From NCBI GenBank assembly GCA_020723485.1, contig DYIU01000005.1, forward strand, positions 1 to 64,000: 64,000 nt of DNA, in the 5' to 3' direction. Of the stretch, positions 1 through 64,000 are shown in pieces. The DNA is from Acidimicrobium ferrooxidans (GTDB taxonomy: Bacteria > Actinomycetota > Geothermincolia > Fen-727 > Anoxymicrobiaceae). The position numbers and the translations under genes are program-made. Numbering within the stretch: position 1 is the first letter of the stretch; each line of letters begins with the position of its first letter. Under the pieces are notes generated by a model, which was given only the letters and a program-made list of their open reading frames with translations, was not told the origin of the DNA and did not search any database.

Positions 1-373
1 AGACGTTGGGCTGGTACATGAAGCGGTCCGGGTTGGAGTCGACCACCTTCGCCATGGCCCCGTTGCTCATCCAGCGGCTCGTGTAGCCGGTGGTGTCCAT
101 CATCGATTCGGGCAGGCAGCAGGCTATGTCCATTCCGTACTTGTCCATGTACTCGAGCAGGGCGTCCGGGTCCTCGTCCTTGCTGAGCTCCTTGGGGTCG
201 ATCCCCTCGAACACCTCTGGCTTCAGGCCCATCAGGAGGGGCCTGCGGATGTTCTCGATGGCAGCCCACCACATCTGCACCCCCGGGAAGTGGTTGATGG
301 GCTCCATCTCCCCGAGCAGGTGCGGCTCCGGGTCTATCTTGAAATAATCGTCCTTTTCGAATCCCTCGGCCAT
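1..373 (-). CDS. Amidohydrolase-family protein, N-terminal part (runs off the window)
   Basis: The first 124 codons are visible, starting at the ATG whose complement is at 371-373, with AGGATGTT-type purine-rich sequence just upstream. The peptide begins MAEGFEKDDYFKIDPEPHL and later carries DMACLPE-like text (DIACLPESMMDT). This resembles the start of amidohydrolase-2 (ACMSD or gamma-resorcylate decarboxylase type) TIM-barrel enzymes. The metal ligands would lie beyond the window edge, so hydrolase and decarboxylase cannot be told apart. It is the last visible gene of the catabolic operon that starts at 7121 and follows the OYE-like gene by 28 bases. Confidence 0.6.
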   Translation of the reverse strand, partial: MAEGFEKDDYFKIDPEPHLLGEMEPINHFPGVQMWWAAIENIRRPLLMGLKPEVFEGIDPKELSKDEDPDALLEYMDKYGMDIACCLPESMMDTTGYTSRWMSNGAMAKVVDSNPDRFMYQPNV

Positions 374-401
374 AACATCCTCCTTGAGTCGCTCGCCCGG
401 C

Positions 402-1802
402 CTAGCGGGGGCCCGGCCCGCGGAACTTGCGCCAGGACTTCTCTATGTACGGGTATTCGGTCTTCCACCACGGCCTGTCTAGGTTGGGCATGTCACCCGC
501 CAGCATACCGCGTGGCATCACGAACTCGTGGTCCTGACGAGGCCCTATCATGTACTGCGGGTCCGAGTACTCTCGCCCCAGCATCGGATTCTGCGTGCAC
601 GAGAGCCCCGCCCCCGCGAGCGAGCGCCCGAGGCACGTCTGGCAGTACCGGCAACGTACGATGTCCGCGGGGCGACCTTCGACTATCTTGTTCGGGTACT
701 CGGGGTCGCAGAATAGCTGCCGCCCCAGGGCGGAGATATCAAATCTCTTCGCCCCTATGTCTTTGTCGGCCTTGACCGGGTCGTGCTGGGATGCCACGAC
801 TATCGGGACGCTCAGCGCCTTCTTGAAGTCTACCCCGTGCTCGGGAATGTGGGCCGCCCTGTCCTTGTCCGGCACCAGGTGGCCGCCCTCCTCGTACCCC
901 GCGCCGTCGGAGAGGCTCAGGTAATCGATTCCGCGGGCTTCCAGGTCCATGCCGAGGTCGACCATCTCCTCGCGGGTGAGGCCGCCTTCCATGTGCTCCT
1001 CGGCGCTTATGCGTACACCCAGAGCTACACCCGAGCCCACCGAGTAGCGCACCTGCTCGGTTACCTCGTTCAGGAACCGCTTCCTGTTCCTCCACTCCCC
1101 GCCGTACATGTCGGTGCGCTTGTTGCTGAAGGGCGAGAGGAACTCGTGCTCGAGGTACCCGTGGGGGGCGTGTATCTCGATGGCATCAAACCCCGCGATG
1201 ACCAGCAACTGGCAGCTCCGTGCGAACTCTTTCTGCTCGCTGTGTATCTCGTCTATGCTCATCTCCCTGGTCATCTGGCCGACGAGGAAAGATCGGGGAT
1301 GCTCGATGTGCTTCCATGTTACTTCGAGCGGCTTCGGCGCCTTCTCGAGTGCAATCTCGTACGGCAAGCCGGCGGTCGGAGCCGGCGCCAGCAGGTGATG
1401 GTCAACGGAATGCCCCTGCCGCCCGAATCCTATCGTTATCTGGGCACATGCCATCGAACCGAAGTAGTGTATCCGCTCGGTGAGCAGCTGCAGGCCCTGG
1501 ACGTGTCCCATGTGCCAGCACTGGAGGTTGCGCCCCCAGACGAACTGGGACGCGAGCTTTGTTCCCATGATGGCGCCCGTGATGACCAGCGCTGCGCCGC
1601 CTTTGGCCCTGGCAGCGTAATACGCAACGAGCTGCTCTGTCGCCTCACCATTATGGCCCGACAGTGTGTCGTTCATGGGCGCGAGCACCATGCGGTGCTT
1701 CAGCTCGACGGGACCCACTTTGATGGGTTTCAGCAGGTTCTTAAAAGTAGTCTGTTTCTTAGCTGGTGCTTTTTTCTTTGCTTCGGCCTCGGTCTTCGGC
1801 AT
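402..1802 (-). CDS. Old-yellow-enzyme / 2,4-dienoyl-CoA reductase-like flavoprotein, one-domain form
   Basis: This 466-residue protein is an FMN TIM-barrel oxidoreductase of the NADH:flavin oxidoreductase family, probably reducing an enoyl-CoA or related alkene. The barrel runs from about residue 20 to 400. It contains the conserved HAPHGYL motif near 210 and ends with a cluster-binding pattern CRYCQTCLG...SCTQNP, as in the 4Fe-4S site of 2,4-dienoyl-CoA reductase. Those enzymes are usually about 650 residues, with a C-terminal FAD/NAD(P)H domain that is absent here, so electrons must come from a partner. The N-terminus is a short Lys/Ala-rich tail. The start is supported by GGGGGTGAG upstream. 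Confidence 0.8.
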   Translation of the reverse strand: MPKTEAEAKKKAPAKKQTTFKNLLKPIKVGPVELKHRMVLAPMNDTLSGHNGEATEQLVAYYAARAKGGAALVITGAIMGTKLASQFVWGRNLQCWHMGHVQGLQLLTERIHYFGSMACAQITIGFGRQGHSVDHHLLAPAPTAGLPYEIALEKAPKPLEVTWKHIEHPRSFLVGQMTREMSIDEIHSEQKEFARSCQLLVIAGFDAIEIHAPHGYLEHEFLSPFSNKRTDMYGGEWRNRKRFLNEVTEQVRYSVGSGVALGVRISAEEHMEGGLTREEMVDLGMDLEARGIDYLSLSDGAGYEEGGHLVPDKDRAAHIPEHGVDFKKALSVPIVVASQHDPVKADKDIGAKRFDISALGRQLFCDPEYPNKIVEGRPADIVRCRYCQTCLGRSLAGAGLSCTQNPMLGREYSDPQYMIGPRQDHEFVMPRGMLAGDMPNLDRPWWKTEYPYIEKSWRKFRGPGPR

Positions 1803-1833
1803 CGCTACTCACCCCCGTGTTGAGTGGTTCCCT

Positions 1834-3390
1834 CTAGTTGATCTTCCTGTCGCTGTCCGCCCAGAAGTGCTTCTTAACGTCTTTCCTGATGATCTTTCCG
1901 ACAACCGTCTTGGGTATTGCGTCCCAGACCTCCACCCCCTTGGGACACTTGTAACCGGCAAGCTTGTCCTTGCAGAAGGCGATGAGCTCGTCTGGCTCAG
2001 CGGTCTGTCCTTCCTTGAAGGAGACGACCGCCTGGACCCTCTCTCCCCACTTCGGGTCCGGCGCCGAGACCACCGCGCATTCCTGCACGGCCGGGTGCTC
2101 GTAGAGGACGTCCTCTACCTCCTTCGGGTAGACGTTCTCTCCCCCGGTGACTATCATGTCCGCCTTGCGGTCCATCAGGTATATGAAACCGTCCTCGTCG
2201 ACCGTGCCCATGTCGCCGGTGTGCAGCCACCCGTTGCGCAGGGTCTTTGCCGTGAGGTCGGGATTCTTCCAGTAGCCCATCATGATGTTCTTGCCGCGCG
2301 CGCATATCTCGCCTATCTCACCTACCGCAACGGGCTTGTCGTCCTCGTCGAAGACCCTCGCCTCCACCACCGGGCCCTCCTTGCCGGCGCTCGTAAGGCG
2401 GCGGGTCAGCCTCTCGGGGCCGTCCAGAACATGGTCCTCTGCCATCAGGAACGAGACGAGGGGCGCCGCCTCGGTGAGCCCGTAGCCCTGAGCGAAGATG
2501 CCACCGAACTTCTCGATGCACTTTCGGAGCACGTCGGGCGGGAACGGGCTACCCGCGTAGGACATCAGGCGGAGGCTCGAGAGGTCGTACTTGTCGATGT
2601 CGGGCACGTTCAGTATCCAGCCGTAGATGGTGGGGACGAGGTTGATGTGGGTGCACTTCTCGTCCTGGATAAGCCTCAGTATCTCCATCAGGTCCGGGCG
2701 AGGCATTACCACGACCTTCCCCCCGACCATGAGGACGCAAAGCGCGGGCCAGAGGGAGATGTGGAAGAGCGGGAGGACGAAGCAAGTGGCGTCGTCCTTG
2801 TTGAACTCGCATATCATGATCGAGCCGTACGCCGATGTCATGATGTTGCGATGGGACAGCATCACGCCCTTGGGCAGGCCGGTCGTACCCCCGGTGTACA
2901 TGAGGATGGCCAACTCGTCCTCGTCGACCTCGACGCCCGGGTCATCGTCAGAGGCGCCCGCGATTATGTCTTCGTAGTTCAGGCAGCCCTCGACCTGGCT
3001 GTCGAGTGTCACCCACTCCCGGATCGCCTCCACTTCATCCTTGAAGCCCAGGGAGCGCTCCTCGTACCCGGTGCCTGCCAGGAACAGCACTGCCTCGCTG
3101 TCGTTCACAATGTGCACGAGCTCGGGATCGGCAAGCCGGAAGTTGAGCGGCGTCACGCTCATGCCGAGCTTCCCGGCGGCGAAGTAGACCTCCATGTACT
3201 TGTGCGTGTTCTCGGCCAGGATGACCAGGCGCTCGCCTTTCTTGAACCCGAGGCCCGCTATTGCGTTCGCCAGGCGGTTTACCCTGTCGTCCAGCTGCTC
3301 GTAGGTTATCCTGGTCTCCTCGAAGACCAGCGCCTCCCTGTCCGGGTAGAGCGTCCTGCCCTTCCTCGGGACGTCACCAAGCGTGTACAT
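1834..3390 (-). CDS. Acyl-CoA synthetase (AMP-forming)
   Basis: The 518-residue protein activates a carboxylic acid to its CoA thioester through an acyl-adenylate. The ANL signatures are present: the P-loop YTGGTTGLPKG near 170, GYGLTEAAP near 300, the hinge region with LHTGDMG and DRKADMIVTGGENVYP near 390-420, and the C-terminal catalytic lysine in KTVVGKIIRKD near 500. An AAAGGAGAG ribosome site precedes the ATG. It lies between the OYE-like gene and the acyl-CoA dehydrogenase on the same strand, so it probably supplies the CoA ester for this operon. The substrate cannot be read from sequence. Confidence 0.9.
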   Translation of the reverse strand: MYTLGDVPRKGRTLYPDREALVFEETRITYEQLDDRVNRLANAIAGLGFKKGERLVILAENTHKYMEVYFAAGKLGMSVTPLNFRLADPELVHIVNDSEAVLFLAGTGYEERSLGFKDEVEAIREWVTLDSQVEGCLNYEDIIAGASDDDPGVEVDEDELAILMYTGGTTGLPKGVMLSHRNIMTSAYGSIMICEFNKDDATCFVLPLFHISLWPALCVLMVGGKVVVMPRPDLMEILRLIQDEKCTHINLVPTIYGWILNVPDIDKYDLSSLRLMSYAGSPFPPDVLRKCIEKFGGIFAQGYGLTEAAPLVSFLMAEDHVLDGPERLTRRLTSAGKEGPVVEARVFDEDDKPVAVGEIGEICARGKNIMMGYWKNPDLTAKTLRNGWLHTGDMGTVDEDGFIYLMDRKADMIVTGGENVYPKEVEDVLYEHPAVQECAVVSAPDPKWGERVQAVVSFKEGQTAEPDELIAFCKDKLAGYKCPKGVEVWDAIPKTVVGKIIRKDVKKHFWADSDRKIN

Positions 3391-3424
3391 GACACACTCT
3401 CCTTTCCTCTGCTCTGCTATTCCG

Positions 3425-3460
3425 AAAACGCAACAAAGTGACCTGACCCCATTGTGCGAT
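3425..3460 (-). repeat. GGGGTCAGGTC element, copy 1
   Basis: Read on the minus strand, this element starts directly after the TAG of the acyl-CoA dehydrogenase gene. It runs ATCGCACAATGGGGTCAGG then TCACTTTGTTGCGTTTT. The flanks (CGCACAA and TTGTTGCG) can pair and are followed by T residues, as in an intrinsic terminator, while the GGGGTCAGGTC core lies in the loop. Confidence 0.75.
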
Positions 3461-4621
3461 CTAGTAGGACTTGGGAAGGCCGTAGCTCTGCGCGATGTAG
3501 TTCATGCTCATCTCGTCTGAGATGGGGCTGAACATCATCTGCTTGTAGTCGCGGAAATGCCGCTGCGCGTCGTACTCCATGGTGAACCCGTAGCCGCCGA
3601 ATATCTCCATACCGTAGAGAGCGGCCTTCTCGGAGGCGCGGCATGCCACGATCTTGGCCATCGTCGCTTCGACGTCGTAGCGCTCTTTGTTATCGCACAG
3701 CCAGGCGCACTTGTAGATGAGGTTGCGGGCGTTCTCTATCTCGATGGCGGTCTCGGCCAGGTAGTGCTGGATTATCTGGAACTGGCCGATGGGCTTGCCG
3801 AACGCCGTGCGTTCCTTGGAGTATGCGAGCGCGTCCCTGAACGCCGCCTTCGCTATGCCAAGCGAGAGCATCGAAGTGCCGATGCGCTCGGGGTTCAGGG
3901 TGCCCAGGATGTGGTACCAGCCCATGTTCTCGGTGCCGAGCAGGTTCTCGGCCGGGACGCGCACGTCGTCGAAGAATATCTCGCAGGTCCCGCAGGCGTG
4001 GATGCCGACCTTCTCCACGAGGTTGATGGTGACGCCGGGGCTCTTCGCGTCCACGATGAGAATGGAGAGGCCCTTGCTGCGTTTCACGTCCTTATCGGTG
4101 ATCGCTATAAGGAGTATGTAATCGGCGACGTGCGCCCCGGATATGAACATCTTGGCGCCATTTACAACATAGGAGTCTCCGTCCTTCTCCGCCGTTGTGC
4201 TGATGGCGCCCAGGATGTCCGTTCCCCCGGCCGGCTCGGTAAGGGCCATGCACCACTTCTCTTCACCGGAGGCGATGCGGGGCAGGTGCTTCGCTTTCTG
4301 GTCGTCATTCCCGAGCTCAGATATCGGGCGCGCACCGAAGGCGGGGCTCAGGCCCATAGAGATGGCTACCGCAACGCTCGCCGTAGCGAGCTCCTCGGAC
4401 ACGATGCAGAAGTCGACCATGCCCATGCCCTGGCCCCCGTGCTCCTCGGGGACGGTCAGCCCGAAGAAATCCATATCCGCGAGCTTCTTCACGAGGTCAT
4501 CCGGCGGGAAGTTGCAGTTCTCGTCGAGCCACCTCACGTACTCGGCGGTGAGTTCCTTTTCGCAGAACTCCCTTATGTTGTCGCGGAGCAGTTCCTGTTC
4601 CTCAGTGAACTTGAAATCCAT
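3461..4621 (-). CDS. Acyl-CoA dehydrogenase
   Basis: This 386-residue flavoprotein has the usual length and layout of the family: an N-terminal helical domain, a middle beta domain with CMALTEPAGGTD near 125, and a C-terminal helical domain. The C-terminal EIFGGYGFTMEY carries the glutamate expected as catalytic base in short- and medium-chain enzymes. It would oxidise an acyl-CoA to the trans-2-enoyl-CoA and pass electrons to an ETF, which is not in this window. It sits 9 bases downstream of the crotonase gene and upstream of the ligase. Confidence 0.92.
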   Translation of the reverse strand: MDFKFTEEQELLRDNIREFCEKELTAEYVRWLDENCNFPPDDLVKKLADMDFFGLTVPEEHGGQGMGMVDFCIVSEELATASVAVAISMGLSPAFGARPISELGNDDQKAKHLPRIASGEEKWCMALTEPAGGTDILGAISTTAEKDGDSYVVNGAKMFISGAHVADYILLIAITDKDVKRSKGLSILIVDAKSPGVTINLVEKVGIHACGTCEIFFDDVRVPAENLLGTENMGWYHILGTLNPERIGTSMLSLGIAKAAFRDALAYSKERTAFGKPIGQFQIIQHYLAETAIEIENARNLIYKCAWLCDNKERYDVEATMAKIVACRASEKAALYGMEIFGGYGFTMEYDAQRHFRDYKQMMFSPISDEMSMNYIAQSYGLPKSY

Positions 4622-4630
4622 CTGGGGTGC

Positions 4631-5437
4631 CTACCTTCCCTTGAACTCGCCCTTGCGCTTTTCGATGAACGCGGCCACGCCTTCCTTCATGTCCTCCGAC
4701 GAGGTCAGCCACATGATCGAGCCGCGCTCGATGGCCTGTGCGGCCTCTATGCTGTCGCAGGTGAGCGAGTTATTTACTACGTTCTTGGCGGCGCGCACGG
4801 CGAGCGGCGGCTTGGCCATGATGGCCGAAGCCGTCTCCTCGACCGCGCTGCGAAGAGACTCGATGTCGGGCAACAGTTTGTTTACGAGGCCCCACTGGTG
4901 GGCCTCGGCCGCGCCGATTATCTCTCCCTTGTAGATCATCTCCCTTGCCCTTGCAGGCGGAATCCAGCGGGGAAGCCTGACCGTGCCGCCCCATCCCGGG
5001 AGAAGGCCCAGGCTTATCTCGAGCAGGCCGAACGAAGCGCTCTCGACCGCGTATATGAAGTCGCAGCACATCGCGAGCTCGAGCCCGCCCGCGTAGCACA
5101 GCCCGTTGACCGCTGCAATGACCGGCTTCTCCATGTATGTAAGGAGGTGCTGTATGGAGTTGCCGCGCTCGTACATGAAGTCGTACCCGGTGACGTTGTC
5201 CAGCTGCTGGAAGAGCCTGATGTCACCGCCGGAGCAGAAGGCAACCTCCCCGGCCCCGGTCAGCACCACGCAGCGGATGGTGTTGTCGAACGCTGTCTCC
5301 CCGAGCACTTCCAGCAGTTCCTTCTGGAGGGTGTCGGTGAGCGAGTTCATCATCTTCTCGTTGTTCAGGGTGAGCCACAGGACCTCCCCGTCCTGACCTT
5401 TCCTCTCGTAGAGAAGTCGCTTGTATTCCCTTGGCAT
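4631..5437 (-). CDS. Enoyl-CoA hydratase/isomerase (crotonase family)
   Basis: This 268-residue protein has the crotonase oxyanion-hole segments FCSGGDIRLF near 67 and NGLCYAGGLELAM near 110. It also has the acidic active-site region AVESASFGLLEISLG followed by LLPGWGGTVRLPR near 140. It probably hydrates the enoyl-CoA made by the neighbouring dehydrogenase. The ATG at 5437 is chosen because AGGAGGA lies just upstream and because the longer upstream reading is non-family sequence overlapping the DUF35 gene. The gap to the DUF35 gene is 8 bases. Confidence 0.9.
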   Translation of the reverse strand: MPREYKRLLYERKGQDGEVLWLTLNNEKMMNSLTDTLQKELLEVLGETAFDNTIRCVVLTGAGEVAFCSGGDIRLFQQLDNVTGYDFMYERGNSIQHLLTYMEKPVIAAVNGLCYAGGLELAMCCDFIYAVESASFGLLEISLGLLPGWGGTVRLPRWIPPARAREMIYKGEIIGAAEAHQWGLVNKLLPDIESLRSAVEETASAIMAKPPLAVRAAKNVVNNSLTCDSIEAAQAIERGSIMWLTSSEDMKEGVAAFIEKRKGEFKGR

Positions 5438-5445
5438 CGTTCCTC

Positions 5446-5901
5446 CTAACCTGCCGGCTTCCACTTGGGAAGGGTGACCTCGGGAGTGACATCGTCGAAG
5501 ACGACCTGCAGTCTCATTCCGTTCTCCAGGCGCTCGAGGTCGCACTCCACGATGTTCGAGATGACCCGGGGGCCTTCGTCCAGGTCGATTATCGCCAGGA
5601 CATACGGCATGTCGTCCCAGAACGGGAACGGGACGCCGAAGGAATTGATGGCGTAGGAGTAGAGCGTTCCCTTGCCCGACGCCTCAATCCACTCATGCTC
5701 CTCCGCCATGCAGTCGGTGCAGAACAGGTATGGCGGATGGTCGATGTTCCCGCAGTTGGCGCACTTCTTCATGAGCAGCTTGTGCTGCTTCGTGCCCTCC
5801 CAGAAAGGTTGCGACCAATCGGTGGGTATGGGTAGGGGCTTTGCCACGTCTTCGTCCGACAAGCCGAGCAAGTCCTTTATGCTGACCTTGTCATCACTCA
5901 T
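5446..5901 (-). CDS. DUF35 / zinc-ribbon plus OB-fold acyl-CoA-binding partner protein
   Basis: This 151-residue protein has an N-terminal rubredoxin-like zinc ribbon (CANCG near 46 and CTDC near 60) followed by an OB-fold. This is the standard DUF35 architecture of proteins that form complexes with thiolase-like enzymes, such as the ChsH2 and Ltp2 partners or archaeal thiolase/HMG-CoA synthase complexes. It lies 17 bases after the thiolase-like gene, so a complex with that protein is likely. The ATG at 5901 follows GGGAGGAACAAC. Confidence 0.88.
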   Translation of the reverse strand: MSDDKVSIKDLLGLSDEDVAKPLPIPTDWSQPFWEGTKQHKLLMKKCANCGNIDHPPYLFCTDCMAEEHEWIEASGKGTLYSYAINSFGVPFPFWDDMPYVLAIIDLDEGPRVISNIVECDLERLENGMRLQVVFDDVTPEVTLPKWKPAG

Positions 5902-5918
5902 GTTGTTCCTCCCTGGCT

Positions 5919-7121
5919 CTAGCCTGGTATCTCGTTGCCGAGAACCGTCGCGTGAATATCCATGAACGCGCCGCCGCCGCAATCCTTGACAGCGAACCGC
6001 GCCCCCGGGACCTGCGCTTTTCCCGCCTTACCCTGGAGCTGGCGCACAGTCTCCACCAGCAGGGCGAAGCCGCAGCCCGTCCCAGTGTGGCCGAAGCTCA
6101 GCGCCTCTCCGTTGGTGCTGGTCGGGTACTTCGCACCCGGCCAGGTGTCACCGCGCTCGAACAGCTCGCCGGCAGTACCTGGCTCGCATATGCCCATCGC
6201 ATCCATGACCATGAGTGCGATGCACGGGTATGAGCCGTAAATCTGGTAGATGTCCATGTCATCGGGACCCAAACCGGCCGCCTCATAGGCCTTCTCGAAG
6301 ACGGGAGTGAAGCCGGCTCCCCACTTGCCGAAGTCTCTTTCCTTGGCCCTGGTTATCAGGCGGTGGGAGAACTCCGAGGCTTCACCGAGGAAATAGACGG
6401 GCTTATCGCAGACCTTCCTCGCCTTCTCCGCGGTGGTCACGATGAACGCGCTTCCGCCGTCCGCCAGGACGTTGCACATGAGCGAGGTCAGCGGGTAGGC
6501 GATGGTGCGGCTGGAGATGACCTTCTCGACCGTTATCTCCTTGTTGTTGAACATCGCGTTGGGCTGGAGGCACGCCCACTTCCGGTCGGACACGCAGACG
6601 GACGCAACTTGCTCCAGAGTGGTGCCGGTCTCGTTCATATAAGCCTGGGTGACCATCGCCGCTAGGGCGTTGTAGGTCATGCCGTAAGGGACCTCCCACT
6701 CCAAGTCAGAACCGGCGATAGCGAAGAACTTCGCCTGTTCGTTAGTGGTGAACTGTGAGAAACGCTGGGCGTGGACAACGAGCACAGTGTCGGTCTCACC
6801 GGAGTGGAGTATCCCTTCCGCGGTCTTCATGATGGAGAAGCTCGACGCGCCTCCGGATATCGTCGACGCCGCTATCTTGCAGCCCTTCGCGCCGATGGCC
6901 TCCGGCAAGCGTCCGAAGTACATCTCGGTGTTGTAGTCGCAGCCGGGATTGGACATTATGTGCCCCGCGGCGAGCACAGCGCCTATCTCGTTCTTGTCGA
7001 TGCCGGAGTCCTCGATGGCCATTTTGGCCACGCGATATGCCATCTCGAACTCTGAGCGCTCGGGGTAGTTACCGCAGGGCACCTCCCCTGTCCCGATTAT
7101 CGCGAATTCTCCTCGGCCCAT
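5919..7121 (-). CDS. Thiolase-like (SCPx / lipid-transfer type) protein without the usual nucleophilic cysteine
   Basis: This 400-residue protein has the thiolase fold (start FAIIGTGEVP, end GHTGTGCGFALLVETVRQL) and groups with SCPx/non-specific lipid-transfer-type thiolases. At the position of the usual nucleophile it reads ISGGASSFS, with serine in place of cysteine. It also has a Tyr-rich IYQIYGSYPC segment near 290. DUF35-partnered homologues such as Ltp2 work as retro-aldol lyases without that cysteine, so an aldolase role is a good alternative to thiolysis. It is the first gene of the operon, divergent from the MerR-TetR regulator. Confidence 0.82.
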   Translation of the reverse strand: MGRGEFAIIGTGEVPCGNYPERSEFEMAYRVAKMAIEDSGIDKNEIGAVLAAGHIMSNPGCDYNTEMYFGRLPEAIGAKGCKIAASTISGGASSFSIMKTAEGILHSGETDTVLVVHAQRFSQFTTNEQAKFFAIAGSDLEWEVPYGMTYNALAAMVTQAYMNETGTTLEQVASVCVSDRKWACLQPNAMFNNKEITVEKVISSRTIAYPLTSLMCNVLADGGSAFIVTTAEKARKVCDKPVYFLGEASEFSHRLITRAKERDFGKWGAGFTPVFEKAYEAAGLGPDDMDIYQIYGSYPCIALMVMDAMGICEPGTAGELFERGDTWPGAKYPTSTNGEALSFGHTGTGCGFALLVETVRQLQGKAGKAQVPGARFAVKDCGGGAFMDIHATVLGNEIPG

Positions 7122-7345
7122 TACCGACTCCCTTCAACTCGAAACGCGGGATTTGGCACCACTTCGTTCATCCTGCTCAAATACAGCCTAATAATACTGT
7201 ACGGTACATTATCGTAGTCTATTCACGCCTCATGCTGGTTGTCAATACTCATAATGATAAATATCGGAAGAATCTGACTTGACATTACTATCTAATTACT
7301 GTTAAATTGTGTAAAATTCGATTCTAACTGCGGAGGGAATGCGGG
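7122..7345. promoter_or_regulatory. Divergent promoter region between catabolic operon and MerR-TetR regulator
   Basis: This AT-rich spacer stands out against its GC-rich surroundings. For the regulator (plus strand) there is TTGACA at 7279-7284, a 17-base spacer and TTAAAT at 7302-7307. For the operon (minus strand) there is TTGACA (complement of 7240-7245), an 18-base spacer and TAGACT (complement of 7216-7221). An 11-base palindrome TGTACGGTACA at 7198-7208 lies just downstream of the operon promoter and is a candidate operator. Promoter hexamers are direct observations; use and binding are inferred. Confidence 0.6.
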
Positions 7346-8194
7346 ATGGAAAAGACCCGGTATCTTGCCATAAGCGATCTCGAGCGGCTCTCAGGGCTCC
7401 CGAAGACCACCATCAGGTACTACATCCGCGAAGGCCTTATCGCCCCGTCGATGAAGACCGGCAAGACGATGGCTTATTACACCGAGGACGACGTCCGGAA
7501 GCTCGAGCTCATCAGGAACCTCCGCGAAGAGGGGAAGGTCCCCCTGAAGTTCATAAAGGACGAGCTCGAAAACTTCGAGAAGGAAAAGGGCGTCGAGCAG
7601 GACCAGACGAGGTCCGTTGACCGCAGGCAGGAGATAATCGATGTGACCGCGCGCCTCTTCACCCAGAAGGGGTACGACAAGGTGAGCATCCAGGACATCG
7701 TGGGCGAGCTCCAGATGAGCAAATCGACGTTCTACGTATACTTCTCCAACAAGGAAGAGCTCTTCATGGAATGCGCCGACCACATATTCCACCAGATGTT
7801 CAACCACGTATGGGAAAACATCAGGCGTGAGAAGGACGTCATCGTCAGGTTGAGGAAGAGAACCGAGGCGTTCATGGAAGTCTACCCCACCTGGCGCGAC
7901 ATGATGAACCAGCTGCGGGGCATTGCGGTGAAAGACCACCCCGATTTCATGGAGAAGTACAAGTCAAGCGTTAGCTACATCGTGAAATATACGATTAAGG
8001 ACATCGAGACCGCCGTAGCTCAGGGGCGAATGAAGAAGATGAATACGGAGATACTTGGATACGGGCTCACCGGTGTTGCCGAATACGTCGCCGAGCTCCA
8101 CTACCTGTTCGGCAAGTACAGCCAGGAAGAGATTCTCGACCAGGTATCGATGATCCTGGATTCGCTTCTTTGCGCCGCTTCCTCTGGTGACTAG
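7346..8194 (+). CDS. Fused MerR-TetR transcriptional regulator
   Basis: This 282-residue protein carries two DNA-binding domains. Residues about 6-75 are a MerR-type winged helix (YLAISDLERLSGLPKTTIRY, then YYTEDDVRKLELI). Residues about 93-140 are a TetR N-terminal helix-turn-helix (IIDVTARLFTQKGYDKVSI, then MSKSTFYVYFSNKEEL), followed by an all-helical TetR-like ligand and dimer domain. A GGAGGG site 8 bases before the ATG supports the start. Its position divergent from the acyl-CoA operon suggests it senses an acyl-CoA or acid and controls that operon and itself. Confidence 0.88.
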   Translation: MEKTRYLAISDLERLSGLPKTTIRYYIREGLIAPSMKTGKTMAYYTEDDVRKLELIRNLREEGKVPLKFIKDELENFEKEKGVEQDQTRSVDRRQEIIDVTARLFTQKGYDKVSIQDIVGELQMSKSTFYVYFSNKEELFMECADHIFHQMFNHVWENIRREKDVIVRLRKRTEAFMEVYPTWRDMMNQLRGIAVKDHPDFMEKYKSSVSYIVKYTIKDIETAVAQGRMKKMNTEILGYGLTGVAEYVAELHYLFGKYSQEEILDQVSMILDSLLCAASSGD

Positions 8195-8280
8195 GCATAC
8201 GAAGTACAAGTAGACCCAGCCCTGTTCATGCTAAACTTCCTCGTGCGTGACGACGAGCGATTCGACGCCGGGAGGAATGC

Positions 8281-9501
8281 ATGAAAGCACTCACGTTCGA
8301 ATACAACCTCCCCAAGTACCTCCTTACGGGAGCGCTGGACCGCCGGTGGCCCCGGGTACTCTTCTCGAACATCGCGCCGGTCCAGATGCGCGAGATACCC
8401 GAGCCCGAGCTCCCGGGGCCCGACTGGGTCAAGATAAGGCCACGCCTGGCCGGCCTGTGCGGAAGCGACATGGGCATCATAAACTGCCACGAGAGCCTCA
8501 CCATGCAGCCGTTCGCCTCCTTCCCGTTCGTGCTGGGCCACGAGGTCTGCGGGGAGATAACCGAAGCGGGAGCAGCCGTCGAGGGCTTCGACGTCGGCGA
8601 TCGGGTGACGGTGAACCCGATGCTGAGCTGCCTGCCGAGAGGCATCGACCCGCCGTGCCGGCACTGCGCGAGCGGCAGAACGCAGCTCTGCGAGAATTTC
8701 ACCGAGGGCAGGCTGAGCCCCGGGACGATAATAGGCGCCACCTCCGGCGTGCCGGGATTCATCAGTGAGGCGGGCATCGCTCACGTATCGCTTCTGCACA
8801 AGGTACCGGATGAGGTCACCGACGAGGCCGCCTGCATGACAGACCCGTTCTCGAACGGCCTCCACATGGCGATACAGAACCCGGTTGAGCCGGGCGAGAC
8901 CCTGATGGTAATCGGCTGCGGAGTGATGGGCCTATCCACAGTCGCCGCTCTCAGGGCGCTGCACCCGGAGTCACGCGTCATTGCCGTCGAGATCGACACG
9001 TTCCACTCCCAGGTCGCTCGCGACTTCGGGGCCGAAGAGGTGGTCACACCGCCCCTCGACAAGAAGTTCTACCGCGCGGTCGCGGAGCTCACGGGGGCGA
9101 AGATGTACACTCCGATGCTCGCCAAACCCCTTCTCATCGGCGGCGTGGACAGGATCTTCGATACGGTCGGCAGCACCGAGACGATAAACACGTCGCTGCG
9201 CATACTGCGCAACGGCGGGTGGTTCAACCTCCTGGGCATCGGGGAGCCGAAGAGGATCGACTGGACGCCGGTGTGGTTCAAGGAGCTCACCCTGAGGGGT
9301 GTCTACGGGTATCAGACTGAGGAGCATGCGGGAGAGCGCATACATGATTTCGACCTCGCCCTCCGCCTCCACGCTGAAGGCAGGGCCGACCTCACTCCCC
9401 TCGTCACACACAAGTTCAGGCTGGACGACTGGCCCGAAGCACTCGATGTAGCCCTCAACAAGGGCGCGCACCACGCGGTGAAGATCGCGTTCACTCCATG
9501 A
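8281..9501 (+). CDS. Zinc-dependent alcohol dehydrogenase (MDR superfamily)
   Basis: This 406-residue protein has the catalytic zinc region CGSD near 60 and LGHEVCGEI near 86. It has a structural-zinc lobe with cysteines in SCLPRGIDPPCRHCASGRTQ and LCENF near 117-140, and a Rossmann motif GCGVMG near 206. It would interconvert an alcohol and a ketone or aldehyde with NAD(P). It is longer than the usual 340-380 residues because of an N-terminal extension and an insertion after the structural cysteines. GGGAGG precedes the ATG. It starts 86 bases after the regulator in the same direction and may be co-transcribed. Confidence 0.85.
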   Translation: MKALTFEYNLPKYLLTGALDRRWPRVLFSNIAPVQMREIPEPELPGPDWVKIRPRLAGLCGSDMGIINCHESLTMQPFASFPFVLGHEVCGEITEAGAAVEGFDVGDRVTVNPMLSCLPRGIDPPCRHCASGRTQLCENFTEGRLSPGTIIGATSGVPGFISEAGIAHVSLLHKVPDEVTDEAACMTDPFSNGLHMAIQNPVEPGETLMVIGCGVMGLSTVAALRALHPESRVIAVEIDTFHSQVARDFGAEEVVTPPLDKKFYRAVAELTGAKMYTPMLAKPLLIGGVDRIFDTVGSTETINTSLRILRNGGWFNLLGIGEPKRIDWTPVWFKELTLRGVYGYQTEEHAGERIHDFDLALRLHAEGRADLTPLVTHKFRLDDWPEALDVALNKGAHHAVKIAFTP

Positions 9502-9570
9502 GGACCGGCGGGGAAAGCCGCGCCGCAAGGGTCGGCATCCCCTGAGAGCTCAATACGGGGAAGGTACGTC

Positions 9571-10890
9571 ATGGACTGGAAAGGCCTCGAACAGGAGGCG
9601 GTAGACCTCCTTCGCGAGTACATCCGCATCGACACCAGCAACCCTCCCGGCAACGAGGCGCCAGGGGCGGAGTTCCTGGCGGGTGTTCTGCGCTCGGAAG
9701 GCATCGAGCCGCGCATCTACGAGAGCGAGCCGGGAAGGGCCTCACTCGTTGCTCGCCTCGAAGGTGGGGGCAGCGGCAGGCCCATGGTCCTCATGAGTCA
9801 CATAGACGTGGTGCCGGCCGAGGCGGAGAAGTGGGACGTGGACCCGTTCGCAGGCGAGATGTCAGACGGCTTCATATGGGGCAGGGGCGCCCTCGACATG
9901 AAGGGCATGGGGATAATGCAGCTGCTGGCCTTCATCGCGGCCAGGCGCGAAGGCCTGGAGCTATCAAGAGACCTGGTCTTCCTGGCTTGCGCGGACGAGG
10001 AGGCCGGGGGTCACCTGGGATGCGAGTTCATGCTCCGGGAACACCCCGAGGAGCTTGACGCGGACGTGGTGATAAACGAGGGAGGATTCGCCAACACCAC
10101 GCTCGTCCCCGGCGTGCCGCTGTTCATGGTCGCCACTGCCGAGAAGTACGCGATGTGGCTGCGTTTCTTTGTCAAGGGTGAAGGAGGACACGGTTCGATG
10201 CCGTCGGGGCGCGGGGCCCTCGAGCGCCTGGTGCTCGCCCTGGGCCGTCTCATGTCCGCCAAGCAGCCGATAGAGATAACCGCTCCGGTGAGGGCTCTCT
10301 TCGGGGCCCTGGCCGCGCACTGGCCGATTCTCGAGGAGTTCGCGAAAGACGGTGACGTCGAGACCCTGAAGGAACTCATCGTCAGGAACAACCTGACCGC
10401 CCTCCCGGCCTTGAACGCCCTTGTCAGGAACACACTGTGCCTCAACCTCCTGAACGCCGGGGTCAAGATAAACGTCATCCCGGACGAGGCGGAAGCGCAG
10501 ATCGACTGCCGGCTGCTGCCCGAGACAGAGCCCGAAGATTTCCTGGCGCTGGTCAGGGATTCGCTGGACGATGAGGAGATAGAGGTCGAGCTGGTCATGG
10601 GCGGTGACGTCTCCCCCGAGTCCCCGACCGCCGATGGGTTCTTCGGCTGTATCAGGGACACCATCGAGACCGACTTCCCTGGAAGCATGGTCACGCCATT
10701 CCTGCTCCCGGGGATATCCGACTCGAGGTTCTTCCGCCGCGCGGGGGTGCCGGTCTACGGCATCATACCAGCGCGCCTCGGGCTCGAGGACCTCTCGAGT
10801 ATCCACGGCGTGAACGAGAAGATCTTGGTCGAGGACCTCAAGCAGGGCGTAAGGTTCACGTACCACCTGATAGAGGCATGCGCCTCGTAG
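9571..10890 (+). CDS. M20-family metallopeptidase / deacylase (ArgE-DapE-ACY1 type)
   Basis: This 439-residue protein contains the di-zinc hydrolase signatures MSHIDVVP near 72, GRGALDMKGMG near 108 (bridging Asp) and ADEEAGG near 143 (catalytic Glu). A lid domain follows, then the C-terminal IHGVNEKI histidine near 412. Members remove acyl or peptide groups from amino acids or dipeptides. The specific substrate is not evident. GGGGAAGG precedes the ATG by a normal distance, and it follows the alcohol dehydrogenase by 69 bases. Confidence 0.88.
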   Translation: MDWKGLEQEAVDLLREYIRIDTSNPPGNEAPGAEFLAGVLRSEGIEPRIYESEPGRASLVARLEGGGSGRPMVLMSHIDVVPAEAEKWDVDPFAGEMSDGFIWGRGALDMKGMGIMQLLAFIAARREGLELSRDLVFLACADEEAGGHLGCEFMLREHPEELDADVVINEGGFANTTLVPGVPLFMVATAEKYAMWLRFFVKGEGGHGSMPSGRGALERLVLALGRLMSAKQPIEITAPVRALFGALAAHWPILEEFAKDGDVETLKELIVRNNLTALPALNALVRNTLCLNLLNAGVKINVIPDEAEAQIDCRLLPETEPEDFLALVRDSLDDEEIEVELVMGGDVSPESPTADGFFGCIRDTIETDFPGSMVTPFLLPGISDSRFFRRAGVPVYGIIPARLGLEDLSSIHGVNEKILVEDLKQGVRFTYHLIEACAS

Positions 10891-10910
10891 GGCAAGGCAG
10901 CTCGAGCCTC

Positions 10911-11348
10911 CTATTGGAATAACATCGGGCCGGCGGGCACCTTACCGGTCCTGAAAGAAGCCCGACCCGCCGGCTCTCCGTTGATCTCGAGCTGCCACCT
11001 GTAGCCCTTTTCAGGCTCGAGCGGGAGACCGTTGAAGTTTAGCACTAGGGAAACAGGAAGCTCAGTCCCCTCGATTGTCCCTGGCGGTCTTCCGACCTCG
11101 AACTCCCCCTCGCCTCTTACATCGGCAGGCGGATCTCCCAGGTTAATGGTGTTGCCATTCTCGTCCTGGAGCATAAGATTGAACGTATGTTTGGTGTTGG
11201 TTTCGAGCCAGGGAACGAGGGCTCTTATCGCTACAGACATATTGCGTATCCCGGGTGGGCAGTTCGTCCAACCTCCACCCATCGCGTACAACTTGCCGTT
11301 GATCGCTTCGGCGTAGTCACAGAGAAGGATTATCATGTCCATGGTCAT
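10911..11348 (-). CDS. Conserved hypothetical protein, DUF6941-like
   Basis: This 145-residue protein is of unknown function. It opens with DMIILLCDYAEAINGKLYAMGGGWTN-type text and continues with beta-rich sequence (SLVLNFNGLPLEP), the pattern I associate with DUF6941 proteins. It has no signal peptide or membrane segment. Its ATG overlaps the TGA of the upstream antitoxin-like gene (ATGA), so it is translationally coupled to the toxin-antitoxin-like locus. A second in-frame ATG two codons on is also possible. Confidence 0.6.
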   Translation of the reverse strand: MTMDMIILLCDYAEAINGKLYAMGGGWTNCPPGIRNMSVAIRALVPWLETNTKHTFNLMLQDENGNTINLGDPPADVRGEGEFEVGRPPGTIEGTELPVSLVLNFNGLPLEPEKGYRWQLEINGEPAGRASFRTGKVPAGPMLFQ

Positions 11349-11764
11349 TTGACCTCCTTGTGGATACCGGTCACGGTAATCTGTACAGTGTAGTTCGCAA
11401 CCGGCGATTCGACATGCGTGACCGAAGACGCTGCATTGAGCTGGCGGTAATAGCTGTTACGATACCTGCTCAAGATGAATTCTATGTCGCTGCTGAAATC
11501 GGGTATCAGGCCCTCATTGTAACTGCGGCGCTCGAGCGCCTCGTGGATGAGCTGTCTGGCAATAGTACTCGGTTTCGAGCTCTCCTCGAGAGCTATCCTC
11601 GCAAGCTCGTCGACAGTCTCGAAATCTAATCTCAGAGTGAACAACGTTAGGTTGTCGCGCTTCGGCGGAGCTGCGAGCTTGACCTTCTCGCCGCTCTCCA
11701 TGAGCTTCTCCGCTTCGCTGGCGTTGAGGTCCTCTATTCTCTTCTTGGGTATTTTCTGCGCCAT
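11345..11764 (-). CDS. Ribbon-helix-helix (CopG-like) antitoxin-type protein
   Basis: This 139-residue protein has a segment with ribbon-helix-helix character at about residues 40-80 (TLRLDFETVDELARIALEES, then KPSTIARQLIHEALERR), as in CopG/BrnA-type antitoxins. The C-terminal 55 residues are unrecognised and longer than in typical antitoxins. The start at 11764 follows GGAGGATAGAC. Its A of ATG is the A of a TGA reached in a second frame of the upstream gene, the TGATG junction typical of toxin-antitoxin pairs. Confidence 0.6.
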   Translation of the reverse strand: MAQKIPKKRIEDLNASEAEKLMESGEKVKLAAPPKRDNLTLFTLRLDFETVDELARIALEESSKPSTIARQLIHEALERRSYNEGLIPDFSSDIEFILSRYRNSYYRQLNAASSVTHVESPVANYTVQITVTGIHKEVK

Positions 11765-12032
11765 CAGTCTATCCTCCACGCTGTTCTGACAGACCATATG
11801 CCATCGAATTCGTTCTCCGGATCCAGGTAGGCAATGATCGACTTCCCGCTACTCTCGTAACACCACGTGCCATAAGCCTCTTCCCATGGCGACTGTCCTC
11901 GACCCAGACAGCCCAATGCTTGGGATCGAGAACAATAGCCTCATACACGTCTCGTCTCGAAATCCCGCGCTTTGCGACCTTGATATCTACCTCATCGCTC
12001 CAAAGAAGCTCGATAATACGGACTTCCAGCAT
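11764..12032 (-). pseudogene. BrnT-like toxin gene, apparently broken by a frameshift
   Basis: Frame one starts at 12032 with MLEVRIIELLWSDEVDIKV and runs through DVYEAIVLDPKHWAVWVEDS and HGKRLMARG, then degrades into Arg/Ser text ending at 11769. The other frame from about 11858 reads YESSGKSIIAYLDPENEF then DGIWSVRTAWRID. This looks like the C-terminal strands of BrnT/DUF4258-type toxins and stops at a TGA overlapping the antitoxin ATG. The switch point lies near the GTGGTGTTACG stretch around 11860-11870. A single-base change there, real or a sequencing error, explains both halves. Confidence 0.55.
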
Positions 12033-12137
12033 CCAGACATCCCGTGTTACACATAGTTATACACTGATTCTAAGGACTGAAGCTGTCTCAGTCAAGAGGA
12101 TTACCGGATTCTACCCCGACAGGATTTTCGGGCGCCC

Positions 12138-12485
12138 TCAAACGTTAAAATGCCCTCGCAGAACGGTAGAAAACGTCTTCGTCAACACGCGTTCTTCCAA
12201 TCCGGCAACAATGACGTTCATGGTCAGGGTGTATGTGTCGCTATCCCCCAACGGCCCACCCTGGAAGCGCAGGTTGTTCTCGAGCGTCGTGATGCTGAAG
12301 AACAGCGGCTCGCCGCCTCCGCCGGTCATCATGCCCTTGACGTGGCCGACAGCCGTGCACCCCGCATCGACGAGCGCACCTAAAAGGTTGTCGAGGAAAG
12401 CTTTGAGGCATTCCTGCGGGCCGCCCGGGCCCCTGAGCGCCACGCGTCCTTCGAACGAAATCGGAACGAAGTCCTCTATATCCAT
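12138..12485 (-). CDS. Unknown 115-residue protein coupled to CobW-type GTPase
   Basis: I do not recognise this protein. It starts MDIEDFVPISFEGRVALRG, has CTAVGHVKGMM near 43 with a Cys/His pair, and ends in beta-rich sequence (DTYTLTMNVIVAGLEERVLT). It has no membrane segment. Its ATG overlaps the last 10 bases of the GTPase gene, so the two are almost certainly co-translated. It may replace the CobW C-terminal domain that the GTPase lacks, but that is speculation. Confidence 0.6.
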   Translation of the reverse strand: MDIEDFVPISFEGRVALRGPGGPQECLKAFLDNLLGALVDAGCTAVGHVKGMMTGGGGEPLFFSITTLENNLRFQGGPLGDSDTYTLTMNVIVAGLEERVLTKTFSTVLRGHFNV

Positions 12486-13081
12486 TCCCTGAGCCTGTCC
12501 AGTATCGGGGCCAGGTTCTCGCCTTCGGCAGCTGACATCGGCACCACGAAAGCGTCGGGATTCATCCGCTCGAGCTCGGCGGCCGCGGTCTCTGCCTCCC
12601 CCGCCTCCCCCGTGTCGGTCTTGTTGAGCGCGAGGACGTCGGCCATCTTCACCTGGTTCTGGATCACCGGGATGTCGTGCTCGAAGATGAGCTCGGAGCG
12701 CTCGATGTCCAGGAGCGCGATGGTGAGTATCTCGTCGGGCCCCACAACTTCGCAGTACTTCTCCATGGTGCCCATGATGTTCTGGATGTTTGCAAGGCCC
12801 GAGGTCTCCAGGAACACGCACTCCGGATCGAGCGCCTCCCTGAGCTCGCTCAGCGTCGTGACGAGGCTCCCGGCGAGCTGGCAGCACACGCAGCCCGAGT
12901 AGAGCTCCTTCACCTTGAGGCCGTGCGTCTCGAGGTACGCCCCGTCGATGCCGACCTCCCCCACCTCGTTCTCGAGGACCACCAGGTTCCGCCCTCCGTC
13001 AGAGGACAGGTCCTTGAGAAGTGCGAGCAGCAGCGTAGTCTTGCCCGACCCCAGGAAACCGGTGATGATGACCAGTTTCAA
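12476..13081 (-). CDS. CobW/HypB-type metallochaperone GTPase, G domain only
   Basis: This 201-residue protein begins LKLVIITGFLGSGKTTLLL from a TTG, with the Walker A motif GSGKTT. It has the GCVCC-type CxCC metal site (YSGCVCCQLAG near 67), an ETSGLA switch motif and NKTD near 155. COG0523 proteins normally exceed 300 residues with a C-terminal domain that is missing here. The TTG overlaps the permease stop (TTGA). The context with an ABC exporter suggests metal handling, but the metal is unknown. Confidence 0.82.
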   Translation of the reverse strand: MKLVIITGFLGSGKTTLLLALLKDLSSDGGRNLVVLENEVGEVGIDGAYLETHGLKVKELYSGCVCCQLAGSLVTTLSELREALDPECVFLETSGLANIQNIMGTMEKYCEVVGPDEILTIALLDIERSELIFEHDIPVIQNQVKMADVLALNKTDTGEAGEAETAAAELERMNPDAFVVPMSAAEGENLAPILDRLREWI

Positions 13082-13875
13082 AGGTTGATATCCCTGTGCT
13101 GAAAGATGTAGGCAGCCACGGCGATGCTCGCGATGCCCACTCCGGCGAGCACGGCGACGTCTATCCAGGGCACGCTGCCGCTGTCGAGCACGTTCGCGGG
13201 GTTGTAGTAGTGGAAGATGCTCGCGTAGCGCACCCACCTTACCGACTTCACGCTCTCACCGATGAAGTTCAGAAGATACAGGGCGATGGTGAGGCCCACC
13301 GCGGCCATCGCCCCGTGCCGCGGCACCAGCACCGCTATCAGGACGGAGTAGCCCGCTATGCAGAAGAACAGTGCAATAGCCACCGGGAGGTAGGCGGCGA
13401 GGCCCGCGTATGACGCCCCCACGTCGAACATCGCGCCGAACGCGATGAGCGATACCACTACCGAGACCATCAGGGCGGTTATGCCCGCGAGCATTACCGC
13501 CGACTTGGTGACCACGACCTCCCAGCGCTCGATGGGCTGGGTGATGAGGAGCTCCATCGTCCCCTCTTTTATCTCGCCGGCGGTGACGCTGCGCGCGAAG
13601 GTGAAAACGTACGCTCCCAGGATGATGACCAGCATGAGCCCCAGGAACTCTACGTTTATGTAGCTGTTGAAGTTGGTCAGGTCGAACTGGGTCCCGCCGA
13701 ACAGGCGCAGCAGGTCCTCCGGGTAGTTCTCCAGTAGCTTATCGATGTCAGGGATGTTGCTGAACGACGGGTAGATGGCGGTTATCATCAGGGTGTAGGC
13801 GACTATGCCTATGCCGTAGAAGAGGGTGTTCCTCCACCTGTCGTGGATGGTCTTCCGGGCGAGGTTGAGGTTCAC
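13078..13875 (-). CDS. ABC-2 type transporter permease
   Basis: This 265-residue integral membrane protein has about six hydrophobic segments, starting near residue 18 (LFYGIGIVAYTLMITAIY) and ending near 250. The family feature GEIKEGTMELLITQPIERWE near 98-117 is typical of ABC-2 export permeases. Its ATG overlaps the stop of the ATPase gene (ATGA). With the ATPase it would form an exporter; the cargo is unknown. Confidence 0.85.
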   Translation of the reverse strand: MNLNLARKTIHDRWRNTLFYGIGIVAYTLMITAIYPSFSNIPDIDKLLENYPEDLLRLFGGTQFDLTNFNSYINVEFLGLMLVIILGAYVFTFARSVTAGEIKEGTMELLITQPIERWEVVVTKSAVMLAGITALMVSVVVSLIAFGAMFDVGASYAGLAAYLPVAIALFFCIAGYSVLIAVLVPRHGAMAAVGLTIALYLLNFIGESVKSVRWVRYASIFHYYNPANVLDSGSVPWIDVAVLAGVGIASIAVAAYIFQHRDINL

Positions 13876-14777
13876 AGGCCTTCACCCCCCTCACCGCTCC
13901 CGTAGAACTCGAGGAACACGTCCTCCAGGCTCGCGTGCCCGATGTTGAGGTCGGCCACGTCGCTGGAGCCGAGTGCACGGACGAGGGGGTTCATCGCCCC
14001 TTTGTAGCGGAACTGGACGCGGTTGCCGGCGACCTGGGTGAAGTTCGAGACACCCTCCATGCCGGCGAGGGCCTCCGGCGCCGCCCCGTTGAAAATGACC
14101 TCGACGTTGCGGAGCCGCTTGTTGCGGAGGTCCTCGATGCGCTCCGTTCCCACCAGGTGTCCCTCGCGTATCACGCCCACCCTGGCGGCCAGCCTCTCGA
14201 CCTCCGGGAGGTTGTGGGACGAGAAGAGTATCGTGGTGCCGCTCTCCTTGCGCTCGCGCAGGACCTGGTTGAGCTTCTGCTGCATGAGCGGGTCCAGTGC
14301 GTTGGTGGGCTCGTCCATTATTAGCAGGGGGGAATCCTTCATCAGCACCAGTATGAGCGCGAGCTTCTGCTTCATGCCGCTCGAGTAGCCCTCGACCTTG
14401 CGGTCGAGCTCGAGCTCGAACCTCCTGGCCAGGGTGTAGCCAGGGTCTTTGCCCATCCCGTTGAACCGGGATATGAACTCGATGTGCTCCTCACCGGTCA
14501 GGTTGTCGTAGAGCTGCGCGCTCCCCGAGAGGTACCCGACCTCCCTGTTAACGGCCACGCTGTCCTTCCAGCAGTCGTTGCCGAGCACAGTGGCGGTCCC
14601 CCGGGTGGGCTTGAAGATCCCCATGAGGGTCCGCATGAAGGTGGTCTTGCCCGCCCCGTTGGGCCCCAGGAACCCGAAGAGCTCACCGGCGTAGACGTCC
14701 AGGTCGAGGTCCTCGATACCCACGGTCTTGCCGTAGTACTTGGTGAGGCCTCTCGCGCTTATCGCGATCTCGTCCAT
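13872..14777 (-). CDS. ABC transporter ATP-binding protein (ABC-2 exporter type)
   Basis: This 301-residue ATPase has Walker A GPNGAGKTT near 42, signature YSSGMKQKLALI near 130, Walker B LLIMDEPTNALDP near 155 and the switch His in LFSSHN near 190. A C-terminal extension is typical of the CcmA/NatA type. The ATG at 14777 is preferred over an upstream one because GGAG lies 7 bases before it and the longer version would translate the dispersed repeat at 14788-14821. Confidence 0.9.
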   Translation of the reverse strand: MDEIAISARGLTKYYGKTVGIEDLDLDVYAGELFGFLGPNGAGKTTFMRTLMGIFKPTRGTATVLGNDCWKDSVAVNREVGYLSGSAQLYDNLTGEEHIEFISRFNGMGKDPGYTLARRFELELDRKVEGYSSGMKQKLALILVLMKDSPLLIMDEPTNALDPLMQQKLNQVLRERKESGTTILFSSHNLPEVERLAARVGVIREGHLVGTERIEDLRNKRLRNVEVIFNGAAPEALAGMEGVSNFTQVAGNRVQFRYKGAMNPLVRALGSSDVADLNIGHASLEDVFLEFYGSGEGGEGL

Positions 14778-14787
14778 ACAGCGCTCC

Positions 14788-14821
14788 TGCAAAATCGGGG
14801 TCAGGTCATTTTGTTGCATTT
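14788..14821 (+). repeat. GGGGTCAGGTC element, copy 2
   Basis: This copy reads GCAAAATCGGGGTCAGGTCA then TTTTGTTGCATTT on the plus strand. It lies in the 5' leader of the minus-strand ABC ATPase gene and, unlike most copies, not after a stop codon. It forms an inverted pair with the copy at 15785-15819 around the SDR gene. Confidence 0.7.
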
Positions 14822-14894
14822 CTGCCATCTCGACGCCATAAAAGGTATTCAAGCCGGGGTGTGAGTTTCCTTTGATGCCGACCGGAGGTCAGAG

Positions 14895-15743
14895 CTATGC
14901 GGGGCCCGGGAAGGTCTTGCGCGTCAAGGTCCGGTCCATTCCCCAGGTCATGAAGCGAAGGACCATCCGGTACGCCGGCGGGAACGTGCGCTTGAGGAAG
15001 TACAGGAGCTTTATGTCGAGCGAGGTGATGACCATGAACCTGTTCTTCTCTATGGCGTTCACGATGAGCTCGCCTACCCGCTCCGGCGGCAGGGCGTGCC
15101 TGCTGAAAAGCTGTCGGCTCTTCTCGCAGGCGTCAGCGTCCGCGTTTATGACAGTGGTCTGCACGAGGCCCGTGTTCACCGCGCCAGGGAGGACGACCGT
15201 CACCCCGATGTTGTGCTTCTTCAGGTCGAACAGCAGAACCTCGGAGGAGCCCACCAGGGCGTGCTTCGTCCCGGCGTAGGCGACGTGCCACGGCAGGCCG
15301 ATGATGCCCGCGGTGGATGATACGGAGAGTATGTGGCCGCCCCTCCCAGCGCGCACCATCTCCGGCACGAAGCACTCAATCCCATGGTATGGGCCCCACA
15401 GGTTGACGTTCACTATCCTCTCCCACTGGTCGTGGGTCATGTCCTCGACCTGAGAGAAAAGTGCGACCCCCGCCACGTTAGCCAGTATGTCAAGCGGGCC
15501 GAACTCAGAGTGAATGTCAGCCGCAAGCGACTTCATCGCCTGGTAATCGGAGACATCCAGGACGCGGGCGAGGCAGACCTCTCCGCCCCTTTCCTCTATC
15601 TCGCTGCAGACGCCCTCCAGGCCCTCGGGATTGATGTCGGTGAGGAAGAGCCGTGCGCCCCGGTCCGCCATCATCAGGGCAGTCGCGCGCCCTATCCCGC
15701 TCGCCGCGCCGGTGATGAGAGTCTTCTTGCCCCGGATCTCCAT
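14895..15743 (-). CDS. Short-chain dehydrogenase/reductase
   Basis: This 282-residue classical SDR has TGAASGIGRA near 12 for NAD(P) binding, NVAG near 90, SVSSTAGI near 140 with the catalytic Ser, and YAGTKHAL near 156 with the catalytic Tyr and Lys. The substrate is unknown. The C-terminal 40 residues are longer and more basic than usual. GGAG lies 8 bases before the ATG. It is flanked on both sides by inverted copies of the GGGGTCAGGTC element. Confidence 0.88.
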   Translation of the reverse strand: MEIRGKKTLITGAASGIGRATALMMADRGARLFLTDINPEGLEGVCSEIEERGGEVCLARVLDVSDYQAMKSLAADIHSEFGPLDILANVAGVALFSQVEDMTHDQWERIVNVNLWGPYHGIECFVPEMVRAGRGGHILSVSSTAGIIGLPWHVAYAGTKHALVGSSEVLLFDLKKHNIGVTVVLPGAVNTGLVQTTVINADADACEKSRQLFSRHALPPERVGELIVNAIEKNRFMVITSLDIKLLYFLKRTFPPAYRMVLRFMTWGMDRTLTRKTFPGPA

Positions 15744-15784
15744 CTTTTTCGCTCCTTTGAATCCCGGTCATACGCCAGACTCGG

Positions 15785-15819
15785 AAAATGAAACAAGTCG
15801 ACCTGACCCCGATTTTGCG
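15785..15819 (-). repeat. GGGGTCAGGTC element, copy 3
   Basis: On the minus strand this copy follows directly after the TAA of the alpha/beta hydrolase gene: CGCAAAATCGGGGTCAGGTC then GACTTGTTTCATTTT. The arms are degenerate compared with the other copies, so hairpin potential is weaker. Confidence 0.75.
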
Positions 15820-16860
15820 TTAGATGTAGCCGTTTTGTTTGAGGAGGCCGTACCAGGCGTCGCCGCGGGCGTGCCTGTCAAGGTACACCCAATGTCCGCC
15901 CACCAACTCGATGTAATCCTCAATGCCCCAGCTCTCGACCCAGCGCCTCGTGTCCTTCGCCTCGCACACCCTGTCTCCCGCGTGGGCCACCACCCTTATG
16001 CGGTACGTATCGTATCGCGGTTTCAGGTAGAGCGGCGAGCAGAGCTCCTGCGCCCGGAGGGTCGCATCGCTGAGCTCGGAGTCAACCGGGAACGAAAAGC
16101 GATGGGACTGGGGCCTCAGGTAATGCCTGAGCGATACGGCGGGCACCGCCATGAACATGAAGTCGGGACCGTGCTCGACCTGCGCGGCATAGCACGCGGC
16201 CGTGAAGCCGCCCATGCTGGCGCCGATGAACCCGACCCTCTCATACCCCAGCCGCCTGAGCAGGAGCACGGCGGAGTGCAGGTCGTGGACGTTCTGCGCG
16301 ACGCGCTCCACCGTCATGGGTATGTCGGCGGGGTCGAGGAGCCGCTGGAACATAATGAAATCGCTGCGGCGCCAGTGGCCCGGCAGGGTGTGGAGCGCTA
16401 CGTCAAGGCCCTGCTCGAAGAGCCTGTCCACCTTGAACATGCGCCTCGCCCTGAACGGCCCACCCATCATCAAGCCGTGGAGTATGAGCACCAGCGGCCG
16501 GTCGGCCGACTCGTCATGGCGCCACAGGTGGAGGTAACCGGTCAGGTTCTCCCGGCGGCGCTCGAAGCGGTCAGCCACCTCGGGGTTCCGGGGGACGTAC
16601 CTGCTCGCATAGCTCACGAGGTCGCGACGTCCAGAATGGAACGGCTCGGCCTCAATGACCGTGTCCGCTGGCGCATCATCCGGCAGGTAGAAGAACGGTC
16701 TGTCCTTCGGGTCCCAGCGGTCAGGGTCGTAGAAGGCGAGTCGGCGCAGGTAAGTCTCCCTGTCGAGCGGGTTCTTCCCGATGGTCGGGTCCGGGAAATA
16801 CGCGAGCGCGAGGTCCGGGACCCCGCCGACCGTATTGAGCAACGTGCTTCTAGCGGTCAT
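15820..16860 (-). CDS. Alpha/beta hydrolase
   Basis: This 346-residue protein has an oxyanion segment LILHGLMMGG near 133, the nucleophile elbow GFIGASMGGFTA near 205 and a C-terminal histidine region GGHWVYLDRHARGD near 325. This gives a Ser-Asp/Glu-His hydrolase fold, and an esterase or lipase role is likely but the substrate is unknown. The ATG at 16860 lies two bases after the stop of the acyl-CoA synthetase gene, so the two are co-transcribed. Reading further upstream would overlap that gene. Confidence 0.8.
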   Translation of the reverse strand: MTARSTLLNTVGGVPDLALAYFPDPTIGKNPLDRETYLRRLAFYDPDRWDPKDRPFFYLPDDAPADTVIEAEPFHSGRRDLVSYASRYVPRNPEVADRFERRRENLTGYLHLWRHDESADRPLVLILHGLMMGGPFRARRMFKVDRLFEQGLDVALHTLPGHWRRSDFIMFQRLLDPADIPMTVERVAQNVHDLHSAVLLLRRLGYERVGFIGASMGGFTAACYAAQVEHGPDFMFMAVPAVSLRHYLRPQSHRFSFPVDSELSDATLRAQELCSPLYLKPRYDTYRIRVVAHAGDRVCEAKDTRRWVESWGIEDYIELVGGHWVYLDRHARGDAWYGLLKQNGYI

Positions 16861-16862
16861 GG

Positions 16863-18584
16863 TCAGCCCGCTTCCGCCGCGGAGTCGCAAGTGTCTTCCG
16901 TCACGCCGAGCGCCTCGAGGTCTTTCTTTATCACCCGGTGCGTCTCGGTCTTGGGCAGCGCGTCGATGACCCTGTAGTACCTCGGGACCGCGAACTTAGC
17001 GAGCTTGTCCGCCAGGAACCCCGGCATCGCGACGGGGTCGATGGTCCTGCCTTCGATGGGCACCAGCGTCGCCATTATGTCGTCCTCGGCGAGCTCCGAC
17101 GGCACGGCGTAGACCGCACACTCGAGCACGTCCGGGTGCTTCAGGATGGCCTGCTCCACCTCGTAGGCCGAGACGTTCTCGCCCTTGCAGCGCATCGACT
17201 CCGTGTTGCGCCCCAGGAAGTAGACGTAGCCTTTCTTGTCGGTGTAGACCAGGTCGCCGGTGTAGAGCCACCCGTCCCGCACCTTGTCGCTCGACGCCTC
17301 GGCGTTCTTGTAATACTCAACCGTGCTCGGGCGGTTGCCGACGTAACTGATGAGCTCGCCCGGCTCCCCGACAGCAACGTCGCGACCTTCGGTGTCCACA
17401 AACCTGCACCTGGAGCCAAGGGGCTTCCCCATGGAGCCGACCGGCGCCGTCCCGAGGTTGATGAGCACCACGCCCGCGCCGTCGACCGCCCCGTACGCCT
17501 CGTATATCTGCACCACGAAGCGCCGCTCGAACCCCTCCCACATGTCGGCCGGGCACCCCGCCGAGAGGACCGAGCGGACCCGGTTGTCGCTGTCGTCGGG
17601 CTTCTCCGGCTGCTTCATGAGGATGGGCATCACCGCGCCAAGGCCGTTGAAGATGGTCACGCCGCCCCGCCGCAGGTCGCCCCAGAACCTGCTGGCGCTG
17701 AAACGCTCGCCCAGGACCACCCTGCAGCCGGCGTGCAGGGAAGGTGTGACGGTGAGGAACAGCGCGTTCGCGTGGAACAGGGGGTAGCAGGTGTAGTAGG
17801 CGTCGTCCGCGTTCAGGAAGAACCTGCTCATTATCGATACCATCTTCACTGTGGAGGTGCCGTACCTGTAGACGACGCCCTTTGGCAGGCCGGTCGTCCC
17901 CGAGGTGTACATTATCGCTATCATGTCATCAGGGTTGTAAGCGACAGGCGGCTTCGAGTCGTCGTAGCCCGGGCTGTAGGCCGTGTCCAGCTCGACCATC
18001 CCGACCGGCGGCATGAACCCTTCGGGAGCGCCCTCGGTGTTCACGACGACCATCTCGACATGACCCAGCCTGTCGGCGACGGCGCGGTAATGCCTCAACA
18101 GGTCGTGGTCGATGACCACGAAGCGGGCATCGGAGTTGTCGATGACGTGTGCGAGCTGGTCGCCGCGGAGGGCAATGTTGACCGGCACCGCGTACATCCC
18201 GAGCTTTTCCAGCCCGAAGAATACGTCCAGCCAGCGGGGCGAGTTCTTCATGACGATAGCCACACCGGCGCCAGGACCACCTCCCAGCGAGCGCAGGAGG
18301 TTAGCGACCCGGTTAGCGTTGCGGTCCATGTCGCCGTAGGTGAACGACCGGTCCCCGAACGTCAGGAACGTCTTAGGCCCAAGCCTGGCGGCCCTTTCCT
18401 CGAGCAGCTCGGCGTGCGACATATCGGCCGCGATCGAGAGCCCGCGCGCCTTGACTATGCTTCGCAGGTTCTCCAGGAGGGTCCCCCGCCGCAGCTCGTC
18501 GGCCACGAAAAGGGCGGCGCTGCGCATGCCGCGCCACGCAATGAAGAGCATCTGCTGGTACTTGTTCCGCTTCCCCGTATCCAC
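16863..18584 (-). CDS. Long/very-long-chain acyl-CoA synthetase (FATP-like)
   Basis: This 573-residue ANL enzyme has the P-loop YTSGTTGLPKGVVY near 225, YEAYGAVDGAG near 360, LYTGDLVYTDKKGYVYF near 430 and a C-terminal KTETHRVIKKDL catalytic lysine. Its domain order resembles FATP/FadD6-type synthetases. I chose the GTG at 18584 (AAAGAGGTG upstream). The in-frame ATG at 18632 lies upstream of a TATAGT promoter-like box and inside a palindrome cluster, so it is probably upstream of the transcript start. The divergent TetR gene may control it. Confidence 0.85.
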   Translation of the reverse strand: MDTGKRNKYQQMLFIAWRGMRSAALFVADELRRGTLLENLRSIVKARGLSIAADMSHAELLEERAARLGPKTFLTFGDRSFTYGDMDRNANRVANLLRSLGGGPGAGVAIVMKNSPRWLDVFFGLEKLGMYAVPVNIALRGDQLAHVIDNSDARFVVIDHDLLRHYRAVADRLGHVEMVVVNTEGAPEGFMPPVGMVELDTAYSPGYDDSKPPVAYNPDDMIAIMYTSGTTGLPKGVVYRYGTSTVKMVSIMSRFFLNADDAYYTCYPLFHANALFLTVTPSLHAGCRVVLGERFSASRFWGDLRRGGVTIFNGLGAVMPILMKQPEKPDDSDNRVRSVLSAGCPADMWEGFERRFVVQIYEAYGAVDGAGVVLINLGTAPVGSMGKPLGSRCRFVDTEGRDVAVGEPGELISYVGNRPSTVEYYKNAEASSDKVRDGWLYTGDLVYTDKKGYVYFLGRNTESMRCKGENVSAYEVEQAILKHPDVLECAVYAVPSELAEDDIMATLVPIEGRTIDPVAMPGFLADKLAKFAVPRYYRVIDALPKTETHRVIKKDLEALGVTEDTCDSAAEAG

Positions 18585-18599
18585 GCCCGCACCTCTTTC

Positions 18600-18782
18600 A
18601 CCCGCTGTACTACAGTGTTCACTATACCACATGTGCCAATATTATCTTGCGGCTTCAGTCTTGAAGTCAAGATTAGAACTCCTATTGTCTATGTTAAGGC
18701 GGTTGTCGAGGTTTACACCGTAGCCCGGGGGCTTTATCATAAAGTATAGTAACCACTTCATTACTGTTAACGGAGGTCCAGG
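18600..18782. promoter_or_regulatory. Divergent promoter/operator region of acyl-CoA synthetase and TetR regulator
   Basis: This AT-rich spacer carries two adjoining perfect palindromes: CTGTACTACAG at 18605-18615 and AGTGTTCACT at 18614-18623. The second overlaps a minus-strand TATAGT box (complement of 18621-18626). TATAGT also occurs on the plus strand near 18743-18748, ahead of tetR. Palindromes over a -10 box are what a TetR-type repressor would use. No clear -35 box is seen for either direction. Confidence 0.5.
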
Positions 18783-19388
18783 ATGGCAGCGAAGAGGCCG
18801 GGCGCTGAAGCCAGGCGCAGGCAGATACTTGACGCCGCGATGGAGGTCATCGGCGATAAGAGCTACCACGGTTCCACTACCAGGGAGATCGCCGAGGCCG
18901 CCGGAGTATCAGAGCGCACTCTCTTCTTCTACTTCAAGAGCAAGAAGGAGTTGTACCGCGAGGCCGCCAGGCAGGCGCACAGGGACCTCTTCGAGGCCCT
19001 GGGACGCGCCGCTCCCCCACTGGACGACATAAGGGCCTTCCTGAAGATGAGCGAGCGGAACTTCCTCACCTACCTCGCGGACCACCCGCTCAAGGTCAAG
19101 CTGCTGTTCCAGAGCCTCGACTCCATGGGAGACCCTGAGCTGAGGGGCGATATCCAGGAAGTGTTCCAGTCTATCTACGCCCTGTTCAACCTCATCGTGG
19201 AGAAGGCCAAGGAGCGCGGAGAGATAAACGAAGACGTCAGCACCCTGTCAGCGGTAGTCTCCATACTCGGCTTCCACTTCGTCGTGGCCTACGTCGAGTT
19301 CCTCGACCTCGACTGGTTCTCCGGCGACCAGGACATCTACTCAGTGGTCGACATATTCGCCGACTTCCTGACCGCCCGCGAGAAGTGA
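18783..19388 (+). CDS. TetR/AcrR-family transcriptional regulator
   Basis: This 201-residue protein has an N-terminal helix-turn-helix (ILDAAMEVIGDKSYHGSTTR, then VSERTLFFYFKSKKELY) followed by a helical ligand-binding domain ending FADFLTAREK. GGAGGT precedes the ATG. It is divergent from the acyl-CoA synthetase, so regulation of that gene in response to an acyl-CoA or fatty acid is likely. Confidence 0.9.
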   Translation: MAAKRPGAEARRRQILDAAMEVIGDKSYHGSTTREIAEAAGVSERTLFFYFKSKKELYREAARQAHRDLFEALGRAAPPLDDIRAFLKMSERNFLTYLADHPLKVKLLFQSLDSMGDPELRGDIQEVFQSIYALFNLIVEKAKERGEINEDVSTLSAVVSILGFHFVVAYVEFLDLDWFSGDQDIYSVVDIFADFLTAREK

Positions 19389-19426
19389 AACGCAACAACG
19401 GGGTCAGGTCACTTTGTTGCGTTTTT
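19389..19426 (+). terminator. GGGGTCAGGTC element, copy 4, forming a terminator hairpin
   Basis: This copy starts directly after the TGA of tetR. The perfect 11-base arms AAACGCAACAA (19388-19398) and TTGTTGCGTTT (19415-19425) enclose a loop holding CGGGGTCAGGTC, followed by a T run. It lies between convergent genes and could terminate both. It is the copy with the clearest hairpin. Confidence 0.75.
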
Positions 19427-19441
19427 CACTGCCCCATGGTC

Positions 19442-20917
19442 TCAGTCCCGCTCCTCCCCCTCCCAGTCAGGGATGGCGAACTCGAAGCAGGCACCGTTCT
19501 CGGCCGAGACTGATATCCACCCCCCGTATGAGCGTATTACCTTATCCACGATAGACAGTCCAATCCCTATGTCCGAGGTCCTGGAACTCTTGTAGAAGGG
19601 TTTGAAGAGCTTTTCCGGGTTTGAGTCCTTGAGCTTCGAGCCATTGTCGCAAACCGCGTAACGGTGCAAGCCCTCCTCGAGCCCGAAGTAGTTCACCGAG
19701 ACGCGGGGTTCAGGGTTGTCGTTGTGCTTTATCGCGTTCCCGATGAGGTTGGAGAATACCTGGTAGACCTGCACTCGGTTTGCCCATATGGTCCCAAGGT
19801 CAGGGTCAACGTAGAGCTCCATCCCCTTTGCTTCCAGCGCGGACTGCTGCTCGCTGACTACCTCACCCACTACATCGGAGACACTCACTTCCTCTACCCT
19901 GATGGGCAGCTGTCCGGCTTCGGCTATCCTCAGCAGTGCGCTCACCATCCCGTGAGCCTTCTCAAGGTTGCGGGCCACCACATCTGCGGCTTCCATGACT
20001 TCCCTGCGCAGGACGGCCTCGTCCGGCTCACCCGAAGCCTCCATGAGCATCGAGGCAGCCACCGTTGCCGACGCCAGGGGATTTCTCAAGTCATGCGACA
20101 CAGCGCGCGAGTAGGCGTCGAGCTCCAGGTTCGCCCGTTCCAGGTCTTCAGTCCTGCTCCTGACCAGCTCTTCGAGGCTGTCCCGGTGCTCCCCGATCTC
20201 CCCTGTCATCGAATCGAACGCTCGCGCGGCCCTTCCTATCTCGTCGTTCCGAGTCAGTCCTATCCTGTAGTCGAAGTCTCCCCTGCCGACGGCCTCCGTA
20301 CCGCGCTCCAACTCCCTCAAGGGCTGGAGGACCGTCCTGTCGACCAGTATTGAGAGCACCAGGACGACGACAGCCAGAATCACGATCAGGGAGATTGTCG
20401 CCGATGTGGACGCCGCCTGAATCCTGTCTAGGTCCGCCTTGCTGCGCGAGGCCAGAAGGTTCACGTCGTCTATCGCGGATTGTGACAACACGAGCATGGA
20501 ACCCACGAGCCTGGTCTCGGTGTCACGAGCGATATCCGGACTGAGCAGACCGCCCTCCTGCGCCCCGTACGTCGAGACCAGAGACCTGAAGAGCTGCACG
20601 CGCTGCTTGTTAGCTTCAATCAGGCTCGTGATGACAGGGTCGCCTTCCGGGAATATATCTTTCGCTCTGTCGAGCATGTCGGCCAGCTCGGCATGCTCGG
20701 ATTCCCACTGCCGCCTCGGGCGTTCGTTCCTGTACAGCTGGTAGTCAGCCCGGAGCACGTTGAGGGCCAGGACTCTCGTGAGCATCTCCTGCACGAGCTC
20801 ATGCCGTTCGTTCTCCCGGGCGAGCCGCCCCCGCATTCCCAGAACAACGACGACTCCCGCGGCGGCCAGGACGAAAGCGATGATGACAGCTATGGTGAGT
20901 CTTGCCCTTATCGACAT
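19442..20917 (-). CDS. Membrane sensor histidine kinase with HAMP domain
   Basis: This 491-residue kinase has transmembrane helices at about 7-27 and 172-192, with an extracytoplasmic sensor region between them. A HAMP domain follows, then an H-box (AVSHDLRNPLAS near 270), N-box (NLIGNAIKHN near 390) and G2 region (GIGLSIVDKV near 450). The G1 motif reads DNGSK rather than DxGxG, which is unusual. No response regulator is adjacent. It starts 9 bases after the solute-binding lipoprotein gene, so the lipoprotein may present a ligand to this sensor. Confidence 0.88.
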   Translation of the reverse strand: MSIRARLTIAVIIAFVLAAAGVVVVLGMRGRLARENERHELVQEMLTRVLALNVLRADYQLYRNERPRRQWESEHAELADMLDRAKDIFPEGDPVITSLIEANKQRVQLFRSLVSTYGAQEGGLLSPDIARDTETRLVGSMLVLSQSAIDDVNLLASRSKADLDRIQAASTSATISLIVILAVVVLVLSILVDRTVLQPLRELERGTEAVGRGDFDYRIGLTRNDEIGRAARAFDSMTGEIGEHRDSLEELVRSRTEDLERANLELDAYSRAVSHDLRNPLASATVAASMLMEASGEPDEAVLRREVMEAADVVARNLEKAHGMVSALLRIAEAGQLPIRVEEVSVSDVVGEVVSEQQSALEAKGMELYVDPDLGTIWANRVQVYQVFSNLIGNAIKHNDNPEPRVSVNYFGLEEGLHRYAVCDNGSKLKDSNPEKLFKPFYKSSRTSDIGIGLSIVDKVIRSYGGWISVSAENGACFEFAIPDWEGEERD

Positions 20918-20926
20918 TGCCTCATA

Positions 20927-21943
20927 CTACCGGTAGATCGTCACGGCCTCGGGCTCGAGGCGTTCGAGGAACAACGGGAGCACGTAGTCGAGGTAATCAG
21001 GTACCATCCCCGCCCCGAACTGGGCGTTCTCGATCAGCCACCTTGATTCATCCTCCATCGCCAGAAGCAGGGATTGTGGGAGCTCAACCTTGAACTCGAA
21101 CTTCTGGAGCATGACGTTCGTGTATCTCTCACTCAGGCCCGTCAGCTGCTGGACGATCTCGGAGGTCTTCTCCGGGTGGTCCTCGGCAAAGTGCTGCGCG
21201 TCCAGCATGGCCGCCAGGAGACGCCGCACTGCCCCGCCGTTCACATCGATGAACTCATTCCGCGAGACCAGGAGCCAATAGTACGCCTGTCCCATTTGCA
21301 CATCGAAGACGTACCCGTTCGAGCCAAGGGCTTTTCTCGCTGCTTCGACGTCAGGCTCGAACAGTACTGCGGCATCCACGGTCCCGGCCTCGACGGCTTC
21401 CCTCGCCTCCCGCTCACCCATCTCCACCGTGATTATCTCTTTCTGGCCTATCCCCATCATTGAGAGGAACTTCCCGAGGGCGAACTGGTTGAAGACGCCC
21501 GGGGTCACCGCCACGCGCTTACCCCGGATGTCCCCGGGCGAGGCAATGCCCCTGTCTCTCCGGCCAACCACAGAGGTTGAGGTCCCTTCAGCAATGCTCG
21601 CGACAATGCGCAGGTCAGGCTGCGAGAAAGAGTTGGCGACGAAGGCAAACTCAGTTCCGGTCGCCACGTCCGTGTCGTCGGCCCCGAGCCCTCCTATAGC
21701 GTGATAGCCTACGTCATAATCGCGCACCGTGACCTCGAGGCCGTTCTTCTCGAACAGGTCCTGGTCCTCTGCGACGAAGATGAGCGCCGACTGCGGTCCG
21801 GGCTGCACTCCGAGGCGCAGCTTGATGGCACTTCCATCAGGATCAGTAGCTCCACCACAACCGCCGGGCAGGGCAAGGAGAGCTGTGAACAACACCGCCG
21901 CTACTATGAGAGCCCTTCCGCTACCCGTGCGTGCACATTGCAT
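20927..21943 (-). CDS. NMT1/SsuA-like solute-binding lipoprotein
   Basis: This 338-residue protein has an N-terminal hydrophobic signal ending LPGGCGG, a plausible lipobox, so it is probably anchored outside the membrane. The mature part is a type II periplasmic-binding fold of the NMT1/SsuA/TauA family (LRLGVQPGPQSALIFVAEDQ near 41; GKRVAVTPGVFNQFALGKFL near 140). These usually serve ABC importers, but no permease or ATPase gene is near. It instead forms a pair with the histidine kinase downstream. Confidence 0.82.
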   Translation of the reverse strand: MQCARTGSGRALIVAAVLFTALLALPGGCGGATDPDGSAIKLRLGVQPGPQSALIFVAEDQDLFEKNGLEVTVRDYDVGYHAIGGLGADDTDVATGTEFAFVANSFSQPDLRIVASIAEGTSTSVVGRRDRGIASPGDIRGKRVAVTPGVFNQFALGKFLSMMGIGQKEIITVEMGEREAREAVEAGTVDAAVLFEPDVEAARKALGSNGYVFDVQMGQAYYWLLVSRNEFIDVNGGAVRRLLAAMLDAQHFAEDHPEKTSEIVQQLTGLSERYTNVMLQKFEFKVELPQSLLLAMEDESRWLIENAQFGAGMVPDYLDYVLPLFLERLEPEAVTIYR

Positions 21944-22038
21944 CCCTCACCGCCCATGCCGCAACGTACAGGGACTACATATTACTGCTAAACAAGCACG
22001 CGCGAAAGTACCATACATTACCAATCAGGCTGCTACCG

Positions 22039-22683
22039 CTAGACGTAATAGACCGACTCGGGCACGACGGTTGCCCCGAGGATCACCCCGACCAGCGATG
22101 TGACTGCCATCAGCCAGAGCCCAACACCGGGCCCCGAGGGATAGCTCTCACCGTTGATGAACACGACTACTATGTTGAAGATCGATATAAGCAGGACTAG
22201 TATCGCGCTGACCATGGCGAGGTCGCTCCCGTTCCTGTCAGCCAGCAGGATGACCGCCCCGAGCAGCATAAGGGAGCCCAGAAGTAGCGCCCAGAACCCC
22301 GTGAAGAAGAACCCCTTGTCCCACCAGGTGAACAGGAAGTTACCCTTTCCTGCAGGCGATGCGTACATGAGGCCCCACCCCGTGAGGCTCCCCGCCCATG
22401 TCAGGAACGTCGAGATTATCACCAGTATCCCGGCCCCCATGAGGAGGACGGCTCCGATGGGTGCGGCGATATTGGGCACCCTGGTCCGCCACGGACCCGC
22501 GTAGGGCTGTCCGCCACCGACTCCCACGTTTATCTCCTGGTAGGAAGGCCCGGCCACGGGCGGCTGCGCGGGCGCAACGGGTGGCGCTACCGGGGGCGCA
22601 TTGCGATAGTAGCCCCTGCTGTTCCACCGCCACGGCCGCTGCCTCCTGGGGGCACCCTGTCCCTGCCGATAACCGTATGGCAT
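22039..22683 (-). CDS. Proline-rich membrane protein, four predicted helices
   Basis: This roughly 214-residue protein is unrecognised. It has a Pro/Arg-rich cytoplasmic N-terminus (YRQGQGAPRRQRPWRWN, then APPVAPPVAPAQPPVAG) and four hydrophobic segments between about residues 75 and 210. The ATG at 22683 has GGGGAG directly abutting it, which is too close for a good site. An upstream GTG (22704 or 22695) or the ATG at 22806 are alternatives, so the start is uncertain. Confidence 0.5.
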   Translation of the reverse strand: MPYGYRQGQGAPRRQRPWRWNSRGYYRNAPPVAPPVAPAQPPVAGPSYQEINVGVGGGQPYAGPWRTRVPNIAAPIGAVLLMGAGILVIISTFLTWAGSLTGWGLMYASPAGKGNFLFTWWDKGFFFTGFWALLLGSLMLLGAVILLADRNGSDLAMVSAILVLLISIFNIVVVFINGESYPSGPGVGLWLMAVTSLVGVILGATVVPESVYYV

Positions 22684-22869
22684 CTCCCCTGCCACGATGA
22701 TCACCCCGTTCCGGCCCGTTTCTTCGTGGGCTGTTCGTGTTGCCGCGGTTTGTCCCATTCGACAGGAATCGCTCAATCCTTCTTCGGGCTGTTGATTTTT
22801 TCTCAATGTTTGCAGGAGTCCTCAACCGACGTCGAATGTTAAAGGCTTCGGCAACCCGAGTGAAAGGGG

Positions 22870-23364
22870 ATGATGAGAGTGCAGGACATCTATTCAAAGC
22901 TCATGGAGGAGCACAAGGAGGTGGAGAAGATCATGAAGGAGATCGACTCCACGACCGAGAGGGGGGTGAAAACCAGGGAGAACCTGTTCATGGAGTTGCG
23001 CGAGCATATCGTTCCACATATGAAGAGCGAGGAGAAAGTGCTCTATCCGGTTCTACTTGAACACAAGGAGCTCAAGGAGCTGACATTCGAGGGATTCGAG
23101 GAGCACGACGTGGCCATCGGCCTACTGCGGCAGCTCGACCTGACGCCCAAGAGCTCGGAGAAGTGGCATGCCAAGTTCAGCGTCTTCATGGAGAACGTGC
23201 TGCATCACGTCGACGAGGAAGAGAACCAGCTCTTTCCAAAAGCCCGCAAGGTCGTTGACGGCGATGTCTCAAAAAAGCTGTCCGAATCCTATGAGAAGGA
23301 AGAGGAGAGGCAGAAGAACAGTCTGATCAGAAGGTTCGAGAGAAAGGTCCGCGCGGCAGTCTAG
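22870..23364 (+). CDS. Hemerythrin-like HHE-domain protein
   Basis: This 164-residue four-helix protein has the di-iron ligand pattern of hemerythrin HHE domains: MEEHKEVEK near 12, HMKSEEKVLYP near 50, EEHDVAIGL near 77 and HHVDEEENQLFP near 113. Such proteins bind O2 or NO or store iron. A Lys/Glu-rich helix follows to the C-terminus. Two ATGs (22870 and 22873) follow GAAAGGGG; the second has the better spacing. A strong hairpin follows the gene. Confidence 0.85.
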   Translation: MMRVQDIYSKLMEEHKEVEKIMKEIDSTTERGVKTRENLFMELREHIVPHMKSEEKVLYPVLLEHKELKELTFEGFEEHDVAIGLLRQLDLTPKSSEKWHAKFSVFMENVLHHVDEEENQLFPKARKVVDGDVSKKLSESYEKEEERQKNSLIRRFERKVRAAV

Positions 23365-23383
23365 CGACGCGGCAACTTGTTGG

Positions 23384-23423
23384 GACGGCGGCCGGTGCGG
23401 GAGGTGACTCCCAGCCGGCCGTC
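23384..23423. terminator. Hairpin terminator between convergent genes
   Basis: A long stem is formed by GACGGCGGCCGG (23384-23395) and CCGGCCGTC (23415-23423), with an inner GGGAG-GTGA-CTCCC (23399-23412). It is followed by TTCTATTTG on the plus strand. It separates the hemerythrin gene (plus) from the small membrane protein gene (minus). Confidence 0.65.
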
Positions 23424-23436
23424 TTCTATTTGCTCA

Positions 23437-23685
23437 TCAACTCTTCTTCGAGCGCTTCACCAGATAGAACGTGAGGACTGAGAGCGCTATCCCGCCGATT
23501 AGCACGATGGGATGCCGCTTCCAGAGCTGGAAGAAGTTGACGTGGAATCCCCCCTCCCTGACCAGGATTTCTTCCTCCTCAGGATTCCAGACGCGCTCTT
23601 TCGCCTTCTCCCTTGCCTCTTTGTGAAGAAGCTCTGATGGCTTGGAACCAAGCTCCTTCTCCGCTATCTTTCTGCCAATCGCCAT
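23437..23685 (-). CDS. Small single-helix membrane protein, unknown function
   Basis: This 82-residue protein starts MAIGRKIAEKELGSKPSELL, has a charged segment rich in Lys/Glu, and ends with one hydrophobic helix (HPIVLIGGIALSVLTFYLV) and a basic tail KRSKKS. AAGGGGG lies before the ATG at 23685, and the longer upstream frame has no family character. I do not recognise a family. Its place among hemerythrin, DUF1328 and DUF6496 genes suggests a stress-related envelope protein. Confidence 0.7.
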   Translation of the reverse strand: MAIGRKIAEKELGSKPSELLHKEAREKAKERVWNPEEEEILVREGGFHVNFFQLWKRHPIVLIGGIALSVLTFYLVKRSKKS

Positions 23686-24006
23686 TGTGAATACCCCCTT
23701 TCCGGCTCTTATGACTGTGGACAGTAGACATTGGTTTCGGTGCGATGTCCGCTCTTCCTTCCTCGAATCCCGGGAGCGCCCCTGGTGGCAGAGAGCAATC
23801 TGCTTCCCGGATGCAGACTCGTCCGAACCCGCCCGGGTGAATTCGAGACCGCGTTGCTCGTCCTGCCCAGACTCCGCGGGCGATCGTTGATATGGGCGTC
23901 GAAAGAGGAATTCATCTGCGGGCATTGAATTCCGCCTTCGTCTGACCAGTGCGGCACTGAGTTCGATGTTCTGCCAGGCAGAGGCCTCGCAGGAAAGGGG
24001 AATCCC
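23686..24006. other. Divergent intergenic region, nothing recognised
   Basis: This 321-base spacer lies between the small membrane protein gene (minus) and the SDR gene (plus) and must hold both promoters. I see no convincing -35/-10 pair, hairpin or small gene. Three GAATTC sites occur, which I do not consider meaningful. Confidence 0.4.
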
Positions 24007-24876
24007 ATGGCGGAAGCAGGAGAACCGTTCGACATACCCCCCCAGCACCAGGAGCGGCAGCCTGGCAGGGAGACGCTGATGGAACCGAGGCCCGAGTTCG
24101 AGGACTTCGAACACAAATCCTCGGATGAGCTCAAAGGCAAGATTGCTCTTATCACAGGCGGCGACAGCGGCATCGGAAGGGCAGTCTCCGTTCTGTTCGC
24201 GAGCGAGGGAGCTGATGTCTGCATTGTCTACCTCGAAGAGCACCAGGATGCCAGGACGACCGCGGGCAGGGTCAAGGAGTTGGGAAGGGAGGCCCTTCTG
24301 GTCAGCGGCGACATCGGGGATGAGGAGTTCTGCGCCGAAGCAGTGGACAGGACCCTCGGCAAGTTCGGGCGGCTCGACATACTCGTAAACAACGCCGGCT
24401 GGCACGTCTCGCAGAACGGTCTCGAGAATATATCGTCCGAGCAACTGGAACACACTTTCAGGACGAACATCTTCTCGATGTTCTACCTGACCAGGGCCGC
24501 GCTGCCACACCTGAAGGAGGGCTCTTCAATAATCAACACAACGTCGGTCACGGCCTACAAAGGCTCGGGGCACCTCATCGATTACGCGGCGAGCAAGGGA
24601 GCCATCGTCTCCTTCACCAGATCTCTCGCTGTCTCACTCCTCGAAAGGAAGATAAGGGTGAACGCCGTTGCCCCAGGACCCGTGTGGACACCTCTGATAC
24701 CATCAGGGATGCCCATCGAGTATGTAGGCGCGGAGTTCGAGGACAGGTCCCCGATGGAGCGCGTAGGACAGCCGAGAGAGATAGCGCCATCGTTCCTGTT
24801 CCTGGCGTCGGACGATTCGACCTACATGACCGGCCAGGTGCTCCACCCGAACGGCGGGACCGTCGTCAACGGCTGA
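24007..24876 (+). CDS. Short-chain dehydrogenase of the YhdG/YghA stress-associated type
   Basis: This 289-residue SDR has a 35-40 residue N-terminal extension ending in GKIALITGGDSGIGRAV, then NNAGWH near 122, NTTSVTAYKGSG near 178 and YAASKGAI near 193 with the catalytic Tyr-x3-Lys. The extension and the GGDSGIGRA variant are typical of the YhdG/YghA subgroup, often annotated as general stress oxidoreductases. GGAAAGGGG precedes the ATG. Confidence 0.87.
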   Translation: MAEAGEPFDIPPQHQERQPGRETLMEPRPEFEDFEHKSSDELKGKIALITGGDSGIGRAVSVLFASEGADVCIVYLEEHQDARTTAGRVKELGREALLVSGDIGDEEFCAEAVDRTLGKFGRLDILVNNAGWHVSQNGLENISSEQLEHTFRTNIFSMFYLTRAALPHLKEGSSIINTTSVTAYKGSGHLIDYAASKGAIVSFTRSLAVSLLERKIRVNAVAPGPVWTPLIPSGMPIEYVGAEFEDRSPMERVGQPREIAPSFLFLASDDSTYMTGQVLHPNGGTVVNG

Positions 24877-24878
24877 GC

Positions 24879-26429
24879 CTACGGCGACCACTGCTTCAGA
24901 CCCAAGGCCGCCGGTCCGTGCAGGACAGATCCGTCCTTTGCAAACCTCGAGCCGTGACACGGGCAGTCCCAGCTCTCCTCCGCCGCGTTCCAGGTCACCA
25001 AGCACCCCAGGTGCGTGCAGAATGGAGAGACGCAATGGTGAACTCCGTCAAGGCCGTGGTATGCCGCGACTTTCGTGCCGTCGACCGAGACGATCCGGGC
25101 TTCGCCGGCCCTGAGGTCTTTCCACCGGCTTCTCGCGAGCGCCCTCTTGATGTGTCCTCGGGCAAGCCATCCAGAAACATTGGCATTTTCGACGATAAAC
25201 CTCCTGGCAGCGTGCCAGGACAACCTGTGATGGTGGTTGAAGACATCCGCCCAGGGGTTTGTCCTGCCGAGTATCGCATCCGAAAGGATCATTCCCGAGA
25301 CTGTCCCATTGGTCATGCCCCAGCCCTGGAAGCCCGTGGCTACCAGCACGCGATTTCTCCCTGCCTTCAACTCCCCGACCATGGGCAGCCGATCCATGGT
25401 GTAACAATCCTGCGTCGACCACCTGTAGTCAAAGGAATCCAGATTATGCGCATGAGCCGTCCGCTTCTCGAGGTCGAGGTACCTCTCGACGGTGTCTGCA
25501 GCCTGGCCGGTCTTGTGGGTGCCGTCTCCTGTGATGCCCACCATATGTTTCCCATCTTCCTGCAGGCGAAAGGAGTCAGTCCCGGAGCCGTTATCTGCGC
25601 TGTTGACCAGGATGTCATCGGGCTTGCCCGAGGTCCGCGCTGCGTAGCAATACGAACGCTTCTGGTAGATCCTGGCAAAGTAGAAAGCTGGATCAATAAA
25701 CGGGAAGTGCGTTGCCACAACGACGTAATCCGAAGTCACACGGCCGTGCGGCGTGATTACCTGATAACTTCGACCCTCTTCAAGGCCGACGGCTCTTGAA
25801 TCCTCAAATACCCGCCCTCCAAGCCGCTCGAACGAATCCAGCAAAGCCATTAGATAGCGTCTGGGGTGAAACCTCGCCTGGTCTGCATACTTGAGCGCCA
25901 GACGGTCGCCCAGCGAACCGCCGGCGCGCTCCACCGAGACCGGCAGGCCGAGACCACCCGCCAACTCGGCTTCGCCCTCGATTTCGTTCGTTGCAGCCCT
26001 GTGCCCCGCAAGCAAGAAGAGCGGCACCCGCTTGAACTGGCAGTCAATCTCTTCTGTCTTGACCAGTCCCTCGATCAAATCGATGGCCGACTGGCCGGCT
26101 TCCCCGTACAACCGGGCGCGTTCGGGCCCGAAGGTGGTCCGCAGGTGGCCATAGATGAAACCATGCCCGGATGTCACCTTGCCGGTCGTCTGCCCGCTCA
26201 CTCCGTGTGCCACCCTGTCTGCGTCGAGGAGCACAACAACGGCCCCGGAGCGCGCGAGGAGAAAGGCGGTTGTGATGCCTGCAATCCCCGCGCCTATGAC
26301 CGTGACGTCAGCATCGGCCACTCCTCGCAGCTCATTCCTTTCGGGCCTCTCGGTCGTCGTGGCGATCCAGTACGAACGTGGTTTCCCCTTTATATCCTGG
26401 ATACCGGCCATTCCACCCCTGTCCTTCAT
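24879..26429 (-). CDS. FAD-dependent oxidoreductase with C-terminal Rieske domain
   Basis: This 516-residue protein has an N-terminal DAO-type FAD domain (VTVIGAGIAGITTAFLLARS near 43) and a C-terminal Rieske 2Fe-2S domain with CTHLGC near 457 and CPCHGSRF near 478, both with the Cys-His pairs intact. DadA-Rieske fusions of this kind are widespread and poorly characterised. GAGGTGG lies 5 bases before the ATG at 26429; an ATG at 26411 is also possible. It converges on the SDR gene two bases away. Confidence 0.85.
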   Translation of the reverse strand: MKDRGGMAGIQDIKGKPRSYWIATTTERPERNELRGVADADVTVIGAGIAGITTAFLLARSGAVVVLLDADRVAHGVSGQTTGKVTSGHGFIYGHLRTTFGPERARLYGEAGQSAIDLIEGLVKTEEIDCQFKRVPLFLLAGHRAATNEIEGEAELAGGLGLPVSVERAGGSLGDRLALKYADQARFHPRRYLMALLDSFERLGGRVFEDSRAVGLEEGRSYQVITPHGRVTSDYVVVATHFPFIDPAFYFARIYQKRSYCYAARTSGKPDDILVNSADNGSGTDSFRLQEDGKHMVGITGDGTHKTGQAADTVERYLDLEKRTAHAHNLDSFDYRWSTQDCYTMDRLPMVGELKAGRNRVLVATGFQGWGMTNGTVSGMILSDAILGRTNPWADVFNHHHRLSWHAARRFIVENANVSGWLARGHIKRALARSRWKDLRAGEARIVSVDGTKVAAYHGLDGVHHCVSPFCTHLGCLVTWNAAEESWDCPCHGSRFAKDGSVLHGPAALGLKQWSP

Positions 26430-26479
26430 CCAAACCACCTCGGCTTACCTGGTATGCGTCTCAAGGCACGGGAGAAGGC

Positions 26480-26656
26480 TTATTTCTTCTTTTTGGGGAC
26501 CCTGGCGCCTTTCTCGCGGGCCTCCGAGAGCCCGATTGCTACTGCCTGCTTCTTGCTTCTGACCTTCTTTCCGCTCCCGCTTTTCAGCTCGCCGCGCTTG
26601 TACTTGTGCATGGCCTCTTCGACCGACTCCTGGGCCTTCTTGCTGTACTTGGCCAT
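26480..26656 (-). CDS. DUF6496 small basic protein
   Basis: This 58-residue protein starts MAKYSKKAQESVEEAMHKYK, continues with KSGSGKKVRSKKQAVAIGLS and ends GARVPKKKK. It matches the small Lys-rich DUF6496 family, which has no known function and often lies in stress-gene neighbourhoods. GGGAGG precedes the ATG at a good distance. It lies between the NRAMP-like gene and the Rieske oxidoreductase gene on the same strand. Confidence 0.82.
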   Translation of the reverse strand: MAKYSKKAQESVEEAMHKYKRGELKSGSGKKVRSKKQAVAIGLSEAREKGARVPKKKK

Positions 26657-26689
26657 CGCTCACACCTCCCTCGCCGATAATGGTTCAGA

Positions 26690-28018
26690 TCAGATCATGT
26701 AGAGTACCGCGATCGTTGCGATTGAAGCCCCCGCGAAGGCAAAAGCCGCCCATCCGAATACCTTCACCCAAACCGGATTTGTCTTCGCGCCCATTATCCG
26801 TGGATCATCTCCAAGCCTGAGGAGCAGAAACAGTATCGGCACAGACACCAGGCCGTTGATGAATGCTGAGTAATAGAGCGCCTTGATGGCGTTTATTCCC
26901 ACCAGGTTCAGCAGGAGGCCTAGACCGAAGGCCAGGACAATTAGCAAGTAGAACACTCTGGCCCGCGTGAACTTCTTTCCGAGGCCTTCCCGCAGCCTGA
27001 AGAGCTCCGCCAGGGCGTAAGCGCTGGCCCCTGCAAGCACCGGCACCGCAAGCAGTCCGGTGGTGATTATGCCGGCAGCGAACAGCAGTGAGGCATAACC
27101 TCCGGCGAGAGGCTTCAGCGCGTTCGCGGCTTGCTGCGCTGACTCTACATTCGTTATGCCGTTCTCATGCAGCGTCTGGGACGTGGTGATGATGATGAAT
27201 AGCATCACAACCTGGCTGAGCAGCATACCTGTGAAGACGTCTTTTCGCATGTTCTTGAGCTTCCGCCGTTGAGGAGCTTTATTTCCGGACCCGGACTCGT
27301 CATCGACGGCCTGCTGTTCGACCTCCTGCGAAGCCTGCCAGAAGAAAAGGTAGGGCGATATGGTAGTCCCGAATACGGCGATCATCGCGAACAGATACTC
27401 CCTGTCGAACGAGATCGAAGGAACCAGCGTGTCTTTGACGACGCGCGCCCACGATGGATCCGTCAGGAACCCGGTTATGACATATGCGAAAAGTGTCACG
27501 GTCAGATACTTGAGGTACTTGGAGTACTGCTCGTAGGGCACAAGTATCTCGAGCGACATCATGACTATTGCGATGATGACGGCAGAGAGAACGAAATTCA
27601 CCGGGAGCACGAGCCTGATTGAGGCGGCCATCGCCTGTATATCAGCCCCTATGTTTGCGACGTTCGCTACGACCAGCATCATCACAAGGACTCCGACGGT
27701 GATCCTGCTATACCTCTTCTGAAGAGAAGCCGCAAGACCCTCCCTCGTGACGATGCCTATCCTGGCGCATGCCTCCTGCACGGCGCTCATCATCGGAAGC
27801 TGCCACAGCGCCATCCACAGCAACTGCGTACCGAATGCTGCGCCGACCGAGGAGTACGTGGCTATCCCACCCGGGTCGTCGTCGGACGCGCCGGTGACAA
27901 CTCCAGGGCCCAGGCGCTTCAGGAACGCCCAGAAGATACGGAGCGGATTGTTCTTACCGCCTTCAGCAGAAGAGTCGTTGCCGGTATCTCGCTCCTCTGT
28001 TATCTCATCGGCTCGCAA
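26690..28018 (-). CDS. NRAMP-family divalent metal transporter homologue
   Basis: This roughly 442-residue protein has about eleven hydrophobic helices. The first carries ASDDDPGGIATYSS, the NRAMP TM1 region, with DPGG where Mn/Fe transporters have DPGN. The TM6 region reads GTTISPYLFFW, without the methionine of the usual MPH motif. Transport of a different divalent ion is therefore possible. There is no ATG before TM1 in this frame, and the likely start is a TTG 4 bases after the stop of the hemerythrin gene, so both genes are coupled. Confidence 0.75.
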   Translation of the reverse strand: MRADEITEERDTGNDSSAEGGKNNPLRIFWAFLKRLGPGVVTGASDDDPGGIATYSSVGAAFGTQLLWMALWQLPMMSAVQEACARIGIVTREGLAASLQKRYSRITVGVLVMMLVVANVANIGADIQAMAASIRLVLPVNFVLSAVIIAIVMMSLEILVPYEQYSKYLKYLTVTLFAYVITGFLTDPSWARVVKDTLVPSISFDREYLFAMIAVFGTTISPYLFFWQASQEVEQQAVDDESGSGNKAPQRRKLKNMRKDVFTGMLLSQVVMLFIIITTSQTLHENGITNVESAQQAANALKPLAGGYASLLFAAGIITTGLLAVPVLAGASAYALAELFRLREGLGKKFTRARVFYLLIVLAFGLGLLLNLVGINAIKALYYSAFINGLVSVPILFLLLRLGDDPRIMGAKTNPVWVKVFGWAAFAFAGASIATIAVLYMI

Positions 28019-28022
28019 GGTA

Positions 28023-28586
28023 TCAACCCGCCTGCTCGCCGCCAGGATCTCCAGCCGCCTCCGCCCGCGCGATAACCTCGTGTTCCGGGCGGCTGAGCTC
28101 CGGGCTCTTTCTTTCAGCGACGGTGCTCGTAGATTCTGTGAACATCTCCTCAACGACACTCCGTTGCTTCTCCTGGAGAGCCTCCAGGGCGCCCTTCATC
28201 CTGCCGGCATCGAACTGCTCGAGGAACGCGTAGAGGTCCTCTTCCTCCTGGTCGATATGGTCGAAGAACAGTTGACGCAGGACCCTGAACTGCGCGGCCC
28301 ATCGCTCTTCGTTATTACGTTCCTCATCGATGTCGCCGATGATTATCGAGGCCATGCGGTGGACCTCGTAGGCCATGTAGGTGAACAGCCTGGCATCCTC
28401 GTTCTCGAGCAGGAGCGGGTAGAAGATCTCTTCCTCCGACTTCATGTGCGGCACAAGCAGCTTTTTCAAAGCCGTGAAAGCCTCAGCCTTGTTGCCGTCA
28501 CGCCTGGTTGTTTTTTCCTCGAGTTCAGAGATGAGCTTCCTTAACTCCGTATGCTGTTTCTCGAGGAACGAGAGAAGTTCGTGCAT
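28023..28586 (-). CDS. Hemerythrin-like HHE-domain protein
   Basis: This 187-residue protein has the HHE ligand pattern (EKQHTELRK near 9, [11 protein letters not shown] near 47, HRMASIII near 75, [10 protein letters not shown] near 113). A C-terminal extension of about 50 residues is rich in Glu, Ser and Pro. It is upstream of the NRAMP-like transporter on the same strand, a pairing that suggests iron or oxygen sensing linked to metal transport. Confidence 0.82.
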
Positions 28587-28707
28587 TTTGATCCCCTCCA
28601 GTTGCCCTCCCTCGAATTCGAGTGCCTTCTCCTTATCCCTTTTCGCAGATGGTCTATTTGTGTTTTTTTCAGAGATTCAGGAGGGATTGCATCAGGCTCA
28701 CCGTATC

Positions 28708-28760
28708 CCCCCTGCCGAGGGTATTTGTACGCGCAACTCTTGGGTGGGTGCGGCAGGGGG
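28708..28760 (+). promoter_or_regulatory. Long inverted repeat in the DUF1328 leader
   Basis: CCCCCTGCCG at 28708-28717 pairs perfectly with CGGCAGGGGG at 28751-28760 around a 33-base loop. It ends 34 bases before the DUF1328 start codon, so it would fold in the 5' untranslated region. It has no T run. The role is unknown. Confidence 0.45.
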
Positions 28761-28794
28761 CAATCGGCTGAACAGCGAAGGAGGTGCACTTGAT

Positions 28795-28968
28795 ATGTTA
28801 TGGTGGGCACTCGTTTTCCTGATCGTGGCGATAATAGCGGCGGTCTTCGGATTCGGCGTTGTCGCGGGCACGGCAGCCTGGATCGCAAAGATACTCTTCA
28901 TCATCTTCGTGATCCTGTTGATTGCCTCGCTCCTGCTGAACTGGCGCGGCAGGGGACACGCCGTCTGA
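28795..28968 (+). CDS. DUF1328 small membrane protein
   Basis: This 57-residue protein starts [20 protein letters not shown] and continues with a second hydrophobic stretch ([18 protein letters not shown]) and a basic end. This matches the YtjA/DUF1328 family of small stress-associated membrane proteins. GGAGG precedes the ATG. A perfect hairpin follows 31 bases after the stop. Confidence 0.85.
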
Positions 28969-28999
28969 GATCTGATACATCCACAGAGCGATAGTACGG

Positions 29000-29031
29000 C
29001 CGGCGGTCGACTCTGCTATGTCGACCGCCGG
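29000..29031 (+). terminator. Perfect 12-bp hairpin after DUF1328
   Basis: CCGGCGGTCGAC at 29000-29011 and GTCGACCGCCGG at 29020-29031 pair fully around an 8-base loop. Only a weak T stretch follows, so efficient intrinsic termination is uncertain. Confidence 0.6.
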
Positions 29032-29142
29032 TCCTTACGCGTGTGAGGGGAGCATTACAGAAAGTCGATTCTTTCCGCCATACTCTCGCGAGTTGTGATA
29101 GCGTTCTCGCGGCAGTCCATACGAGGCAGAAGGGCGGAAGAC

Positions 29143-29868
29143 ATGCTCAAGAAGGTCCAGCTCGGGGTCCTGCTTTCGGCGATGGAGTTCCTGGAGGCTC
29201 ACCCGCTGCTGGTGCGCATCTTTCTGAGGCCGGTCTCGAGGCTGCCACTCCTGTCGAGGAAGCTGATGGTGCTGCCACGGGCGTTCATGGGCTCGACCGC
29301 GTTCGAGATACACGATGTGGACCTGGCGCGCGGGCGCATCGGCATCGGGGGCGTGGAGGAGATCATGTTCGGGGCCAAGATAGCCGAGCAGCTCCACCTG
29401 GTCCTGGAGAAGAGGCTCGGCGACGAAGGTACCGCCGAGGCGCTCTACGAGCTGGGGTACAACCTCTGCAGGTGGGAGGTCGCGACCGCCCTGGGCGGCG
29501 GGAAATGGGCGCCTCGCCTCCTGGTGCCCCTCATAGCCAACAGCACCATTATCGACGACGTGCGCTCCGACCCGGTGCTCGCCCGGTTCTTTATCAAGGT
29601 CATGAACATGGTGTCGCGCCTCATAACCGACGAGGGCGGCTGGGGGCATCTCGATTTCGACGGGGTCGCTGGAAGCCCGATGCGGGTGGTGCTCCACAAC
29701 TCGCAGGAGGCAAGCTGGCTGAAGCCTTCAGACGGGCCCGTGTGTCACCTGTACGCGGGTATCGTAGCGGGCTATACAAGCGCTATAAGCGGCGAGGAGC
29801 TCCGCGCACGCGAGGTTGAGTGCCTCGCCGCCGGAGCCCCTCACTGCGTCTTCGAGATAAAGAGGTAA
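29143..29868 (+). CDS. V4R-domain protein
   Basis: This 241-residue protein is likely cytosolic. Its C-terminal half has the V4R (4-vinyl reductase) signature: VCHLYAGIVAGYTSAISG near 202 and a terminal VECLAAGAPHCVFEIKR with conserved cysteines. V4R domains bind small hydrophobic molecules and occur with bacteriochlorophyll, methanogenesis and aromatic-degradation genes. The first 40 residues form a hydrophobic helix region. The ATG at 29143 follows GGAAG. Function here is unknown. Confidence 0.72.
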   Translation: MLKKVQLGVLLSAMEFLEAHPLLVRIFLRPVSRLPLLSRKLMVLPRAFMGSTAFEIHDVDLARGRIGIGGVEEIMFGAKIAEQLHLVLEKRLGDEGTAEALYELGYNLCRWEVATALGGGKWAPRLLVPLIANSTIIDDVRSDPVLARFFIKVMNMVSRLITDEGGWGHLDFDGVAGSPMRVVLHNSQEASWLKPSDGPVCHLYAGIVAGYTSAISGEELRAREVECLAAGAPHCVFEIKR

Positions 29869-29902
29869 CGCAAAACGGGGTCAGGTCGATTGTTGCATTT
29901 GC
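29869..29902 (+). repeat. GGGGTCAGGTC element, copy 5
   Basis: It starts directly after the TAA of the V4R gene and reads CGCAAAACGGGGTCAGGTCG then ATTGTTGCATTTG. Orientation and position match the other stop-adjacent copies. Confidence 0.75.
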
Positions 29903-29945
29903 CCTTTGTGGCAGTAGCACGGGCGAACTTATGCAACATCTCGCG

Positions 29946-30416
29946 CTATTTGCCCTCGACAAGCGCCGCGAAGCGGTCCATGGACTCGGTCGCCCCTGCT
30001 TCCATCATGTCGCCCTGAAGTGCGCCGTCACGCTCCTCGAGCGTCTGGAACACGTCTGAGACTGTCATCTTCGTCTTTCCGTCCATCTCCTCCAGGCGTA
30101 CGGTCTCGAGCATCACGTGGCCGGGCATTCCCTCCCACTCGAACGTATATACGAGCTGTTCCGGCGAGACCATGTGATAAACGCCGTTAAACGCGTCCTC
30201 GTGCCCCTCCTCGTCGCGCTGCACGTAGCGCCACATGCCACCGGGTCGGGCGTCCATCTTCTCGACGGTCGTGGTCAGGGCGCTCGGGCCCCACCACTGC
30301 GGCACCATCTCCGGGTCGGTGACCGCCTTGAAAACGACATCGCGCGGCGCGTCGAATACCCTGGACATAATGACGTCCTGCCTGCCTGGCTCGGCCGTGA
30401 ACTCTGTTTTCGACAT
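29946..30416 (-). CDS. SRPBCC/AHSA1-domain protein
   Basis: This 156-residue protein has the Aha1-like START-type fold: SRVFDAPRDVVFKAVTDPEM near 18, QWWGPSALTT, and GGMWRYVQRDEEG near 60. These proteins bind hydrophobic ligands. GGAGAGGAG precedes the ATG at 30416, and the upstream extension in this frame has no family character. It converges on the V4R gene. Confidence 0.85.
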   Translation of the reverse strand: MSKTEFTAEPGRQDVIMSRVFDAPRDVVFKAVTDPEMVPQWWGPSALTTTVEKMDARPGGMWRYVQRDEEGHEDAFNGVYHMVSPEQLVYTFEWEGMPGHVMLETVRLEEMDGKTKMTVSDVFQTLEERDGALQGDMMEAGATESMDRFAALVEGK

Positions 30417-30592
30417 TGCTCGCTCTCCTCTCCGGGACGCAGTGTGCTTGCGGTTGCCTCGAATCATGTTCAATAGCTTCGGGTGCATTCCTGCCCGCTG
30501 GAGAGCCTTTTCAGCCGGGGGTCGGCAGGAGCGTGCACATGCTTCCACGCTTGCCTTATCATTGTCCCAGGCCACAACCCGGGAGATGTGAG

Positions 30593-32095
30593 ATGAACCT
30601 CTCTGATTTCGTCACCGACGCCGCCCTGCGCGCGCCGGATGACCCTGCTCTTCTCTTCGGTGAGACCTCGTTCTCGTTCGGCGAGCTGGACCGGGAGATC
30701 GACGCGCTGACCGGAGGCCTGGCCCGGCTCGGCCTCACTGTCGGGGACAGGTGCGTCGTGATGATGCCCAACTCGCCGGGATTCATCATGGCTTACTACG
30801 CCCTTGCGCGGATGGGCGCCGTCACGGTCCCGGTTAATCCCGTCTACCGGCGGGGCGAGCTCGAGCACATCTTCAGCGACTCGGGAGCCCGGGGGTTCAT
30901 CGGGCATGCCGACTTCCTCGACGAGCCCGCACCCGTGATAGCCTCGCTCCCGGAGATGAGCATCCTTGCCGTAGAGGGCGGAAGCGCGCCGGATGGGTTC
31001 GCGCGGCTCGACGAGCTGTTCGACCGCGGGAGAGAGGGCGCCACCGCCCGGACGGACGCGGGCGACCCCTGCTCCATAATCTATACGAGCGGCACCACCG
31101 GCCTTCCCAAGGGCGCGGTGCTCACACACGGAAGCCTGTCTGGTGACGTGAGGTCGGTTGCCGGGCTGCGCACCCACCAGCCGGGAGACGTCGTCATCGG
31201 GGTCCTCCCGCTGTTCCACATCTACGGGCAGATACACGTGGTGAACCTCTCTATGATGAGCGGGCTCACGGTGATGCTGTTCGACCGCTTCGACCCCGAC
31301 CGGGTGATTGAAGCCATCGAGCGCGAGAAGAGCACCGTCCTCTACGCTGTGCCGACCATGATAAACAGGCTCGTCGAGGTGGCCTCACAGCGGCCGCTCG
31401 AGCGCTCGAGCCTCCGGTTCTGCGTCTCTGGTGGGGCGAGCCTGCCGGTCGAGGTCCTCAAGAGGTTCGAGGAAGCTTTCGGCACCTGGATAATGGAGGG
31501 TTACGGCCTCACCGAGTGCTCTTCCACGTGCCTGGAGAACTGGCCCGGGCAGACCAGGGCCGGCTCCATCGGCTTCCCGACCCCGGGATTCGAGGTCCGG
31601 ATCGTAGATGAGGAGGACCGTGACGTCCCGCAGGGAGAGGTCGGGGAACTGGTCGTGCGCGGCCCGGGGGTCATGAAGGAGTACCTCAACCAGCCCGAGG
31701 CCACAGAAAAGGCGCTTAGCGGGGGGTGGCTCCATACCGGCGACCTCGCGAGCCGGGACGAGGACGGCTATGTCTTCATCGTGGACCGCAAGAAAGACCT
31801 CATCATCCGGGGCGGCTACAACGTATACCCGCGCGAGGTCGAGGAGGTGCTCTACTCACACCCCGCAGTTCTGGAAGCGGCCGTTCTGGGAATCCCTCAC
31901 CCGGACCTCGGCGAAGAGGTTGCCACCGCGGTAGTGCTCAAGCCCGGCGAGGGCGCGACCGCCGAGGAGCTCAGGTCCTTCGTGAAGGAGCGCATCGCGC
32001 CTTACAAGTACCCGCGGGTCATCGCGTTCGTTGACGAGCTGCCCAAGAGCTCCACGGGCAAGATACTGAAAAGGGAGATAGACCTCGGGGATTAG
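30593..32095 (+). CDS. Long-chain fatty acid-CoA ligase (AMP-forming)
   Basis: This 500-residue ANL enzyme has YTSGTTGLPKGAVLTHG near 162, EGYGLTECSST near 300, WLHTGDLASRDEDGYVFIV near 378, RGGYNVYPREVEEV near 405 and SSTGKILKREI near 490 with the catalytic lysine. GGGAG precedes the ATG at a normal distance. It overlaps the HMG-CoA reductase stop by 4 bases in convergent orientation. Confidence 0.9.
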   Translation: MNLSDFVTDAALRAPDDPALLFGETSFSFGELDREIDALTGGLARLGLTVGDRCVVMMPNSPGFIMAYYALARMGAVTVPVNPVYRRGELEHIFSDSGARGFIGHADFLDEPAPVIASLPEMSILAVEGGSAPDGFARLDELFDRGREGATARTDAGDPCSIIYTSGTTGLPKGAVLTHGSLSGDVRSVAGLRTHQPGDVVIGVLPLFHIYGQIHVVNLSMMSGLTVMLFDRFDPDRVIEAIEREKSTVLYAVPTMINRLVEVASQRPLERSSLRFCVSGGASLPVEVLKRFEEAFGTWIMEGYGLTECSSTCLENWPGQTRAGSIGFPTPGFEVRIVDEEDRDVPQGEVGELVVRGPGVMKEYLNQPEATEKALSGGWLHTGDLASRDEDGYVFIVDRKKDLIIRGGYNVYPREVEEVLYSHPAVLEAAVLGIPHPDLGEEVATAVVLKPGEGATAEELRSFVKERIAPYKYPRVIAFVDELPKSSTGKILKREIDLGD

Positions 32096-33273
32096 CCCGC
32101 TTCCCCCGGGCGGTTCCTGCCGAGCGCCTCGTGGGCGCCCGCCCACTCCTCGGATGCGATGGCGCCTATCAGTGATATCTCGCCCGCCAGGACCACCCCG
32201 GTGCATATCTCGGCGAACTTGAGCGCATTTCCGGCCCCCCTGCACCCGAGTATCCCCAGGCACTCGCTCTGCGTAGGGAGGCCCGTCCCTCCCCCGACCG
32301 TCCCGACAATGAGGGACGGGAGAGTGGCCGCCACATACAGCCCCGCGGCGGAAGCGCGGACGTCCAGGAGGTCGGCGTGGGACTCCGCGACGTTGGCCGG
32401 GTCGTTCCCGCAGGCGATGAAGAGAGCCGCGAGCCCGTTTGCCGCGTGGAAGCCGTTCGAGACGCAGCCGGCGTAGATAGCGCTCAGGTTTCCGTTCAAC
32501 ATGTGCTCGCAGACGATGTCAGGGCTCGTCCTTAGCCGGTCCTCGAGCACCGCCGCAGGTATGTCCACCTCGGCGGTCACCTTCTTCCCCCGGCTCTTGA
32601 GCACGTTAACGCGCGAGTACTTCTTGTCGGTGCAGAACTTCGAGGAGAGGTTGAACGACTCGATCTCGTCGGCTCCCGGGTACGATTCGCGGATGTCAAG
32701 GCACACCTGGTAGGTAGCCGCGTTGACCATGTTCTGCCCCGCCGCGTCCCCCGTGTGGAACCCGAACCGCACGTATACGTTCCGGCCCAGGTTGTAGGTG
32801 TCTATGTCAGTGAGCCTGCCGTGTTTCGTGGTCTTCGACGCGCTCGCCTCCAGGGCCGAGCGGTTCTCGCGGAGCCAGTCGGTAAACCTCCGGGCGCCCT
32901 CGAGCGAATCGAAGCGGAACATCGGCGCGCGCTGCATGTGGTCGCTGAACACCGCGGCCCGGCACCCGCCGGACTCCCTTATTACGCGCATGCCCCTGTT
33001 GTACGAGGCCACCAGCGAGCCCTCGGTGGTGGCGAGGGGGATGTCGAAGCTGCCGCGGGCGTGCGCGCCCTCGATGAGCAGCGGGCCCGCGAGGCCGACC
33101 GGCACCCTTGCAGTCCCCAGGTAGTTCTCGATGTTGCCCTTCACCGAGCCGCCCGGGTAGCTGTCCCTCTTCAGCCACTCGATAGACAGGCCTTTCTCTT
33201 CGAGGTATCTCTGCCTCTCCAGCACTTCGGCCTCGTCGCTGCCGTGGGCGCGCGCGCCTTCTACGTCTGACAT
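32092..33273 (-). CDS. Hydroxymethylglutaryl-CoA reductase, class I
   Basis: This 393-residue enzyme reduces HMG-CoA to mevalonate. It has the substrate-loop ENYLGTARVPVGLAGP near 62, catalytic Glu in TTEGSLVAS near 93, DAAGQNM near 178, catalytic Lys in FCTDKKYSRVN near 215, Asp in GNDPANV near 286 and GTVGGGTGLPTQ near 325. The C-terminal AGAHEALGR fits the catalytic His. These features match the class I, archaeal/eukaryal-like form, which is uncommon in bacteria. No other mevalonate gene is in the window. Confidence 0.92.
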   Translation of the reverse strand: MSDVEGARAHGSDEAEVLERQRYLEEKGLSIEWLKRDSYPGGSVKGNIENYLGTARVPVGLAGPLLIEGAHARGSFDIPLATTEGSLVASYNRGMRVIRESGGCRAAVFSDHMQRAPMFRFDSLEGARRFTDWLRENRSALEASASKTTKHGRLTDIDTYNLGRNVYVRFGFHTGDAAGQNMVNAATYQVCLDIRESYPGADEIESFNLSSKFCTDKKYSRVNVLKSRGKKVTAEVDIPAAVLEDRLRTSPDIVCEHMLNGNLSAIYAGCVSNGFHAANGLAALFIACGNDPANVAESHADLLDVRASAAGLYVAATLPSLIVGTVGGGTGLPTQSECLGILGCRGAGNALKFAEICTGVVLAGEISLIGAIASEEWAGAHEALGRNRPGEAG

Positions 33274-33412
33274 GTGACCATCTCCAGGTGCCCGTGAGCA
33301 GCCGCCTGCGGGTTGCGGCCGCCGCCTTCGCGTCCTGCTACTCAATCCTGTTATTATCACCACGAAAAGCGCGAAAGCAATGGCAGGACAGCGGGACAGG
33401 AAGGTAAGCGAA

Positions 33413-34084
33413 ATGGAACAGGAGCGGGGTGGGCATTACAGTTACGCGCTGAGGTACGCCTGGCTGACGTCGGTCTATGACCCGGTGGTGCGCTGGACGT
33501 GCCGAGAGACGAAGTTCAAGAGCGACCTCGTGCGGCAGGCGCGGCTGGCGCCCGGTGACCGGGTGCTCGACCTCGCCTGCGGAACGGGGACGCTGACGGT
33601 GATGCTGAAGAAGGTGGGCCCCGGAGCCGATATCACCGGCCTCGACGGCAGCGAGGGCATTCTGGACATCGCCAGGCGGAAGGTCGCCGAAGCCGGGGTT
33701 GACGTGACTTTCACGCACGCGCTCTCCTACGACATGCCTTTCGAGGACTCGACGTTCGACCGGGTCCTTTCGAGCTTCTTCTTCCACCACCTGGACACCA
33801 TCGACAAGATAAGGACCCTCGAGGAGGTCAGGAGGGTGCTTGTCCCGGGAGGCGAACTGCACATCGCCGACTGGGGCAGGCCGCCGAACTTCCTGTTCAG
33901 GTTGGCATTCGGGGTGGTCCAGCTGCTGGACGGGTTCAGGACGACCCGCGAAAGCGTGGCGGGTCTGCTGCCCGACTACATGGGAGATGCCGGGTTCGAA
34001 CTGGTGCTCGAGACCGGCCGCGTGCTGACGCCTCTCGGGAGCGTGTCGCTGTACTCGGCGGTTAAGCCGGGCATGGCCGCATAG
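33413..34084 (+). CDS. Class I SAM-dependent methyltransferase (UbiE-like)
   Basis: This 223-residue protein has the SAM-binding motif VLDLACGTGTLTVML near 45, an acidic post-I residue in ITGLDGSEG, and LSYDMPFEDSTFDRVLSSFF near 103 (motif II region). It resembles UbiE/MenG-type enzymes that methylate quinones or lipids. The ATG at 33413 has GGAAGG 8 bases upstream and is preferred over the ATG at 33380, which has none. It is divergent from the HMG-CoA reductase gene. Confidence 0.8.
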   Translation: MEQERGGHYSYALRYAWLTSVYDPVVRWTCRETKFKSDLVRQARLAPGDRVLDLACGTGTLTVMLKKVGPGADITGLDGSEGILDIARRKVAEAGVDVTFTHALSYDMPFEDSTFDRVLSSFFFHHLDTIDKIRTLEEVRRVLVPGGELHIADWGRPPNFLFRLAFGVVQLLDGFRTTRESVAGLLPDYMGDAGFELVLETGRVLTPLGSVSLYSAVKPGMAA

Positions 34085-34086
34085 GG

Positions 34087-34650
34087 CTACAGGCTGTACT
34101 CGTCCCTGAAGAACTCGACCCAGGGCTTGAAGGCCTCTATCTCCTCGGAGGCCATGTCGTCCAGGAATATAGTCGGGACCCCGGTTACGAGCTCAACAAG
34201 GCGGGTCGCGGCCTTCGAGAAGCGCACTATCGTAGGCAGGTCGCCCCGGAGCTTTATCTTGCCCTGCATCAGGGCCTTGACCACGTCCACCTCTCCGGCC
34301 ATGACCTGCTTCCACCTGCTGTAGCTCGAGGTAAGCAGGAAGTCTCCCGCCTCGCCCACGTCCGCCGGCACGAGCCGCATCGAGCGGCAGTCGCCGTGCC
34401 ACAGGTCCATCATCAGGTACATGTCCTCATCGAGACCCACGTCCGGGTCGGCAAGGACATGGATGACGACGCTCCCTTCCCAGGCACTCGCGAGCTCCCT
34501 GTAGGTTGCATCGCCGCGGATGCGGCTTTCGTAGGCGTGTATCCATGACGGCGTGCCCATGATATAGGGCTCCGTCTCAACGTCGAACATGTCCAACATG
34601 AGCTGCGTGAAGGAATCCTGCCACTCCTGTGTGCCGTAAGCGTAAGACAT
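34087..34650 (-). CDS. SCP2 sterol-carrier-domain protein
   Basis: This 187-residue protein has a C-terminal SCP2-like pattern (SSYSRWKQVMAGEVDVVKAL followed by MQGKIKLRGDL near 108-140), typical of lipid-binding SCP2 domains. The N-terminal half is acidic and less conserved. It may carry acyl chains or acyl-CoA. The upstream region holds an 18-bp palindrome that may be a TetR-type operator. Confidence 0.72.
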   Translation of the reverse strand: MSYAYGTQEWQDSFTQLMLDMFDVETEPYIMGTPSWIHAYESRIRGDATYRELASAWEGSVVIHVLADPDVGLDEDMYLMMDLWHGDCRSMRLVPADVGEAGDFLLTSSYSRWKQVMAGEVDVVKALMQGKIKLRGDLPTIVRFSKAATRLVELVTGVPTIFLDDMASEEIEAFKPWVEFFRDEYSL

Positions 34651-34711
34651 CGCCTACCTCCCCGTAATCCGTGGTGGCCCCCGGTTGACCTCACGAAGAA
34701 GCTTAAGACAA

Positions 34712-34729
34712 CTAGACACGTCTGTCTAG
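34712..34729. promoter_or_regulatory. Palindromic operator candidate upstream of SCP2 gene
   Basis: CTAGACA-CGTC-TGTCTAG is a perfect 7-base inverted repeat with a 4-base centre, located 62-79 bases upstream of the SCP2 start codon. Size and symmetry fit a TetR-family operator. The cognate regulator is unknown. Confidence 0.55.
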
Positions 34730-34747
34730 ACCCATATGTCATTTAAT

Positions 34748-34882
34748 GAAGGGGTCAGGCCCCCCGATACTTAAATCTTGGAGATGCGAAGCCTAGGAAC
34801 GATAAGAGCGCGGGCTCTAAGCCCGCGCCCTTCATCTATCTCCGGTCAGATGCCTGGACTTAAACTCTCAGGCCTGACCTGG
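34748..34882. repeat. Inverted pair of divergent GGGTCAGG-core elements around a hairpin
   Basis: One divergent copy reads GAAGGGGTCAGGCCCCCCGA then TACTTAAAT on the plus strand (34748-34776). The other reads CCAGGTCAGGCCTGAGAGTT then TAAG on the minus strand and starts right after the TAA of acsE (34882 downward). Between them lies the GC-rich hairpin at 34808-34828. The similarity to the main family is limited to the GGGTCAGG core. Confidence 0.45.
34808..34828 (-). terminator. GC-rich hairpin after acsE
   Basis: GCGCGGGCT and AGCCCGCGC pair perfectly around a 3-base loop (CTA on the plus strand). On the minus strand it is followed by CTCTTATCGTT. It lies 55 bases after the acsE stop and probably ends the Wood-Ljungdahl operon. 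Confidence 0.6.
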
Positions 34883-35764
34883 TTAAAGCTCAAGGTAGGA
34901 AGCGGCGAAGAGCGTCTCCTCGTGGAAGAGCTTCACGGTCTTCTTGATCGCGAGCTGCTGCGGGTCGTTCAGGTCGAGTTCGCCCTCCTTGAGGCCCTCC
35001 GCGATGAGCGCCCACTCGTACTCGGGGCTCTCCTCACGCGCCACCGCCATCAGCTTCTCGTCGTTGGGGTCGACTATGGCCGCGTCCATGCCGTGGCCCA
35101 TAAGAACCGCAAGGTAGATCCGGTTTACGAACTCTGCGTTCTCAGTGGTCAGGCCGCATTTGTTGCTGACGTTGGACAGGCCGCAGATGAGGTGCGGTTT
35201 CTCGGGGAGCTCGCTGAACATCTGGGTCGCCTTGACGAGGTTATGGACCTGGTCCTGCGCCACGCCGATGGGAAGGACTATCGGGTCGATCCAGTAGTCG
35301 TCGTGTCCGATGCCCGCCGCCTCGAACGCCATCATGAGGTTGTAGCCGTTCGTCACGCGCTCGTTATCATCGCGGGGGACGCCCGCCTCACTGGTGCACA
35401 GGCCAACGACCTTGGCCTTGTACTCGAGCGCCAGCGGGATGAGCCTGTCCATGCGCTCCTGCACGTTAGATATCGAGTTGATTATCTTGGGGTTCTTGCC
35501 CACCTGGAGGCCGGCCTCCATAGCGTCCATGTTCATGGTGTCCAGGGACAGCGGGAGGTCGGTGACCTCTTCGATTGTCTCCACCATCCACTGCATCAGC
35601 TCGGGGCCGTTCTTGGTGGCGGGCCCGAGGTTTATGTCTATTGCGTCCGGCCCTCCCTTGAGCTGCAGGGTCACCATGTCCTGGATCGGTCCCTTGTCAC
35701 GCGCGACCATCGCGTCCTTTATCTTGGTCGTTATGACATTGACCTTCTCTGCGACGATGTACAT
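34883..35764 (-). CDS. acsE: 5-methyltetrahydrofolate:corrinoid/iron-sulfur protein methyltransferase
   Basis: This 293-residue pterin-binding TIM-barrel protein transfers the methyl group of methyl-THF to the cobalt of the corrinoid iron-sulfur protein. Family features are VTLQLKGGPDAIDINLGP near 31, LPLSLDTMN near 70, SISNVQERMD near 97 and CGLSNVSNKCG near 195, the Asp and Asn residues that hold the pterin. GGAGGTAGAG precedes the ATG. It is the last gene of the Wood-Ljungdahl array, 44 bases after lipA. It is about 30 residues longer than the Moorella enzyme. Confidence 0.93.
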   Translation of the reverse strand: MYIVAEKVNVITTKIKDAMVARDKGPIQDMVTLQLKGGPDAIDINLGPATKNGPELMQWMVETIEEVTDLPLSLDTMNMDAMEAGLQVGKNPKIINSISNVQERMDRLIPLALEYKAKVVGLCTSEAGVPRDDNERVTNGYNLMMAFEAAGIGHDDYWIDPIVLPIGVAQDQVHNLVKATQMFSELPEKPHLICGLSNVSNKCGLTTENAEFVNRIYLAVLMGHGMDAAIVDPNDEKLMAVAREESPEYEWALIAEGLKEGELDLNDPQQLAIKKTVKLFHEETLFAASYLEL

Positions 35765-35808
35765 CTCTACCTCCTTGCCATCTCCTGTCTCGAAAAACTT
35801 GTTACTGC

Positions 35809-36696
35809 TCAGCCGCCGGCGCGGGCGGCGTCAAACATCTCATGGGCGAAGTACGAGCTTCGCACCAGCGGCCCTGAGGCCACCCCCTCGAAGCCCATGG
35901 CCAGCGCCCTCTCCTCGATCGCCTCGAACTCCTCTGGCTCCCAGTAACGGGCTACAGGCAGGTTCTCCTCCGCCGGCCTCAGGTACTGACCCGCCGTGAG
36001 AAACCGACAGCCGGCGTCAAGCAGGTCGCCCATCAGCTCGTCTACCTCTCCAGCCGACTCTCCCAGCCCCACCATGAAGCCGCTCTTGGTGGCAAGCCCC
36101 GCGACCGCGGCCCTGGAAAGCACGGCGAGCGACCTCCGGTAGTCGGCCTGAGGCCGGACCGCCGGATACAGCCTGCGTACGGTCTCGATGTTGTGGTTGA
36201 AGACGTCCGGGGCGGACTCTATCACCCTGTCGATGTCCTCGACGCACCCTCCGAAATCCGGGACCAGGACCTCCACTGAAGCGCCGGGCAGAGCCACCCT
36301 GACCGCCTCGACCGTGGCGGAGAAGTGGCCCGAGCCCCCATCGGGGAGGTCGTCCCTCGTCACCGAGGTTATCACGACGTGCTCGAGGCCCATCGCCGCC
36401 GCCGCTCCGGCCAGGCGCTCAGGCTCTCCGGCGTCAAGAGGCCCAGTCCCTCCGTTCGGGATCGCGCAGAACCCGCAGTCCCTGGTGCAGCGGTCGCCCA
36501 TTATCATGAACGTGGCCGTCCCGGCCGCGTAGCATTCCCCGCGGTTGGGGCACCGGGCCCCGACGCAGACCGTGTTCAGCCGCTGCTCGGCAAGGACTCC
36601 CTCGACCATGCTCAACTCCGGCCCGCATCTCACGGGCCGGTGCATCCAGCGCGGCATCCTGCCCGCCGCTGCACGGTCCTCTGAGGCCTTATGCAT
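35809..36696 (-). CDS. lipA: Lipoyl synthase
   Basis: This 295-residue radical SAM enzyme inserts two sulfurs into protein-bound octanoate. The auxiliary cluster motif CVGARCPNRGEC near 44, the radical SAM motif CTRDCGFCAI near 71 and a C-terminal RSSY motif are all intact. Its ATG overlaps the stop of the MetE-like gene (ATGCATAA), with GGAGGT 8 bases upstream. Location inside the Wood-Ljungdahl array, with lpdA at the other end, suggests a lipoylated partner such as the glycine-cleavage H protein. No lipB or gcv gene is in the window. Confidence 0.93.
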   Translation of the reverse strand: MHKASEDRAAAGRMPRWMHRPVRCGPELSMVEGVLAEQRLNTVCVGARCPNRGECYAAGTATFMIMGDRCTRDCGFCAIPNGGTGPLDAGEPERLAGAAAAMGLEHVVITSVTRDDLPDGGSGHFSATVEAVRVALPGASVEVLVPDFGGCVEDIDRVIESAPDVFNHNIETVRRLYPAVRPQADYRRSLAVLSRAAVAGLATKSGFMVGLGESAGEVDELMGDLLDAGCRFLTAGQYLRPAEENLPVARYWEPEEFEAIEERALAMGFEGVASGPLVRSSYFAHEMFDAARAGG

Positions 36697-37735
36697 CGCC
36701 GAAGTACCTCCCGCGGAGGAGCTTCGAGACCTCAACGGTCATCGCGAGCGCTCTCTCGGCGGAATTCACGTCAGTGGGCCCCAGTCCGCAGGCCGGCGTC
36801 ACGAGTGATCGTATTGCCAGCGTCTCGCGGTCGAGGCCCCTCGCCTCCAGGGTGTCGAACGCGGATTCGACCGTCGCGGCGACGCTCTCGGCCCCCTGGG
36901 AGCTGACCGCTTCGCTGTCGGGGACCACGCCCCACGCGATGGTCCCTCCCCTTTCAAGGTGCTTCGCTATATCCTGGTCGTACGCCAGGAATCCTTCGAG
37001 GTACTCGAAGCCGTCCATGTTGACCAGGTCCACCCCGGTCTGGAACACCGCCGACCAGTCGGTGTTCCCGCAGCAGTGTATGCCTGTTATGTCAGCTCCA
37101 CAGCCCCTGAGGACCGCCCCGATGTGCCCGACCACCTGCTCCCTGCTCACCGGTATCAGCGCCGAGCCGACCGAGACGAGGTACGGCTCGTCGACGAACA
37201 GTATCACCTTCGATTCGGGGGCCGCGCGCCTGAGGGCCTCGACCTGCCACCTCGCCTTGAGGGGCAGCCCCTTGGAGATTACCTCCTCGAGTGTCTCGTC
37301 GTAGAGTGACGCCCTCCTGGCGTGGTCGGTGACCGTGAGCCCGAACGATATCGGTCCGGTGACCTGGCCCTTGACGACCGGGTTTCGGGCCAGCTCGCCG
37401 GCCAGGGAGCCAGTCATCAACTCCAGCCCGGAGGCGTGCGACCCGCTCATGGCGAACCGTTCGATGTCCTCGTCGATCACCGCCTGGTAGAACGGCTCGA
37501 GCTCCTCGGAGAAGCCCGTGCGCGTGTCGAACCACACCTGCTCGGTCTCGGTGTCTACCTTCACCCCGGGAAGCCCCTCGGTGTACTGGACGTACATATT
37601 CTCGAGGAAGCTCCTCTTGACCAGCTGCGGCCAGGCCGGTATCTCAAGCCCCAGCATCAGCCGGCAAGCCTCCTCCACGTCCGTGTGGGGGAGGCTGCCA
37701 ATCGCCGTGGCCGCGAACCGTGGTTCAAACTCCAT
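36689..37735 (-). CDS. Core-MetE-like methionine synthase (UROD/MetE C-terminal fold)
   Basis: This 348-residue protein has the MetE C-terminal barrel without the N-terminal half of full-length MetE (about 750 residues). It keeps zinc-ligand motifs IHCCGNTDW near 220 and TPACGLGPTD near 320, and begins ATAIGSLPHTD. Short core-MetE enzymes from organisms such as Dehalococcoides methylate homocysteine using a methylcorrinoid donor rather than methyl-folate. Its place between metF and lipA/acsE supports use of the corrinoid iron-sulfur protein. The donor is inferred from context. Confidence 0.8.
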   Translation of the reverse strand: MEFEPRFAATAIGSLPHTDVEEACRLMLGLEIPAWPQLVKRSFLENMYVQYTEGLPGVKVDTETEQVWFDTRTGFSEELEPFYQAVIDEDIERFAMSGSHASGLELMTGSLAGELARNPVVKGQVTGPISFGLTVTDHARRASLYDETLEEVISKGLPLKARWQVEALRRAAPESKVILFVDEPYLVSVGSALIPVSREQVVGHIGAVLRGCGADITGIHCCGNTDWSAVFQTGVDLVNMDGFEYLEGFLAYDQDIAKHLERGGTIAWGVVPDSEAVSSQGAESVAATVESAFDTLEARGLDRETLAIRSLVTPACGLGPTDVNSAERALAMTVEVSKLLRGRYFGDA

Positions 37736-37783
37736 CAGGCGGCCCTTCCGTCAAGCGCTTGTCACGCCAGTGTTCCGTCTGAT

Positions 37784-37800
37784 GCCGACCGGAGGTCGGC
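37784..37800. other. GC-rich hairpin between metF and the MetE-like gene
   Basis: GCCGACC-GGA-GGTCGGC is a perfect 7-bp hairpin 2 bases from the metF stop. An 18-base stretch TGATGCCGACCGGAGGTC recurs at 14873-14890, where the hairpin is degenerate. It may be an mRNA processing or attenuation signal. Confidence 0.45.
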
Positions 37801-37801
37801 G

Positions 37802-38743
37802 TTACAGCGCGTTTATGTCGAGCTCGGCTTCCTCGAGGATGCGGGGGACGACGCCCTCCTTGCCGATGGCCATGATATGCACGCCGTCGGCCAGGTTCTC
37901 CTCGCGGATGCGCTTGATGTGCCTCGCCATTATCTTGATGCCCGTGTCGATGGCCTTGCCCTTCTCCGAGGCCGCCATCTCGTCTATCAGGTCCTGCGGC
38001 ACGGTGACGCCCGGCACGTTCGCGTTCATGTACTTGGCCATGCCCGCGCTGGTCAGGAGCACCAGGCCCGCCTGGAGCTTGACCGGGTACTGCCTGGCTG
38101 TCTTCATGAACTCCGCGAAGTTGTCCATGTCGTAGATCGCCTGGGTCTGTATCCACTGGGCGCCGGCCTCGACCTTCTTCTCGAACTTGATGAGCTGTGG
38201 CTCGATCGGGTGGGCCTCAGGCGTGACGATGGCGCCCTTGAAGAACTTCACCGGCGCGTTCATCTCGTTGCCGCCAAGGTCCATGCCCTCTTCCATGCCC
38301 CTTATCATGTTGAGAAGCTGTACGCTCTCGAGGTCGAATACCGACTTGGCGTCCTTGTGGTCGCCGACCGGCACCGAGTCGCCGGTCAGGCACAGTACGC
38401 TTCGCACGCCGCGCGTGTAGGCGAACAACAGCTCGTTCTCGAGTGACATGCGGTTGCGGTCACGGCAGGTGATCTGCAGGTTGGGCTCGCCGCCCCGCTC
38501 GAGTATCATGAGCGCCGTCGCGAGCGACGGGTACCTCATCACCGAGCTCTGGTTGTCGGTGATGTTCATGGCGTGGACCTTGTCCTTGAGAAGGTCTATG
38601 TGCTCGATGACCTCCTCCACGTCGGGACCCTTCGGCGGCCCGATCTCGCCTGACACCAGGAACTTGCCGCTCGCGAGCACCTCCTCTATAGAAGGATGGG
38701 CGTGCTTGATGTTGAGCTCTTTCCATACGGTCTCTACACTCAT
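37802..38743 (-). CDS. metF: Methylenetetrahydrofolate reductase
   Basis: This 313-residue flavoprotein barrel reduces methylene-THF to methyl-THF, the last folate step of the methyl branch. Family features include VSGEIGPPKG near 30, TCRDRNR near 95, LCLTGDSVPVGDH near 117 and QTQAIYDMDNFAEFM near 200. The start at 38743 lies one base after the metV stop, with GGTGAG upstream. Pairing with metV is typical of acetogens, where the MetF/MetV complex lets reduction be linked to other electron carriers. Confidence 0.93.
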   Translation of the reverse strand: MSVETVWKELNIKHAHPSIEEVLASGKFLVSGEIGPPKGPDVEEVIEHIDLLKDKVHAMNITDNQSSVMRYPSLATALMILERGGEPNLQITCRDRNRMSLENELLFAYTRGVRSVLCLTGDSVPVGDHKDAKSVFDLESVQLLNMIRGMEEGMDLGGNEMNAPVKFFKGAIVTPEAHPIEPQLIKFEKKVEAGAQWIQTQAIYDMDNFAEFMKTARQYPVKLQAGLVLLTSAGMAKYMNANVPGVTVPQDLIDEMAASEKGKAIDTGIKIMARHIKRIREENLADGVHIMAIGKEGVVPRILEEAELDINAL

Positions 38744-38744
38744 G

Positions 38745-39407
38745 CTACTCACCGCCCTTCTCGCGCTCGAGCACGATCCTGCCCGGCTTGAGCTCCGGGT
38801 TCCAGTTCTTGGGCGGCTGGTACTCCTTCATCTTGCTGAGCTTGCCTTCCTTCTCGAGCTGCTGGTAGATGAGCGTCCAGGCGCAGTCCTTGTCGGGGTC
38901 GACCTCGCACTTGCCCTCGTTGGTCCCCCCGCACGGGCCGTTCAGGATGCCCTTGTGGCAGCGGGTGACCGGGCACACCGCGCCGGTCATGTCGAGGATG
39001 CACTCGCCGCACAGGCGGCACTTCTCCTCGAACTGTCCCACGCGCATGACATTGCCCAGGAACATGGTGTCGTTCGCCGGGAAGACTGGCTTGTCCGTCC
39101 CGGAGCGCGCAGACTGGGTGCCGGCGCCGCATGACATCACCATCACCGCGTCGGCCTTTTCCAGCTCGTCCTTGTGAGCGCGGAACTCTTTCTTGAGGTC
39201 CAGCTCATGACAGCCGGTCTCCATGATGACGTTGCCCGTTACCGTCTTGCCCTCGGCGGTGAGTTTCTCGGTCATCTCCTTGACCTGGTCCTCGCCGCCT
39301 GTCTGGCACACGGTGGCGCAGTCACCGCAGCCGACCAGGAAGACGCTCTTTGCGTCCTCGAGCTCTTTGAGGATTACCTCAAAGGCCTTTGGTCTAGTTA
39401 CGATCAT
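38745..39407 (-). CDS. metV: MetV, iron-sulfur subunit of methylene-THF reductase
   Basis: This 220-residue protein carries many cysteines: VGCGDCATVCQTGG near 25, a METGCHELD segment near 63, and EKCRLCGECILDMTGAVCPV, TRCHKGILNGPCGGT near 128-160. These match the MTHFR C-terminal/zinc-iron-sulfur protein MetV that accompanies MetF in acetogens and links it to electron donors. It starts immediately upstream of metF on the same strand. Confidence 0.9.
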   Translation of the reverse strand: MIVTRPKAFEVILKELEDAKSVFLVGCGDCATVCQTGGEDQVKEMTEKLTAEGKTVTGNVIMETGCHELDLKKEFRAHKDELEKADAVMVMSCGAGTQSARSGTDKPVFPANDTMFLGNVMRVGQFEEKCRLCGECILDMTGAVCPVTRCHKGILNGPCGGTNEGKCEVDPDKDCAWTLIYQQLEKEGKLSKMKEYQPPKNWNPELKPGRIVLEREKGGE

Positions 39408-39449
39408 TTGCTCCTCCTATACGTCCAACTGGGTCTTCATTCCGTCATA

Positions 39450-39483
39450 AAACGCAACAAAGTGACCTGACCCCGATTTTGCG
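39450..39483 (-). repeat. GGGGTCAGGTC element, copy 6
   Basis: On the minus strand it begins directly after the TAA of acsC: CGCAAAATCGGGGTCAGGTC then ACTTTGTTGCGTTTT. It is nearly identical to copies 1, 3 and 4 and lies inside the Wood-Ljungdahl array, 43 bases before metV. If it terminates transcription, it would split the array or give partial read-through. Confidence 0.75.
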
Positions 39484-40833
39484 TTACTGGGCGACCATGT
39501 TGCGCAGGTACGTCGATATGTCGGCTGCCTCGCGCGGCCCCACCAGGATCTCCCACTCGGGGAGCTCCTCGTCCAGCTCTCCGGATATCTGCGCTACGTA
39601 ACCGGGGATGACGAGCTTGCGGTGGTTGACCTTGTCGGCTATGCCCGACGTGTTGATGAACTTTGCTATGATGTCCGGCACGAACTTGCCGGCAGCCCAG
39701 GCCGTGAGGACCGACTGGCCCTCCGAGTCGACGATGCCCAGCCACGAGTCGACCTTGCTCGCCTCTATCTCGCCGGAGACGATGAAGTACGTCAGCGAGA
39801 AGTTGGTCGTCACCAGGACCGGGGAGTCCGGGCCCGGCGAGCCGATCTCGTAGAACTTGGCGTCGACGGCCATCGGCTTCTGCGGGTCGGTGTAGATGTT
39901 CTGTATCTCGACCTGCAGCGGGTACTGCATCCAGGCGTCCGGGTCGGAGGTGACCACGATGCCCGCGTACTTGGCGATGTAGATGCCCGCCAGCGCACCC
40001 TCGAAGTAAGCGTCGTCCGTCTCTTCACACGGGAACACTATGGTCGGGAACCCGAACGGCTTGAACTTGGAGTTGAGCGCCCCGCGCCTGATGGCGATAA
40101 GTGCCTCGAGCGTACTCTTGAGGTCGCGGGTGCCCGGGTCGAGCACCAGGTTCTTGAGCTCCATGCCCATCGCCTTTTCGGAGAGCTCGGCAAGCGAGTC
40201 GACCCCGTCACCCTTCACGACCAGCGGCAGGTTCTTCTCTTTGGCGAGAGCGCCCATCGCGTCGAGGTTGGCGGCGGTCGCCGCGTAGAGTAGCGGGTTC
40301 TTGTCGCCGACGGCGTCCACCGCGGCCTTCATGACGTCCACGTCCTCGCTCATCGGCATGAGGGCGAGGTCGGACATCCCCGCGATCTTCTTGAGCACCT
40401 CGGCGAACTTGGCCCCGTCGCCGGACTCGCACTTGACCGCCAGGAGCTTGACCTCGAGCTGCTGGCCTACCCTCTCCCAGGAATCCTTTGTCGCTGCTTC
40501 CACCTTGGCCGTGAGCTCGTCGTCCGCCATTGCGTCGGATACCATGATGGCCATCCCGGTGGGATTCACGAACCTCTTCTCGTGGCGGAACAGTACCAGC
40601 TCCGCGCCCGTCTTGAACTCCTTGGCTCCCTGCCCGACGAGGACCTCGGCGATCGGAGGCGCCGCGGCGTCAGCCAGGGCGTCCTTTGTCTCGTCCGAGA
40701 CGTACGGGCACTCCTCGAGCTTCGCCTGTCCGCCGGCGAGCTTCATGGCGAAAGCCAGGCACGTGGGCACCTTGCACTCACCGCAGTTCGTCTTCGGGAG
40801 CAGCTTGAAAATATCGAGACCGCTCAGTGCCAT
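39484..40833 (-). CDS. acsC: Corrinoid/iron-sulfur protein large subunit
   Basis: This 449-residue subunit carries the 4Fe-4S cluster that reduces cobalt in the CoFeSP. The N-terminal motif TNCGECKVPTCLAFA near 15-29 plus Cys-42 (ECPYV) gives the four cluster ligands. A central TIM barrel follows (LPLVVKGDGV near 203; LVLDPGTRDL near 228), then a C-terminal cobalamin-binding domain. It receives the methyl group from AcsE and delivers it to AcsB. It lies between acsB and metV. Confidence 0.94.
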   Translation of the reverse strand: MALSGLDIFKLLPKTNCGECKVPTCLAFAMKLAGGQAKLEECPYVSDETKDALADAAAPPIAEVLVGQGAKEFKTGAELVLFRHEKRFVNPTGMAIMVSDAMADDELTAKVEAATKDSWERVGQQLEVKLLAVKCESGDGAKFAEVLKKIAGMSDLALMPMSEDVDVMKAAVDAVGDKNPLLYAATAANLDAMGALAKEKNLPLVVKGDGVDSLAELSEKAMGMELKNLVLDPGTRDLKSTLEALIAIRRGALNSKFKPFGFPTIVFPCEETDDAYFEGALAGIYIAKYAGIVVTSDPDAWMQYPLQVEIQNIYTDPQKPMAVDAKFYEIGSPGPDSPVLVTTNFSLTYFIVSGEIEASKVDSWLGIVDSEGQSVLTAWAAGKFVPDIIAKFINTSGIADKVNHRKLVIPGYVAQISGELDEELPEWEILVGPREAADISTYLRNMVAQ

Positions 40834-40895
40834 CTCCCTACTCCTTTCCTTTTCCTTTTATCTTCTGTCGTGTTTGTCTCATGTCGAACTCCCGG

Positions 40896-40921
40896 CCTTC
40901 CTCCCCCGCGGGGGAGGAAGG
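40896..40921. other. Perfect 26-bp GC-rich palindrome between acsB and acsC
   Basis: The half CCTTCCTCCCCCG is followed directly by its exact reverse complement. It lies in the 108-base spacer between the two genes. As RNA it would form a very stable hairpin. No T run follows in the direction of transcription, so RNA processing or stability control is more likely than termination. Confidence 0.55.
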
Positions 40922-40941
40922 CAGCGGAGGGTATCGGGTTA

Positions 40942-43125
40942 TCAGAACATCGGGTCCATCGTGAGCGCCGGGTGGCCCTTCTCCTCGAGGAACGGGAGTA
41001 TGGCCTCCTCGGTCACGCCCACGGTCTCATCGGCTATCTTGTCGATGAAGTCGGGCGTGCCGAGGTCTTCGGCCCTCTTGTCGAGCTGGTCGCGCAGGGT
41101 CTCTTTGAGCTCCTTCGGCATCCAGACCACACGGTGGAATCCCCCGTCGGCGCTGATGAACTTCTTGGAGGTGATGTACACCTTCCCGATGCCCACGAAG
41201 CCGGGTGTCACGTTCCCGCCTCCGACCGAGCCCGCCAGCGTGGAGAACGACATCCCGCAGGGGGTCTCCTTGCCGGTGAACTCGCGGTTGACGATCATGA
41301 CCCCGTTGCACATGGGCAGGAACGCCACGATGCACTCGAAGCAGCCGCACGATGTCATGGGGTCTTCCATCATGGTGTAGGCGTTGAACTTGTCGAGCTT
41401 CTGGCCCGAGTTGTTCCAGACGAACTCGTTTACGTTCTTCCACTGGCCCTTGGCCTCGTCGATGACATCGCCCTTCGGGATGGGCTGGTTCGGACCGGTC
41501 GGGTCGATCTCGTAGGCAGCCTTGCAGTCGAGCCAGTTGTAAGCGCCGCACAGGCCGAGGCGCTCCGGCGTGACCACGCAAACGTGCGTGGGAGCGAACG
41601 ACTGGCATAGCGTGCAGGAGTAGAAGATGTCGGTGGTCTCGTCTATCATGCCCGCGGTGCGCTCGTCGCGGAAAGCGTACTTGTCGCGCGCCTTCTGCAG
41701 CCACTCTTCGGTGTCCTCAGGGTTGGTGTAGATGGTCACTTCGACCTTGTCGACTATGGCCGGGAACTCACCGAGCAGCTTGGCGTGGAGGATGACCCCG
41801 TAGTCGCGTATCTTGAAGCCCTTCTCCTTGGCCTTGTTGCTGATGCGCGTCCAGACGATGTCGCGCTGGCCCATGTGCCAGATGCCCTCGGCGCCGTTTA
41901 TGAGGTGGTGGCACTGCCGCTCGAGGATGGACTCGAAGTCCTCCTGCATCTTGCGGCCCGCCACGTGCACCACGATGCCCAGGGGCAGGGCGCTTCCGGG
42001 CTCCACGTCGTCTATCTCGGGGCCGACGACCGTGATCTTGCCGTCCTCGACCTCGTCCATCTCCTTCATCTCTACGAACTCGAACGCCGGGGTGATGTTG
42101 CCCCCGAACTGCACGTACATGTCCTCCTTGCGGATGCGCTCGCCCTCGAACGCCGGGCCGTACGCCATCGGGATGGGTACCTTGGTGACCTGGATCTTGA
42201 GACCGCGCACCTCCACGGCCTTCTGCACTATCTCGTCGTGCGGGATGTTCGATACTACGTGCTCGTAGGTGCACACCCCGGTCGGCAGTATCTCGGGGAT
42301 GGGAGTGTCAGCTATGGTCGGGAACCCGTAGTTGATGGCGCCCGCGGCGTTGGCGTACCATTCGTCGGTGACCTCGCCTAGCGCCATTACGAACGCGAAG
42401 ATGCGGTTCTTGTTGTAGAGCAGGACCTTGCGAAAGTCTCCCGGGTTGGCGCCGCCGAAGCTCATCGCAGCGCGGGCGGCGAAGCCGAGAGAGTACACCG
42501 CCGAGCCTATCTCACGCCCGTAAGGGACGATGCGGGTCTCCCAGCCGAGCTGCACGTTGATGCTCTCGAGCTGCTCGGCGACGGTGGTGCCGTTGTAATT
42601 GCCGCTGGTCCAGACGTACAGGTTCTTCTCCTGGAGCTCCTTCACGATCTTTTCGGCGGTTTCCGGGTCAGGGGCGCTCCCGATGAGCGCGCAGAATCCG
42701 GGAGCCGTGCCATCCACGAACTCGACTCCCCGCTCGCGCATGATGACGTCGTCAGCCGCGCCGAGCCATATGCCGTCAACCGGGTTGGGGCCGTCGACGT
42801 ACTTGATGGCCTCCTCGATCTCCTCCATGAAGAGGGTGGCCATACCAGCGTCGAGGCCGGGGCCGAGGTACGGGGTCCACAGGTCTTCCCTCGGTATCGG
42901 CGGCAGGAGCTCTTCCGCTATCTTCATCACCTTCGGGCAATCGCCGAGGTTCTCGACCTTCTCGCCGGTCATGCCGTAGATTATCGGCAGGTAATATGCG
43001 GTGTTGGGAAAGCCTATCTCCTGGCTCTCACCGTACTTCTGAAGCGCTTCATCGAGCCTCGCGGCCACCCTGTCATGGATGGCGTGCGCTCCCCTGATCG
43101 CCGCGCTCAAGATTATCTTGGACAT
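40942..43125 (-). CDS. acsB: Acetyl-CoA synthase, CODH/ACS beta subunit
   Basis: This 727-residue enzyme joins CO, a methyl group and CoA at the nickel-iron A-cluster. The ligand cysteines are all visible: SCTLCQSFAPTHVCV with RLGLCGAYNW at about 503-530, and the distal nickel site SCGCFEC near 593-597. The length matches the bacterial enzyme with its N-terminal CODH-contact domain (the archaeal form lacks it). It lies directly downstream of cooS, as in Moorella-type clusters. Confidence 0.96.
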   Translation of the reverse strand: MSKIILSAAIRGAHAIHDRVAARLDEALQKYGESQEIGFPNTAYYLPIIYGMTGEKVENLGDCPKVMKIAEELLPPIPREDLWTPYLGPGLDAGMATLFMEEIEEAIKYVDGPNPVDGIWLGAADDVIMRERGVEFVDGTAPGFCALIGSAPDPETAEKIVKELQEKNLYVWTSGNYNGTTVAEQLESINVQLGWETRIVPYGREIGSAVYSLGFAARAAMSFGGANPGDFRKVLLYNKNRIFAFVMALGEVTDEWYANAAGAINYGFPTIADTPIPEILPTGVCTYEHVVSNIPHDEIVQKAVEVRGLKIQVTKVPIPMAYGPAFEGERIRKEDMYVQFGGNITPAFEFVEMKEMDEVEDGKITVVGPEIDDVEPGSALPLGIVVHVAGRKMQEDFESILERQCHHLINGAEGIWHMGQRDIVWTRISNKAKEKGFKIRDYGVILHAKLLGEFPAIVDKVEVTIYTNPEDTEEWLQKARDKYAFRDERTAGMIDETTDIFYSCTLCQSFAPTHVCVVTPERLGLCGAYNWLDCKAAYEIDPTGPNQPIPKGDVIDEAKGQWKNVNEFVWNNSGQKLDKFNAYTMMEDPMTSCGCFECIVAFLPMCNGVMIVNREFTGKETPCGMSFSTLAGSVGGGNVTPGFVGIGKVYITSKKFISADGGFHRVVWMPKELKETLRDQLDKRAEDLGTPDFIDKIADETVGVTEEAILPFLEEKGHPALTMDPMF

Positions 43126-43171
43126 CCAACTCCTCCTTGTATCGGTCAGCTACTACTGGCCGTCGCTATCA

Positions 43172-45124
43172 CTACTCGATGGACAGGTCGCGCCTCATCG
43201 CCATGTCGTACAGGACACGCTCGCGCTTCCCCAGGATCCCGAGCGCCTCGCGCTTGTTATCTATGAGGCTCAGCAGCTTGCCGACCATCTTCTCGGGATC
43301 TTCCTCGAAGTGCCAGCTGTTGCCGTACTGCTCGAATATCCCTTCGAACAGGTAGTCAGTCAGCTTCTGGCTGCCGGTCGTGGGCCAGCTCGCGCCGAAC
43401 ACAACGGCTGCTCCCGAAGCCACGAAGTACTGACCGATGGCGATGGCTTTCTCGCTCATCCACTCGGGTGCGCAGCCGACGGCGGGCAGGTCGGATATGT
43501 CATCTCCCAGGCCGCCCTCGTGCACCATCGCGGTGAGAGCTATCAGTATCCGGCTGTTATCGACGCAGGAGCCGACGTGCAGCACAGGCGGTATACCGAC
43601 GGCCTCGCATATCTCGCGCAGTCCCTGCGGCATGATGCCTTCCTTGTAGGCGACCTCTGGGGTCATGAGCCCGGTCTTGGCAACCTCCTGGGCGGCGCAA
43701 CCGGTCATCACGACCAGGCAGCCGTTCGCGACCAGTTCCTGCACCACGCGCACGTGGTTGCCGCCTCCGGTGACCCGGGGGTTGGAGCATCCGACCACAC
43801 CCACGACGCCGCGGATGCGGCCGTCGATGATCCCGTCGTTCAGGGGCCTGTACGAAGCGCGGAAGCGGCCGCCGAGCATGTAGTTGATGTACTCGTGGTC
43901 GTAGCCCGCGATGAAATCGCTGGTCTTAGCCGGTATGTCGACCTCTCCCCTGTTCGGGAAGTTGTCGATTGCCATCTCCACGATCTTCTTGGCTGTGGAA
44001 AGCCCGGTCTCCTCGTGGAACTCGACGTACTCGGCGCTGGGCATCTTTGCCTTGGGGCTGGTCGTTATCACCTTGGTGTGGAAGCAGTTCGAGAGCTCGC
44101 CGACCGCCTGGTACACGCACTGGACGTCGACTATCATCGCGTCCACCGCGCCCGTTATTATCGCGAGCTCCTGCTGGAGGACGTTGCCCGCGACCGGGAT
44201 GCCGTGCCGTGAGAGTATCTCGTTCGCCGTGCAGCAGATACCGGCGATGTTTATGCCCTTTGCGCCTTTCTCCTCGGCCTTCTTCAGCATGTCCTCGCTC
44301 TGGCTGGCGAGCAGTATCATCTCGGAGAGGAGCGGCTCGTGGCCGTGCACTATGATATTTACCTGGTCCTTATCGAGCACCCCAAGGTTGATCTTGGCCT
44401 GCAGGGGCGTGGGGGTCCCGAACATTATGTCCTGCAGCTCGGTGCCCACCATCGAGCCGCCCCAGCCGTCGGCCAGCGCGCAGCGCGAGCCCTGCAGCAT
44501 GATGTTCTCCATCTGCTGGTCCACGCCGATGGAGGTGCGGTGCATCGTCTCGACGACCTCGCGGTCGATCCCGCGGGGGAAGATGCCGAGCTTGCGCCAT
44601 ATCTCCTTGCGCTTCTCCGGGGCCCTCAACCCGAACGCCAGCTCGCCTTCCTGCTGGCCGAACATCGCCATGCAGGCCTCGCCGACGTCGAGCGCTATCT
44701 CCTCGACCGGACGGTCGCCGACCTCGATACCGAGGTCCGCCGCCACCTCGAGCAGCTTTATGCGGTCCTTTATCTGGTAGCCCTCGGCCTCGCCCTTTGC
44801 GGCCATGATGAAAGTGTGGGCTACGGCCCTGCCGTGGTCCGAGTGGGCGGAGGAGCCGGCGGCTATCATCCGCGCGAAGTTTCGCGCGGAGACCACTTCG
44901 GCGGTGGCGCCGCAGATGCCGCGCTTCTCCGGCTCGCCTTCCTTCTTGGGCGGCGTGAGCCTGCACGGGCCCATGTTGCACGTCTTGCAGCAGATACCGC
45001 TCGCGCCGATCGTGCATACCTTCAGGCTCTCCGAACGGCTGAACGCGGTCTCGTGCTTTTCCTCGTCAGCCTTCTTGAGCATCTCTATGGATGCTTCGCA
45101 GGATGTCCTGTCTTCGTAATCCAA
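43172..45124 (-). CDS. cooS: Carbon monoxide dehydrogenase catalytic subunit
   Basis: This 650-residue Ni-Fe enzyme reduces CO2 to CO for acetyl-CoA synthesis. The N-terminal cysteines in KVCTIGASGICCKTCNMGPC near 36-54 supply the D and B clusters. HGHEPLLSEM near 265 and AGICCTANEIL near 300 contribute to the C-cluster region, and HVGSCVDNSRI near 520 follows. It is transcribed with acsB, with a 46-base spacer, and cooC nearby supplies the nickel-insertion ATPase. Confidence 0.95.
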   Translation of the reverse strand: MDYEDRTSCEASIEMLKKADEEKHETAFSRSESLKVCTIGASGICCKTCNMGPCRLTPPKKEGEPEKRGICGATAEVVSARNFARMIAAGSSAHSDHGRAVAHTFIMAAKGEAEGYQIKDRIKLLEVAADLGIEVGDRPVEEIALDVGEACMAMFGQQEGELAFGLRAPEKRKEIWRKLGIFPRGIDREVVETMHRTSIGVDQQMENIMLQGSRCALADGWGGSMVGTELQDIMFGTPTPLQAKINLGVLDKDQVNIIVHGHEPLLSEMILLASQSEDMLKKAEEKGAKGINIAGICCTANEILSRHGIPVAGNVLQQELAIITGAVDAMIVDVQCVYQAVGELSNCFHTKVITTSPKAKMPSAEYVEFHEETGLSTAKKIVEMAIDNFPNRGEVDIPAKTSDFIAGYDHEYINYMLGGRFRASYRPLNDGIIDGRIRGVVGVVGCSNPRVTGGGNHVRVVQELVANGCLVVMTGCAAQEVAKTGLMTPEVAYKEGIMPQGLREICEAVGIPPVLHVGSCVDNSRILIALTAMVHEGGLGDDISDLPAVGCAPEWMSEKAIAIGQYFVASGAAVVFGASWPTTGSQKLTDYLFEGIFEQYGNSWHFEEDPEKMVGKLLSLIDNKREALGILGKRERVLYDMAMRRDLSIE

Positions 45125-45159
45125 CTGTCCTCAACTCCTCACTCTCTCCGGGCTCCTGA

Positions 45160-45181
45160 CGGCGGGTCTCATGGCCCGCCG
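45160..45181. other. GC-rich hairpin between acsD and cooS
   Basis: CGGCGGG and CCCGCCG form a 7-bp stem around an 8-base loop in the 64-base spacer. It is one of several such hairpins in spacers of this array. Confidence 0.45.
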
Positions 45182-45188
45182 GCGCGCG

Positions 45189-46127
45189 TTAGCCCATCAA
45201 GCTGTCGATGACTTTTCTGACCGTCTTTATGGCGTCGGGGTGGCGCATTATCACGACGTCGGCCCCCGCGACCAGCAGCGAGCTGGCCGTGAGGATCTCC
45301 CAGAGGACACCCCTCTTGTTCTCGTCGCCCCATGCCGGCTCGTCGGCGGCGGGCGCCTTGGCCTCTTTGGCCTTCCAGGCCTCTACCCCGACGTCGGCTA
45401 TGAGCGGCATCTGGGTCATGCTGTCGTCCTGTCGCAGGGCAGCGATCTTGAACCTCTCCATCACGGAGTAGGTGTACTCGAGCCCGTAGCCCAGCGCGCC
45501 GGTGGTGGGGTCGACCAGTATGTTGCCGACGTCCACGCCCAGGTTGGACAGCAGGATGTTCAGCTGCTTGGCAAGGTTGACGTCGATGGGGGTCTTGGCC
45601 GCGACTGTCTGCTTGTAGCCCAGCGCGGCGGCGCCAACGGTCTTGTAGTTATCCTCGTTGGCGGGCCCGAGCACGACGTTCTTGCCCTCGGTGGCAACAG
45701 CGGCGGCCTTCAGCACGTCGCCGTCCTTATCCACGTCCTCGGAACCGTAAACTATGACCGGGATGCTCACGGCCTCGGCGACAGCCTTGGCGGTCTGGGC
45801 CGCCTCTTCGGCAGGCTTGTCGTCGCCCTTGGGGTCGGTGCTCTTGAGACGCAGGGCGATTAGGTCCGCGCCCCACTCGTCCTGGGCCTTCTTCGCCCAC
45901 GCGACGGGGTCTGCCAGGACGTCCTTGAGAGGCTCGGCCACTACGGGAGACCACTCCTGCGGGTTGTCGTCATAGACCTCTACGGCGATGAGCGGGCGGT
46001 TCGGCATCTCGCCCTCGAACAGGTAAAACGGGAGGATGTTCTCCCCGCCGACCTTGACGTCGCCGGTACCGAGGGTCACTTCACGTATCTTTGACTCGCT
46101 CGTCTCCTTAGGCATCTCAAACGCCAT
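45189..46127 (-). CDS. acsD: Corrinoid/iron-sulfur protein small subunit
   Basis: This 312-residue TIM-barrel protein is the CoFeSP delta subunit (CdhD-like). Markers are TLGTGDVKVGGENILPFYLF near 19, VEVYDDNPQEWSP near 49 and LVDPTTGALGYGLEYTYSVM near 201. It pairs with AcsC to hold the corrinoid between AcsE and AcsB. It lies between folD and cooS, with ordinary spacing. Confidence 0.94.
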   Translation of the reverse strand: MAFEMPKETSESKIREVTLGTGDVKVGGENILPFYLFEGEMPNRPLIAVEVYDDNPQEWSPVVAEPLKDVLADPVAWAKKAQDEWGADLIALRLKSTDPKGDDKPAEEAAQTAKAVAEAVSIPVIVYGSEDVDKDGDVLKAAAVATEGKNVVLGPANEDNYKTVGAAALGYKQTVAAKTPIDVNLAKQLNILLSNLGVDVGNILVDPTTGALGYGLEYTYSVMERFKIAALRQDDSMTQMPLIADVGVEAWKAKEAKAPAADEPAWGDENKRGVLWEILTASSLLVAGADVVIMRHPDAIKTVRKVIDSLMG

Positions 46128-46201
46128 TTGGTTCCACTTCCTTTCTAGCTTTACTTGCCTTAAACCGCATTGATTTTAGTCAAAAGGCCCTTATCTATCC
46201 A

Positions 46202-47113
46202 TCAATCCATGCCGGCCTGCATCTTGGCCGCGGTCAGAGCGTTCTTGAGCAGCATCATGTTCGTCACCGCGCCGACGCCGCCCGGCACCGGGGTTATCGC
46301 CTTGGCCTTGTCCTTCACCGCATCGAAGTCGACGTCTCCGACGGTCTTGGTCTTGGGCTTGCCCTTGTCGTTCAGCACCGGGTTGCCCTCATCGTCGAGC
46401 ACCTTCACCCTGTTGATGCCGACGTCTATCACTACAGCGCCGTCCTTGACCTGGTCGGGGGTTATGAGGCCCGCCTTGCCGGCGGCCACTATCAGGATGT
46501 CGGCCCCGGTGGTGTGCTTCTCCAGGTTTCCGGCCTGGGAGGTGAATATGTGGGTCACGCTGATGGTCGCGTTGCGGTTCAGCGCGAGCATCGCGACCGG
46601 CTTTCCAACGATGTTGGAGTGTCCGACCACCACTATCTCGGCTCCTTCGAACTCGACCCCCACCCTGTCCAGCAGCTCTATGCACGCCGAGGGCGTCGCC
46701 GGAGCCAGGGTCGGCTCACCGAGAAGGAGGCGCCCCATGTTGGCCGGGTGGAAGCAGTCGATGTCCTTGTCCTCGCGGATGTTCCGGATGACGGCCGAGT
46801 CGGATATGTGCTCGGGGTACGGGCGCAGCGGGAGTATGCCGCTTACCGCCGGGTCTTCGTTGAGCTCCTTGACTATCTGGATGACCTCTTCCTCGGTAGT
46901 CTCGGCCGGGAGGGTCTTCTCGATGTAGTTGAACCCCACCGACTCACAGTTCTTCTCTACCTGGCCGCGGTACATCTTCGACCCGAAGTCGTCGCCGACC
47001 AGCAGGGTGGCGATGCCGGGGGCCAGGCCCTTGGCCTTCAGCTTCTCGGTCTCTGCGACTATCTCCGCCTTGATCTCGTCGGCTATCGCGTTGCCGTCTA
47101 TTATCTCCGCCAT
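46202..47113 (-). CDS. folD: Methylene-THF dehydrogenase FolD, cyclohydrolase site altered
   Basis: This 303-residue protein has the FolD fold: VGDDFGSKMYRGQVEKNCES near 40, GHSNIVGKPVA near 165, VIDVGINR near 228 and ITPVPGGVG near 275. The usual YxxxK lysine is Val-52 (YRGQV) and the Gln of the VQLPLP motif is Leu-96 (GILPLRPYP), while the KDxD Asp is kept. Both lost residues are needed for methenyl-THF cyclohydrolase activity in human and E. coli homologues. It is therefore probably a dehydrogenase only, with FchA next door doing the hydrolysis. Confidence 0.88.
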   Translation of the reverse strand: MAEIIDGNAIADEIKAEIVAETEKLKAKGLAPGIATLLVGDDFGSKMYRGQVEKNCESVGFNYIEKTLPAETTEEEVIQIVKELNEDPAVSGILPLRPYPEHISDSAVIRNIREDKDIDCFHPANMGRLLLGEPTLAPATPSACIELLDRVGVEFEGAEIVVVGHSNIVGKPVAMLALNRNATISVTHIFTSQAGNLEKHTTGADILIVAAGKAGLITPDQVKDGAVVIDVGINRVKVLDDEGNPVLNDKGKPKTKTVGDVDFDAVKDKAKAITPVPGGVGAVTNMMLLKNALTAAKMQAGMD

Positions 47114-47122
47114 TTCTACCTC

Positions 47123-47749
47123 CTACCCGAGCTTCTTGTACGTGACTTCGACTACCCTGTCCTTGAGTTCGGCCGTACGGGAAAGTATATCTGTAATGCC
47201 CGACCATTTCTCCTCGTTGAACGCGGAGTCCTTGATGGTCGCGAGGTTGATCTTCACGTTGAGCGCCGCGGACTGCGCCGCGGCGTCCGCCAGCAGCACC
47301 GCCACGCCGGCGTCGCTCACCGCCCCCACGTTGCCGATGTCCGCTGCCACCTCGCTGAGCACCGCCACCTCGAGGCACTGCTCTGCGATGGCGTATGGCA
47401 CCATCGTAGCCTCTTTGCATGCGGACTGTATGGCTTCGTTCCGGGCGGCCTTCTCCTCATCGGTCTCGCGGGGCATCTTGAACGCACCAGCCAGCACCCC
47501 GTAGACCTCAGTGTCTTCCTGCACCAGTTCCTGAAGCCTCTTCCTGACCTTCTCCGAGTCGTCTACGAGCTTCGCTATCTCGTCCTGGACGTCGGCGTAC
47601 TTCTCCTTGCCTACGGTTAGGTTCGCCACCATGCTCACCAGCGCCGCGGCGATGGCCGCCGCCAGCGCGCTCGCCGACCCTCCGCCCGGCTCCGGGGAGC
47701 TCGAGGCGAGCTTGTCCAGGAAATCGACTATCTTGCCCTCTACGTACAC
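47123..47749 (-). CDS. fchA: Methenyl-THF cyclohydrolase FchA
   Basis: This 208-residue protein of the formiminotransferase-cyclodeaminase/cyclohydrolase family has the SSPEPGGGSASALAAA motif near 17-32 and the helical core ending KDRVVEVTYKKLG. It converts formyl-THF to methenyl-THF in the methyl branch. The GTG start shares its G with the TAG stop of cooC. It is followed by folD after 9 bases. Confidence 0.9.
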   Translation of the reverse strand: MYVEGKIVDFLDKLASSSPEPGGGSASALAAAIAAALVSMVANLTVGKEKYADVQDEIAKLVDDSEKVRKRLQELVQEDTEVYGVLAGAFKMPRETDEEKAARNEAIQSACKEATMVPYAIAEQCLEVAVLSEVAADIGNVGAVSDAGVAVLLADAAAQSAALNVKINLATIKDSAFNEEKWSGITDILSRTAELKDRVVEVTYKKLG

Positions 47750-48522
47750 TAATCCCTCACCCCCTGAAGAACGTTCTGCATTATGGACCGGACCGCCGTC
47801 CTCGCCGCGGAGCCCTCAGGCAGGTCTATGAGCGGCCGGCCTTCCTGGTCGAACCGGGCGACCTCGGGGTCGTCCGGGATGATGCCCGCAAGCTCAATGT
47901 CGAGCCCCTCCACCTCTTCGGCCAGCGGCCCGGTGAGCTCGCCGCGCAGGCGCGACAGCACGAGGTAGAACCTGCTCACCCCGATCTCCATCTCGCGCGC
48001 AAGGTCACGGATGCGCATGGCCGTTGCGAGGCCGCGGTGCGCCGGGTCGCTCACGATGAACATCACGTCAACCCCGCGTGTCGTGCGCCGGCTCAGGTGC
48101 TCCATGCCGGCCTCGTTGTCGACAACCACGTACTCATAACCTTTGTTCAGACGGTCGAGAAAGACCCGGAGCATGTTGTTTATGGCGCAGTAGCAGCCGG
48201 GCCCCTCAGGCCTGCCCATGCTGATGAGGTCAAAATCGGGCGTCTCTACCAGTGCCTGCTCTATCTGCATCTCCAGGATGTCCTGCTTCGCCATCCCGGC
48301 GGGGAGCGTCCCCTTGTGCGTCTTCTCGGACATGTCCTCGCGTACGGCCCCGATTGTGGCATCGAGTTCGACACCGAGGGCGATGTCAAGGTTGCTGTTC
48401 GAGTCGGCGTCGACCGCCAGTATCGGTTTCAGGCCTTCGTCGAGCAGGTACCTCACGATAAGGGAGGACAGAGTGGTCTTGCCGACCCCGCCCTTTCCCG
48501 ATATCGCGATCACCCTGCTCAA
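47749..48522 (-). CDS. cooC: CooC-type nickel-insertion ATPase
   Basis: This 257-residue MinD/CooC-family ATPase has the deviant Walker A ISGKGGVGKTTLS near 7, DADSNSN near 38 and the nickel-binding pair GCYCAINN near 109. It loads nickel into CooS or AcsB. The gene is joined on both sides: its ATG overlaps the stop of the RACo gene (ATGA) and its TAG overlaps the fchA GTG. Confidence 0.9.
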   Translation of the reverse strand: MSRVIAISGKGGVGKTTLSSLIVRYLLDEGLKPILAVDADSNSNLDIALGVELDATIGAVREDMSEKTHKGTLPAGMAKQDILEMQIEQALVETPDFDLISMGRPEGPGCYCAINNMLRVFLDRLNKGYEYVVVDNEAGMEHLSRRTTRGVDVMFIVSDPAHRGLATAMRIRDLAREMEIGVSRFYLVLSRLRGELTGPLAEEVEGLDIELAGIIPDDPEVARFDQEGRPLIDLPEGSAARTAVRSIMQNVLQGVRD

Positions 48523-50507
48523 GCTCCTTCACCCCCGGCTTCCCGCCCCAGGCGGGCGGTCTCCCTTGCCTCCTCGAGCCTGAGCTTCACCGATGGGAAA
48601 TCGTCGATGTGCGTGTGGGGCAGGAACAGCGCCGAAACGTACTGGTCCATGAACTTGTTGTTGGTCGAGAGCTCGAGGTAGGTCATCATGTTTGCGATGT
48701 TGTCGGCCTCGGCTATGAGGTTCTTGGAGAGCGCCATCAGGTAGCTCCCCAGGAGCGAGCCGTTGCCCACGAACTTGATCCTCTCGGTATCGACGTCAGG
48801 CAGCAGGCCTATGATTATCGCCTTGTCGATCTCGAGGTACCTGCCGAAAGCACCGGCGATGAGTATCTCCTCGACCATGTCGACGGTCATGCCGACCTCT
48901 TCGAGCAGGATGTTGATGCCGGCGTAGATGGCCGCCTTTGCCCTCATCAGGTTGTCGATGTCCGGGTCGGTGATGACTATGTCCCGCGACGTGCCGCTCT
49001 CGTCGGCCCAGGCGAGCACGTACTCGCCTCCCCAGTCTCCCTGGCGTACGCGCGGGTTTGTTTCAGACAACTCTGTCTTTATCTTGCCCCTCTCGTCCAG
49101 GATGCCCGTCAAAAAGAGCTCGGCCAGCGCGTCGATGAGGCCGGAGCCGCAGATGCCGATGGGCCGCTTGTTCCCGACGGTGATTATCATCGGCTCGAGC
49201 GTGACCTCGTTGATGCGGACCTGCTCGATGGCGCCCCTGGTCGCGCGCATCCCGTGCTTCACCCCGGCGCCCTCGAACGCCGGCCCGGCGGAGCACGAGC
49301 ACGAGATGAGCCAGTCCTTGTTGCCGAGGGCCATCTCACCGTTGGTGCCTATGTCGATGTAAAGCGTTATCTTCTCGGAGTTGAACATCCCGCTCGCCAG
49401 CACCCCGGCCACTATGTCTCCGCCGACGTAGGAGGCGACTCCCGGGGTACAGCGCATGTAGACGCCTGAAGCTATCCTGATGCCGATATTGCTCGCCTTT
49501 ATCCAGGGGAAGTACTGGGCCACAGGGATGTAGGGGTCGACCCTTATGTAGCGCGGGTCGATGCCGAGCAGCAGGTGCGTCATCGTCGTATTGCCCGAGA
49601 TGCACAGGTGGGTGATGTTGCAGTACTCCATGTTGGTCTGCTCCACCATCTGCTGGATGAGGTTCCAGATGGTGTTCACGGCCGCCGACTGCAGCTTGGC
49701 GAGTCCCGTGGAGCGCGTGGAGTAGATGATGCGGCTTATGATGTCCTCGCCGAAGGATATCTGCCCGTTGTAATCGGACGCCTCCGCGATTACCTTTCCG
49801 GTCTGGAGGTCCACGAGCTGCGTCGAGACCGTGGTGGTTCCCAGGTCGACCGCGATGGCCGCCTGCCCCTGCGAGGTGTCGCTCTTCTCTATGCGCACCG
49901 CACGGAGCTCCTGGCCCCGGTCGAGCACCGTGACCGTGACGTCGAAGCTGGCAGCCCGTATCAGTCCGGGCAGCACCTGCAGCATCGGGAAATCGACGAC
50001 CACGTCCTTGAGGCCGGCGAGCCTCGAGAGCTCGCGCTTGATGCGCTCGGCGTCGCTCAGGTTGTCCTCGAGGGTGGGCTTGTCGAGGACCAGGTGGAAC
50101 TTGGTGGTGGGGGGGTTGAGCTCCCACTGGGGCAGCCTCTCGGCCCAGTCCTTTGCCGACAGCGTATAGCCTTTGAGCGGAATCGGCGGCCGCCTGGTCA
50201 GCGCGCTCTTGTCCCCTATCTGGGACTCGATCGGCACGCGTATGTCGGCGTCGCTCTCGAGCGTGGCCGAGCAAGCGAGCACGTACCCGCGCTTTATCTC
50301 CTCCTCGGAGAGCTTGACCTGGAGCTTCTGCTTGACATCGCCTTTCTCGACGATGACCCGGCACTTGCCGCAGTAGCCCTCGCCTCCACACGAGGCGTTA
50401 ATATGAACGTCGGCCTTCATGGCCGCGCGCAGTACGTTCTCTCCTTTGTCCACTTCTATGCACCGGTCTTCCGGGTAGAAGCAGACCCTTACTTTTCCGT
50501 TCTCCAT
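48519..50507 (-). CDS. Reductive activator of CoFeSP (RACo), DUF4445-type
   Basis: This 662-residue protein has an N-terminal 2Fe-2S ferredoxin domain (INASCGGEGYCGKCRVIVEK near 36-55, with a further Cys near 77), a linker, and a C-terminal ASKHA ATPase domain. That domain includes AVDLGTTTVSTQLVD near 220, YIDIGTNGEMALG near 382 and AGAFGRYLEID near 550. It restores the Co(I) state of the corrinoid protein with ATP. The ATG at 50507 is preferred over the TTG two codons upstream. It overlaps cooC at its end. Confidence 0.9.
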   Translation of the reverse strand: MENGKVRVCFYPEDRCIEVDKGENVLRAAMKADVHINASCGGEGYCGKCRVIVEKGDVKQKLQVKLSEEEIKRGYVLACSATLESDADIRVPIESQIGDKSALTRRPPIPLKGYTLSAKDWAERLPQWELNPPTTKFHLVLDKPTLEDNLSDAERIKRELSRLAGLKDVVVDFPMLQVLPGLIRAASFDVTVTVLDRGQELRAVRIEKSDTSQGQAAIAVDLGTTTVSTQLVDLQTGKVIAEASDYNGQISFGEDIISRIIYSTRSTGLAKLQSAAVNTIWNLIQQMVEQTNMEYCNITHLCISGNTTMTHLLLGIDPRYIRVDPYIPVAQYFPWIKASNIGIRIASGVYMRCTPGVASYVGGDIVAGVLASGMFNSEKITLYIDIGTNGEMALGNKDWLISCSCSAGPAFEGAGVKHGMRATRGAIEQVRINEVTLEPMIITVGNKRPIGICGSGLIDALAELFLTGILDERGKIKTELSETNPRVRQGDWGGEYVLAWADESGTSRDIVITDPDIDNLMRAKAAIYAGINILLEEVGMTVDMVEEILIAGAFGRYLEIDKAIIIGLLPDVDTERIKFVGNGSLLGSYLMALSKNLIAEADNIANMMTYLELSTNNKFMDQYVSALFLPHTHIDDFPSVKLRLEEARETARLGREAGGEGA

Positions 50508-50534
50508 GCTCAACTCGTCTCGAGGTCCCCTGGA

Positions 50535-50554
50535 GGCCGGCCTTGAGGCCGGCC
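50535..50554. other. GC-rich hairpin between fhs and the RACo gene
   Basis: GGCCGGCCT and AGGCCGGCC form a near-perfect palindrome with a 2-base centre in the 66-base spacer. A possible processing or stability element. Confidence 0.45.
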
Positions 50555-50573
50555 CCCTGGTTCTCTCGTGTTT

Positions 50574-52289
50574 CTAGAACAAGCCTACTATCCTGCCGCC
50601 CTCTACGAGGTCCACCTTGTTTCCGGCCGGCTCGCTCGGGAGGCCGGGCATGGTCCTCATCTCGCCGCACAGCGGGTAGAGGAAGCCTGCGCCGATGGTC
50701 GGCTTGACCTCTCTGATGGGCAGGCGCCACCCTGTCGGACGGCCCTTGAGGTTCGGGTCATGCGACAGCGACAGGTGTGTCTTGGCCATGCAGAGGGGCA
50801 GCTTGTCGTAGCCTGCCTCGGTGAACTGCTTGATGTTGGCCTCGGCGACCGGCGTGTAGTCGACCCCGTCCGCCCCGTATATCTTGGTCGCTATGGTCTC
50901 TATCTTCTCCTTGATGGAGGCGTTGATGTCGTAGAGGTACTTGAAGTCCTTTGGCATGTCGCATGCCTTGACGACCGCTTCGGCGGCTTCCTTGCCGCCG
51001 TCGCCGCCCTTGGCCCAGACCTCGATCGGCTCGCAGAAGTCGGCCCCGGCCTTGAGGGCGATGTCCTGCACCATCGCGACTTCCTTGTCCGTGTCGGTGG
51101 TGCGTCGGTTGACCGTCACCACGACCGGGATGCCGAACAGCTTCATGTTCTCGATGTGCTTGACCAGGTTCTGGCAGCCTGACTCGAGCGCGGGCATGTT
51201 CTCCGCGGCCTGGAGCTTCTCGTCTATCTTCTTGCCCGGCCTCGCTTCGAAGGCGCCGCCGTGCATCTTCAGCGCGCGCACGGTGCTGGTTATTACCACG
51301 CAGTCCGGGACGATGCCGTACTTCTCCATGGCGCGGACCTTGATGTCCATCATCTTCTCGGCACCGCAGTCGGCCCCGAAGCCGCTTTCCGTGACAACGT
51401 AGTCACAGAGCTTGGTGGCTATGGCGTCGGCAACGACCGAGTTGTTGCCCTGGGCGATGTTGGCGAACGGCCCCGCGTGCATGAAGCAGGCGTTGCCCTC
51501 GAGCGTCTGGATGAGGTTCGGCAGGAACGCGTCCTTGAGGAGGACCGCCATCGAGCCGGCGCACTTGAGGTCGGCGGTGGTCACCGGCTTGCCGTCGTAG
51601 GTGTAGGCGACCACTATCCTGGCCAGCCGATCCTTGAGGTCGTCCAGATCGGAGGCCAGAGCGAGGATGGCCATGACTTCCGAGGCAACCGCTATGTCGA
51701 AGCCGGTCTGCCGGGGGTACCCGTTCTGCCTGCCTCCCAGGCCCACGACGATGTCGCGGAGCGCGCGGTCGCTGATGTCGGTCACGCGGCGCCAGGAGAC
51801 GGTGAGAGGGTCGATGTTGAGCGGGTTCTTGAGAAGGATGCTGGTGTCGATGTACGCGGCACAGAGGTTATTGGCCGCGGTCACCGCGTGGATGTCGCCG
51901 GTGAAGTGGAGGTTCAGGTCCTCCATCGGCACTACCTGGCTGTAGCCGCCGCCGGCGGCCCCGCCCTTTATGCCGAACACCGGGCCCATGCTGGGCTCGC
52001 GCAGGCAGATGATGGTGTTCTTGCCGATCTTGTTCATGGCCTCGGTGAGGCCGATGGAGGTGACAGTCTTGCCCTCGCCGAGGGGCGTGGGGGTTATGGC
52101 CGTCACGTCGATGTACTTGGCTGTTGGCTTGTCTTTGAGGCGGTCGATAACGTCGAGGTGTACCTTGGCCTTGTACTTGCCGTACAGTTCGAGGTCTTTC
52201 TCCTCGAGCCCGATCTTCTTCGCGATCTCCACGATTGGCTGCATTTTCGCGGCCTGTGCGATCTCGAGGTCGCTTGGAACTGCTGCCAT
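50574..52289 (-). CDS. fhs: Formate-tetrahydrofolate ligase
   Basis: This 571-residue enzyme makes formyl-THF from formate, THF and ATP, the entry step of the methyl branch. It has the nucleotide-binding TPTPLGEGKTVTSIGL near 66, REPSMGPVFGIKGGAAGGGY near 97, and the folate region ending GFLYPLCGEMRTMPGLPSEP near 535. GGAGGGGC precedes the ATG. It is the first gene of the array and has a long leader with a promoter at 52489-52517. It is slightly longer than the usual 556-560 residues. Confidence 0.96.
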   Translation of the reverse strand: MAAVPSDLEIAQAAKMQPIVEIAKKIGLEEKDLELYGKYKAKVHLDVIDRLKDKPTAKYIDVTAITPTPLGEGKTVTSIGLTEAMNKIGKNTIICLREPSMGPVFGIKGGAAGGGYSQVVPMEDLNLHFTGDIHAVTAANNLCAAYIDTSILLKNPLNIDPLTVSWRRVTDISDRALRDIVVGLGGRQNGYPRQTGFDIAVASEVMAILALASDLDDLKDRLARIVVAYTYDGKPVTTADLKCAGSMAVLLKDAFLPNLIQTLEGNACFMHAGPFANIAQGNNSVVADAIATKLCDYVVTESGFGADCGAEKMMDIKVRAMEKYGIVPDCVVITSTVRALKMHGGAFEARPGKKIDEKLQAAENMPALESGCQNLVKHIENMKLFGIPVVVTVNRRTTDTDKEVAMVQDIALKAGADFCEPIEVWAKGGDGGKEAAEAVVKACDMPKDFKYLYDINASIKEKIETIATKIYGADGVDYTPVAEANIKQFTEAGYDKLPLCMAKTHLSLSHDPNLKGRPTGWRLPIREVKPTIGAGFLYPLCGEMRTMPGLPSEPAGNKVDLVEGGRIVGLF

Positions 52290-52317
52290 TGCCCCTCCTT
52301 TTGATTGACTTGCACTA

Positions 52318-52482
52318 AAGACCCCGGGCGGGTCGAAACTTAACGCTTTCCTCAGATAAAGTTGCCAGCTTTTATCGGTGTTTGCGCATCAACCCCTTTC
52401 AGGTCTGGATTTTGCCAAATGACATGTTAGCAGTTTCGAACAAGCTAACATAAATATAGCCTCCAGTATCTTGGAGGCACAC
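52318..52482 (-). promoter_or_regulatory. Structured 5' leader of fhs (possible RNA regulator)
   Basis: From the predicted start near 52482 the minus-strand transcript would carry GCCTCCA/TGGAGGC (52459-52478), GTTAGC/GCTAAC around TTCGAA (near 52428-52450), GATAAA/TTTATC (near 52355-52378) and GACCC/GGGTC followed by TTT (near 52320-52336). The last could act as an attenuator. The layout is riboswitch-like, but I cannot match it to a known class. Confidence 0.4.
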
Positions 52483-52488
52483 GCGCAG

Positions 52489-52517
52489 ATTATATATAAA
52501 GAAACTCCCTATTGCAA
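52489..52517 (-). promoter_or_regulatory. Sigma-70-type promoter for the Wood-Ljungdahl array
   Basis: On the minus strand TTGCAA (complement of 52512-52517), a 17-base spacer and a perfect TATAAT (complement of 52489-52494) are seen. It directs transcription toward fhs. The untranslated leader would be about 190 bases. Confidence 0.7.
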
Positions 52518-52519
52518 GC

Positions 52520-52823
52520 AGGGAAAACGCCCCCGGGCGAGCAGCGGGAATGCCGCAGGACCGAGCGGTCTGAGCGGTGCTTCCGAACCCCTCATCCGGG
52601 GCCGGGACACCTCCGGCGGAGCCCGCGAGTGGCGACAGGATTGATGTCCGCAACCGGCCATCAGACCTCCGGGCGATACGCCTTTCGTGCCCTCTCGCAT
52701 ATCCCGCTCCATGGCTCTCCCCGCCCGCGCCCCTCGTGTTTGACTGACCCGAAGGCTGTATGAGAGAGTAATGCCGGTTTTTACTTGCTTAAGTTTCTGA
52801 TAGTGACCAGGAGGGATATCACG
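52520..52823. other. Intergenic region upstream of lpdA, nothing firm recognised
   Basis: This GC-rich spacer between the fhs promoter and lpdA holds the lpdA promoter, which I could not place with confidence. No small gene or strong hairpin is seen. AGGAGGG at 52809-52815 is the lpdA ribosome site. Confidence 0.4.
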
Positions 52824-54230
52824 ATGTCTGATACGAAGTACGACGTGGTGGTCATCGGCGCCGGACCGGGGGGTTACCCGGCCGCGATAAGGTGCGCCCA
52901 GCGCGGAGCCAAAGTCGCTATAGTCGAGAAGGAGAACGTGGGCGGGACGTGCCTCAACTGGGGCTGCATCCCGACCAAGGCCCTGCTCGCCTCCACCGAG
53001 CTCATCGCCAAGGCCCGGGAGGCCGAGGAGTTCGGTGTCAAGATAACCGGCATCGAGCCGGACTGGACGGCGATCCAGGCGAGGAAGCAGAAGGTCACTG
53101 ACACCCTCGTCGGCGGGATACTCCAGCTCCTGAAGGCCAACGGCATAGACCTGGTGGCCGGGGCGGCCTCGATAAGCGCCGACAAGAACGTCGCGGTCAA
53201 GACGGCCGACGGTGACGTCACGCTCGAGGCGGACAAGGTAATAATCGCCACCGGCTCCGACCCGGCCGAGCTTCCAACGTTCGACTTCTCCCAGCCGTCG
53301 GTGATGACGTCGACTGACGCCCTGGCGCTCGACCACGTCCCCAAAAGCCTCATAATCGTCGGCAGCGGCGTCATCGGCAGCGAGTTCGCATGCATCTTCT
53401 CGACACTCGGAACCGAGATCGTGATGCTCGAGCTAATGGACCGCATGCTTCCCACCGAGGACAGCCGTGTGGCCAAGCAGATGCGCAGCACGTTCCGCAA
53501 GCAGGGCATAGACATCCGGACCGAGACCACGGTCGAAGAGGTCCTCGAGTACCGCGATGACGGCATCAAGGTCAAGCTCTCGAGCGGGGACGAGCTCGAG
53601 GCCGAGAAGCTCCTGGTCTCGATCGGGCGCAGGTTCAACTCCGCCGGTCTGGGGCTGGAGGAGCTGGGTGTGGAGATGGACGAGCGCGGACGCATCGTGG
53701 TCGACCAGGCTATGGAGACCAGCGTCGACGGCATCTACGCGTGCGGCGACGTGGTGGGGGGCATACTGCTCGCGCACACGGCGACGTTCGAGGGCCTCGT
53801 TGCAGCGGAGAACGCGACCGGTGGCCATGCCACCATGCAGTACCACGTGGTCCCCGCCTGCATCTTCACAACCCCCGAGATCGGGAGCGTAGGCCTCAAC
53901 GCCGACAAGGCCGCCGAGCAGGGAATAGAGGTGAACGTGAGCAGGTTCTCGTTCGGCGCGCTGGGAAAGGCGATGGCCATGGGCGAGGACTACGGCTTCG
54001 TCCAGCTGGTGATAAACGCAAAGAACGACCAGGTCCTGGGAGCCCAGATAATGGGGCCGCACGCCTCCGACCTGGTCCACGAGGTAGCGATGGCGATGCA
54101 CATGAAGGCCACCGCCGAGGACATAGCCGCGACCATCCACGCCCACCCGTCGCTTCCCGAGGCGATAATGGAAGCTGCCGAGGCGGCCCACGGCAAGGCC
54201 ATCCACGTGGCCCCGCCGAGGAAGAAGTAG
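52824..54230 (+). CDS. lpdA: Dihydrolipoamide dehydrogenase
   Basis: This 468-residue flavoprotein reoxidises dihydrolipoyl groups with NAD. It has the FAD motif VVIGAGPGGYPAAIRC near 8, redox disulfide GGTCLNWGCIPTK near 39-51, a second dinucleotide fold IVGSGVIGSEFA near 178, ACGDVVGG near 308 and the C-terminal HAHPSLPEAIMEA with the His-Glu pair. AGGAGGG precedes the ATG. It is divergent from the Wood-Ljungdahl array. With lipA in that array it suggests a lipoyl-dependent step such as glycine cleavage or synthesis; lpdA also occurs in clostridial Wood-Ljungdahl clusters. Confidence 0.94.
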   Translation: MSDTKYDVVVIGAGPGGYPAAIRCAQRGAKVAIVEKENVGGTCLNWGCIPTKALLASTELIAKAREAEEFGVKITGIEPDWTAIQARKQKVTDTLVGGILQLLKANGIDLVAGAASISADKNVAVKTADGDVTLEADKVIIATGSDPAELPTFDFSQPSVMTSTDALALDHVPKSLIIVGSGVIGSEFACIFSTLGTEIVMLELMDRMLPTEDSRVAKQMRSTFRKQGIDIRTETTVEEVLEYRDDGIKVKLSSGDELEAEKLLVSIGRRFNSAGLGLEELGVEMDERGRIVVDQAMETSVDGIYACGDVVGGILLAHTATFEGLVAAENATGGHATMQYHVVPACIFTTPEIGSVGLNADKAAEQGIEVNVSRFSFGALGKAMAMGEDYGFVQLVINAKNDQVLGAQIMGPHASDLVHEVAMAMHMKATAEDIAATIHAHPSLPEAIMEAAEAAHGKAIHVAPPRKK

Positions 54231-54302
54231 TGGGGCTCGGGGGGCTCTCCCACTCCATTCTCTGCTTCCACGGCACCGAACCGGGCATTGACTGGAAACA
54301 GA

Positions 54303-54475
54303 GGGCTCCCCGCAGGTTTGAATCACAAGAGTAGTCAGTAATTAACAATTTATACATCCAGCCTCAATATTAACAGTTCGAGCCGGAAAATCGCAGAAAG
54401 ACTGTTGGTGCTGATTAATAGTGAGGTTATGCAAGTCTACTGTTAACTGTTGTGATTCAAACCTGCGGGGGGCTC
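54303..54475. mobile_element. MITE-like element with perfect 20-bp inverted ends and 6-bp target duplication
   Basis: The left end CCCGCAGGTTTGAATCACAA (54309-54328) and right end TTGTGATTCAAACCTGCGGG (54450-54469) are exact reverse complements. GGGCTC directly flanks both sides (54303-54308 and 54470-54475), as expected for a target-site duplication. The 161-bp interior is AT-rich compared with its surroundings and has no gene. It lies between lpdA and the convergent hydrolase gene. The transposase family is unknown. Confidence 0.75.
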
Positions 54476-54564
54476 TGAATATGCGGCACTGACTCGCGGG
54501 GTCGGGCTCGGGGCCGTTATTCCCTTGCTTGTTGGAGTTCCAGAGGCGGCGGGAAAAAGACCCC

Positions 54565-54635
54565 CTCGCCCTCCAGGTCAGGAAAGCAGCTGCGGAGTCT
54601 ACGTCAAAAGGCACTTCTCGCCCTCCAGGTCAGGA
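54565..54635. repeat. 19-bp direct repeat at the hydrolase 3' end
   Basis: CTCGCCCTCCAGGTCAGGA occurs at 54565-54583 and again at 54617-54635. The second copy includes the stop codon of the hydrolase gene, so the first looks like a duplicated gene end 52 bases away. Confidence 0.6.
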
Positions 54636-55295
54636 GAGGAAATCGGACACGAGGTTGACTACCTCACGTTCTCTTCCGAAGAGGAAGTGGTCGGCGTCGG
54701 GCAGTACCGTGACGTTGCGGGCGTCTTCCGCTGATATCGCGGCTGCGAACTCCTGCAGCGCGGCGGGCGCGCAGAACTGGTCGAACTCCCCGACTATGTA
54801 GTGCCTCGTTGCTTCAGACGATACCAGGCGTTCAGCCACCGCGCCCCAGTCGTGGAAATCAAGCGGGGGAGCGACCACGGCGCATGCCGCAGCCGGCAGC
54901 CCGTCGGCGAGCGCCTTCAAGGCCATCCAGGAGCCGAACGACCAGCCGGCCAGCCCGACTGGACCCGCGGCTACCTCCTCCAGGCCTCCTAGGAATTCAC
55001 AAGCCGCGAATATGTCTTCCGGCTCGTCGGCGCCGTCAGTGAACGTCCCGGTGCTGCGGCCCACTCCTCCGAAGTTGAACCTCAGTGCTGCCACACCGCG
55101 AGCCGAAAGCTCCTCGCAGATGAGCCTTATCAGCCCGACCGACATCTCTCCCCCGCCCATCGGGTGGGGGTGGCAGACCACCGCGCCGGAGAAGGGGCCC
55201 GCGCCGGAGGGCACGTGGAGCCTGCCTTCCAAATCGATGGGGCCGGTTGTCCTCCGGCACGGTATCCTCACGCTTCGGTCGCCCAAGTCGATCAC
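54630..55295 (-). CDS. Alpha/beta hydrolase (dienelactone-hydrolase-like)
   Basis: This 221-residue protein has VVCHPHPMGGGEM near 35 with the oxyanion loop, FNFGGVGRSTG near 75, the nucleophile elbow GLAGWSFGSWMA near 110 and a C-terminal DADHFLFG catalytic His. It matches the CHPHPxxGG subgroup of serine hydrolases, often annotated as alpha/beta hydrolases of unknown substrate. The GTG at 55295 lies two bases after the ferredoxin stop; no good ribosome site is seen, so translational coupling is likely. Confidence 0.72.
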   Translation of the reverse strand: MIDLGDRSVRIPCRRTTGPIDLEGRLHVPSGAGPFSGAVVCHPHPMGGGEMSVGLIRLICEELSARGVAALRFNFGGVGRSTGTFTDGADEPEDIFAACEFLGGLEEVAAGPVGLAGWSFGSWMALKALADGLPAAACAVVAPPLDFHDWGAVAERLVSSEATRHYIVGEFDQFCAPAALQEFAAAISAEDARNVTVLPDADHFLFGREREVVNLVSDFLS

Positions 55296-55297
55296 CG

Positions 55298-55705
55298 CTA
55301 GAACTTGACCGTGATGAGCTGGAGCGGGCATGCGTCGACACACAGCCCGCAGAGTATGCAGCGGTCCTTGTCGAGCTGGAGCTCCCAGTCGGGAGCGCCC
55401 ACCTTGAGGGCCTTCGTGAGGCAGACGGCCGTGCAGGCGCCGCAGTCGATGCAGAGCTCCTCGGTCCTCTCGATGTCGGTTATGGCGTCCTCCACCTGCA
55501 CCCCGAGGTCCTTCAAATGTTTGACCCCCTCGCGGATGCGCTTGGCGTCGCCCTCGAGCTCGACCAGCATGCGGCCTATCTCGCCCTCGTGTATCTCGGC
55601 CCTGAGGATGTTGGTTATGACGTCGTATTCCTTGACCATCATGGCCACGACAGGGCGCTCCACCACCTCGGGCGGGAACGTCAGGACAAGCCTCTTCTTT
55701 GCCAT
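55298..55705 (-). CDS. NIL-domain 4Fe-4S ferredoxin, homocysteine biosynthesis partner
   Basis: This 135-residue protein has an N-terminal NIL domain (about 1-70) and two 4Fe-4S motifs: CIDCGACTAVCLTKAL near 82-97 and CILCGLCVDACPLQLI near 113-128. In methanogens such as Methanosarcina (MA1822) this protein works with the DUF39 protein MA1821 to make homocysteine from aspartate semialdehyde and sulfide. Its ATG directly follows the stop of the DUF39 gene, so the pair is one unit. Confidence 0.88.
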   Translation of the reverse strand: MAKKRLVLTFPPEVVERPVVAMMVKEYDVITNILRAEIHEGEIGRMLVELEGDAKRIREGVKHLKDLGVQVEDAITDIERTEELCIDCGACTAVCLTKALKVGAPDWELQLDKDRCILCGLCVDACPLQLITVKF

Positions 55706-56872
55706 CTAGATCCCCTCCCCGTCGCGTATGTCCAGCCCCTGGACGGTCCCCTCTGTCGGGAGGAGCTCCACAGGGCCGGTCAGCTGGAACTCACCCTCGG
55801 TGATCCATCTCTTGAGCTCGCCGGCGATGTCACGGGCCACCCTGTAGCTCGAGAGGGGCGCGCACGGCGTCTTCCTGCCGTCGATCTCGATAGTCCCCGA
55901 CCTCAGCTGCGCGTAGCTGACCTTGCCCAGCGGGTCGCGAGAGCGCGTCGGCTGGCTGTAGTCGAATATGGAGGTGAATATCTCGGAGTCTGAGACCCCG
56001 GTGAACGCCGCCATCTCCTCGTCGAGGACCGGTATCGGGATGCCCACACCTACGTAAATCGAAACGCCGTACCTGTGGAACCGGGCTCCGCGGATGAACC
56101 TGGAATCCATCTCCCGGATGTCCCCGATGAGCGCCAGGGTGCCGGCGGGTCCGAGGGGCGTACCGCCGGGAGAGCGCGGCGCGGACGGCTTGTGCTGTGT
56201 GCCCTGCCAGGCCACGTACCCGTGCCCTCCGCCCAGGAAGATCCTGGTCCCGATTCCGATGGTCCTGTAGAACGGGTCGTTGAGCAGTGGGCTCAGCTGG
56301 CCGGCGCTGCAGTACGTCGCGTTGCCGAAGTTCGGCAGCAGCACTCCCATGTAGGTATAGATGGTCCTGTCGGAGCCGTTCGTGGCGCAGGCGTAGTTCT
56401 GGTACGCGTTGCGCGGGTTGAACAGGTACGCCTGGTTCAGGGTATCCTTGTTCACCCAGGTCTCGATCTCGCGCCTGGGGTAGCAGTCGGTCCCGTAGGC
56501 AGTGGCCTTGAGCTTCACCCACTTGCCCTCTATGAGGTCCTGTATGACGTGCGCTCCTCCGTACGCCATCCCCTCTGTATCGCTCATCGCCGTGGCGCCG
56601 ATGTAGGCGTCGACCGCAGCGACGTCCGCGCAGACCGGCACGTCGTTCAGCCAGACCTTGCTCATCTTTATCGGGGGCTCGCTGTGGCCGAAATTCACGA
56701 ACGCTCCCGAGGAGCACATCGGCCCGAACGTCCCCGTTGTGACGACGTCTACCTTCCTGGCGGCCTTCGCGGCCCCCTCGGAAGCTACCAGCTCGGTCAT
56801 CTCCTCCGCAGTGAGCACGACCGCGTCACCTTTCCTGATACGCTCGTTGATATCTTCCAATGTCTTTGCCAC
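55706..56872 (-). CDS. HcyBio (DUF39) homocysteine biosynthesis protein
   Basis: This 388-residue protein matches the HcyBio/DUF39 family: TTGTFGPMCSSGAFVNFGHS near 45, YGGAHVIQDLIEGK near 103, ATAYGTDCYPRRE near 122 and FLGGGHGYVAWQGTQHKP near 213, with conserved cysteines. It incorporates sulfide into aspartate semialdehyde to give homocysteine together with the adjacent ferredoxin. The usual members carry C-terminal CBS or NIL parts; here NIL is in the partner. The GTG start follows GGGAGGTGAG. A T-box leader controls it. Confidence 0.88.
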   Translation of the reverse strand: MAKTLEDINERIRKGDAVVLTAEEMTELVASEGAAKAARKVDVVTTGTFGPMCSSGAFVNFGHSEPPIKMSKVWLNDVPVCADVAAVDAYIGATAMSDTEGMAYGGAHVIQDLIEGKWVKLKATAYGTDCYPRREIETWVNKDTLNQAYLFNPRNAYQNYACATNGSDRTIYTYMGVLLPNFGNATYCSAGQLSPLLNDPFYRTIGIGTRIFLGGGHGYVAWQGTQHKPSAPRSPGGTPLGPAGTLALIGDIREMDSRFIRGARFHRYGVSIYVGVGIPIPVLDEEMAAFTGVSDSEIFTSIFDYSQPTRSRDPLGKVSYAQLRSGTIEIDGRKTPCAPLSSYRVARDIAGELKRWITEGEFQLTGPVELLPTEGTVQGLDIRDGEGI

Positions 56873-56911
56873 AATCTCACCTCCCGTTTACCTATTCTTG
56901 TGTCAACAAAC

Positions 56912-56942
56912 AAAAAACCCTTCGCCCGATGGGGGCGAAAGG
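56912..56942 (-). terminator. T-box regulated terminator hairpin
   Basis: The stem CCTTTCGCCC / GGGCGAAGGG on the minus strand is followed by TTTTTTG. Its 5' arm competes with the T-box antiterminator just upstream. It ends 40 bases before the HcyBio GTG. Confidence 0.8.
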
Positions 56943-57175
56943 CTCCAGCCTCCGCGGTACCACCCCACTTCACGCCTGCCTCGCGGCGGGCGCCTCGTCG
57001 GGTACGGCCCGGTCTCGCGGGATATACCCTGGTCCTGTAACGGGGACTTCCGCCCGGTTCTACTCACGGATGCCGTCCGCTTTCCTCCGGGAGCTCGGGG
57101 GCCATGTTCGAGAAGGCCTGCGGCGCCGGCTCCCACCGTCCCGGCTCGCTTCAGCCCGGTGTCTTCTCTACTCTT
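56912..57175 (-). promoter_or_regulatory. T-box leader with methionine (AUG) specifier
   Basis: On the minus strand the leader has the specifier-loop S-turn AGTA (57172-57169) with GAGAAG/CTTCTC (57168-57163 with 57115-57110), then GAAC and the codon ATG (57105-57103). Downstream is the canonical T-box GGGGTGGTACCGCGG (about 56967-56953), followed by the terminator CCTTTCGCCC/GGGCGAAGGG and a T run (56942-56912). Uncharged tRNA-Met would prevent termination and switch on HcyBio. Confidence 0.85.
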
Positions 57176-57304
57176 CCCCTTCAACGCTGTTGGGTTATCT
57201 TATTGTCAACAGATACAATGTTGTGTGGTAAACCTACCAGTTTGGTCGGAAAGTGTCAAGACAGTGCCGGAGGAGTTGTGAGCACAAGTCCCGAGGGGTC
57301 GAGG

Positions 57305-58342
57305 ATGGCGGTCGCATTGAGCGGCGGCGTGGACAGCGCCGCGGCGGCCGCGGTCCTGCTGCGCCTGGGTAATGATGTACTGGGCCTCACCATGCGCCTG
57401 CCGACAGCGGACGCCGGTGGCAGCTCGGTGGAGGCGGCCGCGTCGGTCGCCCGCTCGCTCGGCATCGCGCACGAGGTGATCGACCTCGCCGACGAGTTCG
57501 AGCGGCTGGTCGTCTCCCCTTTCGTCGAGTCCTATTCGAGCGCCCTCACGCCGAACCCGTGCGTGGAGTGCAACAGGAGCGTCAAGTTCGGCCTCCTGCT
57601 GGAAGCCGCGCTGGCGCGGGGATGCGACGCCCTGGCAACCGGGCACTACGCTCGGTTGGAGGGAGGAGGACCCGGGCGCTACAGGCTCTTCCGCGGCGCG
57701 GACCGTTCAAAGGACCAGTCCTACGTGCTCTGGACGCTGGGGCAGGACACCCTGGAAAGGGTCTCGTTTCCACTGGGAAACATGCACAAGAAGCAGGCCG
57801 CCGGCCTGGCTTTGAACGCCGGAGCCGACGTGGGGGCGCAGGAGAGCCAGGACATCTGCTTCCTGTCCGGGAACTCGTACCGGGACCTCCTGGCCGAGCG
57901 GGCCGGTGGGATGCTCGTGCCAGGCCCTATACTGGACCGGGAAGGCCGGGTCCTCGGCGAGCACCGCGGGCTTGCCTTCTATACCGTGGGCCAGCGACGG
58001 GGGTTGGGCCTGGGAGGGCCCCGGCCCATGTACGTCCTGGAGCTCCGCCGGGAAGACAACACGCTTTTAGTCGGGGACATGGAGTCCGTGCGGTGCAGCG
58101 GCTTCTACGTGGAGGGGCTCAGCTTCGTCTCGGGGAACATCCCGACGGCGGCACTCGATTGCCTCGTTCAGACGCGTTATCAGGGGCCGGCCCTGCCGGC
58201 ATTACTGGAACCCGCCGGCGAGTATCGCGCTATTGTAAGGTACCCTGAGCCGGGACCCGCGGCGGCCCCGGGGCAGTCCGCTGTCTTCTACTCAGGCGAC
58301 GAGCTGCTCGGGGGAGGCCTCATAATCCGGGGTCACGTCTGA
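57305..58342 (+). CDS. mnmA: tRNA-specific 2-thiouridylase MnmA
   Basis: This 345-residue enzyme thiolates U34 of Lys, Glu and Gln tRNAs. It has the PP-loop ALSGGVDSAAAA near 5, TPNPCVECNRSVKFG with the catalytic Cys near 85, LATGHYARL near 110, KDQSYVLWTLGQ near 130 and SQDICFLSG with the second Cys near 180. The ATG at 57305 with GAGGGG is preferred; a GTG at 57278 with GGAGGA is also possible. A much longer upstream reading would translate the opposite-strand T-box leader and is rejected. Confidence 0.93.
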   Translation: MAVALSGGVDSAAAAAVLLRLGNDVLGLTMRLPTADAGGSSVEAAASVARSLGIAHEVIDLADEFERLVVSPFVESYSSALTPNPCVECNRSVKFGLLLEAALARGCDALATGHYARLEGGGPGRYRLFRGADRSKDQSYVLWTLGQDTLERVSFPLGNMHKKQAAGLALNAGADVGAQESQDICFLSGNSYRDLLAERAGGMLVPGPILDREGRVLGEHRGLAFYTVGQRRGLGLGGPRPMYVLELRREDNTLLVGDMESVRCSGFYVEGLSFVSGNIPTAALDCLVQTRYQGPALPALLEPAGEYRAIVRYPEPGPAAAPGQSAVFYSGDELLGGGLIIRGHV

Positions 58343-58404
58343 TTTTATTACCCGGAGGACTACGTCGCACGAGGGGCAAGTAATAAAATCAGATGTGACC
58401 CCGA
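58327..58404. repeat. Inverted pair of GGGGTCA-type elements at the mnmA 3' end
   Basis: GGGGTCACGTCTGATTTTAT then TAC (58329-58351) is matched by its reverse complement GTAATAAAATCAGATGTGAC then CCC (58380-58402), with a single mismatch, around a 28-base spacer. The left arm includes the last codons and the TGA of mnmA. It may form a large hairpin terminator. The GGGGTCA start links it to the dispersed family. Confidence 0.7.
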
Positions 58405-58423
58405 TTTATGACGGAGGGTATTG

Positions 58424-59602
58424 ATGGATCTGTTCGAGTGGTTCGAGTTCCAGGTCCCGGGCAGGGTTGTCTGCTCGGAGCACTGCGTGGGCAGCATCGG
58501 GATGGAGATGGACAGGGCCGGCGGCGACCGCGTGCTGCTCATCACCGACAGTACCGTGCGGAAGGCCGGACCGGTTGAGGCCGTGGTCGAGGGCATGGAG
58601 AGTGGCTCCTGCGAGCTGGTTGGAGTGTTCGAGGACGTCCCACCCGGCTCAGAGGTCAAGGCGGTGCAGGCCTGCTTCGAGAAAGTCGGGGACCTCGGCG
58701 TGGACGCGCTGGTGTCGGTCGGGGGCGGCTCCGTCATGGACACCGCGAAGGCCACAGCCATCCTCATGGTCGAAGGAGGCGAGCTCCAGGACCATATGCG
58801 CGCGGTCTACGTGCCGGGGGCGCCGATGCCACCCCACATCGCCGTTCCGACTACCGCGGGCACTGGCTCAGAATCGACACCGATCGCCGTCGTCACGGAC
58901 GAGGAGCAGCAGATGCGGCTCCTCTTCCAGGGGTCGGCCCTCGCTCCCACCCTGGCGATGCTGGACCCTGTCATGACCAGGGGACTGCCTCCCAGCCTTA
59001 CAGCCTCCACCGGGATGGACGCGCTGACCCACTGCATCGAGGCCCTGCACTCCTCCATCCACGAGCCCATAACCGACGGCCTGTCACTGCATGCGATCAA
59101 GCTTGTAGCCCGGTTCCTGCCTGGAGCAGTGTCGGAAGGGACCGACATCGAGGGCAGGGCCTACCTGCAGGTGGCCGCCACAATGGGTGGCATCGTTCTC
59201 GGTAACGCGTTCACGGGAGTCGTTCACGCGCTGGCGAACGCCTGTGGCGGAAGGTTCGGCGCCGCACACGGCACTACCATCTCTGTCCTGCTCCCGTACG
59301 GGATGGAGTTCAACCTGGAACATTTCGGGCGCGAGGTCGCCCCCAGGTACCGGCTCATTGCAGAAGCTCTGAACCTGGACGTCGGGAAGGACGACGACGC
59401 AACCGCCGCGGCCAGGGCCATCGAGTTCCTCCGCGGCTTCAGGGACGACCTCGGGCTGCCTTCGAGGTTGAGAGACGCGGGCGTGCCGGAGGACGGCCTG
59501 GGGGGCGCCGCGAAAGATGCCTTGAAAGAGCGCTCGATGTTCAACAACCCGGGGCAGAGCACCGTCGATGAGGTCCTGGAGCTTCTCGAGCGCGCCTGGT
59601 GA
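58424..59602 (+). CDS. Iron-containing alcohol dehydrogenase (group III)
   Basis: This 392-residue enzyme has GGGSVMDTAKA near 100 (NAD-binding), VPTTAGTGSESTP near 142, the metal ligand Asp in MLDPVMT near 190 and His ligands in FTGVVHALANACGG near 262 and AAHGTT near 280. It interconverts an aldehyde and an alcohol. ACGGAGGG precedes the ATG. It follows mnmA after the inverted-repeat hairpin, so it may have its own promoter. Confidence 0.92.
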   Translation: MDLFEWFEFQVPGRVVCSEHCVGSIGMEMDRAGGDRVLLITDSTVRKAGPVEAVVEGMESGSCELVGVFEDVPPGSEVKAVQACFEKVGDLGVDALVSVGGGSVMDTAKATAILMVEGGELQDHMRAVYVPGAPMPPHIAVPTTAGTGSESTPIAVVTDEEQQMRLLFQGSALAPTLAMLDPVMTRGLPPSLTASTGMDALTHCIEALHSSIHEPITDGLSLHAIKLVARFLPGAVSEGTDIEGRAYLQVAATMGGIVLGNAFTGVVHALANACGGRFGAAHGTTISVLLPYGMEFNLEHFGREVAPRYRLIAEALNLDVGKDDDATAAARAIEFLRGFRDDLGLPSRLRDAGVPEDGLGGAAKDALKERSMFNNPGQSTVDEVLELLERAW

Positions 59603-59682
59603 CCGCCTTTGCCGGCTTCGGCCGGGCTTCCGGGCCCTGTAACGTGATCCCAGAGTGCGCCGCACGAGGCTGAGCCGCCCTG

Positions 59683-59688
59683 TATAAT
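59683..59688 (+). promoter_or_regulatory. -10-like box ahead of the FAD oxidoreductase gene
   Basis: TATAAT occurs 29 bases before the start codon, within CCCTGTATAATAACAACG. No good -35 hexamer lies at the right distance, so this is a modest candidate. Confidence 0.4.
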
Positions 59689-59716
59689 AACAACGAGGCA
59701 AACCTGGAGGTTGGAG

Positions 59717-61006
59717 ATGAGCGCTGATGTCATAGTCATAGGTGCCGGTTACGGCGGTCTCACCGCCGCGGCGATACTCGCGCATAACGGTATCGAGGTC
59801 GCGGTGCACGAGGCCACCGGTCACCTGGGTGGCCGCGCCACGTTCGACCGTAAGGACGGGTTCCTGGTCGATTACGGCATCCACGCTAACCGTTACGCTG
59901 CGGAGGGCGCAGCGGCGGCCGCGTTGAAAGAGATCGGCCACGAGATAGATTTCGTCTCGATGGGCGAGCCCCAGCTCTGGAGGAACGGTTCCTTCATAGA
60001 CCTCCCGACCGGCGTCCCCGAGTTCCTCAAGGCAAAGTTCCTTTCGGTAGGCGACAAGATGTACATGATCGGTAACATGCTGCGCCTCGTCCTGGCGAGC
60101 CCCGACAAGAAGGCCGACGTCCCTCTTCAGGCTTCGCTCTGGGGGACCGACAGGGACGAGATAGGCCCGCTCTTCAAGCTGCTCTCCGGCATTGGGCTCG
60201 TCGCGCCCGACATCAGCACCACCAGCACCGGAGAGTTCACCAAGTTCCTGAAGAAGGCGCTCAAGGCGAAGGAGACCGTCGCCTACCCGCGCGGGGGCAC
60301 GAGCCAGATAATCGAGACCCTTTCCAGGAAGATCGAACAGAAGGGTTCGATAACGCTGAACAGCAGGGTCAAGGCGCTCGAGTTTGACGCGGGCAGGGTC
60401 TCCGGCGCGAGGGTCAAGGAAGACCTGCTCGAGGCTCGGGCGGTCGTGTTCGCCGTGCCGCTGCAGAGGCTCCCCGAGATAGCGGGGGACGGTATAGGAG
60501 CGCCTCTCGCCAAGAAATGCGAGTCACTGGTGCCAACCGGGGGCATCTCCATCGACCTCTGCCTTTCGAGCAAGGTCTCGGACATCGATGGGCTCATCGT
60601 CACCCCCGATCCGGTCACTATGGGGCAGTTCACCTCCAACGTCGACCCCTCGACCGCGCCGGAGGGCAAGCAGCTCGCCACGTGGTACTACCCGCTGCCG
60701 GTCGACATGATGGACGACCGGGACGCAGTGGACGCCGAAGAAAAGCGCTTCCTGTCGATACTCGACGAGATGTTCCCGGGCATAATGGACCGCGTCGAGT
60801 GGGAGCGCACCCTGCGTCTCAAGATGGTCGACGGGTTCGAGCCGCGCGCGGGGCAGACAGCGAAGGACCGTCCGGGGGTTCGTGTCCCCGGGGTCGAGAA
60901 CCTGTTCCTGGCCGGCGATTGCGTGGCCGCGCAGGGCAACGGCGGGGACGTGGCCTTCGCCTCGGCCGTCGAGGCCGCCCGCGCTGTCATGGCGTACCCC
61001 AAGTAA
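59717..61006 (+). CDS. FAD-dependent oxidoreductase, phytoene-desaturase/amine-oxidase type
   Basis: This 429-residue flavoprotein has the FAD motif VIVIGAGYGGLTAAAILAH near 5-23, HLGGRATFDRKDGFLVDYGIH-type substrate-side text near 38-58 (LGGRATF) and a C-terminal NLFLAGDCVAAQGNGGDVAF near 395. This is the CrtI/NAD(P)-binding-8 family layout. The substrate is unknown. GGAGG at 59706-59710 precedes the ATG. It is followed after 10 bases by the methyltransferase gene, so the two and the glucan genes form one operon. Confidence 0.85.
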   Translation: MSADVIVIGAGYGGLTAAAILAHNGIEVAVHEATGHLGGRATFDRKDGFLVDYGIHANRYAAEGAAAAALKEIGHEIDFVSMGEPQLWRNGSFIDLPTGVPEFLKAKFLSVGDKMYMIGNMLRLVLASPDKKADVPLQASLWGTDRDEIGPLFKLLSGIGLVAPDISTTSTGEFTKFLKKALKAKETVAYPRGGTSQIIETLSRKIEQKGSITLNSRVKALEFDAGRVSGARVKEDLLEARAVVFAVPLQRLPEIAGDGIGAPLAKKCESLVPTGGISIDLCLSSKVSDIDGLIVTPDPVTMGQFTSNVDPSTAPEGKQLATWYYPLPVDMMDDRDAVDAEEKRFLSILDEMFPGIMDRVEWERTLRLKMVDGFEPRAGQTAKDRPGVRVPGVENLFLAGDCVAAQGNGGDVAFASAVEAARAVMAYPK

Positions 61007-61016
61007 GGCTCGCCCG

Positions 61017-61778
61017 GTGCCCGAACCCAGCGGCGGACTGCAGCTTACCGGAGAGCGCACGCTCCCCGGGATCCCACGCGAGAACTACTGGTTTCAGCGC
61101 CACCTGGTCGCCTACGAGCTCGCGAGAGACCTTGCCCGCGGAAAGCGTGTCATCGACATCGGTTGCGGCGAGGGTTACGGGCCGGCGATGCTCGCCGGCA
61201 CGGCCGCCGAGGTCCTGGGCGTGGACATCGCGCCCGAGGTGGTCGACCACGCGACCCTGGCGTACTCCGGGCCGAACCTCCACTTCGAGGTCATGGACGT
61301 CAGCGACCTAGGTGTCCCCCCCGGCTCGTTCGACCTCGCGGTCTCCTTCCAGGTAGTGGAGCACCTGGTCGACGAGTCCGGGTACTTCTCTGAGATGGCC
61401 CGTGTCCTCGGCGGGACGGGGTCGGCCGTCATCACGACTCCCAACCGTCTTACCATCTCCCCGGGGAGCGACCGCCCGATCAACCCGTTCCACCTGAGGG
61501 AGTACACCCCGGCTGAGTTCGCGGAAGTACTGGCCGTCTATTTCGAGGCGGTCGAGATAAGCGGCCTGTTCCACGCCGGCTGGCTCGCGCTGAACGACAG
61601 GCTGAAGGTCGTGGACTTCATCAAGTTCTACGAGATGGGGCACGCGAACCCCAGGTTCTGGACGCACCGTCTGCTGACCCCGCTCGTCAAGACGGGAGAC
61701 TTCAAGGTGGATACCCGGGGCCTGGACCGCTGCCTCGACATAGTCGCGGTCTGCCGCGGGGGCCGGGAGGGAGGCTGA
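61017..61778 (+). CDS. SAM-dependent methyltransferase, Rv3030-like
   Basis: This 253-residue class I methyltransferase has LTGERTLPGIPRENYWFQRH near 9-28, the SAM motif IDIGCGEGYGPAML near 46, SFQVVEHLVDE near 105 and TPNRLTISPGSDRPINPFHL near 136. These motifs agree closely with my memory of mycobacterial Rv3030, a sugar O-methyltransferase of methylglucose lipopolysaccharide synthesis. The GTG at 61017 has AAGG 8 bases upstream; upstream reading is non-family. It is followed directly by the GH57 gene. Confidence 0.85.
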   Translation: MPEPSGGLQLTGERTLPGIPRENYWFQRHLVAYELARDLARGKRVIDIGCGEGYGPAMLAGTAAEVLGVDIAPEVVDHATLAYSGPNLHFEVMDVSDLGVPPGSFDLAVSFQVVEHLVDESGYFSEMARVLGGTGSAVITTPNRLTISPGSDRPINPFHLREYTPAEFAEVLAVYFEAVEISGLFHAGWLALNDRLKVVDFIKFYEMGHANPRFWTHRLLTPLVKTGDFKVDTRGLDRCLDIVAVCRGGREGG

Positions 61779-61779
61779 G

Positions 61780-63324
61780 TTGAACGGCTGCTTCTCGCTG
61801 GTCCTCCATACGCATCTACCGTACGTCCGCAAGAACGGCGTGTGGCCGGTCGGCGAGGACTGGCTGTTCCAGGCTATGTCCGAGACGTACCTGCCGCTCC
61901 TCGGGACGCTCGCCCAGCTCGAGGACGAGGGGCTGTCCTCGTGCGCCGGCATCACGCTCACACCGGTGCTGTGCGAGCAGCTGGCCGACCCCTACATCAA
62001 GGACCGCTTCGTCGCCTACCTCAAGACGATGGCGGAGCACACATCCGGCGACATACAGGATTTCGTCTACTTCGAAGACGAGGAGCGGAGGTCCCTCGCG
62101 GAAGCATACCTCGATGACTTCCGGCGAAAGCTCCTGGCCTTCGTCACGATTGACGGCGACCTGCTCGGCGCGCTCGCCTCCTTCGAGGAGAGCGGCCTCA
62201 TCGAGACGATCGCGTCCTGCGCGACCCACGCGTTCCTCCCGGGGCTCGAGGACCCCAGGAGTGTCAGGAACCAGGTCGTCCTCGGACTCGAGTCGCACCG
62301 CAGGCACCTGGGCCGGAACCCGTCCGGCTTCTGGATACCCGAGTGCGCGTACCTCGAGGGCATCGAGGAACTACTGGAGGCTGAAGGTGTCAGCTATGTC
62401 CTGGTCGACCCCACGGCCTTCGGGGGGCTGCCCTCGACGAGCCCGCACCTCGCGGGGGATTCCAGCGTGGCGGCACTCGCGCGGAGCGAGCGTGCTCACC
62501 GCAACGCCTGGGACGAGGAGGTGGGGTATCCGACCGACGGGCGCTACCTCGAGTCGAACAGGTACTACCTGAGCTCAGGTCTGCACTACTGGAAGGTCAC
62601 CGGGCCCGGCATCCCGCTGGAGGACAAGCAGGTCTACGAGCCCTCGCCCGCCAAGGAGCGCGCGCTGGACCACGCGGGCCACTTCATCGCGGAGGTGCGC
62701 GGCGAGCTCGAAGCTTCCGGTACCCCGGACGGCGGGGGGCTCCCCGTGGTGGTGGCGAGCTACGATACCGAGTTCTTCGGTCACGGCTGGAAGGAAGGGA
62801 TCTACTGGCTGGAGGTGACCCTGCGGTCGCTCGCGCAGTGCTCGGACCTGGCTCTCGTCACACCCTCCACCTACCTCGAGGAGAACCCTCCAGGAAGCCG
62901 CGTCTCGCTGCTGCAGACCACCTGGGGCACGGGCAAGGACGACTCGACCTGGATCAACCCCGATACTGCGTGGATGTGGCGGGAGCTGGCACAGGTCCAG
63001 CGCGAGCTCTTCGACCTGGCGGCGCGCCCCGGGGGCGGCGAGAGCGTGCGAAGGGCTCTCGCGCAGGCGGAGCGTGAGGTGCTCCTCCTGGAGTCCAGCG
63101 ACTGGCCTTACATGGTTGCTAAAGACAGGGCTAAAGAGTATGCTATTGAGCGGTTTCGCGCCCATCTCGAGCGGTTTGGCCTCATAGCGGGTGCGCTCGA
63201 GCGCGGGGAGCCTGAAGCGGCCGAGCCGGAGCTTTGCGAGATCGAGGAAATGGATAACATCTTCCAGCAACTCGATCTCGAAACTGTCTTTGGCCCCGGC
63301 GCCGCCGGAGATGAAGGGAGGTGA
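61780..63324 (+). CDS. GH57 1,4-alpha-glucan branching enzyme, Rv3031-like
   Basis: This 514-residue protein has the GH57 features LVLHTHLPYVRK near 7, GITLTPVLCEQL near 58, the nucleophile region FWIPECAYLEG near 186 and the acid/base Asp in ASYDTEFFGHGW near 328. A C-terminal helical domain follows, with SSDWPYMVAKDRAKEYA near 440. It would make alpha-1,6 branches in an alpha-1,4-glucan. The TTG start follows a GGGAGGGAGG site and lies 1 base after the methyltransferase stop. Confidence 0.9.
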   Translation: MNGCFSLVLHTHLPYVRKNGVWPVGEDWLFQAMSETYLPLLGTLAQLEDEGLSSCAGITLTPVLCEQLADPYIKDRFVAYLKTMAEHTSGDIQDFVYFEDEERRSLAEAYLDDFRRKLLAFVTIDGDLLGALASFEESGLIETIASCATHAFLPGLEDPRSVRNQVVLGLESHRRHLGRNPSGFWIPECAYLEGIEELLEAEGVSYVLVDPTAFGGLPSTSPHLAGDSSVAALARSERAHRNAWDEEVGYPTDGRYLESNRYYLSSGLHYWKVTGPGIPLEDKQVYEPSPAKERALDHAGHFIAEVRGELEASGTPDGGGLPVVVASYDTEFFGHGWKEGIYWLEVTLRSLAQCSDLALVTPSTYLEENPPGSRVSLLQTTWGTGKDDSTWINPDTAWMWRELAQVQRELFDLAARPGGGESVRRALAQAEREVLLLESSDWPYMVAKDRAKEYAIERFRAHLERFGLIAGALERGEPEAAEPELCEIEEMDNIFQQLDLETVFGPGAAGDEGR

Positions 63325-63331
63325 GGCAGGC

Positions 63332-64000
63332 ATGCGGGTCGTGCTGTTGAGTTGGGAGTATCCTCCACGTATTGTCGGCGGGCTCGGGAGGCATGTCTAT
63401 CACCTCGCCACAACCCTTGCATCCCAGGGCGTAAAGGTCCACGTTGTCACCAAGGACTTCCCCGGCGCCCCGGAATACGAAGAGTCCGAGGGAGTGCACA
63501 TCTACAGGGTAGTGAACTACCCGCCCGACATACCACAGGAAGACTGGGTCCCCTGGACGCTCCAGTTCAACGTTGCGCTTCTGGAGAAGGCGGTCGCCCT
63601 CATCAACGACCTCAAGAACGTCAGCGTCATCCACGCTCACGACTGGCTGGTCGGGCATGCCGCCGCCAGCCTCAAGCACGCCTACCGCATACCGCTCGTT
63701 GCGACCATCCACGCCACCGAGTACGGCCGGCACCAGGGGCACCTCCCGGGGCCCATGAACAAGCTGATCCACCAGATCGAGTGGTGGCTCGCATTTGAGT
63801 CCTCTCGCACCATCTGCTGCAGTCAGTACATGATGGAGCAGATAACTGAGATATTCGAACTCCCGCCGGACAAGGTCGACGTGATTCCCAACGGTATCGA
63901 CTTCGACAGCTTCAGGCGCGACGTCAGCGTCGACCTGTACCGCAAGAAGTACGTGCCGGCCGGCGACAAGCTGGTCTTCTTCGTAGGACGCCTTGTCTAC
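63332..64000 (+). CDS. GT4 alpha-1,4-glucosyltransferase, Rv3032-like (N-terminal part)
   Basis: The visible 223 residues form the N-terminal Rossmann domain of a GT4/glycogen-synthase-like enzyme: MRVVLLSWEYPPRIVGGLGR at the start, IHAHDWLVGHAA near 100, VATIHATEYGRHQGHL near 122 and VIPNGIDFDSF near 190. It then enters the second domain (LVFFVGRLVY). GGAGG precedes the ATG, 7 bases after the GH57 stop. The gene runs off the window. It would extend an alpha-1,4-glucan from a nucleotide sugar. Confidence 0.88.
   Translation, partial: MRVVLLSWEYPPRIVGGLGRHVYHLATTLASQGVKVHVVTKDFPGAPEYEESEGVHIYRVVNYPPDIPQEDWVPWTLQFNVALLEKAVALINDLKNVSVIHAHDWLVGHAAASLKHAYRIPLVATIHATEYGRHQGHLPGPMNKLIHQIEWWLAFESSRTICCSQYMMEQITEIFELPPDKVDVIPNGIDFDSFRRDVSVDLYRKKYVPAGDKLVFFVGRLVY

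Follow-up and report, generated by a model that had tools for sequence, protein, structure and literature searches.

The window analysed here (the whole stretch of 64,000 nucleotides) carries a gene pair predicted to serve sulfide-dependent homocysteine synthesis, HcyBio (DUF39, COG1900) and a NIL-ferredoxin, behind a leader in which the sequence-only reading had seen a methionine-specific T-box. The question raised by this locus is whether the leader indeed reads tRNA-Met and, if so, what it tells about the purpose of the pathway.

T-box leader of the HcyBio operon

Both strands of the region were analysed. The Rfam covariance model RF00230, run as an E-value scan, matched the minus strand at 57193..56928 over its full length (model positions 1-219) with 76.9 bits and an E-value of 5.5e-17, and a terminator and then both genes follow, which confirms the proposed T-box leader ahead of the pair. 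It had been placed within 55298-57175; the position was correct, with the 5' end lying slightly beyond, at 57193. The match is below the curated Rfam gathering score for RF00230 (93 bits), and the default scan of the window at this cut-off therefore reported no T-box. The gathering cut-off is a curation threshold and not a structural feature, and was not treated as defining for a T-box; it was exceeded in just two of five control genomes having an RF00230 match, and T-boxes ahead of ordinary amino-acid genes in Actinomycetota (L178-L180) were also under 93 bits. The features of the locus are as follows.

57231..57259, minus strand: likely promoter TTGACA-N17-TAGGTT, read from the sequence
56928..57193, minus strand: T-box riboswitch leader RF00230, full length (covariance model 1-219)
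57103..57105, minus strand: AUG specifier (Met), within GAA-C-AUG-G-CC in the specifier loop of stem I (Rfam alignment, calibrated columns)
56956..56962, minus strand: T-box bulge UGGUACC (alignment and fold), its UGGU able to pair with ACCA at the tRNA-Met 3' end
56931..56967, minus strand: antiterminator helix with the 7-nt bulge UGGUACC, -18.0 kcal/mol when folded alone
56914..56946, minus strand: intrinsic terminator with U tract, competing with the antiterminator (terminator scan and fold, -21.7 kcal/mol)
55706..56872, minus strand: HcyBio / DUF39 (COG1900) gene, 388 aa, GTG start (PF01837, 522 bits, 1-349 of 349)
55298..55705, minus strand: NIL-ferredoxin gene, 135 aa, directly after the HcyBio stop (TAG-ATG) (PF09383, 60.8 bits, and two 4Fe-4S motifs)
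54630..55295, minus strand: possible third operon gene, an alpha/beta hydrolase (weak PF02129 and related matches; start 55295-55293 by reading)

Stem I with its specifier loop, the distal AG-bulge/loop and the stem II region are all covered by the full-length alignment. With each helix folded in isolation, CUUUCGCCCC is common to the antiterminator and the terminator, and the leader has the mutually exclusive pair of helices by which the T-box class is recognised. TTGACA-N17-TAGGTT is the likely promoter of the operon as judged from its sequence; it also stands ahead of the T-box in L008 (genome G002), and TTGACA-N17-TACGTT is found in L026 (genome G007). A consensus promoter scan found nothing upstream of the leader, as the -10 hexamer fits the consensus too poorly. 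A mechanically called mnmA reading frame on the plus strand overlaps the leader at 57104-57304; as the family match begins only at residue 67-68, mnmA probably starts at ATG 57305. Elsewhere in the window a Wood-Ljungdahl cluster occupies 39484-52289 on the minus strand and encodes CODH/ACS subunits, a CooC-like ATPase, the corrinoid activator RACo and formate-tetrahydrofolate ligase.

Conservation of the T-box at HcyBio

HcyBio was present in 30 of the 31 Ca. Geothermincolia genomes and a T-box in 18, one in each genome, including the window genome (G000), where a genome-wide RF00230 search gave the HcyBio leader alone. As HcyBio directly follows the T-box in all 18 cases, the linkage is not due to chance, and one T-box per genome devoted to one operon across the class is a striking pattern. 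The other 13 genomes lack the T-box or have lost it; some of these assemblies are incomplete or break off at a contig end. Aquicultoria (L056, and L059 grouping with it) and Coriobacteriia-like genomes (L078, L080, L084, L089, L090, L097 and L115) also have a T-box upstream of HcyBio, always with GAA-C-AUG-G and UGGUACC. The comparison of DUF39-operon leaders thus shows the Met T-box recurring in all three groups, and every HcyBio T-box found in them has the AUG specifier. Among Bacillota, a SAM riboswitch (RF00162) was found upstream of HcyBio at 12 of 20 loci scanned, 11 of them within about 350 bases.

Some leaders of the class deviate. The bulge of L008 (G002), ~133 nt 5' of HcyBio, reads UGGCACG instead of UGGUACC, due to decay, changed pairing or an assembly error. 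The sensing domain is gone from L026 (G007), ~100 nt 5' of HcyBio, and from the start of L013 (G006), where a promoter and a terminator-like hairpin remain; both of these genomes also have metX-metY.

Other routes to homocysteine

The window genome encodes a second candidate route on C11.

G000:C11:433282-435716 (L155 8259-10825): metX-metY pair, side by side (TIGR01326 and NF001209)

Both genes scored over the cut-offs of their models (metY, TIGR01326, 651 bits; metX, NF001209, 488 bits). HcyBio as the sole homocysteine route of the window genome was therefore rejected. A full metA/metB or metY route under the same T-box would have spoken against a methionine role for the HcyBio leader; the metX-metY pair carries none. 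No Rfam RNA was found in about 20 kb surrounding it and no SAM riboswitch in a search of the whole genome, and a T-box or SAM riboswitch shared by the pair was rejected, the sole T-box of this genome being at HcyBio. The distribution of metX-metY in the class is patchy, as the pair occurs in just 6 of 31 genomes. Full-length PF01053 proteins were likewise found in 6 of 31, and in two (G000 and G023) of the 18 with a T-box; in the other 16, several of them incomplete assemblies, HcyBio is the sole candidate homocysteine synthase seen. It thus appears to be the only homocysteine route in most T-box-bearing relatives.

Given metX-metY, the window leader might be a decaying relic that is no longer needed or working, and leaders of this kind do decay, as the bulge of G002 and the bare promoter and terminator-like hairpin of G007, also a metX-metY genome, indicate. 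In the window leader, however, the specifier and UGGUACC are intact, as are both competing helices and the U tract, which makes decay an improbable explanation. We therefore retain a working Met T-box as the preferred reading.

Identity of the HcyBio enzyme

HcyBio together with NIL-ferredoxin is required for homocysteine formation in Desulfovibrio and Methanosarcina (PMC5764234, PMC12068725). For the Methanosarcina protein MA1821, Cys54 and Cys131 are named (PMC12068725); Cys53 and Cys130 of the window protein, set beside them by residue number, are invariant in 19 relatives. A domain search gave no CBS domain match in the window HcyBio protein. The putative alpha/beta hydrolase at 54630..55295 is possibly the third gene of the operon.

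COG1900 also includes the coenzyme M synthase MMP16 (PMC12068725), and the window protein has a partial match of 136 bits to TIGR03287. The T-box could accordingly be Met-specific while the pair makes another thiol such as coenzyme M (cf. methanogenesis marker 16), methionine being merely a signal. The match is, however, far under the equivalog cut-off of 363.95, the gene has cysteines that by residue number would correspond to those of COG1900a and a separate NIL-ferredoxin like the homocysteine enzyme, and many Bacillota homologues stand behind SAM riboswitches; we regard another product as very improbable, and homocysteine as the product to be preferred.

Specifier codon and tRNA-Met

The specifier columns of the Rfam alignment read AUG in the window leader, at 57105-57103. 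The same columns hold CUC at leuS, GUC at valS and two ilvD genes, UAC at tyrS and UGG at trpE, a calibration on six T-boxes whose target genes were assigned by reading their translations. As the columns give the correct codon in all six, the specifier is AUG and not CAU or UGG, in agreement with the sequence-only reading, which had placed AUG beside GAAC and had named a different specifier as evidence against itself. The loop GAACAUGG does include the triplets CAU (His) and UGG (Trp), but a T-box reading one of these neighbouring codons, one base off, is hardly credible given this calibration, a base 5' of AUG that is C or G among HcyBio T-boxes (so that CAU is not conserved) and a homocysteine gene under control. 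A sequence-pattern search found one elongator and one initiator tRNA-Met gene in the window genome, both encoding A73-CCA, and the UGGU bulge fits either end. Either of the two may be the one sensed; in the Met T-box of Staphylococcus, the initiator tRNA was shown to bind (PMC3771891).

Altered leaders in a sister clade

The sister families f5-f7 (14 genomes, outside the window) carry a leader that has changed unevenly. Stem I with AUG has a mean identity of 91.7% among the 14 genomes and the position homologous to UGGUACC 62.2%; the HcyBio codons have 61.2% at third and 89-92% at first and second positions, under the assumption of gap-free first 200 HcyBio codons. In G016, G017 and G021-G030 (e.g. 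L002 938-1150), stem I with AUG is near-invariant, and drift at the UGGUACC position has kept pace with that at third codon positions. The f7 genomes read UGAUACG, ACGAACG, ACAAACG or AGAGACG there and are without UGGU, which G013 and G015 retain at the bulge position (UGGUAUG, UGGUUUCC). The HcyBio proteins of f5-f7 belong to a different deep clade from that of the window family (tree support 100), which looks like a replacement of the gene downstream of the leader. The f7 Met T-box may, with somewhat less than even confidence, have turned into a leader that reads tRNA but has no recognisable T-box element. If this is true, the f7 leader would answer tRNA-Met without the usual probing of the acceptor end, or work via a leader peptide. 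The sister clade is a natural experiment in what a T-box can lose while still under selection. Single SAM riboswitches were noted away from HcyBio at G013:C2:4900-5003 and G015:C49:6020-6120.

A short open reading frame with the motif (L/V)W(I/V/A)M and a strong Shine-Dalgarno sequence lies about 60-80 nt 5' of HcyBio in the f5-f7 leaders (L002, L014, L028 and others), where C replaces W in G015; the same frame is present in L004 (G014), L114, L116, L118, L119, L125 and L259. Among the 31 genomes the pattern was found before HcyBio in 15, its single further occurrence lying within a coding frame of G011, and within the class it is specific to HcyBio. The 3' part of the Geothermincolia frame and the ribosome-binding site of HcyBio are able to form a predicted helix. 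It shows compensating changes (CCUCCCG/CGGGAGG, CCUCCCUU/AAGGGAGG, CCUCCCA/UGGGAGG and CCUUCUCC/GGAGGAGG), the covariance being judged by eye and by single-sequence shuffles that failed to reach significance in about half of the genomes. One idea is that a ribosome stalling at the AUG codon would open the ribosome-binding site, as a putative function of the peptide. Peptides of this kind also stand ahead of HcyBio here and there in genomes that carry the labels Dehalococcoidia, Planctomycetota, Omnitrophota and Deltaproteobacteria. In the sampled phylum to which G057 belongs they are rare (1 of 82 usable upstream regions, G057 itself not counted). A displaced UGGU bulge in GGUGGUGGU of the leader peptide, in the style of a translational T-box, was also considered; we lean against it because GGUG is also present in this element at loci of other phyla that showed no T-box motif upstream of HcyBio, where it fits a strong Shine-Dalgarno sequence.

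Proposed mechanism

Taken together, a canonical transcription-attenuating T-box specific for tRNA-Met very probably controls the HcyBio-NIL/ferredoxin operon for homocysteine synthesis, with tRNA binding, antitermination and enzyme activity as its predicted parts. The anatomy and codon position of the window leader, the tRNA-Met ends and the conserved linkage are shown by the sequences. The reading is supported by the RF00230 match, the calibrated AUG, A73-CCA, the competing helices, the linkage in 18 of 18 cases and the SAM riboswitches of Bacillota; against it stand the score under the gathering cut-off, the presence of metX-metY with no T-box of its own and the missing T-box in 13 of 31 genomes. 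When methionine is short, the anticodon CAU of uncharged tRNA-Met would pair with the AUG specifier, and the 3' ACCA of the same tRNA would pair with UGGU in the bulge. The antiterminator would thereby be stabilised, so that transcription would reach HcyBio and the ferredoxin. HcyBio would then convert aspartate semialdehyde and sulfide to homocysteine with electrons supplied by the ferredoxin, and charged tRNA-Met would let the terminator form. The NIL domain of the methanogen enzyme is reported as methionine-binding (PMC12068725), and such binding would here provide a further layer of control, on the protein itself.

The sequence-only reading had taken a Met T-box as direct evidence that the pathway feeds methionine synthesis; the link to methionine is supported, whereas regulation is no proof of enzyme activity. 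Independently of enzymology, it does offer evidence at the regulatory level for a role of the DUF39/NIL-ferredoxin route in methionine synthesis among uncultured, deep-branching Actinomycetota.

Comparison with known systems

T-boxes of Actinobacteria at ileS control translation, and their stem I is shortened. The window leader shares with them a T-box in Actinomycetota and differs in its long stem I, its terminator, and its target and codon; T-boxes before ileS in Actinobacteria are known here through works cited in PMC2494555 and PMC7778990 (Sherwood 2015 in the latter). In the text searched, the T-box surveys PMC2494555, PMC3766115 and PMC7778990 do not mention DUF39, COG1900 or the HcyBio gene, and a T-box on HcyBio was not found in the literature searched.

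The metICFE-mdh operon of Staphylococcus (PMC3771891) similarly has an AUG T-box and a terminator before methionine-synthesis genes; unlike the window operon, it belongs to another phylum and encodes the O-acyl-homoserine/cystathionine route, and binding of the initiator tRNA was shown there whereas the ligand of the window leader is predicted. The routes of Methanosarcina (MA1821-MA1822) and Desulfovibrio use the same two protein families from adjacent genes, with putatively equivalent conserved cysteines (PMC5764234, PMC12068725), and have COG2122 as their third gene; the window protein differs from the methanogen subunit in having no CBS match and in its T-box control. The SAM riboswitch RF00162 at HcyBio in Bacillota is likewise an RNA switch linking the gene to methionine status, and senses S-adenosylmethionine where the window leader would sense tRNA-Met charging. 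The window system is a combination of parts each already known, and the unusual material sits in the sister clade.
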